Positions 1 to 37,920 of a DNA stretch of 37,920 nucleotides are shown here, one piece after another. Both the position numbers and the translations under genes were made by a program. Under the pieces are notes generated by a model. The model was not told where the DNA came from and did not search any database. It was given only the letters and a program-made list of their open reading frames with translations. The stretch spans positions 1 to 37,920 of the forward strand of contig JAFWLO010000011.1 in the NCBI GenBank assembly GCA_017545595.1, written 5' to 3'. Each line of letters begins with the position of its first letter. The first letter of the stretch is position 1. The stretch is from Candidatus Saccharimonadota bacterium (GTDB lineage Bacteria; Patescibacteriota; Saccharimonadia; Saccharimonadales; Saccharimonadaceae).

Positions 1-4
1 AAGT

Positions 5-913
5 ATGTCTAATAAAATCATGATTGTTGGAACAGGGAATGTTGGCGCCTCGATCGCTTTCTCTCTACTCAACCAACGAACCGCCGTGGGCGAACTAGTT
101 CTTGTTGATATCAACTCTGCCGACGCTGAAGGAGAAGCTATGGATCTCCGCGACGCTCTCGCAGTCGCCCCAAGCTTCCTCAAGATCAAGTCCGGAACTT
201 ACAAAGATTCGAGAAACTGCGACATCATTGTTATAACCGCCGGCGCAAACCAAAAGCCCGGAGAAACCCGCCTCGATCTTCTAAAGAAAAATTCCTCAAT
301 CTTCCGCCCCATGGTTAAAGAAATCATGTCGAACGGTTTCCGTGGCATCTTCCTTGTCGTCACAAACCCTATGGACGTCATGACTTATTTAACATGGAAA
401 TACTCCGGTCTTCCTTCCGACCACGTTCTCGGGTCAGGAACGGTTCTCGATTCTGCCCGCCTCCGTCTTAAGCTCTCTGAAAAACTTTCCTTAAATCCAA
501 AGTCAATTCACGCCTTCCAAATCGCCGAACACGGCGATACCGAATTCGCTCTCTGGTCTTCCGCAAATGTAGCTGGCCAACCTATCTCGACTATGCTCTC
601 TAAAAAATCCCTCGAGGAAATCGAATCTTTCGCCCGAAATGAAGCTTACGAAATCATCAACAAAAAGGGCGCAACCCATTACGGAATCGGCGTCTGCACC
701 GCCCGCATCATTCAAACCATCCTGAACGACGAACGTCGTGTTCTCTCCGTTTCCTCTTTCGACGACTACAACGGACTCTTTCTCGGTTTCCCAACCGTCG
801 TCGGTCGCCGTGGCGCACTCAAACGCCTAACTCTCGAACTCTCCGAAGAAGAGGGAATTAAATACCAAAAATCCGTAAACACAATAAAATCCGCTATAAA
901 ATCCCTAAAATAA
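5..913 (+). CDS. ldh: L-lactate dehydrogenase
   Basis: Reduces pyruvate to L-lactate with NADH in the cytosol, regenerating NAD+ during fermentation. The 302-residue protein has the usual family length. It starts with a Rossmann loop GTGNVGAS (9-16), with Asp35 placed to bind the adenosine ribose. The active-site loop ANQKPGETR (81-89) carries Gln83 at the position that separates lactate dehydrogenases (Gln) from malate dehydrogenases (Arg), and Arg89. Asn121 of NPMDV, Asp149 and Arg152 of the LDSAR motif, and His176 of AEHGDTE complete the substrate and proton-relay residues; Thr224 in GATHYG also fits LDH. The ATG is four bases from the window edge, so its promoter and upstream neighbour cannot be seen. 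The next gene has its own promoter. Family assignment is firm; the in vivo substrate is inferred from Gln83. Confidence 0.95.
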   Translation: MSNKIMIVGTGNVGASIAFSLLNQRTAVGELVLVDINSADAEGEAMDLRDALAVAPSFLKIKSGTYKDSRNCDIIVITAGANQKPGETRLDLLKKNSSIFRPMVKEIMSNGFRGIFLVVTNPMDVMTYLTWKYSGLPSDHVLGSGTVLDSARLRLKLSEKLSLNPKSIHAFQIAEHGDTEFALWSSANVAGQPISTMLSKKSLEEIESFARNEAYEIINKKGATHYGIGVCTARIIQTILNDERRVLSVSSFDDYNGLFLGFPTVVGRRGALKRLTLELSEEEGIKYQKSVNTIKSAIKSLK

Positions 914-920
914 GCTTTTA

Positions 921-929
921 TGTTATACT
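921..929 (+). promoter_or_regulatory. Extended -10 promoter, leaderless start of DUF2207 gene
   Basis: TGT-TATACT, with the hexamer at 924-929 followed by exactly six bases and then the ATG at 936. A start site seven bases after the -10 would fall on the A of the ATG. No Shine-Dalgarno site is present. Confidence 0.65.
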
Positions 930-935
930 AAAAAT

Positions 936-2810
936 ATGAAAAAAGCGGTTTTTTTGATAATTTTACTAACTTTATCACTCCTCCCGACAAATTCCTTCGC
1001 CGCGACGAGTGATTTTTATTTCTCGAACGCAACATTTGATTATTATTTATCAAAAGACTCTTCCGGCAATTCTTCCATGCGCGTCGAAGAAGTCCTAACC
1101 GCCGAATTCCCTAACTTTGACCAAAACCACGGAATCGAACGTTGCATCCCGACAAAATACCGCGGAGTAAATTCTCTCATAAAATCCTCTTTCTCGGCTT
1201 ACCGAACTGAAGACGGAACCAGCATGGGCGAACACGCCTTAACCCGCTCAAATTATGCCGAACCTTTCTCAACCTATGATAACAACGGTTCAACCTGTTT
1301 CCGCATCGGCTCCGCCTCTTCTTATGTCCACGGCTCCCAAACTTACACTCTTTACTACACCTTAGAAAACGTCATCCTCACCCCCGACAACGCTAACGCC
1401 CAAGAACTCTATTGGGACACAAACGGGACTGGCTGGTCTCAGCGTTTTGAAAACCTCACCGCGACCGTCCACCTCCGCCCCGAACTCATCGACGCCTTCT
1501 CTGGAGAAACCTCCTGTTATGTCGGCGCTTACGGAATTGGCGGGACCGAATCCACTTCCCGTTGTAAAACCTCCATTTCCGAAGACAAGTCAACCATAAC
1601 CTTCAAAACTTCAAACCTTGCCCCCCGAGAAAATATGACTATCGATCTTTCTTTCGCTCCTTCGACTTTTGTTGTTAAAAAATCTAACATTTTCCTCCTT
1701 ATTGGCGCCGGAATCGGAGCTCTCCTCGTTCTGTTTCTTCTGTCTCTACATTCCTGGATTTCCGCCGAAAAAGCTATTAGCGAGAAAAAACACTCCGCAA
1801 AAGATAAAATCTTTCCGACTCAATACACTCCTCCGAAAGGACTATCCGTCGCCGAAGCCGGAACTATTTATCTTGGTTCAACATCCAGTCTTCAAGTTGC
1901 CTCGCTCATGGAACTTGCCGTAAAACACTGCATCGAGCTAGAAAAACTCGGAAAACGTTTTCTCGGAGGAAATAAATGGTCAATCCGCGTCAAAAACATC
2001 GACAACATCCCCGAAGAACAACTTGTCGTCCTAAAAATCCTCAACGGCGCAAATCCCGTCCATAACGGCGACAAAATAGAAGTCAAAAAACACCGCTATT
2101 CCTACGCCCTAGAAAACCTCAACAACCGTTTCACCACAACTTTAAAGTCAACCGTTCGAGCCAAGGGCTATTTCGAACCAAAATCCACTAAAACCCCAGA
2201 AGTTGGGAAGATGACTCTTTTCCTTTTCTTGTTCATCGGCGTAAGCTTTGTGCTCGGTTCGCTCTCAGTCTCAACCTTAACCTCTGACATTAGCTTTAAT
2301 ATTATCCCTTACATTATCCCCGCCCTCTGGCTAATCAACATTATAAATTTCACCATCTACATCTGGATTATTCTTGACGTCGAAAAATATAACAAAATCT
2401 CTTTCGAGGGCATAAAAGTTTCTAAATACCTCGACGGCCTCAAAAAATACATGACTCTCGCCGAAAAAGAACGTCTCGAATTTCTCCAAAGCGTCAAGGG
2501 CGCAACCTTATCGAACCAAAACATCGTCCAACTTTACGAAAAACTCCTCCCATACGCCGTTTTATTCAACATCGAAAGCTCCTGGCTCGCCGAAATGAAT
2601 CACTATTACGAAATGGATGATGTAACAAACCCAAATTGGCTCTATGGCGCTGCCTATCTTTCCACTAAAGATTTCAACGATTTTTCAACCTACACGACAT
2701 CAAGCATTTCCTCTTCGACAAGCTCAAGTTCCTCTTCTGGTAGCTCCGGTGGAGGAGGTGGAGGCTTCTCCGGAGGTGGAGGTGGCGGAGGAGGGGGCGG
2801 AGGCTGGTAG
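936..2810 (+). CDS. DUF2207 family membrane protein with glycine-rich tail
   Basis: Predicted secreted/membrane protein of unknown function, 624 residues. A signal peptide (about 1-23, hydrophobic core VFLIILLTLSLL, then SFAA) leads into an extracellular beta-rich DUF2207 domain of about 220 residues. A membrane helix follows at about 251-272. A cytoplasmic stretch with the family-typical YTPPKGLSVAEAGTI (297-311) is followed by two closely spaced helices (about 427-480) and a C-terminal domain. The protein ends in a Ser-rich linker and a run of glycines closed by Trp, a hallmark of DUF2207 proteins. The start is fixed by the signal peptide and by the -10 element immediately upstream. It appears monocistronic, because the next gene has its own promoter. 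The family is widespread but uncharacterised; a cell-envelope role is inference. Confidence 0.85.
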   Translation: MKKAVFLIILLTLSLLPTNSFAATSDFYFSNATFDYYLSKDSSGNSSMRVEEVLTAEFPNFDQNHGIERCIPTKYRGVNSLIKSSFSAYRTEDGTSMGEHALTRSNYAEPFSTYDNNGSTCFRIGSASSYVHGSQTYTLYYTLENVILTPDNANAQELYWDTNGTGWSQRFENLTATVHLRPELIDAFSGETSCYVGAYGIGGTESTSRCKTSISEDKSTITFKTSNLAPRENMTIDLSFAPSTFVVKKSNIFLLIGAGIGALLVLFLLSLHSWISAEKAISEKKHSAKDKIFPTQYTPPKGLSVAEAGTIYLGSTSSLQVASLMELAVKHCIELEKLGKRFLGGNKWSIRVKNIDNIPEEQLVVLKILNGANPVHNGDKIEVKKHRYSYALENLNNRFTTTLKSTVRAKGYFEPKSTKTPEVGKMTLFLFLFIGVSFVLGSLSVSTLTSDISFNIIPYIIPALWLINIINFTIYIWIILDVEKYNKISFEGIKVSKYLDGLKKYMTLAEKERLEFLQSVKGATLSNQNIVQLYEKLLPYAVLFNIESSWLAEMNHYYEMDDVTNPNWLYGAAYLSTKDFNDFSTYTTSSISSSTSSSSSSGSSGGGGGGFSGGGGGGGGGGGW

Positions 2811-2846
2811 TCTCTCTATCCCTTCCTTTACTAAAAACCCTAATTG

Positions 2847-2855
2847 TGCAATAAT
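2847..2855 (+). promoter_or_regulatory. Extended -10 promoter, leaderless start of serS
   Basis: TGC-AATAAT with the hexamer at 2850-2855, six bases before the ATG at 2862. This spacing supports the ATG over the in-frame TTG at 2844, which lies upstream of the predicted transcription start. Confidence 0.55.
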
Positions 2856-2861
2856 AAATAT

Positions 2862-4106
2862 ATGTTAGACATAAATTTCATTCGCGAAAACAAGAAAGAA
2901 GTCGAAAAATCCGTCCGAGAAAAACGCTATAAAATCTCCATAGACGACCTTTTAAAGCTTGACGACGAACGCCGAGAAGCCCTTAAACAAGTCGAAGACC
3001 TCCGAAAGGAGAAAAACGAAATCGCTTCAAAAATGAAAGGCGGAAAACCTTCCTCAGAACTCATCGCCCGCGGAAAAGAAATTAAATCCTCCCTTTCCTC
3101 TTTAGAAGAAACCCTAACCGAAAAAGAATCTAAACTGAGAACCGAACTCAAATCCGTCCCGAACATCATCTTCGATGACGTTCCTCTCGGCGGAGAAGAA
3201 GACTCCGTCGAAATAAAAACCTGGGGCGAGAAAAAATCCTCCGGAGTTGACCACCTCGACTACGCCATCTCTCGCGATTGGGTAGATTTTGAGCGTGGCG
3301 CAAAAGTCGCCGGCAGTAAATTCTATTATCTAAAAGGCGAACTTGCCCTCCTCGAAAACGCCCTGCTCCAATACGGTCTTAAGAAAGTTCTAGAACATGG
3401 CTTCACATACATGACCGTCCCCGACCTCGTCTCCTCTAAAATCCTCGAGGGTTGCGGATTTAATCCTCGAACCTCCGACCAGTCCGACGAATACTTTGTA
3501 GAAAACGAAGATCTCGCCCTCATTGCGACCGCAGAAATGCCTCTAACCGGATACCACATGGACGAAATCATCGACGAAGATAAACTTCCGCTCTTTTACG
3601 CCGGTTATTCCGCTTGCTTCCGCAAAGAAGCCGGAACATACGGAAAATACACTCGTGGCCTCTTCCGCGTCCACCAATTCAATAAATTAGAGATGTATGC
3701 TTTTTGTCTTCCTGAACAGTCAAAAGAAATCCATGAAAAAATCCTTAAAATCGAAGAAGATATCTGGCAAGGCCTAGAAATCCCATACCACATCATCAAC
3801 ATCGCCGCTGGCGACCTCGGCTCCCCTGCTGCGAAAAAATACGATATGGAATATTGGTCTCCGGTCAATCAAAAATACCAAGAAATAACCAGTTGTTCAA
3901 ACTGTACAGATTTTCAAGCTCGCGCCGTTAATTGTCGTGTCCGCAGAAAAGACGGCTCCGTTGAATTCGTTCACACTTTAAACGGCACGGCAATCCCACT
4001 CGCTCGTGCGCTCGTCGTTATCTTAGAAAATTACGCAAAAGAAGGAGGAAAACTAACAGTTCCAAAAGTCTTGAGGCCATATCTAAATAACATGGAGGAA
4101 ATTTAA
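2862..4106 (+). CDS. serS: Seryl-tRNA synthetase
   Basis: Class II synthetase that charges tRNA-Ser. From the ATG at 2862 (MLDINFIREN) the protein is 414 residues, close to the bacterial norm. The N-terminal long coiled-coil arm (about 25-105, rich in Lys and Glu) contacts the tRNA variable arm. The catalytic domain carries the serine/ATP site TAEMPLTG (about 223-230), motif 2 with FRKEAG (253-258) and RGLFRVHQF (265-273), and motif 3 near the C-terminus in TLNGTAIPLARAL. The start is chosen because the family begins with M-L-D and because the -10 hexamer ends six bases upstream. hpf begins at the base after the stop codon, so the two genes are probably co-transcribed. Confidence 0.96.
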   Translation: MLDINFIRENKKEVEKSVREKRYKISIDDLLKLDDERREALKQVEDLRKEKNEIASKMKGGKPSSELIARGKEIKSSLSSLEETLTEKESKLRTELKSVPNIIFDDVPLGGEEDSVEIKTWGEKKSSGVDHLDYAISRDWVDFERGAKVAGSKFYYLKGELALLENALLQYGLKKVLEHGFTYMTVPDLVSSKILEGCGFNPRTSDQSDEYFVENEDLALIATAEMPLTGYHMDEIIDEDKLPLFYAGYSACFRKEAGTYGKYTRGLFRVHQFNKLEMYAFCLPEQSKEIHEKILKIEEDIWQGLEIPYHIINIAAGDLGSPAAKKYDMEYWSPVNQKYQEITSCSNCTDFQARAVNCRVRRKDGSVEFVHTLNGTAIPLARALVVILENYAKEGGKLTVPKVLRPYLNNMEEI

Positions 4107-4472
4107 ATGATTAACAAAATCGATGTTTCAGGCTCAAATTACAAAATAGAAGAAAACCTTCGCAAATACGCAACCAAAAAAATCGGCAAGCTCGACCGCT
4201 ATCTTCCTCGCGGACACAAAAAAGACGTTGTTGCAAAAGTCGTCGTAACCGAAGTTAAACGCGATCATGGAAACAAATACGAAATTTCCGTCGCCATGGA
4301 AATTCCAGGCGGGAAGGTTCTTTCCTCCAAAGATGAATGCTCAAACCTCTATGCCGGAATTGACATCGTCGAAGCTAAACTTGCCGGACAAATCCGTCGT
4401 TTCAAACTCGAACAAACCCCACATCTCAAAAAAGAAAAACGAGGACTCCGAGGTTTGTTCTCCAAAAAATAA
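4107..4472 (+). CDS. hpf: Ribosome hibernation promoting factor, short form (S30AE family)
   Basis: Binds the decoding region of the 30S subunit and silences ribosomes in slow growth. The 121-residue protein matches the single-domain short HPF/YfiA form: it opens with the typical interface strand (INKIDVSGSNYKIEENLRKY), continues through a basic helix, and ends in a short Lys/Arg-rich tail. It lacks the C-terminal dimerisation domain of long HPF. The ATG directly abuts the serS stop and is preceded by GGAGG (4094-4098) inside the serS 3' end, so it is probably translated from the serS transcript. secA follows behind its own promoter; hpf next to secA is a common bacterial arrangement. Whether it dimerises or only inactivates single ribosomes cannot be told from sequence. 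Confidence 0.88.
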   Translation: MINKIDVSGSNYKIEENLRKYATKKIGKLDRYLPRGHKKDVVAKVVVTEVKRDHGNKYEISVAMEIPGGKVLSSKDECSNLYAGIDIVEAKLAGQIRRFKLEQTPHLKKEKRGLRGLFSKK

Positions 4473-4474
4473 TA

Positions 4475-4513
4475 TGCTAAAATAAATCTGATATTAACTT
4501 TTCCGTTTGGGAG
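4475..4513 (+). promoter_or_regulatory. secA promoter and Shine-Dalgarno leader
   Basis: Extended -10 TGC-TAAAAT (hexamer 4478-4483) predicts a start near 4490 and a leader of about 34 bases. The leader carries a Shine-Dalgarno GGGAG at 4509-4513, ten bases before the ATG at 4524. This contrasts with the leaderless starts elsewhere in the window. Confidence 0.55.
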
Positions 4514-4523
4514 ATTCGACTGC

Positions 4524-7349
4524 ATGTCTAAGAACAAGATAGATAAAAAACCGAAAAAAGAGAAAAAGCCGTCCGACAAACTCGCCGACAAAACAAATCT
4601 CGAAAAATTCCTTCAAACTATTTTTGGCGATGCTCAGAAAAAAACCTTAAAGCGCCTTCATAAAAAAGTCGAAGAAATTAACTCCCTCGAACCCAAATAC
4701 AAAAAAATGTCCGACGAAGAGCTCTCGGATCAAACTTCTATCCTCAAGGAAAAACTCCAGAAACTCACAAAAAAGTCCGAAGCTGAAGCCGCAAAAAAAG
4801 CTCTCGCCGAAGAAAAATCTGGAAAAAAGTCGAAAAACTCCAGAAAGTCTAAAAAATCCAAACAGTCTTCCTACGATTCTCTTCAAAGAGCGCTTGATGC
4901 TATTCTCCCCGACACTTTCGCCCTCTGTCGCGAAGTTTCCAGACGTGTTCTTGGAATGCGTCATTACGACGTCCAGCTCATCGGCGGAATGGTTCTTCAC
5001 GAGGGTAATGTCGCCGAAATGAAAACCGGCGAAGGAAAGACCCTCGTCGCCCTACTCCCCGCCACCTTAAATGCGCTCTCTGGTCGCGGTGTCCATGTCG
5101 TCACCGTAAACGACTATCTCGCCCAACGTGATGCCGGCTGGAACGGCCCCATCTACGATTTTCTCGGCCTCTCTGTCGGCGTCATCATCAACAACGCCTC
5201 CTTTATCTACGACAAAGAATACATCAACGAAGAACACGAAGACGAACGTTTTCGTCACCTTCGTCCCGCGACAAGGAAAGAAGCCTACCGCGCCGACATC
5301 ACCTATGGAACAAACAACGAATTCGGCTTCGATTATCTTCGCGACAACATGGCTAGCGATGTCAACTATCTCCGTCAGCGAGAGCTCAACTTTGCCATCG
5401 TTGATGAAGTCGACTCTATCCTTATCGACGAAGCCCGCACCCCGCTCATCATTTCCGCTCCTGCTGGTGATAACCCCGATGCCTACTATCAATTCGCAAA
5501 AGTCGCCTCTCGTCTCAATCCCGCCGACTACGTTCTCGACGAAAAACACCGCTCAGTTACTTTAACCGACAAGGGCGTCGAAAAAGTCGAAGAAATCCTC
5601 GGCGTAGAAAGTCTTTACTCCACAAAAAACACTCGCCTCGTCTATCACATGGAACAAGCCCTTCGTGCGGAAGTCCTCTTTAAACGCGACAAAGATTATG
5701 TCGTAACAAATTCTGGAGAAGTCATAATTGTCGACGAACATACCGGCCGCCTCATGCAAGGTCGTCGCTATAATGAAGGTCTCCATCAAGCCATCGAAGC
5801 TAAAGAAGGCGTCGCAGTAAAGCAAGAATCCATGACCCTTGCGACTATCTCCTTCCAGAACTTTTTCCGCTTATACAACAAACTCTCAGGCATGACCGGA
5901 ACCGCCTTCACCGAAGCTGAAGAATTCCAACAAATCTACGCACTCGACGTTATTCAAATCCCGCCTAATCGCCCCATCAAACGTCTCGACAAAGATGATT
6001 TAATCTTCAAAACCGAAGCAGGAAAAATCCGTGCTATCGTCCGCGAAATCAAAAAATACCATGAAAAGGGTCAGCCTGTTCTAGTTGGTTCCGCCTCCAT
6101 CGTAAAAAACGAACTCATAGCTTCCTATCTCGACAAAGAAAACATCCCTTATGAAATTTTGAACGCTAAAAATAACGAACGTGAAGCCGCCATTATCGAA
6201 AAAGCCGGTGAAAAAGGCGCCGTCACCCTCGCGACAAATATGGCCGGACGCGGAACCGACATTAAATTATCCGATGAAGTTAAAAAACTCGGTGGCCTCG
6301 TTGTTATCGGTTCAGAACGCCATGATTCTCGCCGCGTCGACAACCAGCTTCGCGGACGCGGTGGCCGCCAGGGCGACCCAGGAACAACCCAATTCTTCGT
6401 CTCCTGCGAAGATGATCTTATGCGCATCTTTCAAGGCGAACGCGTCGCAATGCTCATGTCTCGCCTCGGCGTCGACGAAGATACCCCAATCCAAGCCAAG
6501 TCCATTTCAAAAACTCTCGAAAACGCCCAGAAAAAAATCGAAGGCTTCAACTTCGACTCTCGCAAAAACGTCGTTCAATACGATAACGTCATAAATCGCC
6601 ACCGCAAAGTCGTTTATACGATGCGCCGAAAAATCCTCGAAGGAGAAGACATCCGCCCCGAAATTTCCCGCCTAATCCGCGAAGAAACCGCCGAGCTGAC
6701 CATGTTTAGCTCCCGCGTCAATAAAAACTTCAAATCCGACTTTCTCTCAGTCTTCAAACTCGACGAAGACCTCGTCGAAGAAATTGGCCGTCTTCGCAAA
6801 GAAAAAGACCGAAAAAATCTCGCAAAAATCGCCGTCGAAGAGGCTTATTCCAACAAAGAACAAGAAGTCGGTCCCGAGCTCATGCGCAAAATCGAACGCG
6901 AAGTTTACTTGCGCGTCCTTGATATGCTTTGGATGCAGCATCTCGAAAATATGCAACATCTCCGCGAAGGCATTCACTGGCGCTCCGTCGGACAACGTGA
7001 CCCGCTTGTCGAATATCGTTCCGAGTCTCAAAAACTCTTCGATGGCCTTCAAAGAAATCTCCGAGAAGAAGTTCTTAAAGTCCTCCTAAACATCACGAAA
7101 CAAGAAGCCGACTCCACAAACACTATAGACAACGAAGAATACGATTCCGAACTAACAAAGATGGCCGAAACCGCAACCGAAAAAGGCGTAAACGAAATAT
7201 CCGCCGGCGATAAAAACCTCGACTCTGAGTTCAAAAAAGAAAACGCTGGCCAAAAACGTCCCTCCGGGGCGAACACAAACCAAAACACCGTCCGCAATCA
7301 AAATCGCAAAAACCGCAAAAAACAACGAAAAAATAAAAAGCGACGATGA
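4524..7349 (+). CDS. secA: Preprotein translocase ATPase SecA
   Basis: ATP-driven motor that pushes unfolded secretory proteins through SecYEG at the inner face of the membrane. The 941-residue protein has Walker A MKTGEGKT (166-173), the DEAD-like VDEVDSILIDEARTPL (from 293) and the second ATPase half with ATNMAGRGTDI and the arginine-finger region QLRGRGGRQGDPG. Two regions are unusual. A Lys/Ser-rich low-complexity insertion (about 82-115) sits before the first nucleotide-binding fold. The C-terminus (about 860-941) is Asn/Lys/Arg-rich and ends in a strongly basic stretch, with no Cys-rich zinc motif of the kind that binds SecB. The start is supported by GGGAG ten bases upstream. The stop overlaps the start of the next gene by ATGA, implying translational coupling. 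Confidence 0.97.
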   Translation: MSKNKIDKKPKKEKKPSDKLADKTNLEKFLQTIFGDAQKKTLKRLHKKVEEINSLEPKYKKMSDEELSDQTSILKEKLQKLTKKSEAEAAKKALAEEKSGKKSKNSRKSKKSKQSSYDSLQRALDAILPDTFALCREVSRRVLGMRHYDVQLIGGMVLHEGNVAEMKTGEGKTLVALLPATLNALSGRGVHVVTVNDYLAQRDAGWNGPIYDFLGLSVGVIINNASFIYDKEYINEEHEDERFRHLRPATRKEAYRADITYGTNNEFGFDYLRDNMASDVNYLRQRELNFAIVDEVDSILIDEARTPLIISAPAGDNPDAYYQFAKVASRLNPADYVLDEKHRSVTLTDKGVEKVEEILGVESLYSTKNTRLVYHMEQALRAEVLFKRDKDYVVTNSGEVIIVDEHTGRLMQGRRYNEGLHQAIEAKEGVAVKQESMTLATISFQNFFRLYNKLSGMTGTAFTEAEEFQQIYALDVIQIPPNRPIKRLDKDDLIFKTEAGKIRAIVREIKKYHEKGQPVLVGSASIVKNELIASYLDKENIPYEILNAKNNEREAAIIEKAGEKGAVTLATNMAGRGTDIKLSDEVKKLGGLVVIGSERHDSRRVDNQLRGRGGRQGDPGTTQFFVSCEDDLMRIFQGERVAMLMSRLGVDEDTPIQAKSISKTLENAQKKIEGFNFDSRKNVVQYDNVINRHRKVVYTMRRKILEGEDIRPEISRLIREETAELTMFSSRVNKNFKSDFLSVFKLDEDLVEEIGRLRKEKDRKNLAKIAVEEAYSNKEQEVGPELMRKIEREVYLRVLDMLWMQHLENMQHLREGIHWRSVGQRDPLVEYRSESQKLFDGLQRNLREEVLKVLLNITKQEADSTNTIDNEEYDSELTKMAETATEKGVNEISAGDKNLDSEFKKENAGQKRPSGANTNQNTVRNQNRKNRKKQRKNKKRR

Positions 7350-8620
7350 GACATTCCGTCGAAGAAGTCAAACTCCACTCCGGCGCGAAAGGTCTTCTGA
7401 TAAATATCCCCGGCGCAAGCGTAATGTCAACACGGGTTCATTTTCGCGGAGGTTTAAGATACGCTAAAAAACCAAACATCTACGAAATTGCCCACGTCGT
7501 CGAACACCTTTCTTTTGGCGCAAATTCAAAATACAAAAACGAAGCGGAATACGAAGCCGAATTTACCAAAAACGGTGCTTATCACAACGCCTGGACTTCC
7601 GACCTCTCAATCTGCTACGAAACCGAATGTGCAGATTTCGAATGGGATAGAGTTTTAGACTTGAAACGTCTCGCTATCTGCGAGCCAAAGTTTAATGAAA
7701 TAGAACTAAAAAGCGAAAAGGGGAACGTAAAATCCGAATTAACAGGCTATATGAACGACTATAATCGCCTTCTCTGGCCTCGTCTTCAACAATCCATCGG
7801 TGAAAAAGTCCAAAACCTCCCCGAAAGAATCCGCTCCCTCCCAAACATTACCTTAAAAGACATTCGCGAACATTACCGTCGCACTCATACTTCAAACAAT
7901 ATGCGTTTCGTTATTGCGGGAAACTTAAGTTTTTCCAGACGAAGAAAAATCGTAAAAATGTTAAATGACTGGGATTTGAGGCCCGGAAAGCTTCTCGCTC
8001 CTCCGACCGATTCACTTCACTCAAAACCCCCAGTCCTAATCCGCAGAAAAGATGCATCTAACATCACCTTCGGTTTCTCTTTCGTCATCCCATATCGTTT
8101 TGACATGCCTCGATGTTCAGCAATGTCATGTCTCGATCATATGTTAACAGGGACAATGTCTTCCCGTATTCTCGGAAAAGCTCGTCACCGCGGGCTTGTT
8201 TATGGAATGAGTTCATCTTTAAACCTTGATGAAACAAAAACCTCCTGGGATTTTGATGGTGAAGTTGAAACCGAAAACGCCGAAGAGCTTTTTCAGCTAA
8301 TTCACTCCGAACTTTCCGAAGTTCTCTCTGGAAACATTTCCGATTCCGAAATCGAATCCGCAAAAAGCTATATCCTCGGACGCTTTCAAATGTCCGCCCA
8401 AACCGTCAGCCAAATCGCCGACATGTATGCCGAAGAATATTTCAAATGTGGTGAAATCGGAAAATACTATTCTATCCCCGACATAATCCGAACCGTCGAC
8501 AAAACCGAAATAATCGAACTAACAAACGAACTTGTCCACTCCAACGTTTCAGCTCTTGTCGCTGTTGGCTCTTGCGAAAAATCTCTCATCTCTTCGCTTG
8601 CCTCCAAGCTCACTTTTTAA
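7346..8620 (+). CDS. M16 family zinc metallopeptidase
   Basis: Pitrilysin/insulysin-clan peptidase of 424 residues, so a single two-domain half as in M16B enzymes. The inverted zinc motif HVVEH (50-54) is intact, and the third zinc ligand is Glu131, 76 residues after His54, within E-x6-E (124-131); this is the canonical M16 spacing. The C-terminal half contains the usual inactive repeat with a GLVYGMSSSL-type segment. There is no signal peptide, so it is probably cytoplasmic. Its start overlaps the secA stop (ATGA). The substrate is unknown: leftover signal peptides, toxic peptides or imported peptides are all possible, and adjacency to secA makes the first attractive but unproven. The sequence shows no loss of catalytic residues. 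Confidence 0.88.
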   Translation: MRHSVEEVKLHSGAKGLLINIPGASVMSTRVHFRGGLRYAKKPNIYEIAHVVEHLSFGANSKYKNEAEYEAEFTKNGAYHNAWTSDLSICYETECADFEWDRVLDLKRLAICEPKFNEIELKSEKGNVKSELTGYMNDYNRLLWPRLQQSIGEKVQNLPERIRSLPNITLKDIREHYRRTHTSNNMRFVIAGNLSFSRRRKIVKMLNDWDLRPGKLLAPPTDSLHSKPPVLIRRKDASNITFGFSFVIPYRFDMPRCSAMSCLDHMLTGTMSSRILGKARHRGLVYGMSSSLNLDETKTSWDFDGEVETENAEELFQLIHSELSEVLSGNISDSEIESAKSYILGRFQMSAQTVSQIADMYAEEYFKCGEIGKYYSIPDIIRTVDKTEIIELTNELVHSNVSALVAVGSCEKSLISSLASKLTF

Positions 8621-8628
8621 TTATTCTA

Positions 8629-8637
8629 TGCTATAAT
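8629..8637 (+). promoter_or_regulatory. Extended -10 promoter, leaderless start of murD
   Basis: Consensus TGC-TATAAT (hexamer 8632-8637), followed by six T/A bases and the ATG at 8644. It lies just after the M16 gene's stop at 8620. No Shine-Dalgarno site is present. Confidence 0.75.
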
Positions 8638-8643
8638 TTTTTT

Positions 8644-9993
8644 ATGAATGTTTTGATTTTAGGGTATGGCCTCGAAGGAAAGTCTGTCGAAAACTATTTC
8701 AAAAACGACTCCATGCTTTTCGAGCACACGAATCTCGACATTCTCGATAATTTCAAAAAAGAAGAACTTCTTTTTAAAGATTATTCAAAATACGATTTGA
8801 TTTTCCGCACCCCTAGCATCCCCCCAAAATTCATTCCCGTCGAGCCGAAAAGACTCACGTCCGTCACAAAATTCTTTTTCGAAAACTCTCCCGCTCCCAT
8901 CATCGGTGTCACCGGAACGAAAGGGAAGGGAACTACTTGTTCTCTTATTAAGTCCCTTCTTAAAAATCTCCTTCCTCCCGAAAGAAACATTTACCTTGTC
9001 GGGAACATCGGCCTCCCCGCCCTCGATGTCCTTCCTGACTTAACGAAATCCGACGTAGTCATCTATGAGCTTTCCTCTTTTCAACTTTGGGACCTAGAAA
9101 AGTCCCCGAGTATTTCCGTCGTCCTCCGTATCGAACAGGACCATCTCGATGTTCACGAAAATTTTGAAGAATATCTCTCTGCGAAGAAAAACATCGTCAA
9201 ATTTCAAACTCCTTCCGACTTTTGTATTTATTTTAAAGATAACAAGAATACAAATTCTCTCGTAAAATCCTCTGCCTCGAAAAAACTCCCTTACCCTCTC
9301 TCTTCCTCAGAAAGGCCAGCCAACCTCGACGAACTTCTTTCCACCCTAAATATCCCGGGTGCCCACAACAAAGAAAACGCCGAATCTGCACTTCTTGCAA
9401 CTTTCGCATATTTTAAAAAATTTGAAAGTTACAAAGACTCCTTTGAGAATTTCCTATCTTCTCATTCTTCCGAAATAAAATCCGCTTTTTCTTCCTTCAA
9501 ACCCCTTCCTCATCACATCGAATTCGTTCGCGAACTTAATCAAATAAAATACTACGACGATTCTTTTTCAACCGTTCTCCCGAGTCTTGAAGCTGCAATA
9601 AAATCCTTTCCTAAAACCCCTCTCGTCCTCATCGCTGGCGGAAAAGACAAAGGTTTCGACCTCGCCCTCGTCAAACGCCTTATTTTCGACAATCCATACC
9701 TAATTAAGGCCGTTCTTATTGGCGAAACCGCTAATAAACTCGCCGACGGCGAAGACCCGGAAAAATACTTTCTCGCTGGAAACGACTTCGAAAAAGCTAT
9801 CCTCTCCGCAAAGTCCTTTGCCGAAGAAAAACTAGAAAGTGAAGAGTTAAACTCAGACACTTGTCTCATCGACGCAAAACCAAAAATCACCCCTCCCGTC
9901 GTCCTCCTCTCTCCTTGCGCCAGCTCTTTCGATATGTTCGAAAGTTATAAACAACGTGGTGACATTTTTAAACAAATCGTAAACAACTTTTAA
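8644..9993 (+). CDS. murD: UDP-N-acetylmuramoylalanine--D-glutamate ligase
   Basis: ATP-dependent cytoplasmic ligase that adds D-Glu to UDP-MurNAc-L-Ala in peptidoglycan precursor synthesis. From the ATG at 8644 (MNVLILGYGLEG) it has 449 residues, near the E. coli MurD length. Domain 1 is a Rossmann-like UDP-binding fold. The ATP loop is GVTGTKGKGTT, followed by GNIGLPALD and the MurD-type ELSSFQLWDL. The Lys of YLSAKKNI is in position to be the carbamylated magnesium ligand. The ligase C-terminal domain includes IAGGKDKGFDL. An in-frame upstream start at 8572 would overlap the M16 gene and lie before the promoter, so it was not used. prfB follows after four bases. MurC, MurE and MurF share the fold, but the motifs and length favour MurD. 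Confidence 0.88.
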   Translation: MNVLILGYGLEGKSVENYFKNDSMLFEHTNLDILDNFKKEELLFKDYSKYDLIFRTPSIPPKFIPVEPKRLTSVTKFFFENSPAPIIGVTGTKGKGTTCSLIKSLLKNLLPPERNIYLVGNIGLPALDVLPDLTKSDVVIYELSSFQLWDLEKSPSISVVLRIEQDHLDVHENFEEYLSAKKNIVKFQTPSDFCIYFKDNKNTNSLVKSSASKKLPYPLSSSERPANLDELLSTLNIPGAHNKENAESALLATFAYFKKFESYKDSFENFLSSHSSEIKSAFSSFKPLPHHIEFVRELNQIKYYDDSFSTVLPSLEAAIKSFPKTPLVLIAGGKDKGFDLALVKRLIFDNPYLIKAVLIGETANKLADGEDPEKYFLAGNDFEKAILSAKSFAEEKLESEELNSDTCLIDAKPKITPPVVLLSPCASSFDMFESYKQRGDIFKQIVNNF

Positions 9994-9997
9994 CAAA

Positions 9998-11068
9998 ATG
10001 GAAGAATTAAAGTCTCAAGTAAAGTCTCTAAAAGAAAATCTCAATCAAGTTTGGAAAAAACTAGATCTCGACAGAAAGATGTCAGAAAAACAACTTCTAG
10101 AACAAGAAGTGTCGAAGTCTGAGTTATGGAACAATCCCGCCGAGGCTAAGAAAAAAACCGAAGCCTTCGCCAACCTTTCATCCGAACTGGAACCCTGGAT
10201 TCTTCTAAAAACCCAACTTTCCGATGCCGACGAGCTTATCGAGCTCGGCGGGGAAGACCTAAAGTCCGAAATAAAAGATCAGCTCGATACTCTCGAAACT
10301 ACCCTCTCAAATCTAAAAAAATCTCTACGTTTTACTGGAGAATACGACAAAAACGATGCTATTCTCCGTATTACCGCCGGAGTTGGTGGAACCGAAGCCA
10401 TGGACTGGTCAGGAATGTTAGAGCGAATGTACCTAAGATTTTTCGAAAAAAATAATTTCAAAGCTACAAAAATCGAAAGAACCGTCGGTGAAGAAGCCGG
10501 AATAAAAACCGCCGTTTATGAAGTAAAAGGTAAAAACGCTTATGGCACCTTAAAGTCCGAACATGGAGTCCATCGTCTCGTCCGCCTCAGTCCTTTTAAT
10601 GCCGATAACCTCCGCCAAACTTCATTTTCGCTCGTCGAAATCCTCCCCGTCATCAAAGCCGACGATAACATCGAGATTGACGAAAAAGATTTACGTATCG
10701 ACGTTTATCATTCCGGAGGACACGGGGGTCAATCCGTAAACACAACTAACTCCGCCGTTCGCATCACCCATCTCCCAACAAACACCGTCGTCGCAATCCA
10801 AAACGAACGTTCTCAACTTCAAAACAAAGAAAAAGCCATGGAAATTCTCCGCGGAAAACTTATCCAAATGAAACTCGAACAACACGCCGAGTCCATCAAC
10901 AAACTTCGCGCCGGCGAATCAGCAAAATGGGGGCAACAAATCCGCAATTACGTCCTCCAACCATATCGCCTCGTAAAAGACACTCGCACGAAACACGAAG
11001 AAACCGACGTTGACTCTGTTTTGAACGGAAATATCATGCCTTTCATTGATGCTTTTTTAGAGTCCTAG
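9998..11068 (+). CDS. prfB: Peptide chain release factor 2
   Basis: Releases the finished protein at UGA and UAA stops. The 356-residue protein has an N-terminal helical domain, the codon-recognition tripeptide Ser-Pro-Phe (198-200), which marks RF2 rather than RF1 (Pro-x-Thr), and the universal GGQ loop (243-245) that triggers peptidyl-tRNA hydrolysis. The reading frame is continuous: there is no in-frame UGA or slippery site near codon 25, so the autoregulatory frameshift of E. coli and Bacillus prfB is absent. The ATG lies four bases after the murD stop with no clear Shine-Dalgarno site, suggesting coupling to murD. Its presence, with several genes ending in TGA, indicates that UGA is a stop codon in this organism. 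Confidence 0.96.
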   Translation: MEELKSQVKSLKENLNQVWKKLDLDRKMSEKQLLEQEVSKSELWNNPAEAKKKTEAFANLSSELEPWILLKTQLSDADELIELGGEDLKSEIKDQLDTLETTLSNLKKSLRFTGEYDKNDAILRITAGVGGTEAMDWSGMLERMYLRFFEKNNFKATKIERTVGEEAGIKTAVYEVKGKNAYGTLKSEHGVHRLVRLSPFNADNLRQTSFSLVEILPVIKADDNIEIDEKDLRIDVYHSGGHGGQSVNTTNSAVRITHLPTNTVVAIQNERSQLQNKEKAMEILRGKLIQMKLEQHAESINKLRAGESAKWGQQIRNYVLQPYRLVKDTRTKHEETDVDSVLNGNIMPFIDAFLES

Positions 11069-11069
11069 C

Positions 11070-11098
11070 TTGTTTATCATTTTTTCTTATGCTAAAAT
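11070..11098 (+). promoter_or_regulatory. Promoter, leaderless start of ftsE
   Basis: -35 TTGTTT (11070-11075), 17-base spacer, extended -10 TGC-TAAAAT (hexamer 11093-11098), then six bases to the ATG at 11105. There is no ribosome-binding site. The -35 begins two bases after the prfB stop. Confidence 0.7.
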
Positions 11099-11104
11099 AA
11101 TGTC

Positions 11105-11872
11105 ATGATTCTACTTGATCGAGTGACAAAGATCTATTCCGGCGACGAAAAGCCCGCCCTAGATGACGTCTCCCTTCACATCGAGCCAAATGATTTTGTT
11201 TTTCTCGTCGGAAAGTCTGGTGCAGGAAAGTCCACACTCATCAAAATGATTACCAAAGAAGAATCCCCCTCTTCCGGAAAAATCGTCGTCGGCGGAATCG
11301 ATCTCGACTATGTTAAGCGTCGGCACATTCCTCATTATCGCCGTCGTCTTGGCGTTGTTTTTCAAGATTTCAAACTCCTCCCCCGCCGAACTGTTTACGA
11401 AAACGTCGCTTTCGCCCTCGAAATCGCTGGCATGAGCACTCGCGACATCAAACACACCGTCCCGAAAGTCCTCGAACTCGTCGGGCTTCTCGAACAAGCT
11501 AATAAATTCCCATCCCAACTCGCCGGAGGACAGCAGCAACGCGTCTCTATCGCCCGTTCAGTCGCTCGCCAACCCAAAATCCTCATCGCCGACGAGCCGA
11601 CCGCAAACCTCGACAAGACAACTTCAACGGAGATTATCAACCTCCTCCAACGCATCAACGATCTTGGAACAACGGTTCTCGTCACAACCCACAACGAAAA
11701 CATCGTAAATAACCTCGGCAAACGCGTCGTAACCTTAAAAGGGGGTCGAATCGTTGCCGACCAAAAAACCAACGGAATCTACAGGCTCGATGGAGAAGCC
11801 GAAACCCTCTACGACAACTCTCCAAAAGCCCCCGGCTTTAAATCAAAACCCAAACGAGAACAAAAACAATGA
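11105..11872 (+). CDS. ftsE: Cell-division ABC ATPase FtsE
   Basis: ATPase of the FtsEX complex, which in other bacteria transmits a division signal across the membrane to activate peptidoglycan hydrolases rather than moving a solute. The 255 residues contain Walker A GKSGAGKST (36-44), the ABC signature LAGGQQQRV (139-147) and Walker B ILIADEP (159-165) with catalytic Glu164, followed by ANLD and the H-loop TTHNE. The early FQDFKLLPRRTVYENV segment is typical of FtsE. A Lys-rich tail of about 30 residues extends past the usual end (E. coli FtsE has 222 residues). Its stop overlaps the ftsX start (ATGA), so the subunits are translationally coupled. Confidence 0.95.
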   Translation: MILLDRVTKIYSGDEKPALDDVSLHIEPNDFVFLVGKSGAGKSTLIKMITKEESPSSGKIVVGGIDLDYVKRRHIPHYRRRLGVVFQDFKLLPRRTVYENVAFALEIAGMSTRDIKHTVPKVLELVGLLEQANKFPSQLAGGQQQRVSIARSVARQPKILIADEPTANLDKTTSTEIINLLQRINDLGTTVLVTTHNENIVNNLGKRVVTLKGGRIVADQKTNGIYRLDGEAETLYDNSPKAPGFKSKPKREQKQ

Positions 11873-12897
11873 AATCAAGCGCCGAACGAAAAATCACCAA
11901 AAAACACTTAAAAACCCTCACTAAAAACGGACATAAAAAACTTCTCCGAAATACTACTCGTGTCGTTAAATACGGCACAATAAATTTCGGAAGAAACATT
12001 TGGCTCTCAACCGCCGCTTCACTGATTATGACCTTAACGCTAATCATCCTCGCCGTTACTCTCGTCGCTAGCGTTGTTTTAAACGAGACAGCTGAAGCCA
12101 TGAAAAACAAAATTGACATCACTCTCTTCTTTGCGCCTGAAACCGAACCTAGTGCTCTCGCTCGTATGAAACAAAAAATCTCCGCCGATCCAAACGTAAA
12201 GTCCGTAGAAGTTCGAACCAGCGAACAAGAATACGAAAATTTCCTCATAGAAAACTCCGACAATGCTCTCCTTATCGAAACTCTCGAAGATCCCGAGATG
12301 AATATGCGTGAAACAATGATAGCGACCATGCAGTCCACTATGCGTCTAAAAGTTTATGACACCGAAAACCTCGATTCGATAAAATCCTTAGTTGCCTCTG
12401 ATATTGATTTTGTTAAAAATCTCGACAAAAACGAAGAACCAACATACGACGTAAACAAAAACGAAATCGCAACAATAACACGCTGGGCCAACATCGCAAG
12501 AACGGGCGGAGTCGTTCTCTCCGGAATCTTCATAGTAATTTCTATTCTTGTCATCTTCAACACAATCCGCATGGCAATTTTTTCTCGACGCGAAGAAATC
12601 TACATGATGAAACTCGTCGGCGCCGACAAAGATTTTATCCGTGGCCCATTTCTCGTCGAAGCTCAGCTCTGCGGTATCATCTCCGGAGTTATCTCATTTA
12701 TCGTAAGCTATATCGGATATAGATTTATGGAACCAAAACTCGTTGCATACGGAATTAACATGTCAACAGTTTCCAACATTTTAGATTCTAATAAAATAAT
12801 ATATGTCGTAATCGCAATGATTGTAGCGGGAATGCTTATCGGAACCATTTCCGCCCGTCTCGCCGTTCATAAATACATGAGAAACCCTGCTAAATAA
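11869..12897 (+). CDS. ftsX: Cell-division ABC transporter permease-like protein FtsX
   Basis: Membrane partner of FtsE. The 342 residues show a basic cytoplasmic N-terminus (1-43), a first helix (44-71), an extracellular domain of about 140 residues containing the LFFAPETEPSALARMKQKI segment, and three further helices (about 213-234, 268-287 and 311-332); this is the standard four-helix FtsX layout. The cytoplasmic loop REEIYMMKLVGAD (241-253) is the conserved coupling segment facing FtsE. The extracellular loop is the part expected to touch the hydrolase coil. The gene overlaps ftsE by four bases, and the next gene encodes a coiled-coil CHAP hydrolase, which suits a Streptococcus-like FtsEX-PcsB arrangement. 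Confidence 0.93.
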   Translation: MKSSAERKITKKHLKTLTKNGHKKLLRNTTRVVKYGTINFGRNIWLSTAASLIMTLTLIILAVTLVASVVLNETAEAMKNKIDITLFFAPETEPSALARMKQKISADPNVKSVEVRTSEQEYENFLIENSDNALLIETLEDPEMNMRETMIATMQSTMRLKVYDTENLDSIKSLVASDIDFVKNLDKNEEPTYDVNKNEIATITRWANIARTGGVVLSGIFIVISILVIFNTIRMAIFSRREEIYMMKLVGADKDFIRGPFLVEAQLCGIISGVISFIVSYIGYRFMEPKLVAYGINMSTVSNILDSNKIIYVVIAMIVAGMLIGTISARLAVHKYMRNPAK

Positions 12898-12908
12898 TTT
12901 TCTAGCTG

Positions 12909-12937
12909 TTGCAATTCTGTGCAAAACGTATTATTAT
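12909..12937 (+). promoter_or_regulatory. Promoter, leaderless start of CHAP hydrolase gene
   Basis: -35 TTGCAA (12909-12914), 17-base spacer, -10 TATTAT (12932-12937), then six bases to the ATG at 12944. No Shine-Dalgarno site. Confidence 0.65.
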
Positions 12938-12943
12938 ATATAC

Positions 12944-14068
12944 ATGAGCGGTTTCAAAAAACTAAAAATCCTAATCCTATCTGGCATCCTTTCTATTAGT
13001 GCTGTTTTTTCCGCTAGTTTAAACGCTCACGCCACCAATTACTGCATAACCGACGAATGTAAAGCCGCCGAAGCCGCCGAAATCAACGCCCAACAAAAAG
13101 CCACCGAAGCCGCTTCTAAAGCTCAAGATCTCGAATCCGTCATTCAGGGTCTCGAGCTCGACATCTACGCGCTCGAAGCTAAAATTGCCTCAAACGAAGC
13201 CCTAGCTGAAGACATTAAGTCTAAGATAGAAGCAAACAACACCAAGCTCGAAATCCAAAAATCCGCTTTAGCCTCGCTCCTTGTCGATACATATTTCGAG
13301 TCCAACCCTGATACGATTATGCTCCTCGCCAGTTCTAGCTCTATTTCCGACCTCACCGAACGCGAATCTCGCGCCGAAACCGTCCAGTCTCAAATCAATC
13401 TCTCCGCAAAAAACATCAAAGCCATCAAGCTCGAACTCGAAGAGCAAAAAGCCGAAGTTGACCGTCTCCTCGAAAATCAAAACAACCAGCGCGAAGAAAT
13501 AAACCGCAAACGCGTCGAACAAAACAACCTTCTCGCCAAATATAAAGACAACGCCGAAGCATACTCCGCCGAAGCAGAAGAAGCAAGAAAAGCCAAACAA
13601 GAACAAATCCAAGCCTATATCAACCAGCTCAACAGCTACGCCGGTGGCGGAATTATCACAGAACCTGGCCTAAACTCTTATCCTTACGCCGGAAGTTGCC
13701 CCGGCCTAAACTGGCGCTATACCCTCGCCGGATACAGCGGAGATAACCGATTTGGTGGATATTATTGCGAATGCGTCAGCTACGCTGCCTGGAAAGTTTA
13801 CGAATACTGGGGTCGCTCTCTTTATTGGGGCGACGCGAACGAATGGGGCTGGCGCGCCTCAAACTCCGGCTTCAGAGTCGACAACATTCCCGAAGCGCAT
13901 ACGGTGGGCTATTACACTAACAGCGCATGGGGTCACGTTGTTTGGGTCGAAAGCGTAAACGCGGACGGAACCATTAACTATTCCGAATACAACGGAGCAT
14001 ACACTGCCGACTTTTCCTATAGAACCGGCGTCAGCGCAAGCATCTTTTCTTACATTCATTTTGACTAA
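12944..14068 (+). CDS. Secreted coiled-coil CHAP-domain peptidoglycan hydrolase, PcsB-like
   Basis: Probable cell-wall hydrolase controlled by FtsEX. The 374 residues begin with a signal peptide (1-30, ending AHA) and continue as a long Ala/Glu/Lys-rich coiled coil (about 38-230), interrupted near 120-140 by the LLASSSSISDL-type hinge known from PcsB/CwlO coils. After a Gly-rich linker (233-236) comes a CHAP domain (about 245-374). The catalytic pair is Cys277 in ECVSYAAW and His331 in WGHVVWVE, with a polar third residue probably in INYSEYN. CHAP enzymes act as amidases or endopeptidases on the stem peptide; which applies here cannot be read from sequence. Its place directly after ftsEX and its coil plus catalytic domain design support activation through FtsX. 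Calling it PcsB is by architecture, not proven orthology. Confidence 0.9.
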   Translation: MSGFKKLKILILSGILSISAVFSASLNAHATNYCITDECKAAEAAEINAQQKATEAASKAQDLESVIQGLELDIYALEAKIASNEALAEDIKSKIEANNTKLEIQKSALASLLVDTYFESNPDTIMLLASSSSISDLTERESRAETVQSQINLSAKNIKAIKLELEEQKAEVDRLLENQNNQREEINRKRVEQNNLLAKYKDNAEAYSAEAEEARKAKQEQIQAYINQLNSYAGGGIITEPGLNSYPYAGSCPGLNWRYTLAGYSGDNRFGGYYCECVSYAAWKVYEYWGRSLYWGDANEWGWRASNSGFRVDNIPEAHTVGYYTNSAWGHVVWVESVNADGTINYSEYNGAYTADFSYRTGVSASIFSYIHFD

Positions 14069-14146
14069 GCCATAGGTCAAAAGCGAAAAGAACCAAAAAA
14101 AACAAAACACAGAAACGAACTCCAATTCACACAAATCCCCATTTAA

Positions 14147-14155
14147 TGCTATAAT
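14147..14155 (+). promoter_or_regulatory. Extended -10 promoter, leaderless start of S41 protease gene
   Basis: TGC-TATAAT (hexamer 14150-14155), six bases before the ATG at 14162. The 93-base intergenic region before the ATG is A-rich and shows no terminator hairpin or small RNA. Confidence 0.75.
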
Positions 14156-14161
14156 ATAATT

Positions 14162-15349
14162 ATGTCAAAAACCGAATGGAAAGAACAAAAGATCAAACTT
14201 TCCAGCGCAATTGTCTGCGCGGTACTTTTCCTTGTTGCCGGCTTTGCCGTCGGAGTTAAATGGAATAGTTATTCTCCTTATCTCGGCGGAAAAATATCTT
14301 CCGACAAGTCCATCTCATGGAGCGAACTTAACGAAGTTTACAACACCTTAGCTTCTAACTACGACGGAGATTTCGAGAAATCCGACATTATCGAAGGCGC
14401 AAAGAAAGGCCTCGTTGAAGCCGTTGGCGACCAATACACCGTCTATATGACAAAAGACGAAACAGCCGAATTTAACAAATCCCTCCATGGCGACGTCGGT
14501 GCCGGAGTTGGCATAGAAATCGGCTTTCGAGACGATTATACTCGTGTTATTCGCACCCTCCCCGACAATCCCGCGAAAGAAGCTGGCGTTCTCGCCGGTG
14601 ACATCATCTACAAAATTGATGACGAAGAAGTCTATACATGGGAAACCGACGAAATCGCGACAAAACTCCGGGGCTCCGCCGGAACAAACGTCGAACTGAC
14701 CGTCGTCCGAGATGGCGAAGAAAAAACCTTCGAAATGACCCGCGAAACAATCAACAACGTCTCTGCCTATTACGATTTTAAAGGAAACGACACCGCCGTC
14801 ATCACCCTTACACGTTTCGACGTTGACACCGGAACAATGGTTGAAAGTTTCGCAGACGATATTCTGAATCATGGCGTCAAAAAAATTATCCTAGACCTCC
14901 GTGGAAACGGTGGCGGCTACGTCAGCGCAGCTCGAGATTTACTTAGCCTTTGGCTTGACGGAGAAAAAATCCTCATACAAAAATCCAAGCTCTCCCCAAC
15001 AGAAGATTTAACATATTCTCTAAAAAACAAAGCCCTCTTCGCAAATACTAAAACTATTATTCTCGTCAACGGGAACACAGCTTCGGCCTCTGAAATCGTC
15101 GCTGGAGCTCTAAAAGACTATGGAAAAGCTACTATTATTGGTGAAACGACCTTTGGAAAAGGCGTTGTCCAAAACGTGGAAAACCTTTCAGACGGAACCA
15201 CTCTAAAAGTCACTTCCGCCCACTGGTTTACTCCCCTCGGAAACACCATCAACCAAACCGGAATCACCCCCGATAAAGAAGTCATAAACACCTATGACGA
15301 CACAAACCATTCTCGCGACCCTCAGATGGATGCCGCTCTTGCATATTAA
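14162..15349 (+). CDS. S41 carboxyl-terminal processing peptidase (CtpA/CtpB-like)
   Basis: Membrane-anchored serine protease of 395 residues. It has an N-terminal signal anchor (about 15-34), a helical region, a PDZ domain (about 105-195; VGIEIGFRDDYTRVIRTL, then GVLAGDIIYKIDDEEV) that gates substrate access, and the S41 core. The catalytic dyad is Ser308 in the TASASE motif and Lys333 in FGKGVVQ, separated by 25 residues as in the characterised family. ILDLRGNGGG (243-252) is the conserved core strand and turn. The active site would face outside the membrane. In Bacillus the ctpB gene also lies just after ftsE-ftsX, so trimming of wall enzymes or envelope proteins is a reasonable but unproven role. 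Confidence 0.93.
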   Translation: MSKTEWKEQKIKLSSAIVCAVLFLVAGFAVGVKWNSYSPYLGGKISSDKSISWSELNEVYNTLASNYDGDFEKSDIIEGAKKGLVEAVGDQYTVYMTKDETAEFNKSLHGDVGAGVGIEIGFRDDYTRVIRTLPDNPAKEAGVLAGDIIYKIDDEEVYTWETDEIATKLRGSAGTNVELTVVRDGEEKTFEMTRETINNVSAYYDFKGNDTAVITLTRFDVDTGTMVESFADDILNHGVKKIILDLRGNGGGYVSAARDLLSLWLDGEKILIQKSKLSPTEDLTYSLKNKALFANTKTIILVNGNTASASEIVAGALKDYGKATIIGETTFGKGVVQNVENLSDGTTLKVTSAHWFTPLGNTINQTGITPDKEVINTYDDTNHSRDPQMDAALAY

Positions 15350-15359
15350 CCTCTATATA

Positions 15360-15368
15360 TGATATAAT
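15360..15368 (+). promoter_or_regulatory. Extended -10 promoter, leaderless start of G5/3D gene
   Basis: TGA-TATAAT (hexamer 15363-15368), six bases before the ATG at 15375, and ten bases after the protease gene ends. No Shine-Dalgarno site. Confidence 0.75.
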
Positions 15369-15374
15369 TAAAGA

Positions 15375-16463
15375 ATGAGGACAATCCTGAAGTCCAACAA
15401 TTTTCTCTATTATTTCTGTGTTTTTTTGTTCAGTATTTTTTTTATTTTAACAATTATTTTTATGCCAAAAACCTTCGCAAGCGACGAAGAATCCTTCGAA
15501 GATGAAGAACATTCTTACGTCCTCTCTTCCTCTGAACATTTTGTAACCGTCTTCGATAACGGAACCAAAAAAACCGTAAAAACCGAAGCTAAGACTGTCG
15601 AAGAGCTTCTTTCTCGCCTAAGTATTCCTCTTTCCTCGACCGACACGGTCTCCCCATCCTTAGATACAGAAATCGACGCAGACCACTTCTTCATCAACAT
15701 CTATCGTTCTCGTCCCGTCCTTGTTCTTGATGGCGCCGTTTCTAAAGTTATTGACGTCTCCTCTTACGACCCCCTAACCGCCCTCCGTTCTGCGGGCTTC
15801 ACAATTTACGACGAAGATAAACTAGAAGTTGCTTCCATAGAAAACTTCCTCGAATCCGGCTTTACCTCCGCCTATAAAATCGTCCGCGGAGATGGCCAAA
15901 CTTCAACTGAAGAAGAAGATCTCCCCTTCGAGACCGAAACTATAACCGACTACGACATTCCCTCCGGTTCCGAACAAGTTAAACAACTCGGCGAGCTCGG
16001 AAAAGTCAAGAAAGTTTATAAAGTTCGAACTGTCAACGGCGAAGTCGTCGAAAAAGAGCTCATTAGTGAAGAAGTTATTCGCGCCCCAAAAAACCGTATC
16101 GTCGCCATCGGCGCCACTAAAATCAGCGCTTCTCCCCTCACTCCTTCAATGGGAAGAAATCGTTACACTTCTACGAATCTTAGCGGCCAGACTGTTGAAC
16201 GTCAAGAAACCTTCTATGACCTCCCGATGAGTGGGGTTATGGCTTATTGCGGAAAGTCCAGCTACACCGTCCGCGAAGACGGCGCAAAAATCGACGACGA
16301 GGGTTTCGTTATAGTTGCCGCTGAACTCTCCCGCTACCCCCGCTGCTCTGTCGTTGAAACCTCTCTAGGAAAAGGGAAAGTTTACGATACTGGCGGATTC
16401 GCCGCGACAAACCCCGAACAATTCGACCTAGCAACCGACTGGACAAACCGAAACGGAATCTAA
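15375..16463 (+). CDS. G5 and 3D-domain cell-wall protein, YabE/Rpf2-like
   Basis: Surface protein of 362 residues, probably acting on or binding peptidoglycan. It has an N-terminal membrane segment (about 9-30), two ubiquitin-like DUF348 repeats (about 54-104 and 107-152), a G5 domain (about 180-247, ending VEKELISEEVIRAPKNRIVAIGA) and a C-terminal 3D-type double-psi beta-barrel (about 285-362) with the YDTGGFA signature (337-343) and FDLATDW. The first of the three Asp residues that name the 3D domain appears replaced by Glu in VAAEL. In YabE/Rpf2 proteins this barrel is tied to muralytic activity. The gene ends in TAATG overlapping rsmA; in Bacillus yabE likewise lies beside ksgA, with rnmV between them. 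Activity is inferred. Confidence 0.85.
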   Translation: MRTILKSNNFLYYFCVFLFSIFFILTIIFMPKTFASDEESFEDEEHSYVLSSSEHFVTVFDNGTKKTVKTEAKTVEELLSRLSIPLSSTDTVSPSLDTEIDADHFFINIYRSRPVLVLDGAVSKVIDVSSYDPLTALRSAGFTIYDEDKLEVASIENFLESGFTSAYKIVRGDGQTSTEEEDLPFETETITDYDIPSGSEQVKQLGELGKVKKVYKVRTVNGEVVEKELISEEVIRAPKNRIVAIGATKISASPLTPSMGRNRYTSTNLSGQTVERQETFYDLPMSGVMAYCGKSSYTVREDGAKIDDEGFVIVAAELSRYPRCSVVETSLGKGKVYDTGGFAATNPEQFDLATDWTNRNGI

Positions 16464-17248
16464 TGAAAAACAAAAAATCTCTCGGCCAAAATTGGCTAAA
16501 AGACCGCGCTATCCTCGAACAAATCGCAGACATCTCCGCCGACCTCCCAGAAGATTTCCTAGACAAAAATCTAGTCTGCTTAGAAATCGGCCCTGGCCTC
16601 GGAACCTTAACGTCCAGCCTTCTCAAACACTTCGATAAAGTCATTGCAGTCGAGTTTGACGAATCTCTCGCAAAAAACCTTCCAAATTCTTTCCCCGGAA
16701 AAAACCTCGAAGTCGTGAACTCTGACATCCTTGAGTTTGACCTTGCAAAACTCCCTTCCCCCTATGTTGTAGCTGGGAATATCCCATACTACATCACCAC
16801 TCCTATCCTCAAAAAACTTCTCACCCCTCTGAACAAACCCGAAAAAATCACCCTCCTCGTTCAAAAAGAAGTTGCCGAGAAAATCGGGAACCCGAAAGAA
16901 AGCTCATCTTTAAGTCTTTTTGTCGAAAACCTCGCAGAAATCTCCCTCGGCCCAGTCGTAAAAAGGGAATTATTTACCCCCGCCCCCAAAGTCGACTCTC
17001 AAGTCCTCGTTCTCACCCCGCGCCCTCAAAAAAAGTATGACAAATCTACCGAAGTTATCGACTTAATCGTTAAAGCCTTCAAAAACCCTCGAAAGAAGCT
17101 CGCAACAAACCTCTCAGGCTACAATAACTATTCAAAACAAGAAATAGAAACAATCCTCTCTTCTTTAAAGATCAACAAAAACGCACGCCCTTCCGATTTA
17201 AATCTCGATAATTACGCTACGCTTGCTAAATCCCTCAAAAAAAGGTAA
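16463..17248 (+). CDS. rsmA: 16S rRNA adenine dimethyltransferase RsmA (KsgA)
   Basis: Uses S-adenosylmethionine to dimethylate the two adjacent adenines in helix 45 of 16S rRNA, a late 30S assembly check. The 261 residues are family length. Visible motifs are the N-terminal LGQNW(L) (7-12), SAM-binding motif I EIGPGLG (41-47), the acidic ribose contact VEFDE (63-67) and catalytic motif IV NIPYY (106-110). The C-terminal helical domain includes KAFKNPRKKLATNL, the basic rRNA-binding segment. The start codon shares bases with the stop of the preceding G5/3D gene (TAATG), so translation is probably coupled and the gene is transcribed from that gene's promoter. Confidence 0.96.
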   Translation: MKNKKSLGQNWLKDRAILEQIADISADLPEDFLDKNLVCLEIGPGLGTLTSSLLKHFDKVIAVEFDESLAKNLPNSFPGKNLEVVNSDILEFDLAKLPSPYVVAGNIPYYITTPILKKLLTPLNKPEKITLLVQKEVAEKIGNPKESSSLSLFVENLAEISLGPVVKRELFTPAPKVDSQVLVLTPRPQKKYDKSTEVIDLIVKAFKNPRKKLATNLSGYNNYSKQEIETILSSLKINKNARPSDLNLDNYATLAKSLKKR

Positions 17249-17275
17249 AATAATTATAAGTTTCATATCAATAAC

Positions 17276-17281
17276 GGAGAG
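17276..17281 (+). promoter_or_regulatory. Shine-Dalgarno site of the proline-rich protein gene
   Basis: GGAGAG six bases before the ATG at 17288. A possible -10 TAAAAT lies at 17246-17251, overlapping the rsmA stop, which would give a leader of about 30 bases; this promoter is weaker than others in the window. Confidence 0.5.
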
Positions 17282-17287
17282 AAGAAA

Positions 17288-17953
17288 ATGAATCAAGACC
17301 CTCAAAACCCCATCAATCCCGCAACGGCCGCTACGCCGTCCATGCCCCCTGTCGGGAACATCCCCACGGAAGCTTCTTCTCCTGAAGCCCCATCCGCCTC
17401 CATGCCTCCCGAAATGCCAACCCTCGACCCTTCTCTCGTTCAACAAGCTATAAACGACGTCCCAGAAGAAGCGACAGCTAACCCCCTCGCTCCTCCTTCC
17501 TCCGTCTCTATTTCTTCTCTCGACTCCGCTTCCCAAGCCAGCAATCCTAACACCCCTTCTCCCGATCCTTCTTCTGCCCCCGAGGCTCAACCCGCTACGG
17601 TTCCTTCCTTCGACGCTCCTGCCATGGAAGCCCCCTCTCCTTCTCCCTTCGAAACCGCGACCCCAGTCGCCGATTTCTCCGCCCCAGGAACCGCCCCTGC
17701 TCAGCCTCTCGACGCTTCCTCTCCCGCCGGACAGCCTGCTACATCTCCTGTTCCCGGCGCCACGCCTGCGTCTGCTCCGCAATCCGTCGCCTTCAATGAC
17801 CCTTCCGCCCCTTCCGACAACAAACCTAAGTCTAAACTCTCCGCCCCGATAAAAATCGACCTCAAGAAAATCAATCCCGCCATTCTTATTGTCGCCGGCG
17901 GCGCTATCATTATTATCGCACTCATCATCATCCTCGCCTTTGCCACAAGATAA
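17288..17953 (+). CDS. Proline/alanine/serine-rich protein with C-terminal membrane anchor
   Basis: Not recognised as a known family. Of 221 residues, the first 185 or so are low-complexity and rich in Pro, Ala, Ser and Thr, with acidic residues scattered and almost no predicted fold. A short Lys-rich patch (KPKSKLSAPIKIDLKK) follows, and then a very hydrophobic helix (about 197-219) that ends the protein with only Thr-Arg after it. There is no N-terminal signal peptide, so the likely topology is a tail anchor with the disordered region in the cytosol, although export by another route cannot be excluded. It lies between rsmA and metG, has its own Shine-Dalgarno site, and its GC-rich Pro/Ala codons raise local GC content. 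The function is unknown. Confidence 0.75.
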   Translation: MNQDPQNPINPATAATPSMPPVGNIPTEASSPEAPSASMPPEMPTLDPSLVQQAINDVPEEATANPLAPPSSVSISSLDSASQASNPNTPSPDPSSAPEAQPATVPSFDAPAMEAPSPSPFETATPVADFSAPGTAPAQPLDASSPAGQPATSPVPGATPASAPQSVAFNDPSAPSDNKPKSKLSAPIKIDLKKINPAILIVAGGAIIIIALIIILAFATR

Positions 17954-17970
17954 CTTTATAAAAGCCAACA

Positions 17971-17984
17971 AACTTTATAAAGTT
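17971..17984 (+). promoter_or_regulatory. Perfect palindrome upstream of metG, possible operator
   Basis: AACTTTATAAAGTT is identical on both strands. Its first 11 bases also occur at 17952-17962, starting 19 bases upstream. It lies 57 bases before the metG ATG. It may be a protein-binding site or contain the metG -10 (TATAAA); no other good metG promoter was seen. Confidence 0.35.
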
Positions 17985-18041
17985 TTCTCAGGGTCGTCTA
18001 AAAAATTATTAAAAATCAACCCTCTAACCTTCCAGAAACCT

Positions 18042-19481
18042 ATGTCAAAAACCGAATATATCACCACAGCCATTCCATACGTCAACGGCGCCCCGCACGT
18101 CGGACACGCCCTCGATTATCTTCTCGCAGACGTTTTTTATAGATACGAAACTAACCTGAGAGGGAAAAAGGTTCGTTTTCAGACCGGAACCGATGAACAC
18201 GGAAACAAAATCGCCGAAAAAGCCAAAAAGGCTAACATCCCGATTAGAACCTACGTCGACTCCAATTCAAAAACCTTTCAAAGCTTTATAAAGAAACTCG
18301 ATGTTACTCCGACCGATTTCATCCGTACGACCGATGAATCCCACATTCGCCGCTGTCAAGAAATATGGAAAAAACTTACCCCCCACATCTATCCCGCGAC
18401 ATACGAAGGCTGGTATTGCAAGGGCTGCGAAAGTTTTATAACCGAAAAAGAATACGCTGACAACTCCGGCGTCTGCCCCGACCATAAAACCCCTTACGAA
18501 CATCTTTCCGAAAAAAATTATTATTTTCGCATTTCCGACTTTAAAGAAAAAATCAAATCCGCGATTTCTACGGATGAGCTCAAAATTCTCCCCGAGTTCC
18601 GCAAAAAAGAAATTCTGAACCTGCTCGATGACTCTCCTGATGTGTCGGTTTCTCGTCCAAAGAAAAACCTCTCGTGGGGAATCCCCGTCCCTTCCGACGA
18701 AGACCAAATCATGTACGTCTGGCTCGACGCTCTCTCGAATTACATCACAGTCCTCGGTTTCCCCGAGAATGATATCTCCGAGTATTGGCCTGCCGATCTC
18801 CAAATTGTCGGAAAAGACGTCTTGCGTTTCCACGCAATCATCTGGCCTGCAATGCTACTCGCCCTCGACCTTCCCCTCCCAAAAGTCATCCTCTGTCACG
18901 GCCACGTTCTCTCTAACGGTCAGAAAATGTCTAAATCCCTCGGAAATGTCATAAATCCCGAAGAAATCCTAGAAAAATACGGCATCGACCCCTTCCGTTA
19001 TTTCTTCCTCCGCCATGTTGACACTTTCGCCGATTCTGATTTCACCTGGGAAAAATTCGACTCTGCCTACTCCAGCGAACTCGCAAACGATCTCGGGAAC
19101 CTCGTCCAGCGTCTCTCGAACCTCTGCGAAAAAAATTCCGTCTCCCTCTCGAGCTCCTCTATCGATTCCGCTAAATCCTCCGCCCTCTCTGATCCTGAGT
19201 ATTCCTCTTATTTTTCCTCTTATAACTTCTCAGGCGCCTTCGATTATGTCTGGACAAAAGTCCAATCGCTCAACAAACGCATCGACGAAGAAAAACCCTG
19301 GTCTCTCGCAAAAACCTCTCCGAGTGAAGCTAAATCCTGTCTTTCCTCTCTCGCAAGCGACCTCCTCTCCGTTTCTTATCTCCTCACCCCATTCCTCCCC
19401 GAAACCTCAGAAAAAATCCAAAAAATCTTCACATCCTCCGAAATCTCCGCCCCAAAAACCCCACTTTTCCCGAAATATTAG
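18042..19481 (+). CDS. metG: Methionyl-tRNA synthetase
   Basis: Class I synthetase charging initiator and elongator tRNA-Met. From the ATG at 18042 (MSKTEYITTAIPYVNG) it has 479 residues. The HIGH-type motif is HVGH (19-22), and KMSKS is intact at 295-299. The connective domain holds one zinc knuckle made of Cys126, Cys129, Cys145 and His148. The helical anticodon-binding domain follows, but the protein ends without the C-terminal EMAP-like tRNA-binding/dimerisation domain found in E. coli MetG, so it is the short form. A longer reading frame from 17889 would overlap the preceding gene and add non-homologous sequence, so it was rejected. No clear Shine-Dalgarno site precedes the ATG. A strong hairpin terminator lies 61 bases past the stop. 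Confidence 0.95.
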   Translation: MSKTEYITTAIPYVNGAPHVGHALDYLLADVFYRYETNLRGKKVRFQTGTDEHGNKIAEKAKKANIPIRTYVDSNSKTFQSFIKKLDVTPTDFIRTTDESHIRRCQEIWKKLTPHIYPATYEGWYCKGCESFITEKEYADNSGVCPDHKTPYEHLSEKNYYFRISDFKEKIKSAISTDELKILPEFRKKEILNLLDDSPDVSVSRPKKNLSWGIPVPSDEDQIMYVWLDALSNYITVLGFPENDISEYWPADLQIVGKDVLRFHAIIWPAMLLALDLPLPKVILCHGHVLSNGQKMSKSLGNVINPEEILEKYGIDPFRYFFLRHVDTFADSDFTWEKFDSAYSSELANDLGNLVQRLSNLCEKNSVSLSSSSIDSAKSSALSDPEYSSYFSSYNFSGAFDYVWTKVQSLNKRIDEEKPWSLAKTSPSEAKSCLSSLASDLLSVSYLLTPFLPETSEKIQKIFTSSEISAPKTPLFPKY

Positions 19482-19542
19482 CCCCTTTTATCACTATTTC
19501 ACTCTCTCTAAAACACAAAACTTTATAAATCTTCGAGCCATC

Positions 19543-19572
19543 AAAAAATCCCCATTTCTGGGGATTTTTTTT
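19543..19572. terminator. Bidirectional intrinsic terminator between metG and MIP gene
   Basis: A 12-bp stem (19543-19554 with 19559-19570; core ATCCCCA/TGGGGAT) with a TTTC loop. It is flanked by A6 on one side and T8 on the other, so it can stop transcription in both directions between these convergent genes. Confidence 0.9.
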
Positions 19573-19585
19573 AATCTGTCTTTAG

Positions 19586-20851
19586 TTATTCCTTAGTAAA
19601 GGTTTCAGCAATATCAGAGATATACGCTCCGACCGCCCCGCCAATCATCGGGAACAACGCATAAGCGAAGAGCGCCTGCCCGATCCCAGCAAGAAGTTGC
19701 CCAATTCCATCCGCGCTCTGAGGCAAAATTCCGTACATAAGAGCAACAGCAGGGTTAAGCATAAAGCTTTCACTCAAACCAAAGTACGCATAAGAAAGCA
19801 GATAGACAACAACAATCGCAATAGTCATTCCGCCAGCCACGATTCCAGAGAACACAAGCGGATTTTTCTTGTATTCTTGCGCACGGACATAGAAGAATCC
19901 TGCAATCGCTGCCCCAAAGAATTCCAAGAATGCAATTGCCCAATAATACCCATCAGCAATCGCCGCCATCGAAGGAACTTGCGCCGTCTCCGTTCCGGTG
20001 ATTCCAACACTCGCATCAATAAATGTCTTTACAATCGCATACCCCGCCCATGCGCCAACAACCTGAGCGAGAAGATAAAGAACGCCTCGAATTGCGGACA
20101 TTCTTCTCGTCAGCATCATCCCGAATGTATTAATTGGGTTAAGTTGCGCTCCAGAAAGTTTATAGACCGCCGCAAAGATAGCAAGTAGAATAACAAACAT
20201 ATAAAGTGGCTGAGTCATTCCAAGCGTAAAGATAACAAGCGTGATAAACATTGTCCCGAGAACTTCCCCAAGAATCGCACCATAAATCTTATTATCTTTA
20301 AAAATCGTCAAAATCGACTCTTGTTCTTCATATTTCTTTCCGAACAAAGTCTTAAAGAACCCAGCTTTTTTCTCTGTTTTTTCAGCTTCCGAGTCTAAAT
20401 CTTTCGACTCTTCCGACTTGTTCTCTTTAACTTCTTTTTCTTTCACCTTTTGCTCCTCCCTTTTTTCAATTTTTTCCGAAGTTTTTTCTTCTACCTCATC
20501 ATCATCGTCGTCATCATCACTCTCATCATCATCGTCATCATCTTCGTCATCATCACTCTCATCTTCTTCTTCATCGTCCTCTTCGTCTTCGTCTTCGGTA
20601 TCTTCGTCATCGTTATCTTCTTCATCATCCTCATCATCGTCGTCGCTATTTTCATCGTCTTCATCATCCGACTCAGACAACTCAACTTCTTCTTCGATTA
20701 CTTCATTTTCTTCTTCTGAGTCATCTTCGACGACTTCTTCAGTTTCTTTAATATCTTCTTCAGGTACGACTTCATTTTTCTGGAGTTTTTCTTCCTTAAC
20801 TGTAGGTTTGTTCGTCTTGGCTTTTTTGCCAGACTTTTTGGATTTGGTCAT
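19586..20851 (-). CDS. MIP-family (aquaporin-like) channel with acidic N-terminal extension
   Basis: Predicted membrane channel of 421 residues. Residues 1-20 are Lys-rich. Residues about 28-160 form an extremely acidic disordered region, with long Asp/Glu runs between 61 and 122. The channel follows (about 188-415) with six membrane helices and two half-helices. The first signature is NPI (238-240, in SGAQLNPINTFG) instead of NPA; the second is NPA (366-368, in FMLNPAVALM). The residue after the second motif is Val, where classical aquaporins and glycerol channels carry the selectivity-filter Arg, so its pore should be wider or less selective than that of water channels. The substrate is unknown. 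Start: ATG with AAAGGAGG upstream and an extended -10. It is convergent with metG and divergent from the small membrane protein at 20950. Confidence 0.85.
   Translation of the reverse strand: MTKSKKSGKKAKTNKPTVKEEKLQKNEVVPEEDIKETEEVVEDDSEEENEVIEEEVELSESDDEDDENSDDDDEDDEEDNDDEDTEDEDEEDDEEEDESDDDEDDDDDDESDDDDDDDEVEEKTSEKIEKREEQKVKEKEVKENKSEESKDLDSEAEKTEKKAGFFKTLFGKKYEEQESILTIFKDNKIYGAILGEVLGTMFITLVIFTLGMTQPLYMFVILLAIFAAVYKLSGAQLNPINTFGMMLTRRMSAIRGVLYLLAQVVGAWAGYAIVKTFIDASVGITGTETAQVPSMAAIADGYYWAIAFLEFFGAAIAGFFYVRAQEYKKNPLVFSGIVAGGMTIAIVVVYLLSYAYFGLSESFMLNPAVALMYGILPQSADGIGQLLAGIGQALFAYALFPMIGGAVGAYISDIAETFTKE
20480..20740 (-). repeat. Trinucleotide-rich acidic coding repeat (GAN)n
   Basis: Imperfect GAT/GAC/GAA triplets on the minus strand (TCN on the plus strand) encode the Asp/Glu tract of the MIP protein. 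Because the unit is three bases, slippage would change tract length without breaking the frame. Confidence 0.8.
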
Positions 20852-20854
20852 AAA

Positions 20855-20862
20855 CCTCCTTT
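20855..20862 (-). promoter_or_regulatory. Shine-Dalgarno site of the MIP gene
   Basis: AAAGGAGG on the minus strand, three bases before the ATG at 20851. It fixes the start codon. Confidence 0.8.
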
Positions 20863-20882
20863 AAATAATAATATTAAACTGG

Positions 20883-20891
20883 ATTATAGCA
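20883..20891 (-). promoter_or_regulatory. Extended -10 promoter of MIP gene
   Basis: On the minus strand TGC-TATAAT (hexamer 20888-20883) predicts a start near 20876 and a leader of about 25 bases. It lies back to back with the plus-strand promoter at 20898-20906, so polymerase footprints must overlap. Confidence 0.7.
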
Positions 20892-20897
20892 CGAATA

Positions 20898-20906
20898 TGA
20901 TATAAT
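20898..20906 (+). promoter_or_regulatory. Extended -10 promoter of small membrane protein gene
   Basis: TGA-TATAAT (hexamer 20901-20906) predicts a start near 20913 and a 37-base leader that carries AGGAG at 20941-20945, four bases before the ATG at 20950. Confidence 0.7.
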
Positions 20907-20949
20907 TATAAAGCATAATCTGAAAAATTGAAGAAGAAAAAGGAGTACC

Positions 20950-21186
20950 ATGGGCGTAATCGTCACAAAAGAAGAGGACAACAACATCAGTCTAACCAAC
21001 AAAATCAACGCCGACCTTCGCGAAAAAATGGCCCGTGTCCAAGCCCTCGAAGGCGACGATGATGAGCTTTCCCCTGAAGCCGCCGAATACTTAGAAAACT
21101 ACGAAAAAACCGGCCGCTTCACCTGGGTTTGGTTCATCCTTATTGCTCTCGCGATAGCTTCGCTTGTCTTCATCATTCTTTTCTAA
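20950..21186 (+). CDS. Small single-helix membrane protein, unknown function
   Basis: Not recognised. The 78-residue protein has an acidic, probably helical N-terminal part (1-55, including NKINADLREKMARVQALEG) and one C-terminal membrane helix (about 57-77, WVWFILIALAIASLVFIILF) that ends the chain. There is no signal peptide, so the soluble part is expected in the cytosol as a tail-anchored protein. It is supported by AGGAG at good spacing, a consensus extended -10, and codon use like its neighbours. It is divergent from the MIP gene and 30 bases upstream of pheS, which has its own promoter. The topology recalls that of the proline-rich protein at 17288, but no sequence similarity is seen. 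Confidence 0.75.
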   Translation: MGVIVTKEEDNNISLTNKINADLREKMARVQALEGDDDELSPEAAEYLENYEKTGRFTWVWFILIALAIASLVFIILF

Positions 21187-21198
21187 TCTATAAAACAG

Positions 21199-21207
21199 TG
21201 TTATAAT
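21199..21207 (+). promoter_or_regulatory. Extended -10 promoter of pheS, near-leaderless
   Basis: TGT-TATAAT (hexamer 21202-21207), nine bases before the ATG at 21217. The expected start gives a leader of zero to three bases; no Shine-Dalgarno site is present. Confidence 0.7.
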
Positions 21208-21216
21208 ATCCTTAAC

Positions 21217-22164
21217 ATGTCTAATCTAGAAGAACTAAAGTCGAAGCTAAAATCCCTCAGCGCCGAATACGCTAAAATCCGCTCCCTTCCTCCCGAAGAA
21301 AGACGCGCTTTTGGCGAAAAAATCAATGCGCGCAAACAAGAAATCCTCGAAAAAATCCGTTCTCTCGAAGAATCTAAACGTCTCCTCGATATAAAACCCG
21401 TTGACGTCTCTGCCCCCTTCGCGAAAAACTCCCCAGCCCCCGCCTTCAAACAGGGAACGAAACACCCCCTCTCCTCCGAACTCGAAATTGTCTCAGAAAT
21501 TTATCGCAACATGGGCTTTAACGTCATTGAATCCTCTCAGCTCGACGACGAGTTTCATATGTTCGACTCTCTTAACTTCCCCAAAGACCATCCCGCCCGC
21601 GACGGATACGACACTTTCCGAACCGAAGAAGGCTTTATTCCTCCCGCCCACACTTCCACCATGCAGTACCGCGCCCTGACCCGCTTTAAGCCCAATCTAG
21701 AAACCCTCGGTCAAATCGCCGTCGTCATTCCTGGTCGCGTCTTCCGCAACGAAGATGCCGATGCGACCCACGAACACACTTTCTATCAATGCGAAGGCGT
21801 CTTCGTCTCTAAAACCGCGACCCTCTCCCAGCTCCTTGCGACTTGGAAAAGCTTCTTCGAAACCTACTACGGTCAGTCTTTGAACATAAAAACCCAACCA
21901 GGTTTCTTTCCGTTCACCGAACCTTCTCTCGAGTTTAAAATCGAAAAGCCGAAATCCCTCGGTGGGAAGGGTGACGGTTGGCTCGAAATGGGCGGTTGTG
22001 GCATGATACATCCCAACGTCCTCAAAACCGCCGGAATCGACCCCGAAATCTACAAAGGTTTCGCGTGGGGTGGCGGAATCGACCGTCTCGTCATGCTAAA
22101 ATACGGCGTTAGCGACGTCCGTCTCTTCGAATCAGGAAAACTAGATTTTTTGAAGGAATTCTAA
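21217..22164 (+). CDS. pheS: Phenylalanyl-tRNA synthetase alpha subunit
   Basis: Catalytic subunit of the alpha2-beta2 enzyme that charges tRNA-Phe. The 315 residues comprise an N-terminal coiled coil (about 1-55) and the class II catalytic domain. Recognisable segments are HTSTMQYRAL, motif 2 FRNEDADATHEHTFYQCEG, the phenylalanine pocket EPSLEF and GWLEMGGCGMIHPNVL, and motif 3 GFAWGGGIDRLVMLKYG. The N-terminal part is shorter than in E. coli (327 residues). pheT starts three bases after the stop, and the two subunits are expected from one transcript beginning at the promoter immediately upstream. Confidence 0.97.
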   Translation: MSNLEELKSKLKSLSAEYAKIRSLPPEERRAFGEKINARKQEILEKIRSLEESKRLLDIKPVDVSAPFAKNSPAPAFKQGTKHPLSSELEIVSEIYRNMGFNVIESSQLDDEFHMFDSLNFPKDHPARDGYDTFRTEEGFIPPAHTSTMQYRALTRFKPNLETLGQIAVVIPGRVFRNEDADATHEHTFYQCEGVFVSKTATLSQLLATWKSFFETYYGQSLNIKTQPGFFPFTEPSLEFKIEKPKSLGGKGDGWLEMGGCGMIHPNVLKTAGIDPEIYKGFAWGGGIDRLVMLKYGVSDVRLFESGKLDFLKEF

Positions 22165-22167
22165 CAT

Positions 22168-24690
22168 ATGCTCATCTCTCTCAACGAAATCAAAAAACTT
22201 GTCAACATCCCCGTCTCCGACGAAGCCCTTTTCGAGCTTATCGATTCTCGTCTCGTCGAAATCGAATCTGTCTCCGACTGGTCTAAAAAATATAAAAACA
22301 TCTATATCGTGAAGGTCGTCTCTTGTGAGCCTATCGAAGGCACTCATCTTCATCTTTGCGAAATTGACGCCGGTTCAGAGCTCAACAAAAAGTTCGACCC
22401 CGACCATTCTCTCATTCAAGTCGTCTGCGGCGCCCCGAACGTTAAACAGGGAATGTTTGCCGTCTGGATTGCTCCTGGCGCCGTCGTTCCTCAAACTTTC
22501 GAGACTCTAGAGCCCTTCGAGATTTCCGAGAGGAAGCTTCGTGGCTTTATGTCCTATGGAATGCTTGCTGGCGCCGACGAACTCGGTCTCGGCGACGATC
22601 ATTCCGGAATTGTCGAGCTAAACCCTAAAGAAAACTACGCCCCGGGTTCTCTCTTCGCCGACGCCTTCGATTTGAACGACAAAATTATCGAAGTCGAAAA
22701 CAAATCCCTGACTCACCGCCCCGATTGTTTTGGCCTCTTTGGCTTCGCTCGAGAAGTTGCCGGAGTTCTCGGCCAGCCTTTCGAGCTTTCTCTCCCCGCC
22801 GAAACGCCGCTAAGCTCAGTCTCCTCCGATATCTCCCTCAAAATATCCGACCCCTCTCTCTGTCCGCGCTATTCCGCCTTCGTTTTTGAACTCAAGCCCG
22901 AAACCCCTTCCCCCTACCTTTCCGCTAACGACATTTTTCTTTACAAGGCAAGTATGCGCCCTGTTTCTCCGATTGTCGACCTCACAAACCTCGTCATGCT
23001 AAAAACCGGCCAGCCTTCCCATGCATTTGACCTCGATAAATTCCTCTCTGCCTCCAATTCGAAATCTCTCGAAATCGGTGTCCGCTCTGCCCGTAAGGGC
23101 GAAAAACTCCTCCTTCTGGACGGAAAAGAAGTTTCCCTCACCCCCTCCGACATCGTTATCACAAGTGCCGACACTCCTGTCGCCCTCGCAGGCGCCATGG
23201 GCGGAAAGTCCACCGAAATCGACGCCTCGACTTCTCGCGTTGTCCTCGAAGTTGCCAGCTTCTCTCTCTACAATCTTCGAAAGACTCAAATGTCCCACGG
23301 TCTATTTTCTGAGGCTATCACCCGCTTCACAAAAGGTCGCCCCGCGACAGATTTTGCTTCCACCGTCTCTCTTTTAAAATCCGGTTTTTCCTCCGAACTA
23401 AACGCCAATCTTCTCTCCGAGTCCGAATTCATCACCCCCACCCTCCTCGACCTGAACAAAAATTTTATACAAAATGTTGTAAAAATTACCAGAACAGGGA
23501 TAAATTCGCTCCTCGGAACGCAATATTCTGACGATTTAATCGAAAAAACCCTTAAAAACGTCGGCTTCTCTATTAAGAAATCTGAAGAAAAAACCGCAAA
23601 AACCCTCTCAGAAACTCCCGAAAAATCAACTCTTTTCGAAATATCCATCCCACTCTGGCGAACCGACATCAAAATCAAAGAAGACATCATCGAAGAAATC
23701 GGTCGCCTTCTCGGCTACGACAACATTCCTCTCTCTTTTCCGAACCGCCCGTTTACCTGCGCCTCTATCGACCCCATGCTCTCCCTAAAATCCTCTCTCC
23801 GGACTATCCTTTCCGACCGTCTAGAAGCGAACGAACTTTTAACCTACTCTTTCGTTTCGAAAAAACTGCAAGAAAAAGCTGGAGAAAACCCCGAAGATTC
23901 TTACATAATAACAAATTCCATTTCCCCCGAACTCGAATGTTTCCGCCAGTCTCTCGTCCCCTCCCTTCTTGAAAAATCCTTCGAAAACGAAAAATCCGGC
24001 CATAAAAACTTTACACTTTACGAGCTTAACCAAGTCGCCAAAAAATCCTTCGGCCTCTCCCCTGAAAACGTCCCAAATCTCGAAACCCATCTCGGCCTAG
24101 TCTCCCCAGGCGACTTCTACGCCCTAAAACACCTTCTTCTTGAGCTAGAAAAATCCCTAAGATTAAAGTTTATCTTTAAACCTCTCGACTTAAATTCCGT
24201 TTCTAATGCTCCTTTCCTAGAGCCTCTCCGTTCCGCCTCAATCTCCATTCAAAATTCCGATAGAGAAGTCTCTCTAGGTGTTTTTGGCGAGCTAAAATCT
24301 TCCGTAAAATCCTCATTCAAGCTTTCTCAAATCTCCTCTGGTCTCGAACTAAATCTCTCTCCGCTCCTTGGCGAAAGCTCCCATAAAAAACTCAACTTAA
24401 AACTCTCGAAATACCCCTTCGTCTCTCGCGACTTGACCGTTCGAGTTCGCGAAATCATTCGCTACGAAGAAATCGAGTCACTCATTCGCGAGACTCTTGA
24501 GTCCGAACCCGATCTTCTCTTCAAACTCACTCCTGTTTCTATCTTTCAAATCCCCCTTGCCCCAACCAAAAACCTCTCCTTCCATCTCGAAATTTCGAAC
24601 TTGAAGAAAACTCTTACTTCCTCCGAAATTTCTGATATAATGAAAAAAATCACTAAAAAACTAGAAAAATCCGACGCCGAAATCGTCTAA
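22168..24690 (+). CDS. pheT: Phenylalanyl-tRNA synthetase beta subunit
   Basis: Structural, tRNA-binding and editing subunit. The 840 residues follow the bacterial order. An EMAP-like tRNA-binding domain near the N-terminus contains VCGAPNVKQGMFAVWIAPGA. The B3/B4 editing domain contains NKSLTHRPDCFGLFGFAREVA and PVSPIVDLTNLVMLKTGQPSHAFD. A B5 domain and a catalytic-like core (KEDIIEEIGRLLGYDNIP) follow, and the C-terminal ferredoxin-like anticodon-binding domain begins around KYPFVSRDLTVRV. The GAAGGA-like sequence at 22152-22157, within the end of pheS, may serve as its ribosome-binding site. The FKBP and exonuclease genes follow closely on the same strand and probably share the transcript. 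Confidence 0.97.
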   Translation: MLISLNEIKKLVNIPVSDEALFELIDSRLVEIESVSDWSKKYKNIYIVKVVSCEPIEGTHLHLCEIDAGSELNKKFDPDHSLIQVVCGAPNVKQGMFAVWIAPGAVVPQTFETLEPFEISERKLRGFMSYGMLAGADELGLGDDHSGIVELNPKENYAPGSLFADAFDLNDKIIEVENKSLTHRPDCFGLFGFAREVAGVLGQPFELSLPAETPLSSVSSDISLKISDPSLCPRYSAFVFELKPETPSPYLSANDIFLYKASMRPVSPIVDLTNLVMLKTGQPSHAFDLDKFLSASNSKSLEIGVRSARKGEKLLLLDGKEVSLTPSDIVITSADTPVALAGAMGGKSTEIDASTSRVVLEVASFSLYNLRKTQMSHGLFSEAITRFTKGRPATDFASTVSLLKSGFSSELNANLLSESEFITPTLLDLNKNFIQNVVKITRTGINSLLGTQYSDDLIEKTLKNVGFSIKKSEEKTAKTLSETPEKSTLFEISIPLWRTDIKIKEDIIEEIGRLLGYDNIPLSFPNRPFTCASIDPMLSLKSSLRTILSDRLEANELLTYSFVSKKLQEKAGENPEDSYIITNSISPELECFRQSLVPSLLEKSFENEKSGHKNFTLYELNQVAKKSFGLSPENVPNLETHLGLVSPGDFYALKHLLLELEKSLRLKFIFKPLDLNSVSNAPFLEPLRSASISIQNSDREVSLGVFGELKSSVKSSFKLSQISSGLELNLSPLLGESSHKKLNLKLSKYPFVSRDLTVRVREIIRYEEIESLIRETLESEPDLLFKLTPVSIFQIPLAPTKNLSFHLEISNLKKTLTSSEISDIMKKITKKLEKSDAEIV

Positions 24691-24701
24691 GTCTAAACCT
24701 G

Positions 24702-24709
24702 AAGGAGGT
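24702..24709 (+). promoter_or_regulatory. Shine-Dalgarno site of FKBP gene
   Basis: AAGGAGGT, five bases before the ATG at 24715, in the 24-base gap after pheT. No separate promoter is visible, so this gene is probably in the pheST transcript. Confidence 0.75.
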
Positions 24710-24714
24710 CAGTT

Positions 24715-25470
24715 ATGGAAGAAAAAGCCCTAAAAACATCGTGGAAACAGAGAATTGTCATCGGTCTCATCGCTGTCCTTCTTCTCGGTTCGACAATTGC
24801 AATTTATGCCTTCACTGTCCTTGGGAACGAAGTCGACTACTCTAAAATGACCCAAACTCAGCTCGAAACCGCCTACGAACAAACTTATTCCGAATACGAA
24901 GCCGAAGTTTCCGCCCTCTCTTCCCAGTACTATAACGAATTCGTCGCATATAAGACCAACGTCAAGGCCTACAACACCACAACCGCAAACTCCGGCGGAG
25001 TCGTCATGAAAGACCTCAAAGAAGGCACCGGCGCCGACCTTCCCGAAAATTATTCCGCCTACTACATTGGTTGGTGTGCCGACGAAACCATTTTCGATTC
25101 CAGCTTCGATAATTACGAAGAGCCGACCTCCCTTAAAGCCCCGCTCGCCGTCACTCCCGACAGCCTCATCGACGGCTGGTACACTGGGACCGAAGGCATG
25201 AAACTCGGCGGAATCCGCGAAATCACCATTCCTGGCCCTCTCGCCTATGGCGACACTCAAGAAATCTGTGGCGGAAAGAACACTCCGTTAAAATTCATCG
25301 TCCTTGCCATAGAAACCAATTCTAAACTCGAAGAACTCTCCAAAAAACTGAACAACATCTATCTCGCTCTTTCCGACGTTTACACTCAGAATTACTCCAA
25401 CTATTCCGCCCCCGACGTCACCGGCTCCGATAGCTCCGAGAATAACATCGAAATCTCTCCAGAGGAATAG
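24715..25470 (+). CDS. Membrane-anchored FKBP-type peptidyl-prolyl isomerase
   Basis: Predicted extracytoplasmic folding helper of 251 residues. A basic N-terminus and one membrane helix (about 14-36) act as a signal anchor. A charged helical stretch (about 42-85) follows, and then an FKBP domain (about 95-205) with the family landmarks FDSSF, the loop up to DSLIDGWYTGTEGMKLGGIREITIP, AYG, and TPLKFIVLAIE. The Trp in GWYTG matches the floor of the FKBP proline pocket. A short Ser/Asp/Glu-rich tail ends the protein. It catalyses proline cis-trans isomerisation, presumably on secreted proteins outside the membrane. It has a strong Shine-Dalgarno site and is followed after four bases by the exonuclease gene. 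Confidence 0.88.
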   Translation: MEEKALKTSWKQRIVIGLIAVLLLGSTIAIYAFTVLGNEVDYSKMTQTQLETAYEQTYSEYEAEVSALSSQYYNEFVAYKTNVKAYNTTTANSGGVVMKDLKEGTGADLPENYSAYYIGWCADETIFDSSFDNYEEPTSLKAPLAVTPDSLIDGWYTGTEGMKLGGIREITIPGPLAYGDTQEICGGKNTPLKFIVLAIETNSKLEELSKKLNNIYLALSDVYTQNYSNYSAPDVTGSDSSENNIEISPEE

Positions 25471-25474
25471 CTTA

Positions 25475-26893
25475 GTGGCTCGTCCGACGTTTTTCTTTTA
25501 CGATTTAGAGACCTCCGGCTTGAGTCCTTCCGACGACCGCATCATGCAGTTCGCCGGCCAACGCACCGATTTGAACCTCCATCCTTTAGACGACCCTGTC
25601 AATCTCCTCGTAAAACTCCCTGACGACACGCTCCCTTCCCCCGGAGCCATTCTCACCACAAAAATCACCCCTCAAAAAACCCAAGAAGACGGTCTCCTCG
25701 AGCACGAACTCGCCGAATTCCTCGCGAAAGAAATCTTCCGCCCCGACACTATCATCCTCGGCTTCAACTCCGTCCGTTTTGACGATAAATTCATCCAACA
25801 TCTCTTCTGGCGTAATTTTTACGACCCTTACGAATGGCAATGGCGCGATGGTCGTTCTCGCTGGGATATGCTCGACGTCGTCCGCATGACTCGTGCTCTC
25901 CGCCCAGAAGGAATAAACTGGCCCGTAACCGACGACGGAAAGCCCACGAACCGCCTCGAGCTCATCACGAAACTCAACGGAATTTCTCACGAATCCGCTC
26001 ACGACGCCCTTTCCGACGTAAACGCCCTTATCGACGTCACTCGCCTCATTCGCGACCGCCAACCCAAACTCTTTTCCTATCTCTTCAAAATGCGCGACAA
26101 AAGGGAAGTAAAGTCCATGATAAACCTTTCCTCGCCCTCCCCCTTAGTCTATACTTCCGGCCGTTTCGGCTCAAAACACAATTTTACAACCGTTGTTTTT
26201 CCTCTATTTTTAACCAAAAAGGGCAACGTCGTCGTTTTTGATCTCAGAAAATCTCCCGAAGAGCTCCTGAAAGAAACCTTCCCCGAAACTCCTTTAAAAG
26301 ACATTCCTCTGGAAGAATTCTGGAAATTCTCCCCAACCGTGAAGGAACTCGCCTTCAACAAATGCCCCGCCGTCGCCCCTCTCGGCGTTCTCGACCAAGA
26401 ATCCGGCTGGGAAAAGCTCGAGCTCTCTCGTGACCTCATCGAGAAAAACCTCTCCGCCCTAAAATCCTCCGCCGATTTCCTTAAAAAACTCAAAAAAGCC
26501 TTCTCCTCCGGAGAATACGACAAACCTCCCGTTGACGTCGAATCTTCTCTTTATGATTCTTTCATTCCTGACGCCGACAAAGTTCGCCTCGCCGCCGTCC
26601 GAACCGGAAACGCGACCTCCCTTGCCGACTTCCACCCTAACTTCGCTGATGAGCGCCTTCCCGAACTCCTCCTTCACTACAAAGCTAAAAACTTCCCGAC
26701 CTCCCTCTCTGACTCCGAAATGGAAAAATGGCAAGAATACCGCCATGCTCGCCTAAACCGCCAAGCCCCCGTCTTCCTTTCCGAACTTAAACAATTCAAA
26801 GAAGTCGCAGAAAAGTCCAACAACTCCGACCAACTCTTTCTCCTCGAAGAACTCTCTCTCTGGTATCAATCCCTCCAAGATTCCGATTATTAA
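25475..26893 (+). CDS. sbcB: Exodeoxyribonuclease I (SbcB-like)
   Basis: DEDDh-family 3'-to-5' exonuclease that degrades single-stranded DNA in recombination and mismatch repair. The 472-residue protein starts with GTG at 25475; AGAGGA at 25461-25466 gives good spacing and the family motif lies at the very N-terminus. Catalytic residues visible are Asp10 and Glu12 in FYDLETSG, an Asp in RFDDKF (103/104), His176 in SAHDALSD and Asp181. The segment DRIMQFAGQRTD is typical of exonuclease I rather than DnaQ. The C-terminal SH3-like and helical regions are present in length but diverged. It is last in the pheS-pheT-FKBP-sbcB cluster. Naming rests on the catalytic domain. Confidence 0.9.
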   Translation: MARPTFFFYDLETSGLSPSDDRIMQFAGQRTDLNLHPLDDPVNLLVKLPDDTLPSPGAILTTKITPQKTQEDGLLEHELAEFLAKEIFRPDTIILGFNSVRFDDKFIQHLFWRNFYDPYEWQWRDGRSRWDMLDVVRMTRALRPEGINWPVTDDGKPTNRLELITKLNGISHESAHDALSDVNALIDVTRLIRDRQPKLFSYLFKMRDKREVKSMINLSSPSPLVYTSGRFGSKHNFTTVVFPLFLTKKGNVVVFDLRKSPEELLKETFPETPLKDIPLEEFWKFSPTVKELAFNKCPAVAPLGVLDQESGWEKLELSRDLIEKNLSALKSSADFLKKLKKAFSSGEYDKPPVDVESSLYDSFIPDADKVRLAAVRTGNATSLADFHPNFADERLPELLLHYKAKNFPTSLSDSEMEKWQEYRHARLNRQAPVFLSELKQFKEVAEKSNNSDQLFLLEELSLWYQSLQDSDY

Positions 26894-26919
26894 CCCCTTT
26901 AGAAACACTATATCTCTTC

Positions 26920-26948
26920 ATTATAGCACAACCACTTTAATTTGTCAA
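26920..26948 (-). promoter_or_regulatory. Consensus sigma-70-type promoter pointing antisense into sbcB
   Basis: On the minus strand: -35 TTGACA (26948-26943), exactly 17 bases, and -10 TATAAT (26925-26920) preceded by TGC. No minus-strand gene lies downstream, so transcription from about 26913 would run antisense to the 3' end of sbcB. The -10 and the bases after it are identical to a site inside the methyltransferase gene at 34631-34648. Confidence 0.65.
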
Positions 26949-27033
26949 GTCCACACCAAGCTCGCCTCTAGAAAAACTCCAAAAACACCCAAAACCCCTA
27001 AAACACCCTAGAAACCTCTCCTAGCCCTCTCTC

Positions 27034-27062
27034 TGGACATTTTTAGAAAAAAAGAGTATAAT
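27034..27062 (+). promoter_or_regulatory. uvrA promoter, short or no leader
   Basis: -35 TGGACA (27034-27039), 17-base spacer, -10 TATAAT (27057-27062). The ATG at 27073 is ten bases past the -10, leaving about four bases of leader and no Shine-Dalgarno site. Confidence 0.7.
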
Positions 27063-27072
27063 ACTAAAGTTT

Positions 27073-29952
27073 ATGGAAGACAACTTTATAAAGATTCGTG
27101 GCGCCCGCCAACACAACCTAAAAAACATCGATGTCGATATTCCCCGAGATAAGTTAGTCATCATCACCGGCCTTTCCGGTTCCGGAAAGTCCTCTCTCGC
27201 TTTCGACACCATCTATGCCGAAGGCCAGCGTCGTTATGTTGAATCCCTCTCTTCCTATGCCAGAATGTTTCTCGGCGTCATGGATAAACCCGACGTTGAC
27301 ACAATAACCGGCCTCTCCCCCGCGATCTCCATCGACCAAAAATCTACTTCTCGAAACCCCCGCTCAACCGTCGCGACCGTCACCGAAGTTTACGATTATC
27401 TCCGTCTTCTTTTTGCTCGCGTCGGCGTCCCCCACTGCCCCGTCTGTCATCGCGAAGTCTCCCGTCGCTCCGTCGAAAACATCGTCGACGAAGTTCTAAA
27501 ACTCCCCCTCGGGTCGAAGTTAATTCTCCTCGCCCCTCTCGTTTCCGCTAAAAAAGGTGAATTTGCCCATATCCCCGACCAATACATCTCGAAAGGTTTC
27601 TCTCGCGTCCGCGTGGACGGAATCATCTACGCCCTCGACGAATTCCCCGAACTCGAAAAAAACGAACGCCACGACATAGAACTCGTCGTTGACCGTTTTA
27701 TCCTCTCTCCCGACCTCTCGTCTCGTATCACCGGCTCCATTGAACAAGCCCTAGAAATCGGCCAAGGCATCATTAAGCTCCTCAAAATCTCCGACAACTC
27801 CACCTCCATTTCTAAAAAGGGAATCGACGAGTCTGACGTTTTAACCTTCTCCCAACGCTACGCCTGCGACCTCCACCCTAACGAACTTATCCCCGAGCTC
27901 ACTCCCCGACTTTTTTCCTTCAACGCTCCCGAAGGCGCATGCCCGACCTGTACGGGGCTCGGAAGCCGCATGGAAATCGACCCTGCCCTCGTCTTCAACC
28001 CAAATTTAACCATCTCTGAAGGTGGAATCCGCCCCTTTAACCGCGTTTCCTACGATTCTTACTGGCTGAAACGCCTTGCCATGGTCGGCGAACGCCACGG
28101 CTTCTCTATTCACGTCCCCATCCGCGACCTAAAACCCGCCGACCTCGACATTATCCTCTATGGAACCGGAAACGAAAAATACCGCGTAACCGTCTCTGGT
28201 CGTGGAAAATTCTCCGAAGGAACGACTTACGAAACCACTTTTGAAGGCGTTATTCCTAATCTCGAACGTCGCTACAACAACCCCGACACTTCCGAATTTA
28301 TCAAGAAAGATATCGAACGTTTCATGCGCGTCCGCGAATGTCAGACCTGCCACGGCGCCCGTCTAAAACCTTCCGTCCTCGCCGTTACCGTCCACGATTT
28401 AAACATTATCGATATGTGCTCTCTCGACGTCGATTCCACCCTTAAAATCCTCAATCAAGACCTTAAATTCTCCCCCGAAGAATCTCTAATCGCCGACCCC
28501 ATCCTTAAAGAAATCCGCGAACGCGTTCAATTTATGCAAGACGTCGGTCTCGGCTATCTCGAACTCGGCCGCGCCGCGAACACCCTCTCCGGAGGCGAAG
28601 CTCAACGCATCCGCCTCGCGACTCAAATCGGCTCCGGCCTCCAAGGCGTTCTTTATGTTCTCGACGAGCCTTCAATTGGCCTTCATCAGCGCGACAATGA
28701 CAAACTCATCTCCACCTTAAAACACCTCCGCGACCTCAAAAACACCGTTCTTGTCGTCGAGCACGACGAAGACACCATGCTCTCGAGCGACTACATCATC
28801 GACATCGGTCCTGGCGCCGGTTCTAAAGGTGGCCGTCTTGTCGCCGCCGGCACCCCCGAAGAAGTCATGAACAACCCCGACTCCATCACCGGAAAATACC
28901 TTTCTGGCGCCCTTAAAATCGACCCCCCGAAAAAACGCAGAAAACCCAAAAAGGGCAAATTTTTGACTGTCGTTGGCGCTCGCGAAAACAACCTTAAAAA
29001 CCTCACCGTCAACTTCCCTCTCGGCGTCATGACTGTCGTTTCCGGTGTCTCTGGTTCCGGAAAGTCCACCCTCGTAAACGAAATTCTCGCAAAAGAACTT
29101 CAAGCCCGCCTGAACCACGCCCAGACCGTCCCAGGTCTCCACGATCGAATCGAGGGCATAGAAAACCTCGACAAAGTCGTCATCGTCGACCAATCCCCAA
29201 TCGGCCGCACCCCAAGAAGCAACCCTGCGACTTACACCGGCGTTTTCACCGCCATCCGCGACCTCTACGCTGCCCAGCCCGAGTCCGAGCTTCGTGGCTA
29301 TAAATCCGGGCGCTTCTCCTTCAATGTCAAAGGCGGACGTTGCGAAGCTTGTCAGGGTGACGGCGTTAACAAAATCGAAATGCATTTCCTCCCCGACGTT
29401 TACGTCACCTGTCCCGAATGTCACGGTCGTCGCTACAACCGCGAAGCTCTCGAAATAAAGTACAAAGGAAAAGACATTTCCGAAGTCCTAGAAATGACTA
29501 TTGACGAAGCTGTCGAATTCTTTTCTAACATCCCTGCCATCTTTAACAAACTAAAAACCCTTCAAGAAGTCGGCCTCGGTTATATTCGTCTCGGTCAGCC
29601 CGCAACAACCTTCTCCGGAGGCGAAGCTCAGCGCATCAAACTCGCGACCGAACTCTCTCGTCGTTCAACCGGAAAAACCCTCTACATTCTCGACGAACCT
29701 ACAACCGGTCTCCACACCGACGACGTAAAGCGTCTCCTCGCCATCCTCGACAAACTCGTCGCTGGCGGAAACACCATGATTATCATCGAACACAACCTCC
29801 ACGTCATAAAATCCGCCGACTGGATTATCGACATGGGTCCCGAAGGAGGCCAAGGAGGTGGTCGAATCATCGCCGAAGGCACCCCCGAATCCCTCGCAAA
29901 AAATCCCGACACCCCGACAGGGAAATACCTCAAAAATCTCCTCAAAAACTAA
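27073..29952 (+). CDS. uvrA: Excinuclease ABC subunit A
   Basis: DNA-damage sensor of nucleotide-excision repair; it loads UvrB at lesions. The 959-residue protein has two ABC ATPase modules: Walker A GLSGSGKS (33-40) and GVSGSGKST in the second half, with both signature motifs ([14 protein letters not shown] and [14 protein letters not shown]) and Walker B regions ([10 protein letters not shown] and [10 protein letters not shown]). Zinc-binding modules are visible: ACPTCTG paired with CQTCHG, and CEACQGDG paired with [17 protein letters not shown] lies in the UvrB-interaction region. The length matches bacterial UvrA. It has its own promoter and no adjacent uvrB or uvrC in the window. Confidence 0.98.
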
Positions 29953-30042
29953 AAACCGAACAAACTAATTTCCCCGCATCACCCCAGTAAAACCGAACAA
30001 AACCTTAAAATTAGCTTAAAATAACCTTAAAAACTTTCTCCC

Positions 30043-30071
30043 TTGTTTTTTCTTTAAAAACGTGGTATAAT
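30043..30071 (+). promoter_or_regulatory. Promoter of unknown gene at 30113
   Basis: -35 TTGTTT (30043-30048), 17-base spacer, -10 TATAAT (30066-30071). The predicted 35-base leader ends with AAGGAGG at 30101-30107, five bases before the ATG. The rest of the 160-base gap after uvrA is AT-rich with no other feature. Confidence 0.75.
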
Positions 30072-30112
30072 AGTATTAGTTTCCCAAAACCGCACCTTTA
30101 AAGGAGGAACTT

Positions 30113-30607
30113 ATGCAGAAAGAAAGTTTACCTCGAAACAACGACCTCAGCATCATCAACGAAAAATTCGTAGAAGAGCTCGTCTCGTCTAAGCCTGACT
30201 CGAGAGAAGAAAACCACGCTATCGCCGTTCTTACCGGCCTCGTCAAAGTCCCGAGCGGAACATGGATTGATCTCTGTATGACCCCAGGCGGCCCCGAAGG
30301 TCCCGATGACACAGCTTATCGTCGTCGCATCATCAAATTCGCCACGGTTTTAACCGCCAACACTTTCGGTCGCCTTCGCTACGAAGTCTTCGACGCCATC
30401 GTCACTCGGATGAGTCTTTTCTATGTCAAAAACAGCTGGGGGCCTTCCCGGGTTTTCGCCGAATTCACCTTCAATCAGTTATTTTTTCACCTCATTTACG
30501 ACCTCGCCACAACCGACCAGAACACTTTCTCTAACCTCGACGCGAGAATCGTAAAGCTCTTCAGAATCTCCCTCGAGCATATCAATGATTGTCTTATCCG
30601 CGCCTAA
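30113..30607 (+). CDS. Unknown soluble protein
   Basis: Not recognised. It has 164 residues, no signal peptide and no clear membrane helix. The N-terminal half contains a helix (SIINEKFVEELVSS), a strand-like AIAVLTGLVKVPSGTWIDLCM and a Gly/Pro loop TPGGPEGPDD. The C-terminal half is rich in aromatic residues and probably helical (RLRYEVFDAIVTRMSLFYV, FAEFTFNQLFFHLIYDLA, FRISLEHINDCLIR). Support for a real gene is strong: consensus promoter, AAGGAGG at ideal spacing, codon use matching neighbours, and its own terminator right after the stop, so it is a self-contained transcription unit. Such small, well-expressed orphan genes may be lineage specific. No function is proposed. Confidence 0.8.
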   Translation: MQKESLPRNNDLSIINEKFVEELVSSKPDSREENHAIAVLTGLVKVPSGTWIDLCMTPGGPEGPDDTAYRRRIIKFATVLTANTFGRLRYEVFDAIVTRMSLFYVKNSWGPSRVFAEFTFNQLFFHLIYDLATTDQNTFSNLDARIVKLFRISLEHINDCLIRA

Positions 30608-30622
30608 CTTCCTCCAAACCCC

Positions 30623-30647
30623 GACCCCTCCCCAAGGGGTCTTTTTT
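30623..30647 (+). terminator. Intrinsic terminator after unknown gene
   Basis: A 7-bp stem GACCCCT (30623-30629) with AGGGGTC (30635-30641), a CCCCA loop and T6, starting 16 bases past the stop. Confidence 0.85.
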
Positions 30648-30670
30648 ATAATTTCGCCTCTCTCGACCCC

Positions 30671-30699
30671 TTGCTATATCTAAAAACCTCAATTATAAT
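30671..30699 (+). promoter_or_regulatory. Promoter of bL25 gene
   Basis: -35 TTGCTA (30671-30676), 17-base spacer, -10 TATAAT (30694-30699). A leader of about 19 bases carries AAGGAGGT at 30713-30720, four bases before the ATG at 30725. Confidence 0.8.
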
Positions 30700-30724
30700 A
30701 GTTCTATCACATAAGGAGGTAAAC

Positions 30725-31402
30725 ATGTCTGATTACAATTTAAGTTTGAGCGTCCGCACCGAAACAGGGAAGAAATCTCTCGCCCTCCGAAAGTCCGGCC
30801 TCGTTCCATCTGTTATTTATGGCGGAAAGTCCGAAATCCTCGCTCAGTCCCCCTACAACGAAACCGAAAAAGTCCTCAAACTCGCCGGTTATCACTCGCC
30901 AATCTCGCTCGAGATTGACGGCAAGAAAACACTCGCTCTCGCGAAATCTGTCTCTATAAACCCAGTTTCCCGCCGAATAGTATCCGTCTCTTTCCAAAAA
31001 ATTTCCGAAAGGAAAGTCGTCGAGGCGACAGCTCCAATCGTTCTTGAAAATTTCGAAGCCTCCGAAGCAAACAAACTCCACCTCACCCTCTCTCAACAGC
31101 TCGAAGAAATCTCCATAAAGGCCAAACCTTCCGCTCTTCCTGAGAAACTCCTTGTCGATGCCTCGGGCCTTGCCTCTCTCGACGATAAAATCCTTTTAAG
31201 CGACCTTACCCTCCCGAAAGGTGTCGAGTTTGCCGAAAAAGACCTTGATCTCTCGCAAGTCGTCGCGACTCTCTACGACTCCGCCGCCGAAGCCGAAGCT
31301 CGCGAAGCTCAGTCTTCCGAAGAATCCGAGCCTGTCGAAGCGGCCGACGTCCCGTCCGACAACGGCCAAAAGCCAGAAAATCCCGAATCAGCCGAAGCTT
31401 AA
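30725..31402 (+). CDS. rplY: Large-subunit ribosomal protein bL25 (CTC/TL5 type)
   Basis: Binds 5S rRNA in the 50S subunit. From the ATG at 30725 (MSDYNLSLSVRTETGKKS) it has 225 residues, the long two-domain form. The N-terminal 5S-binding domain holds the typical RKSGLVPSVIYGGK, followed by the SLEIDGKKTLALAKSVSINPVSRRIVSVSFQKI region. The C-terminal beta domain (about 95-185) has the IVLENF and KLLVDASGLASLDDKILLSDLTLPKGVEF segments. The protein closes with an Ala/Glu/Ser-rich acidic tail. A longer frame from 30671 lies upstream of the predicted transcript start and was rejected. It is a single-gene unit with a strong Shine-Dalgarno site and a terminator. Confidence 0.92.
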   Translation: MSDYNLSLSVRTETGKKSLALRKSGLVPSVIYGGKSEILAQSPYNETEKVLKLAGYHSPISLEIDGKKTLALAKSVSINPVSRRIVSVSFQKISERKVVEATAPIVLENFEASEANKLHLTLSQQLEEISIKAKPSALPEKLLVDASGLASLDDKILLSDLTLPKGVEFAEKDLDLSQVVATLYDSAAEAEAREAQSSEESEPVEAADVPSDNGQKPENPESAEA

Positions 31403-31424
31403 TTCTCTTAAAGAACAAGCAATC

Positions 31425-31454
31425 AAAAAGCCGCCCTTCCTGGGCGGCGTTTTT
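31425..31454. terminator. Bidirectional terminator between bL25 and the minus-strand unknown gene
   Basis: Stem GCCGCCC (31430-31436) with GGGCGGC (31442-31448) and a TTCCT loop, flanked by A5 on the left and T5 (after one G) on the right. It can serve both convergent genes. Confidence 0.85.
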
Positions 31455-31489
31455 AGGGGTATAGGTTGCAGAGAAAGATAGCAATAAAT

Positions 31490-31816
31490 TTAATTTCTCT
31501 TCATAAGAAGATAAACAAGATCGTCAATAAACTGTTGCATCTTCTGATTCAACTCAGAATACAGTTCAAACAAATCAACCATCTTGTCCGCTAAATACGA
31601 ATTCATATCGTCCGCCGCAACAACCGAAGAATAATCCCCAATCATTTCTTCAAGCTCGTCAGAAATATTGTTTTCCAGCGCAACGATATCGGTCAAATAA
31701 ATCTGGACCTCTGTTCCTTTAGTCCAGGCTTTATCGCTTCGCATAATTTCGCTCAACTCTTCAAACAACGAATCAAGCCGTTTTAATTTCTCACGAACTT
31801 CTATCCCATTCGACAT
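31490..31816 (-). CDS. Unknown small helical protein
   Basis: Not recognised. From the ATG at 31816 it has 108 residues (MSNGIEVREKLKRLDSLFEE), almost entirely helical by composition: acidic, with heptad-like Leu/Ile spacing in 8-25 and 50-105, no Cys and no membrane segment. It could form a small helical bundle or coiled-coil dimer. The start was chosen because AAAGGAGG lies eight bases upstream; an in-frame ATG at 31858 has no ribosome-binding site and lies in the predicted leader. A near-consensus minus-strand promoter precedes it, and the shared terminator at 31425-31454 follows. It forms its own transcription unit, with codon use like its neighbours. Confidence 0.75.
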   Translation of the reverse strand: MSNGIEVREKLKRLDSLFEELSEIMRSDKAWTKGTEVQIYLTDIVALENNISDELEEMIGDYSSVVAADDMNSYLADKMVDLFELYSELNQKMQQFIDDLVYLLMKRN

Positions 31817-31877
31817 TCTAAACCCCTCCTTTAACAAAATGTCAGCCATAAAGAACAAAAAATACCCCTATCCTTTC

Positions 31878-31906
31878 ATTATACCACACTCTTTCAAAAA
31901 AGTCAA
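31878..31906 (-). promoter_or_regulatory. Promoter of minus-strand unknown gene
   Basis: On the minus strand: -35 TTGACT (31906-31901), 17 bases, -10 TATAAT (31883-31878) preceded by TGG. The predicted leader is about 55 bases with AAAGGAGG at 31832-31825. Confidence 0.8.
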
Positions 31907-31990
31907 GCTTAACTCTGTTTTAAGCCTAAATCACCTCTAAACCACTCAAAAACAATCTCTTCATAGACATCTAAACTCCGCCCTCTACCT

Positions 31991-33811
31991 CTAGTGTTTC
32001 TTCAAAGCCTCCGTGTTAGCGATTAACCTCTCTACGAACGCCTTTTTCGCCTCAGGATAGTTTTTGTTATCTCCCCTCCAAGCCTCCAAAGCTGGCTCCT
32101 GAACCGCACGCGCAAAGGAGAAGGAAACTGGCCAAGGAAATGGCCCTTGATTCGTGATAGCCTGAAGATTCTCCGTCGCCTGTTCCGGCGTTTGCCCGCC
32201 AGACAAGAAGACTACCCCAGCGACATCCTTAGGAACAAATCTCTTAAGAACCCTTGAAGTCCAAAGCCCAACCTGTTCCGGAGAAGATTGTTGCGTATAT
32301 TTCTTCCCGGCACAAATCATATTCACCTTCAAAATCACCGCATTCATCTGGACCTGCTTCTCTTTAAGCTCTCTAAACAACTCTCTAAGAATTATCCCCG
32401 TATATCCTGCGCATTTCTCAATCGGATAATCCCCGTCATAAACCACCTCCGGCTCCACAATCGGCACAATCCTCGCCCTCTGACAAGCTTTCGCGTACTC
32501 CGCCAAAATTTCCACATTTTTAAGAATCTCATTTTTCGACGGCGTTGTCTCAGAAATCTCAAAAGCCGCCCTCCACTTCGCAAACCTCAGTCCCATCTCA
32601 TAATATTCATCAAGCCTCTCGTCTATCCCCTCGAGTCCAAGCGTGTATTTTTCGCTCGACCCAGAAAAATTCTGAAGCCCGAGATCAACTTTTATCCCCG
32701 GAATAACCCCTCTATTCGTCAAAAACTGCACGAAATTCTGCCCGTCGTCCGCTTTCTGCCTCGCCGTCTCGTCGAACAAAATCACCCCATTAACATATTT
32801 CTCTAGTCCTTCAGCCGTAAAAAACAAGTTTCGATAGTCTCGACGATGCTGATAATCGTCAGGAATCCCAGCTATCTCAAACTTTTTATGAATCGACCCT
32901 CCAGATTCGTCCGCCGCCAAAATCCCTTTTCCTCTCGTCATCAGTTGCGACGCCATCTGTCTAAGATTAACTCCGCTCGACTTTTCTTCTCGAACCAGCT
33001 CTTCAAGCTCCTCAAAATCTTTTGTCTCATCGAGCCTCGTATTCTCTATATTAAACTTCGCCATAAGCAGGGAATCACCTACGGTTTTCCTCCTCAGCGC
33101 CGCCCCGAACACACTCGCTGCTACAATAGAATACGTCGTAAGATGCGTAAACAGCTCTGTCTTTCTTAGTTTCGCAAATTTCACCTCTGTTTTTTCAATA
33201 GAAACGCCCTCTTCAGAAATCCGACAAACCCTCCCCCTTGAAGAAATCCCCTTCGTCTCTTTATCCGCAAACACCAGTTCCGCTCTCTCGACAAGTGGAA
33301 TTGAAGCCTTAGTCAACTTCTTCGGCGCATAAATCGCGAGCCTCGTCCTCGGATTTTCCTCTAAAATCTTCGAGATATCTTCAGCGAGTTTATTAGAAAT
33401 AATCGCCGACCTATCCACAAAAATCCACCCATATTTTTTGTCAAAATCCTCTGGATCTATCTCCGTCGCGCGTTTTTCCGTCGGAACAAGATAAGAAATC
33501 TGTTCCCCAGCACACAAAATATATCTATGATTAATGTTTTTCACCTTAGAATAATCAAAATCGCCTCTCTCGAGTCGAATATCCTCGCTAAACACATCCG
33601 CCTCGATTCCGAACCTCCTAAGCACCTCAAGCGTAACCACAACCCCAGAAAACACACTAGTCCTCTTAAAGAACTCGTGTGCACTCCCATCAAACCCCCA
33701 ATCAAGCCACTTCACCCCTCTCTCGTCCGTTTCGAGCTCCTCTTTCCGTTCATTCAACATCAAATAACTATCTTTTAACACATTTCCAACAATCAAGATC
33801 TTTTCGCTCAT
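31991..33811 (-). CDS. Degenerate PfkB-like domain fused to class I fructose-bisphosphate aldolase
   Basis: A 606-residue fusion. Residues about 285-606 are a class I aldolase, which cleaves fructose 1,6-bisphosphate to two triose phosphates through a lysine Schiff base. Landmarks are RGKGILAADES (293-303), GIKVDLG (372-378), AKWRAAFEI (411-419, Lys412), IVEPEV (451-456) and the Schiff-base Lys495 in ILKVNM, then FLSGGQTPEQA (535-545). Residues 1 to about 265 resemble a PfkB/ribokinase fold (opening KILIVGNVLKDSY), but the C-terminal anion-hole motif, usually DTxGAGD, appears as THLTTYSIVAAS (222-233), so the catalytic base seems lost. The front half may therefore be structural or regulatory. 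The start at 33811 is set by the -10 element directly upstream; a longer frame was rejected. Confidence 0.87.
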   Translation of the reverse strand: MSEKILIVGNVLKDSYLMLNERKEELETDERGVKWLDWGFDGSAHEFFKRTSVFSGVVVTLEVLRRFGIEADVFSEDIRLERGDFDYSKVKNINHRYILCAGEQISYLVPTEKRATEIDPEDFDKKYGWIFVDRSAIISNKLAEDISKILEENPRTRLAIYAPKKLTKASIPLVERAELVFADKETKGISSRGRVCRISEEGVSIEKTEVKFAKLRKTELFTHLTTYSIVAASVFGAALRRKTVGDSLLMAKFNIENTRLDETKDFEELEELVREEKSSGVNLRQMASQLMTRGKGILAADESGGSIHKKFEIAGIPDDYQHRRDYRNLFFTAEGLEKYVNGVILFDETARQKADDGQNFVQFLTNRGVIPGIKVDLGLQNFSGSSEKYTLGLEGIDERLDEYYEMGLRFAKWRAAFEISETTPSKNEILKNVEILAEYAKACQRARIVPIVEPEVVYDGDYPIEKCAGYTGIILRELFRELKEKQVQMNAVILKVNMICAGKKYTQQSSPEQVGLWTSRVLKRFVPKDVAGVVFLSGGQTPEQATENLQAITNQGPFPWPVSFSFARAVQEPALEAWRGDNKNYPEAKKAFVERLIANTEALKKH

Positions 33812-33817
33812 GCTAAA

Positions 33818-33826
33818 ATTATACCA
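33818..33826 (-). promoter_or_regulatory. Extended -10 promoter, leaderless start of aldolase fusion
   Basis: On the minus strand TGG-TATAAT (hexamer 33823-33818), six bases before the ATG at 33811; no Shine-Dalgarno site. The remaining 130 bases up to bL27 hold only the bL27 terminator. Confidence 0.75.
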
Positions 33827-33927
33827 CATTACCCCGCCTAAAAACACTATGAGGTCTAAAATCCTAAAACCAACTCCAAAAACTCAACCAAAACAAATCA
33901 AAAATCCTCAAAAACCTATCTGAGAAC

Positions 33928-33955
33928 CAAAAAACCGCCCCTTAGAGCGGTTTTC
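33928..33955 (-). terminator. Terminator after bL27 gene
   Basis: On the minus strand an 8-bp stem AAAACCGC/GCGGTTTT (33954-33947 with 33938-33931) and an 8-base loop, followed by further T residues. It lies eight bases past the bL27 stop. Confidence 0.8.
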
Positions 33956-33962
33956 TATAATT

Positions 33963-34235
33963 CTATCGAACCTCGACGCGGACTCTCGGAACGTTTTTCC
34001 CGGAAAAGTGAGCTTTTTTCGTCTTCACGAAGGTCACAACTCCATCTTTCTTCGCGTGAATCGTGAAATTTCTCGACATATAAGTTCCTTCGCCAGGGAT
34101 TTTCGTGCTTCCAGTTTGGCGGACGAGAACTTCTCCAGCCTTAACTTTTTGACCGCCAAAGCGTTTTACGCCAAGGCGCTGTCCAGCGTTGTTATGTACG
34201 TTCTTAGCGGTACCGCCAGCTTTGACATGTGACAT
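33963..34235 (-). CDS. rpmA: Large-subunit ribosomal protein bL27
   Basis: Component of the 50S subunit whose N-terminal tail reaches the peptidyl-transferase centre. The 90 residues include the family signature: MSHVKAGGTAKN at the start, then QRLGVKRFGGQKVKAGEVLVRQ and GTKxxPG-like STKIPGEGTY. There is no N-terminal extension of the Firmicutes type that needs protease cleavage. The ATG is one base after the stop of the methyltransferase gene, and the likely ribosome-binding site (AAGGAAA) overlaps the last codons of that gene, so translation is coupled. A promoter inside the methyltransferase gene (34333-34361) can also supply an independent transcript. Note that bL27 is separated from bL21, its usual partner. 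Confidence 0.95.
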   Translation of the reverse strand: MSHVKAGGTAKNVHNNAGQRLGVKRFGGQKVKAGEVLVRQTGSTKIPGEGTYMSRNFTIHAKKDGVVTFVKTKKAHFSGKNVPRVRVEVR

Positions 34236-34236
34236 C

Positions 34237-35562
34237 TTATTGTTTCCTTAATACTATTATTTCGCGAGCAACAATCTGTCCTTCTCTGTGATAAAGCAAG
34301 TCTTCTTGCCTCGCGTTTCTAAAACTTACTACATTATACCCCAACCCTTGAATTTCGTCAAGGATATTCAGCCGAGAATACTCCCCGTTTTCCCTAAGCC
34401 ACGCCGGAACCGCAATCACAACCGGCGTATCCGCTTCTATCTGCCCAGAAAGATTCTTCAAAAACCCTAAAATCGTCGCCTTGCACGTCATTTTTTCTTG
34501 TTTTAGTTTAATTTCCGCTGGCGGATTCGACATCGGTTGCCCGAGATACGTCTCAGCAACAACCGCCCCTATCTTTGCCTTCTCCCCCCAGTTAAACTCC
34601 GTCGCGTCCCCCTCAGAAAGAATAAAATCGCTATATCTCTTCATTATATCACACTTAACTAATTTTGTCAAGGTTTCATCTGTTACATCATCTGTTTCTT
34701 CGCCATTTTCCCCGCTCGAACTTTTCCTAAAACTGCCTTTTCTGTCCGAAAGGCTTGAAAAACTGTTTTTACTCTCCGCACACTCAAGAAGCCACTCTAA
34801 ATTCCTCTTCGTGTATTCGACCATCCTCGGGTTCAAATCCGTCCCAAAAACTCGGTATCCGTCCAAAAACGCCTCCTGAAGCACCACTCCCGTCCCACAA
34901 AACGGGTCGAGAATCCTCGTCCCCGTCTCAAGCGGCCCTGCAAGGTTAATTAGAATCTGCGCAAGCTTCGGAGGCAACATCCCGACTTTAGCATCTCTTG
35001 CTGGCCTCCTCTGATCTCGCTTCGCATAGTCCGAAATGTTCTGAACGTGAGTCAACTTGAAATTTCCGAATTTCGTCAACATAATTTCAACATGATTTTT
35101 CTTTTCCGCAAGTTGGTTATGATGAGAAGTAGCAGTTGACAACACAGCAGTTTTATTTTCCAAAACCCGAACACTCCTGCCCTCTCTCGAGAGTATCTTC
35201 TTTAGTTTAAGCGCCTCGGCTCGAACTGCTCTTACGTCTCCCGTCCGGAAGTCAGAAACCCCGAGCGTAATTTTTCCTTCTGGAAGCCTCAAAAGAAAAC
35301 GGACAAGTTCTTTCTCGCCCTTCGGAAGCTCCTCTCCAAATTTCAACGTCCCCCCAAACCTAGAAAAATCCGGAAGCTCCCATGTCTCAAACGTCGCGAG
35401 TCCGCACCCGCCAAAAAACTCTGTATCCCTCTCCGAAGAACCTCTTCGAATCCTTCCTAGTCCCTGTGTTGTCTCGCCCATATACTTTACATCAGAAAAA
35501 AAGCTCTCAAGCTCCGCAAGCGAAATTTTTGGCTGTCTCCCGAGAACGGCTAGATATTTCAT
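34237..35562 (-). CDS. TRM11/UPF0020-like RNA methyltransferase
   Basis: Predicted SAM-dependent methyltransferase, probably acting on a guanine in RNA. The 441 residues divide into an N-terminal THUMP-like region (1 to about 180) and a Rossmann methyltransferase core. The family segment RRPARDAKVGMLPPKLAQILINLA (185-208) precedes SAM motif I DPFCGTG (219-225) and GTDLNPRM (240-247). A poorly conserved, Ser/Glu-rich insertion occupies about 262-313. The usual catalytic (D/N)PP(Y/F) motif IV is not found at its expected place, where ETYLGQP (337-343) occurs; SNPPAE (345-350) follows shortly after. The substrate is unknown: tRNA as for Trm11, or rRNA, are both possible. It is divergent from the gene at 35598 and coupled to bL27. 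Confidence 0.8.
   Translation of the reverse strand: MKYLAVLGRQPKISLAELESFFSDVKYMGETTQGLGRIRRGSSERDTEFFGGCGLATFETWELPDFSRFGGTLKFGEELPKGEKELVRFLLRLPEGKITLGVSDFRTGDVRAVRAEALKLKKILSREGRSVRVLENKTAVLSTATSHHNQLAEKKNHVEIMLTKFGNFKLTHVQNISDYAKRDQRRPARDAKVGMLPPKLAQILINLAGPLETGTRILDPFCGTGVVLQEAFLDGYRVFGTDLNPRMVEYTKRNLEWLLECAESKNSFSSLSDRKGSFRKSSSGENGEETDDVTDETLTKLVKCDIMKRYSDFILSEGDATEFNWGEKAKIGAVVAETYLGQPMSNPPAEIKLKQEKMTCKATILGFLKNLSGQIEADTPVVIAVPAWLRENGEYSRLNILDEIQGLGYNVVSFRNARQEDLLYHREGQIVAREIIVLRKQ
34333..34361 (-). promoter_or_regulatory. Internal promoter for bL27 within the methyltransferase gene
   Basis: On the minus strand: -35 TTGACG (34361-34356), 17 bases, -10 TATAAT (34338-34333), overlapping codons about 401-410 of the methyltransferase gene. 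It would give a leader of about 90 bases for bL27. Confidence 0.65.
34643..34671 (-). promoter_or_regulatory. Consensus promoter-like sequence inside the methyltransferase insertion
   Basis: On the minus strand: -35 TTGACA (34671-34666), 17 bases, -10 TATAAT (34648-34643) preceded by TGA. It encodes residues about 297-311. The plus-strand stretch 34631-34648 is identical to 26908-26925. Whether it is active is unknown. Confidence 0.55.
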
Positions 35563-35569
35563 TATCTAA

Positions 35570-35591
35570 ATTATACCACATGTGCTATAAT
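35570..35591. promoter_or_regulatory. Palindromic back-to-back promoter for two leaderless genes
   Basis: ATTATA-c-CACATGTG-c-TATAAT: two consensus -10 hexamers (minus strand 35575-35570, plus strand 35586-35591) separated by ten bases around a perfect CACATGTG palindrome. The minus-strand ATG (35562) starts seven bases and the plus-strand ATG (35598) six bases beyond its hexamer. Only 35 bases separate the two start codons. Confidence 0.8.
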
Positions 35592-35597
35592 TTTCCT

Positions 35598-36740
35598 ATG
35601 TCGTCTAAAAAACAAACACGCGAATTCTCCCCCTTAAAAGCCCTCCTCTCCGTCGTGACCTTCGGTATTGTCATCTTTATAATTATTTCAAACTGGGACG
35701 ATATCATGGTTGCTCTCGACCACATCGGCGAAACCAATCTCCTCATTCTCCTTCTTCTCATTCCTGAACAGCTCATGATGCTCTATTGTGGTGGAAAAAT
35801 CTTTTTCTCGTATCACGACGAAAAGCGTCCTCTCTCTGCTCCCGAGCCGAAAACCTCTGAGCTGATTCGCATCTCCCTTGAAAGCAACTTCGCTCGCCAA
35901 GCTTATCCCTCCGCTGGCCTGAGCAGCGCGGCCTTTCTCGCCTGGAGGCTCAAACCCTACCAATTCACCTCCGCCCAAACCAGTTTCATCTATATCCTCC
36001 GTTATTTCGCCATCGTCTGCACAAACCAAGCCCAAACCCTCCTCGCCGTCCTCGTTATCGCTTTCTCCTTCGACCTCACCCCTGCCGGCCAAACTATTCT
36101 CCTTCTAGCCGGCTTCATCGCCATTCTGACCGGTCTTTTTCTCGTAGCAACCGTCTTCCTCATCGCAAACAAGTCCCGCATCGTCTGGTTTGCGACTCGC
36201 GGAACAGCCTTCATTAATTACCTCGTTCGAAAACTCACCTTCGGGAAACGCCGAAAAGTCCTCGACACGAAAAAATCCGAAGAATTCCTCTCCGAACTCC
36301 ACGAAACCTACAAAACCGCCCGAAAAAACCCCATCATCATCAAAAAACCCATCCTCTGGGGAATGTTTTATAGCTTTTTTGAAATCGCTACATACTGGGT
36401 CGTCGCTTCTAGCTTCGGCTACCCCCAGCTTTTTCCTCAAATCATGATTGGCGAAGCCGTTGGCTCCGTCGCTGGAATTTTTATGCCATACGGATTATAC
36501 GAGCTCGGCATGGCCGGTGCCATGGCTAGCCTCGGCGTCGATCTTGGTCTGGCCAGTCTTATCGTCGTCATCACTCGCATACTTATCCTCCTCGAAAGTC
36601 TCGTTCCAGGCTACATCGTCTACCAAACCACACTCTCTCGCTCTAAAAAACTCGGTGAGCCTGCCTACTCGCCCGAACTCGAACATCCTCAAAAACCCGA
36701 TTCAGAAAACGAAACACCAGAAACAGAAAAGGCGAGTTGA
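35598..36740 (+). CDS. YbhN/UPF0104-like multi-pass membrane protein (lysylphosphatidylglycerol synthase TM-type)
   Basis: Polytopic membrane protein of 380 residues, resembling the flippase-like membrane region of MprF/YbhN proteins. Hydrophobic helices are visible near 13-31, 45-65, 125-150, 158-182, 255-275, 280-310 and 315-340. The end of the membrane region has GSVAGIFMPYGLYELGMAGAMASLGVDLGLA, which matches the conserved P-x-G-x-x-E region of the family. There is no catalytic aminoacyl-transferase domain, so lipid translocation or scaffolding is the likely role; the substrate is unknown. The C-terminal 35 residues are charged and cytosolic. The ATG at 35598 was chosen because the -10 ends six bases before it; a longer frame would overlap the methyltransferase gene. 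The stop overlaps the xseA start (TGATG). Confidence 0.7.
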   Translation: MSSKKQTREFSPLKALLSVVTFGIVIFIIISNWDDIMVALDHIGETNLLILLLLIPEQLMMLYCGGKIFFSYHDEKRPLSAPEPKTSELIRISLESNFARQAYPSAGLSSAAFLAWRLKPYQFTSAQTSFIYILRYFAIVCTNQAQTLLAVLVIAFSFDLTPAGQTILLLAGFIAILTGLFLVATVFLIANKSRIVWFATRGTAFINYLVRKLTFGKRRKVLDTKKSEEFLSELHETYKTARKNPIIIKKPILWGMFYSFFEIATYWVVASSFGYPQLFPQIMIGEAVGSVAGIFMPYGLYELGMAGAMASLGVDLGLASLIVVITRILILLESLVPGYIVYQTTLSRSKKLGEPAYSPELEHPQKPDSENETPETEKAS

Positions 36741-37849
36741 TGTCCGACGTCCCCCGTTTTAGCGTTACAGATTTCATCGGAATCTGCAATCAAACCTTGG
36801 ATTACGCATTTTCCAACGTCGAAGTCGAAGGCGAAGTCGCAAACTACCGCATTTCTAAAGGAAAGTGGATTTTCTTCGACCTAAAAGACTCTACTTCGAC
36901 CATAAACTGCTTCATGACCATTTTCCAACTCCGCACAACCATCCGCGAAGGAATGCGCCTCGCCGTCTCCGGAACGCCCCATCTAACCGACACTGGACGC
37001 TTTTCTCTGACTGTTTCAAACGTCCAACCTCTCGGAGAAGGGAACATCAAAAAATCCTTCGTCCTTCTTAAACAAAAACTCGAAAAACAAGGAATTTTTA
37101 GTCCCGAAAGAAAGCGCCCTGTCCCTAAAAACCTCAAATCCCTCGGTGTCATCTCTTCTGTCACCGCCGCCGGATATATAGATTTCATCAAAATCCTCAA
37201 CGACCGCTGGGGAGGTCTCGACATTACCGTTGCAAACTGCGGAGTCCAAGGCCTCTCCGCCGCCGACGAAATCATCCGCGCCATAGATTTTTTCAACCTC
37301 AGAGGCGACGTAGAGATGATAGCAATCGTTCGCGGAGGCGGCTCTGCCGACGATCTCGCCGTTTTTAATGACGAATTTCTCGCAAAACGCATCGCTTCCT
37401 CTCGTATTCCTATCATCACCGGAATCGGCCACGAGGTCGACGAATCACTCGCCGACCTTTCAGCCGACGTCCGCGCTGCAACGCCGACTAACGCCGCTGA
37501 ACTTCTCACTCCCGATAAACGCTCCGAGATTTGGCGAGTTTACGACAATCTCTCCTCTCTCGAAAAATATCTTACTCAATATCTCGAAACACTAAAAGAA
37601 ACAAAGTCCTCCGCCCTCGCTTCCGTCTCCCGAGAAATCGATTCAAGAATCGACCTAAAAATTGGAGAAAACCTTCACAAACAAACCGTCCTTTCCTCCT
37701 TCGACCCAGAAAAAATCCTCAAACAAGGCTACGCCATCTTGAAAGGCGACTTATCCACAGGAAATGTTGTAAAAATTACATTAGCAAAGAAAATCCTCGA
37801 AGCCACAATTAACAGAGTAGAAAACCGCGCAAAACCCAAACTGTTGTAA
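36740..37849 (+). CDS. xseA: Exodeoxyribonuclease VII large subunit
   Basis: Catalytic subunit of exonuclease VII, which cuts single-stranded DNA from both ends into short pieces. From the ATG at 36740 (MSDVPRFSVTDF) it has 369 residues, shorter than the 456 of E. coli. The N-terminal OB fold (about 1-100) contains NVEVEGEVANYRISKGKWIFFDLKD. The catalytic domain holds LGVISSVTAAGYIDF, the VRGGGSADDLAVFND motif and ITGIGHEVDESLADLSADVRAATPTNAAEL, all diagnostic. The shortened C-terminal coiled coil (about 255-310) is where XseB subunits would bind. The stop codon lies within a 21-base inverted repeat. xseB is not visible in the window but could follow directly. Confidence 0.95.
   Translation: MSDVPRFSVTDFIGICNQTLDYAFSNVEVEGEVANYRISKGKWIFFDLKDSTSTINCFMTIFQLRTTIREGMRLAVSGTPHLTDTGRFSLTVSNVQPLGEGNIKKSFVLLKQKLEKQGIFSPERKRPVPKNLKSLGVISSVTAAGYIDFIKILNDRWGGLDITVANCGVQGLSAADEIIRAIDFFNLRGDVEMIAIVRGGGSADDLAVFNDEFLAKRIASSRIPIITGIGHEVDESLADLSADVRAATPTNAAELLTPDKRSEIWRVYDNLSSLEKYLTQYLETLKETKSSALASVSREIDSRIDLKIGENLHKQTVLSSFDPEKILKQGYAILKGDLSTGNVVKITLAKKILEATINRVENRAKPKLL
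37768..37780 (+). promoter_or_regulatory. Dyad TGTAA-N3-TTACA inside xseA
   Basis: TGTAAAAATTACA, a perfect inverted repeat with a three-base centre. It resembles the core of the larger dyad 77 bases downstream (centre to centre). It is coding (Val-Lys-Ile-Thr), so its regulatory status is uncertain. Confidence 0.25.
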
Positions 37850-37861
37850 ATTTTACAACAG
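37841..37861 (+). promoter_or_regulatory. 21-base inverted repeat at the end of xseA
   Basis: Arms CTGTTGTAAA (37841-37850) and TTTACAACAG (37852-37861) around one T. The arms match perfectly and contain the xseA stop codon. No T-tract follows, so an operator is more likely than a terminator. Confidence 0.5.
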
Positions 37862-37901
37862 ATTTTAAGCAAATTTCATCACAAAAATTGAACAATTATT
37901 T

Positions 37902-37916
37902 TATACAGAAAGGAAG
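37902..37916 (+). promoter_or_regulatory. Possible -10 and Shine-Dalgarno for a gene just beyond the window
   Basis: TATACA at 37902-37907 may be a -10 element. GAAAGGAAG at 37908-37916 resembles a ribosome-binding site, suggesting a start codon just after position 37920. Confidence 0.35.
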
Positions 37917-37920
37917 ATAA

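Follow-up and report, generated by a model that had tools for sequence, protein, structure and literature searches.

Abutting extended -10 promoters predicted between two divergent, putatively leaderless genes of a Candidatus Saccharimonadota genome

The extended -10 promoters of Gram-positive bacteria, also described as -16 region promoters, carry TRTGN 5' of TATAAT and have a lower need for a -35 element. Among leaderless genes, the bacterial 'TA-led' class is recognized by a -10 hexamer beginning about 12 bp before the start codon (Zheng et al. 2011, PMC3160421); the text of that survey makes no mention of TM7. Divergent initiation from symmetric DNA, with steric exclusion being expected, is known from the bidirectional promoters of Warman et al., which share one -10 element and whose starts lie 7-25 bp apart, 18 bp being typical (PMC10268837, PMC12825309). 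Finally, the conjugation switch of plasmid pLS20 (PMC4207663) contains overlapping back-to-back divergent sigma-70 promoters at which polymerases can compete.

The locus considered here resembles each of these systems in part. It lies in the window, namely the whole stretch of 37,920 nucleotides that was analysed (contig JAFWLO010000011.1 of assembly GCA_017545595.1). While it has in common with the bidirectional promoters the symmetric DNA, the divergent initiation and the expected steric exclusion, it contains two -10 elements instead of a shared one, with predicted starts about 36 bp apart. It is back-to-back and overlapping in the manner of pLS20 (PMC4207663), but it has no known regulator or looping, both of its promoters are extended -10 and predicted to be leaderless, and the gap measures 35 bp. 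The spacing from -10 to start codon is that of the 'TA-led' genes (PMC3160421), whereas the predicted leaderless starts are marked here by a TG-extended TRTGNTATAAT. Unlike the Gram-positive -16 region promoters, the TRTGN promoter is here joined to the start codon, the leader being absent.

The two genes diverge, and the 35 bases between their ATG codons read TATCTAA-ATTATA-C-CACA/TGTG-C-TATAAT-TTTCCT (methyltransferase side on the left, YbhN side on the right, the slash marking the centre). The methyltransferase ATG occupies 35562-35560 on the (-) strand and the YbhN ATG 35598-35600 on the (+) strand. On the (-) strand, TATAAT at 35575-35570 stands 7 nt before the methyltransferase ATG, and its (+) strand counterpart at 35586-35591 stands 6 nt before the YbhN ATG, these being two separate hexamers 10 bp apart. 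Both gaps place the predicted +1 at the start codon, although on the (-) strand the usual spacing rule would set it either at the A of the ATG or one base upstream. An alternative YbhN start at the ATG at 35580, within the palindrome, was set aside since it would precede the predicted +1. While the original prediction rightly recognized the two hexamers, it overlooked that both belong to extended -10 elements with TGN immediately 5' of TATAAT, namely TGTGgTATAAT for the methyltransferase (35570-35580, (-) strand) and TGTGcTATAAT for the YbhN-like gene (35581-35591, (+) strand). The former fits the genome consensus TRTGNTATAAT and recurs as the same element in relatives.

The 22-bp palindrome ATTATAcCACA/TGTGcTATAAT announced by the original prediction is indeed found at 35570-35591, with one mismatched pair. 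Together with its AA/TT flanks it forms a 26-bp inverted repeat (35568-35593, no strand) whose arms, 35568-35580 and 35581-35593, are complementary at 12 of 13 pairs without any loop, and which is the only 26-mer of such quality in the window. A first-order Markov simulation put the expected number per window at 0.05 if the arms measure 13 bp and at 0.33 if they measure 11 bp, with one mismatch. By itself the palindrome is just moderately improbable, and the weight rests on the two TRTGNTATAAT elements and their distances to the ATG codons rather than on the palindrome alone.

On the left, the site faces a predicted leaderless RMKL/TRM11-like methyltransferase of 441 aa (34237-35562, (-) strand; PF01170, E 2e-8; TIGR01177 below its cut-off), the start of which is backed by the -10 spacing and by relatives that align from residue 1. 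The gene for ribosomal protein L27 (33963-34235, (-) strand; PF01016, E 9e-22) begins 1 base after the methyltransferase stop, with a Shine-Dalgarno-like AAGGA purine stretch 5' of its ATG, and is probably co-transcribed with the methyltransferase. On the right, a YbhN-like membrane protein of the LPG_synthase_TM family (380 aa, 35598-36740, (+) strand; PF03706, 39.8 bits against a cut-off of 33.4) is likewise predicted to be leaderless, and its stop is overlapped by xseA, encoding the exonuclease VII large subunit (36737-37849, (+) strand; TIGR00237, 281 bits; PF02601), which is probably co-transcribed with it. Since L27 and xseA follow directly downstream, each promoter probably serves an operon of its own.

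In the 0.74 Mb genome, TGNTATAAT-N6-ATG occurs at 58 exact sites and TGNTATAAT-N4..8-ATG at 97, one of which is the YbhN promoter, while the reversed pattern gives 0 in each case. Distances between promoter and ATG were counted in a 296-kb sample of genome stretches, in which an ATG lies exactly 6 nt after TGNTATAAT at 26 of 80 sites (background about 1), this being the peak for the genome; for TATAAT lacking the TG, the same distance is found in 3 of 208 cases against a background of 2.4, with no peak. The logo drawn from this sample, built on 25 sites with an ORF, reads TRTGNTATAAT, with T-17 in 23/25 and a purine at -16 in 22/25, and contains no -35 hexamer apart from a weak T-35 (17/25). 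The predicted leaderless promoter of this genome is TRTGNTATAAT followed by 6 nt and ATG. A single sigma-70 gene was found, in which region 3.0 (RIPVHMVETINK) and region 4.2 (TRERIRQIEAKAL) are both intact; judged by eye against the E. coli motif, RIPVHMVETINK retains the TG-reading residues of region 3.0, His455 and Glu458 in E. coli, the His and the Glu both being kept. A sigma-70 scan requiring both a -35 and a -10 missed the two promoters of the site because it demands a -35. Extended -10 promoters require no -35 element. It was originally pointed out that the locus leaves no room for -35 elements, which is true but poses no problem: as both -10 elements are extended, a -35 should be unneeded, and sites of this class throughout the genome have no -35 hexamer beyond a weak T.

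Taken together, the site very probably consists of two independent sigma-70 extended -10 promoters, zero bases apart, each of which would drive a leaderless mRNA. The left promoter would give a leaderless methyltransferase mRNA, probably including L27, and the right one a leaderless YbhN mRNA, probably including xseA. The ordinary holoenzyme would read the TG through sigma region 3.0 and TATAAT through region 2, with no -35 box. Two facing copies of the 11-mer TRTGNTATAAT, once abutted, would give ATTATANCAYA/TRTGNTATAAT, which is exactly the 22-mer of the window. Since most bases of this 11-bp promoter unit are fixed, abutting copies must form a near palindrome in which only the N pair is free; CACATGTG is then CACA plus TGTG and the C/C mismatch is the free N, so that no base of the 22-mer needs another explanation. 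Two such promoters also predict that swapping the centre from CACATGTG to CATATATG would be without effect. The site would then be a compact overlapping divergent promoter, an extreme yet ordinary case of a known type. In proposing a divergent promoter pair for two leaderless genes within 35 bases, the original prediction agrees with the -10 spacing and with its conservation in relatives.

These relatives were assembled as 17 distinct divergent methyltransferase/YbhN pairs of the same genus, i.e. the present one and 16 others, the named same-genus relatives with both proteins being Candidatus Saccharibacteria, mostly from the ruminant gut. Elements of the -10 type face both genes in all 17 pairs, although the TG is missing on the methyltransferase side of one divergent same-genus locus (L017). 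The layout is compact in 13 of the 17, with TG-TG spacers of 2, 2, 4, 4, 4, 6 (five times), 7, 8 and 9, and the spacer is longer than 9 in the other four. In three loci from other families (L029-L031), the pair is divergent but the paired element is absent. Within the genus the pair is often split, and each promoter also occurs alone: where YbhN does not diverge from the methyltransferase, TGNTATAAT-N5..8-ATG is kept in 32 of 37 loci. As the YbhN promoter is kept at such non-divergent loci, the promoters belong to the genes individually, and the palindrome appears as a by-product of their close head-to-head placement. The functional link between methyltransferase and YbhN that had been drawn from the site is not upheld either, since the pair is so often split and YbhN then keeps the same promoter type.

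With predicted starts about 36 bp apart, the footprints of polymerases in the two orientations would overlap, each enzyme covering the start of the other. Mutual exclusion of polymerases is likely here, in the sense that opposite-facing enzymes would clash and initiation would probably be exclusive per event, which need not amount to regulation. It has nevertheless to be weighed whether the abutment was selected as a switch, polymerase competition making the two operons mutually exclusive. The overlapping footprints and the recurrent compact facing layout speak for such a switch, which we consider improbable nonetheless: gene order shifts freely within the genus with each promoter found alone too, the nine head-to-head sites of the genome span spacers of 4 to 25, and the compactness of a 0.74 Mb genome suffices as a cause. 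Besides, the basal activity of five tested E. coli bidirectional promoters was too low for polymerase competition (PMC12825309). To a similarly small degree, it is conceivable that the genus, one of gut Saccharibacteria, uses the leaderless extended -10 promoter as a common mode of initiation and that, where two such promoters touch, polymerase orientation at the 35-bp gap balances the L27 operon against the xseA operon.

The reading of the palindrome as an operator, in which a dimeric regulator bound to CACATGTG would control both genes jointly, is far less probable still. The dyad is near-perfect, and the closest named relative (L085) has a perfect one, ATTATAGCATATATGCTATAAT; L085 and L009 are the two perfect palindromes among the same-genus pairs, as expected where the two N happen to pair. 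However, an operator of this kind should show symmetry and fixed spacing conserved beyond the promoter elements, and neither was found. The layout is kept among relatives, but the palindrome is not conserved as would be expected of a shared protein site: CACATGTG occurs in 0 of the 16 other same-genus divergent pairs, and spacer lengths vary between 2 and 9 or exceed 9, whereas a dimer site needs fixed spacing. In the same line, the symmetry of the N pair is at chance, the two N being complementary in 5 of 14 methyltransferase/YbhN pairs against a shuffled mean of 4.3, and in 7 of 29 pattern-found head-to-head sites across the genus against 7.2 expected. The three abutting methyltransferase/YbhN sites (window, L040 and L085) have the self-complementary 4-nt spacers CATG, TATA and TATA, which allows some small scope for additional symmetry, although TRTG alone makes such spacers fairly likely. 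Finally, the genome promoter consensus calls for each base of the palindrome, and unrelated gene pairs and a tRNA use the same layout. The two TRTG elements account for CACATGTG, which had been put forward as a protein site governing both genes.

A bidirectional promoter as defined by Warman and Grainger, with one shared symmetric -10 used both ways, is the least credible reading despite the symmetric promoter DNA and the divergent starts, given two distinct -10 elements 10 bp apart and predicted starts separated by 36 bp against the defining 7-25 bp (PMC10268837, PMC12825309); the site may be similar in its working to this class but is not a member of it.

Two independent extended -10 promoters placed head to head are not restricted to this locus, as the genome contains nine such pairs, with TG-TG spacers of 4-25, that of the present site being the tightest. 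One of them (L062 1501-1526; G000 C2:24209-24234) is a perfect 26-bp palindrome made of two extended -10 promoters head to head, with a leaderless 342-aa ORF on one side and, on the other, a tRNA-Arg starting 18 nt past the -10. Because it is independent of any ATG, this tRNA-Arg site is the best internal evidence of the element being a promoter. Another pair lies in the window itself at 20883-20906 (ATTATAGCACGAATATGATATAAT); its flanking ORFs start farther away, at 31 and 43 nt, and an AAGGAG-type site precedes the (+) strand ATG. Elsewhere (L070 1490-1590; G000 C15:3214-3258), head-to-head leaderless promoters are found from which no ORF of 40 aa starts in either direction; on the (+) strand, the short CxxC peptide MATFFCTNCGERILYTN, which may be a leader peptide or a remnant, is encoded ahead of a 264-aa ORF.

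With regard to its spread in the order, the TRTG head-to-head arrangement occurs 2-7 times per genome in six same-genus genomes (reversed control, 0), and outside the genus at one site in one genome among 149 of the order. TGNTATAAT-N6-ATG was counted 58, 86 and 100 times in three same-genus genomes (including G069 and G071), compared with 1-19 times per genome in 77 further genomes of the order. This abundance probably reflects a change, at the level of the genus, in how promoters and translation starts are used. A search of the open literature on leaderless genes of Saccharibacteria or Patescibacteria and on start mapping in Nanosynbacter retrieved nothing relevant, which does not exclude that such work exists.

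A further predicted leaderless promoter of the window, TGGTATAAT-TTTAGC-ATG (33826-33809, (-) strand), precedes a 618-aa ORF (31991-33847, (-) strand) that by eye has the appearance of a fusion of a sugar-kinase-like and an aldolase-like domain. By promoter position, its predicted start is the ATG at 33811 and not the upstream GTG, so that mechanical start calls would be overlong there.

A striking palindrome can thus arise without a regulator, from a long strict promoter motif combined with tight gene packing. For this genus, TRTGNTATAAT, 6 nt and ATG offer a simple rule to find starts and the first genes of operons, and this rule corrects the start codons of genes annotated with upstream starts. 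The more useful fact is how abundant predicted leaderless extended -10 promoters are in this genus, compared with the rest of the order.
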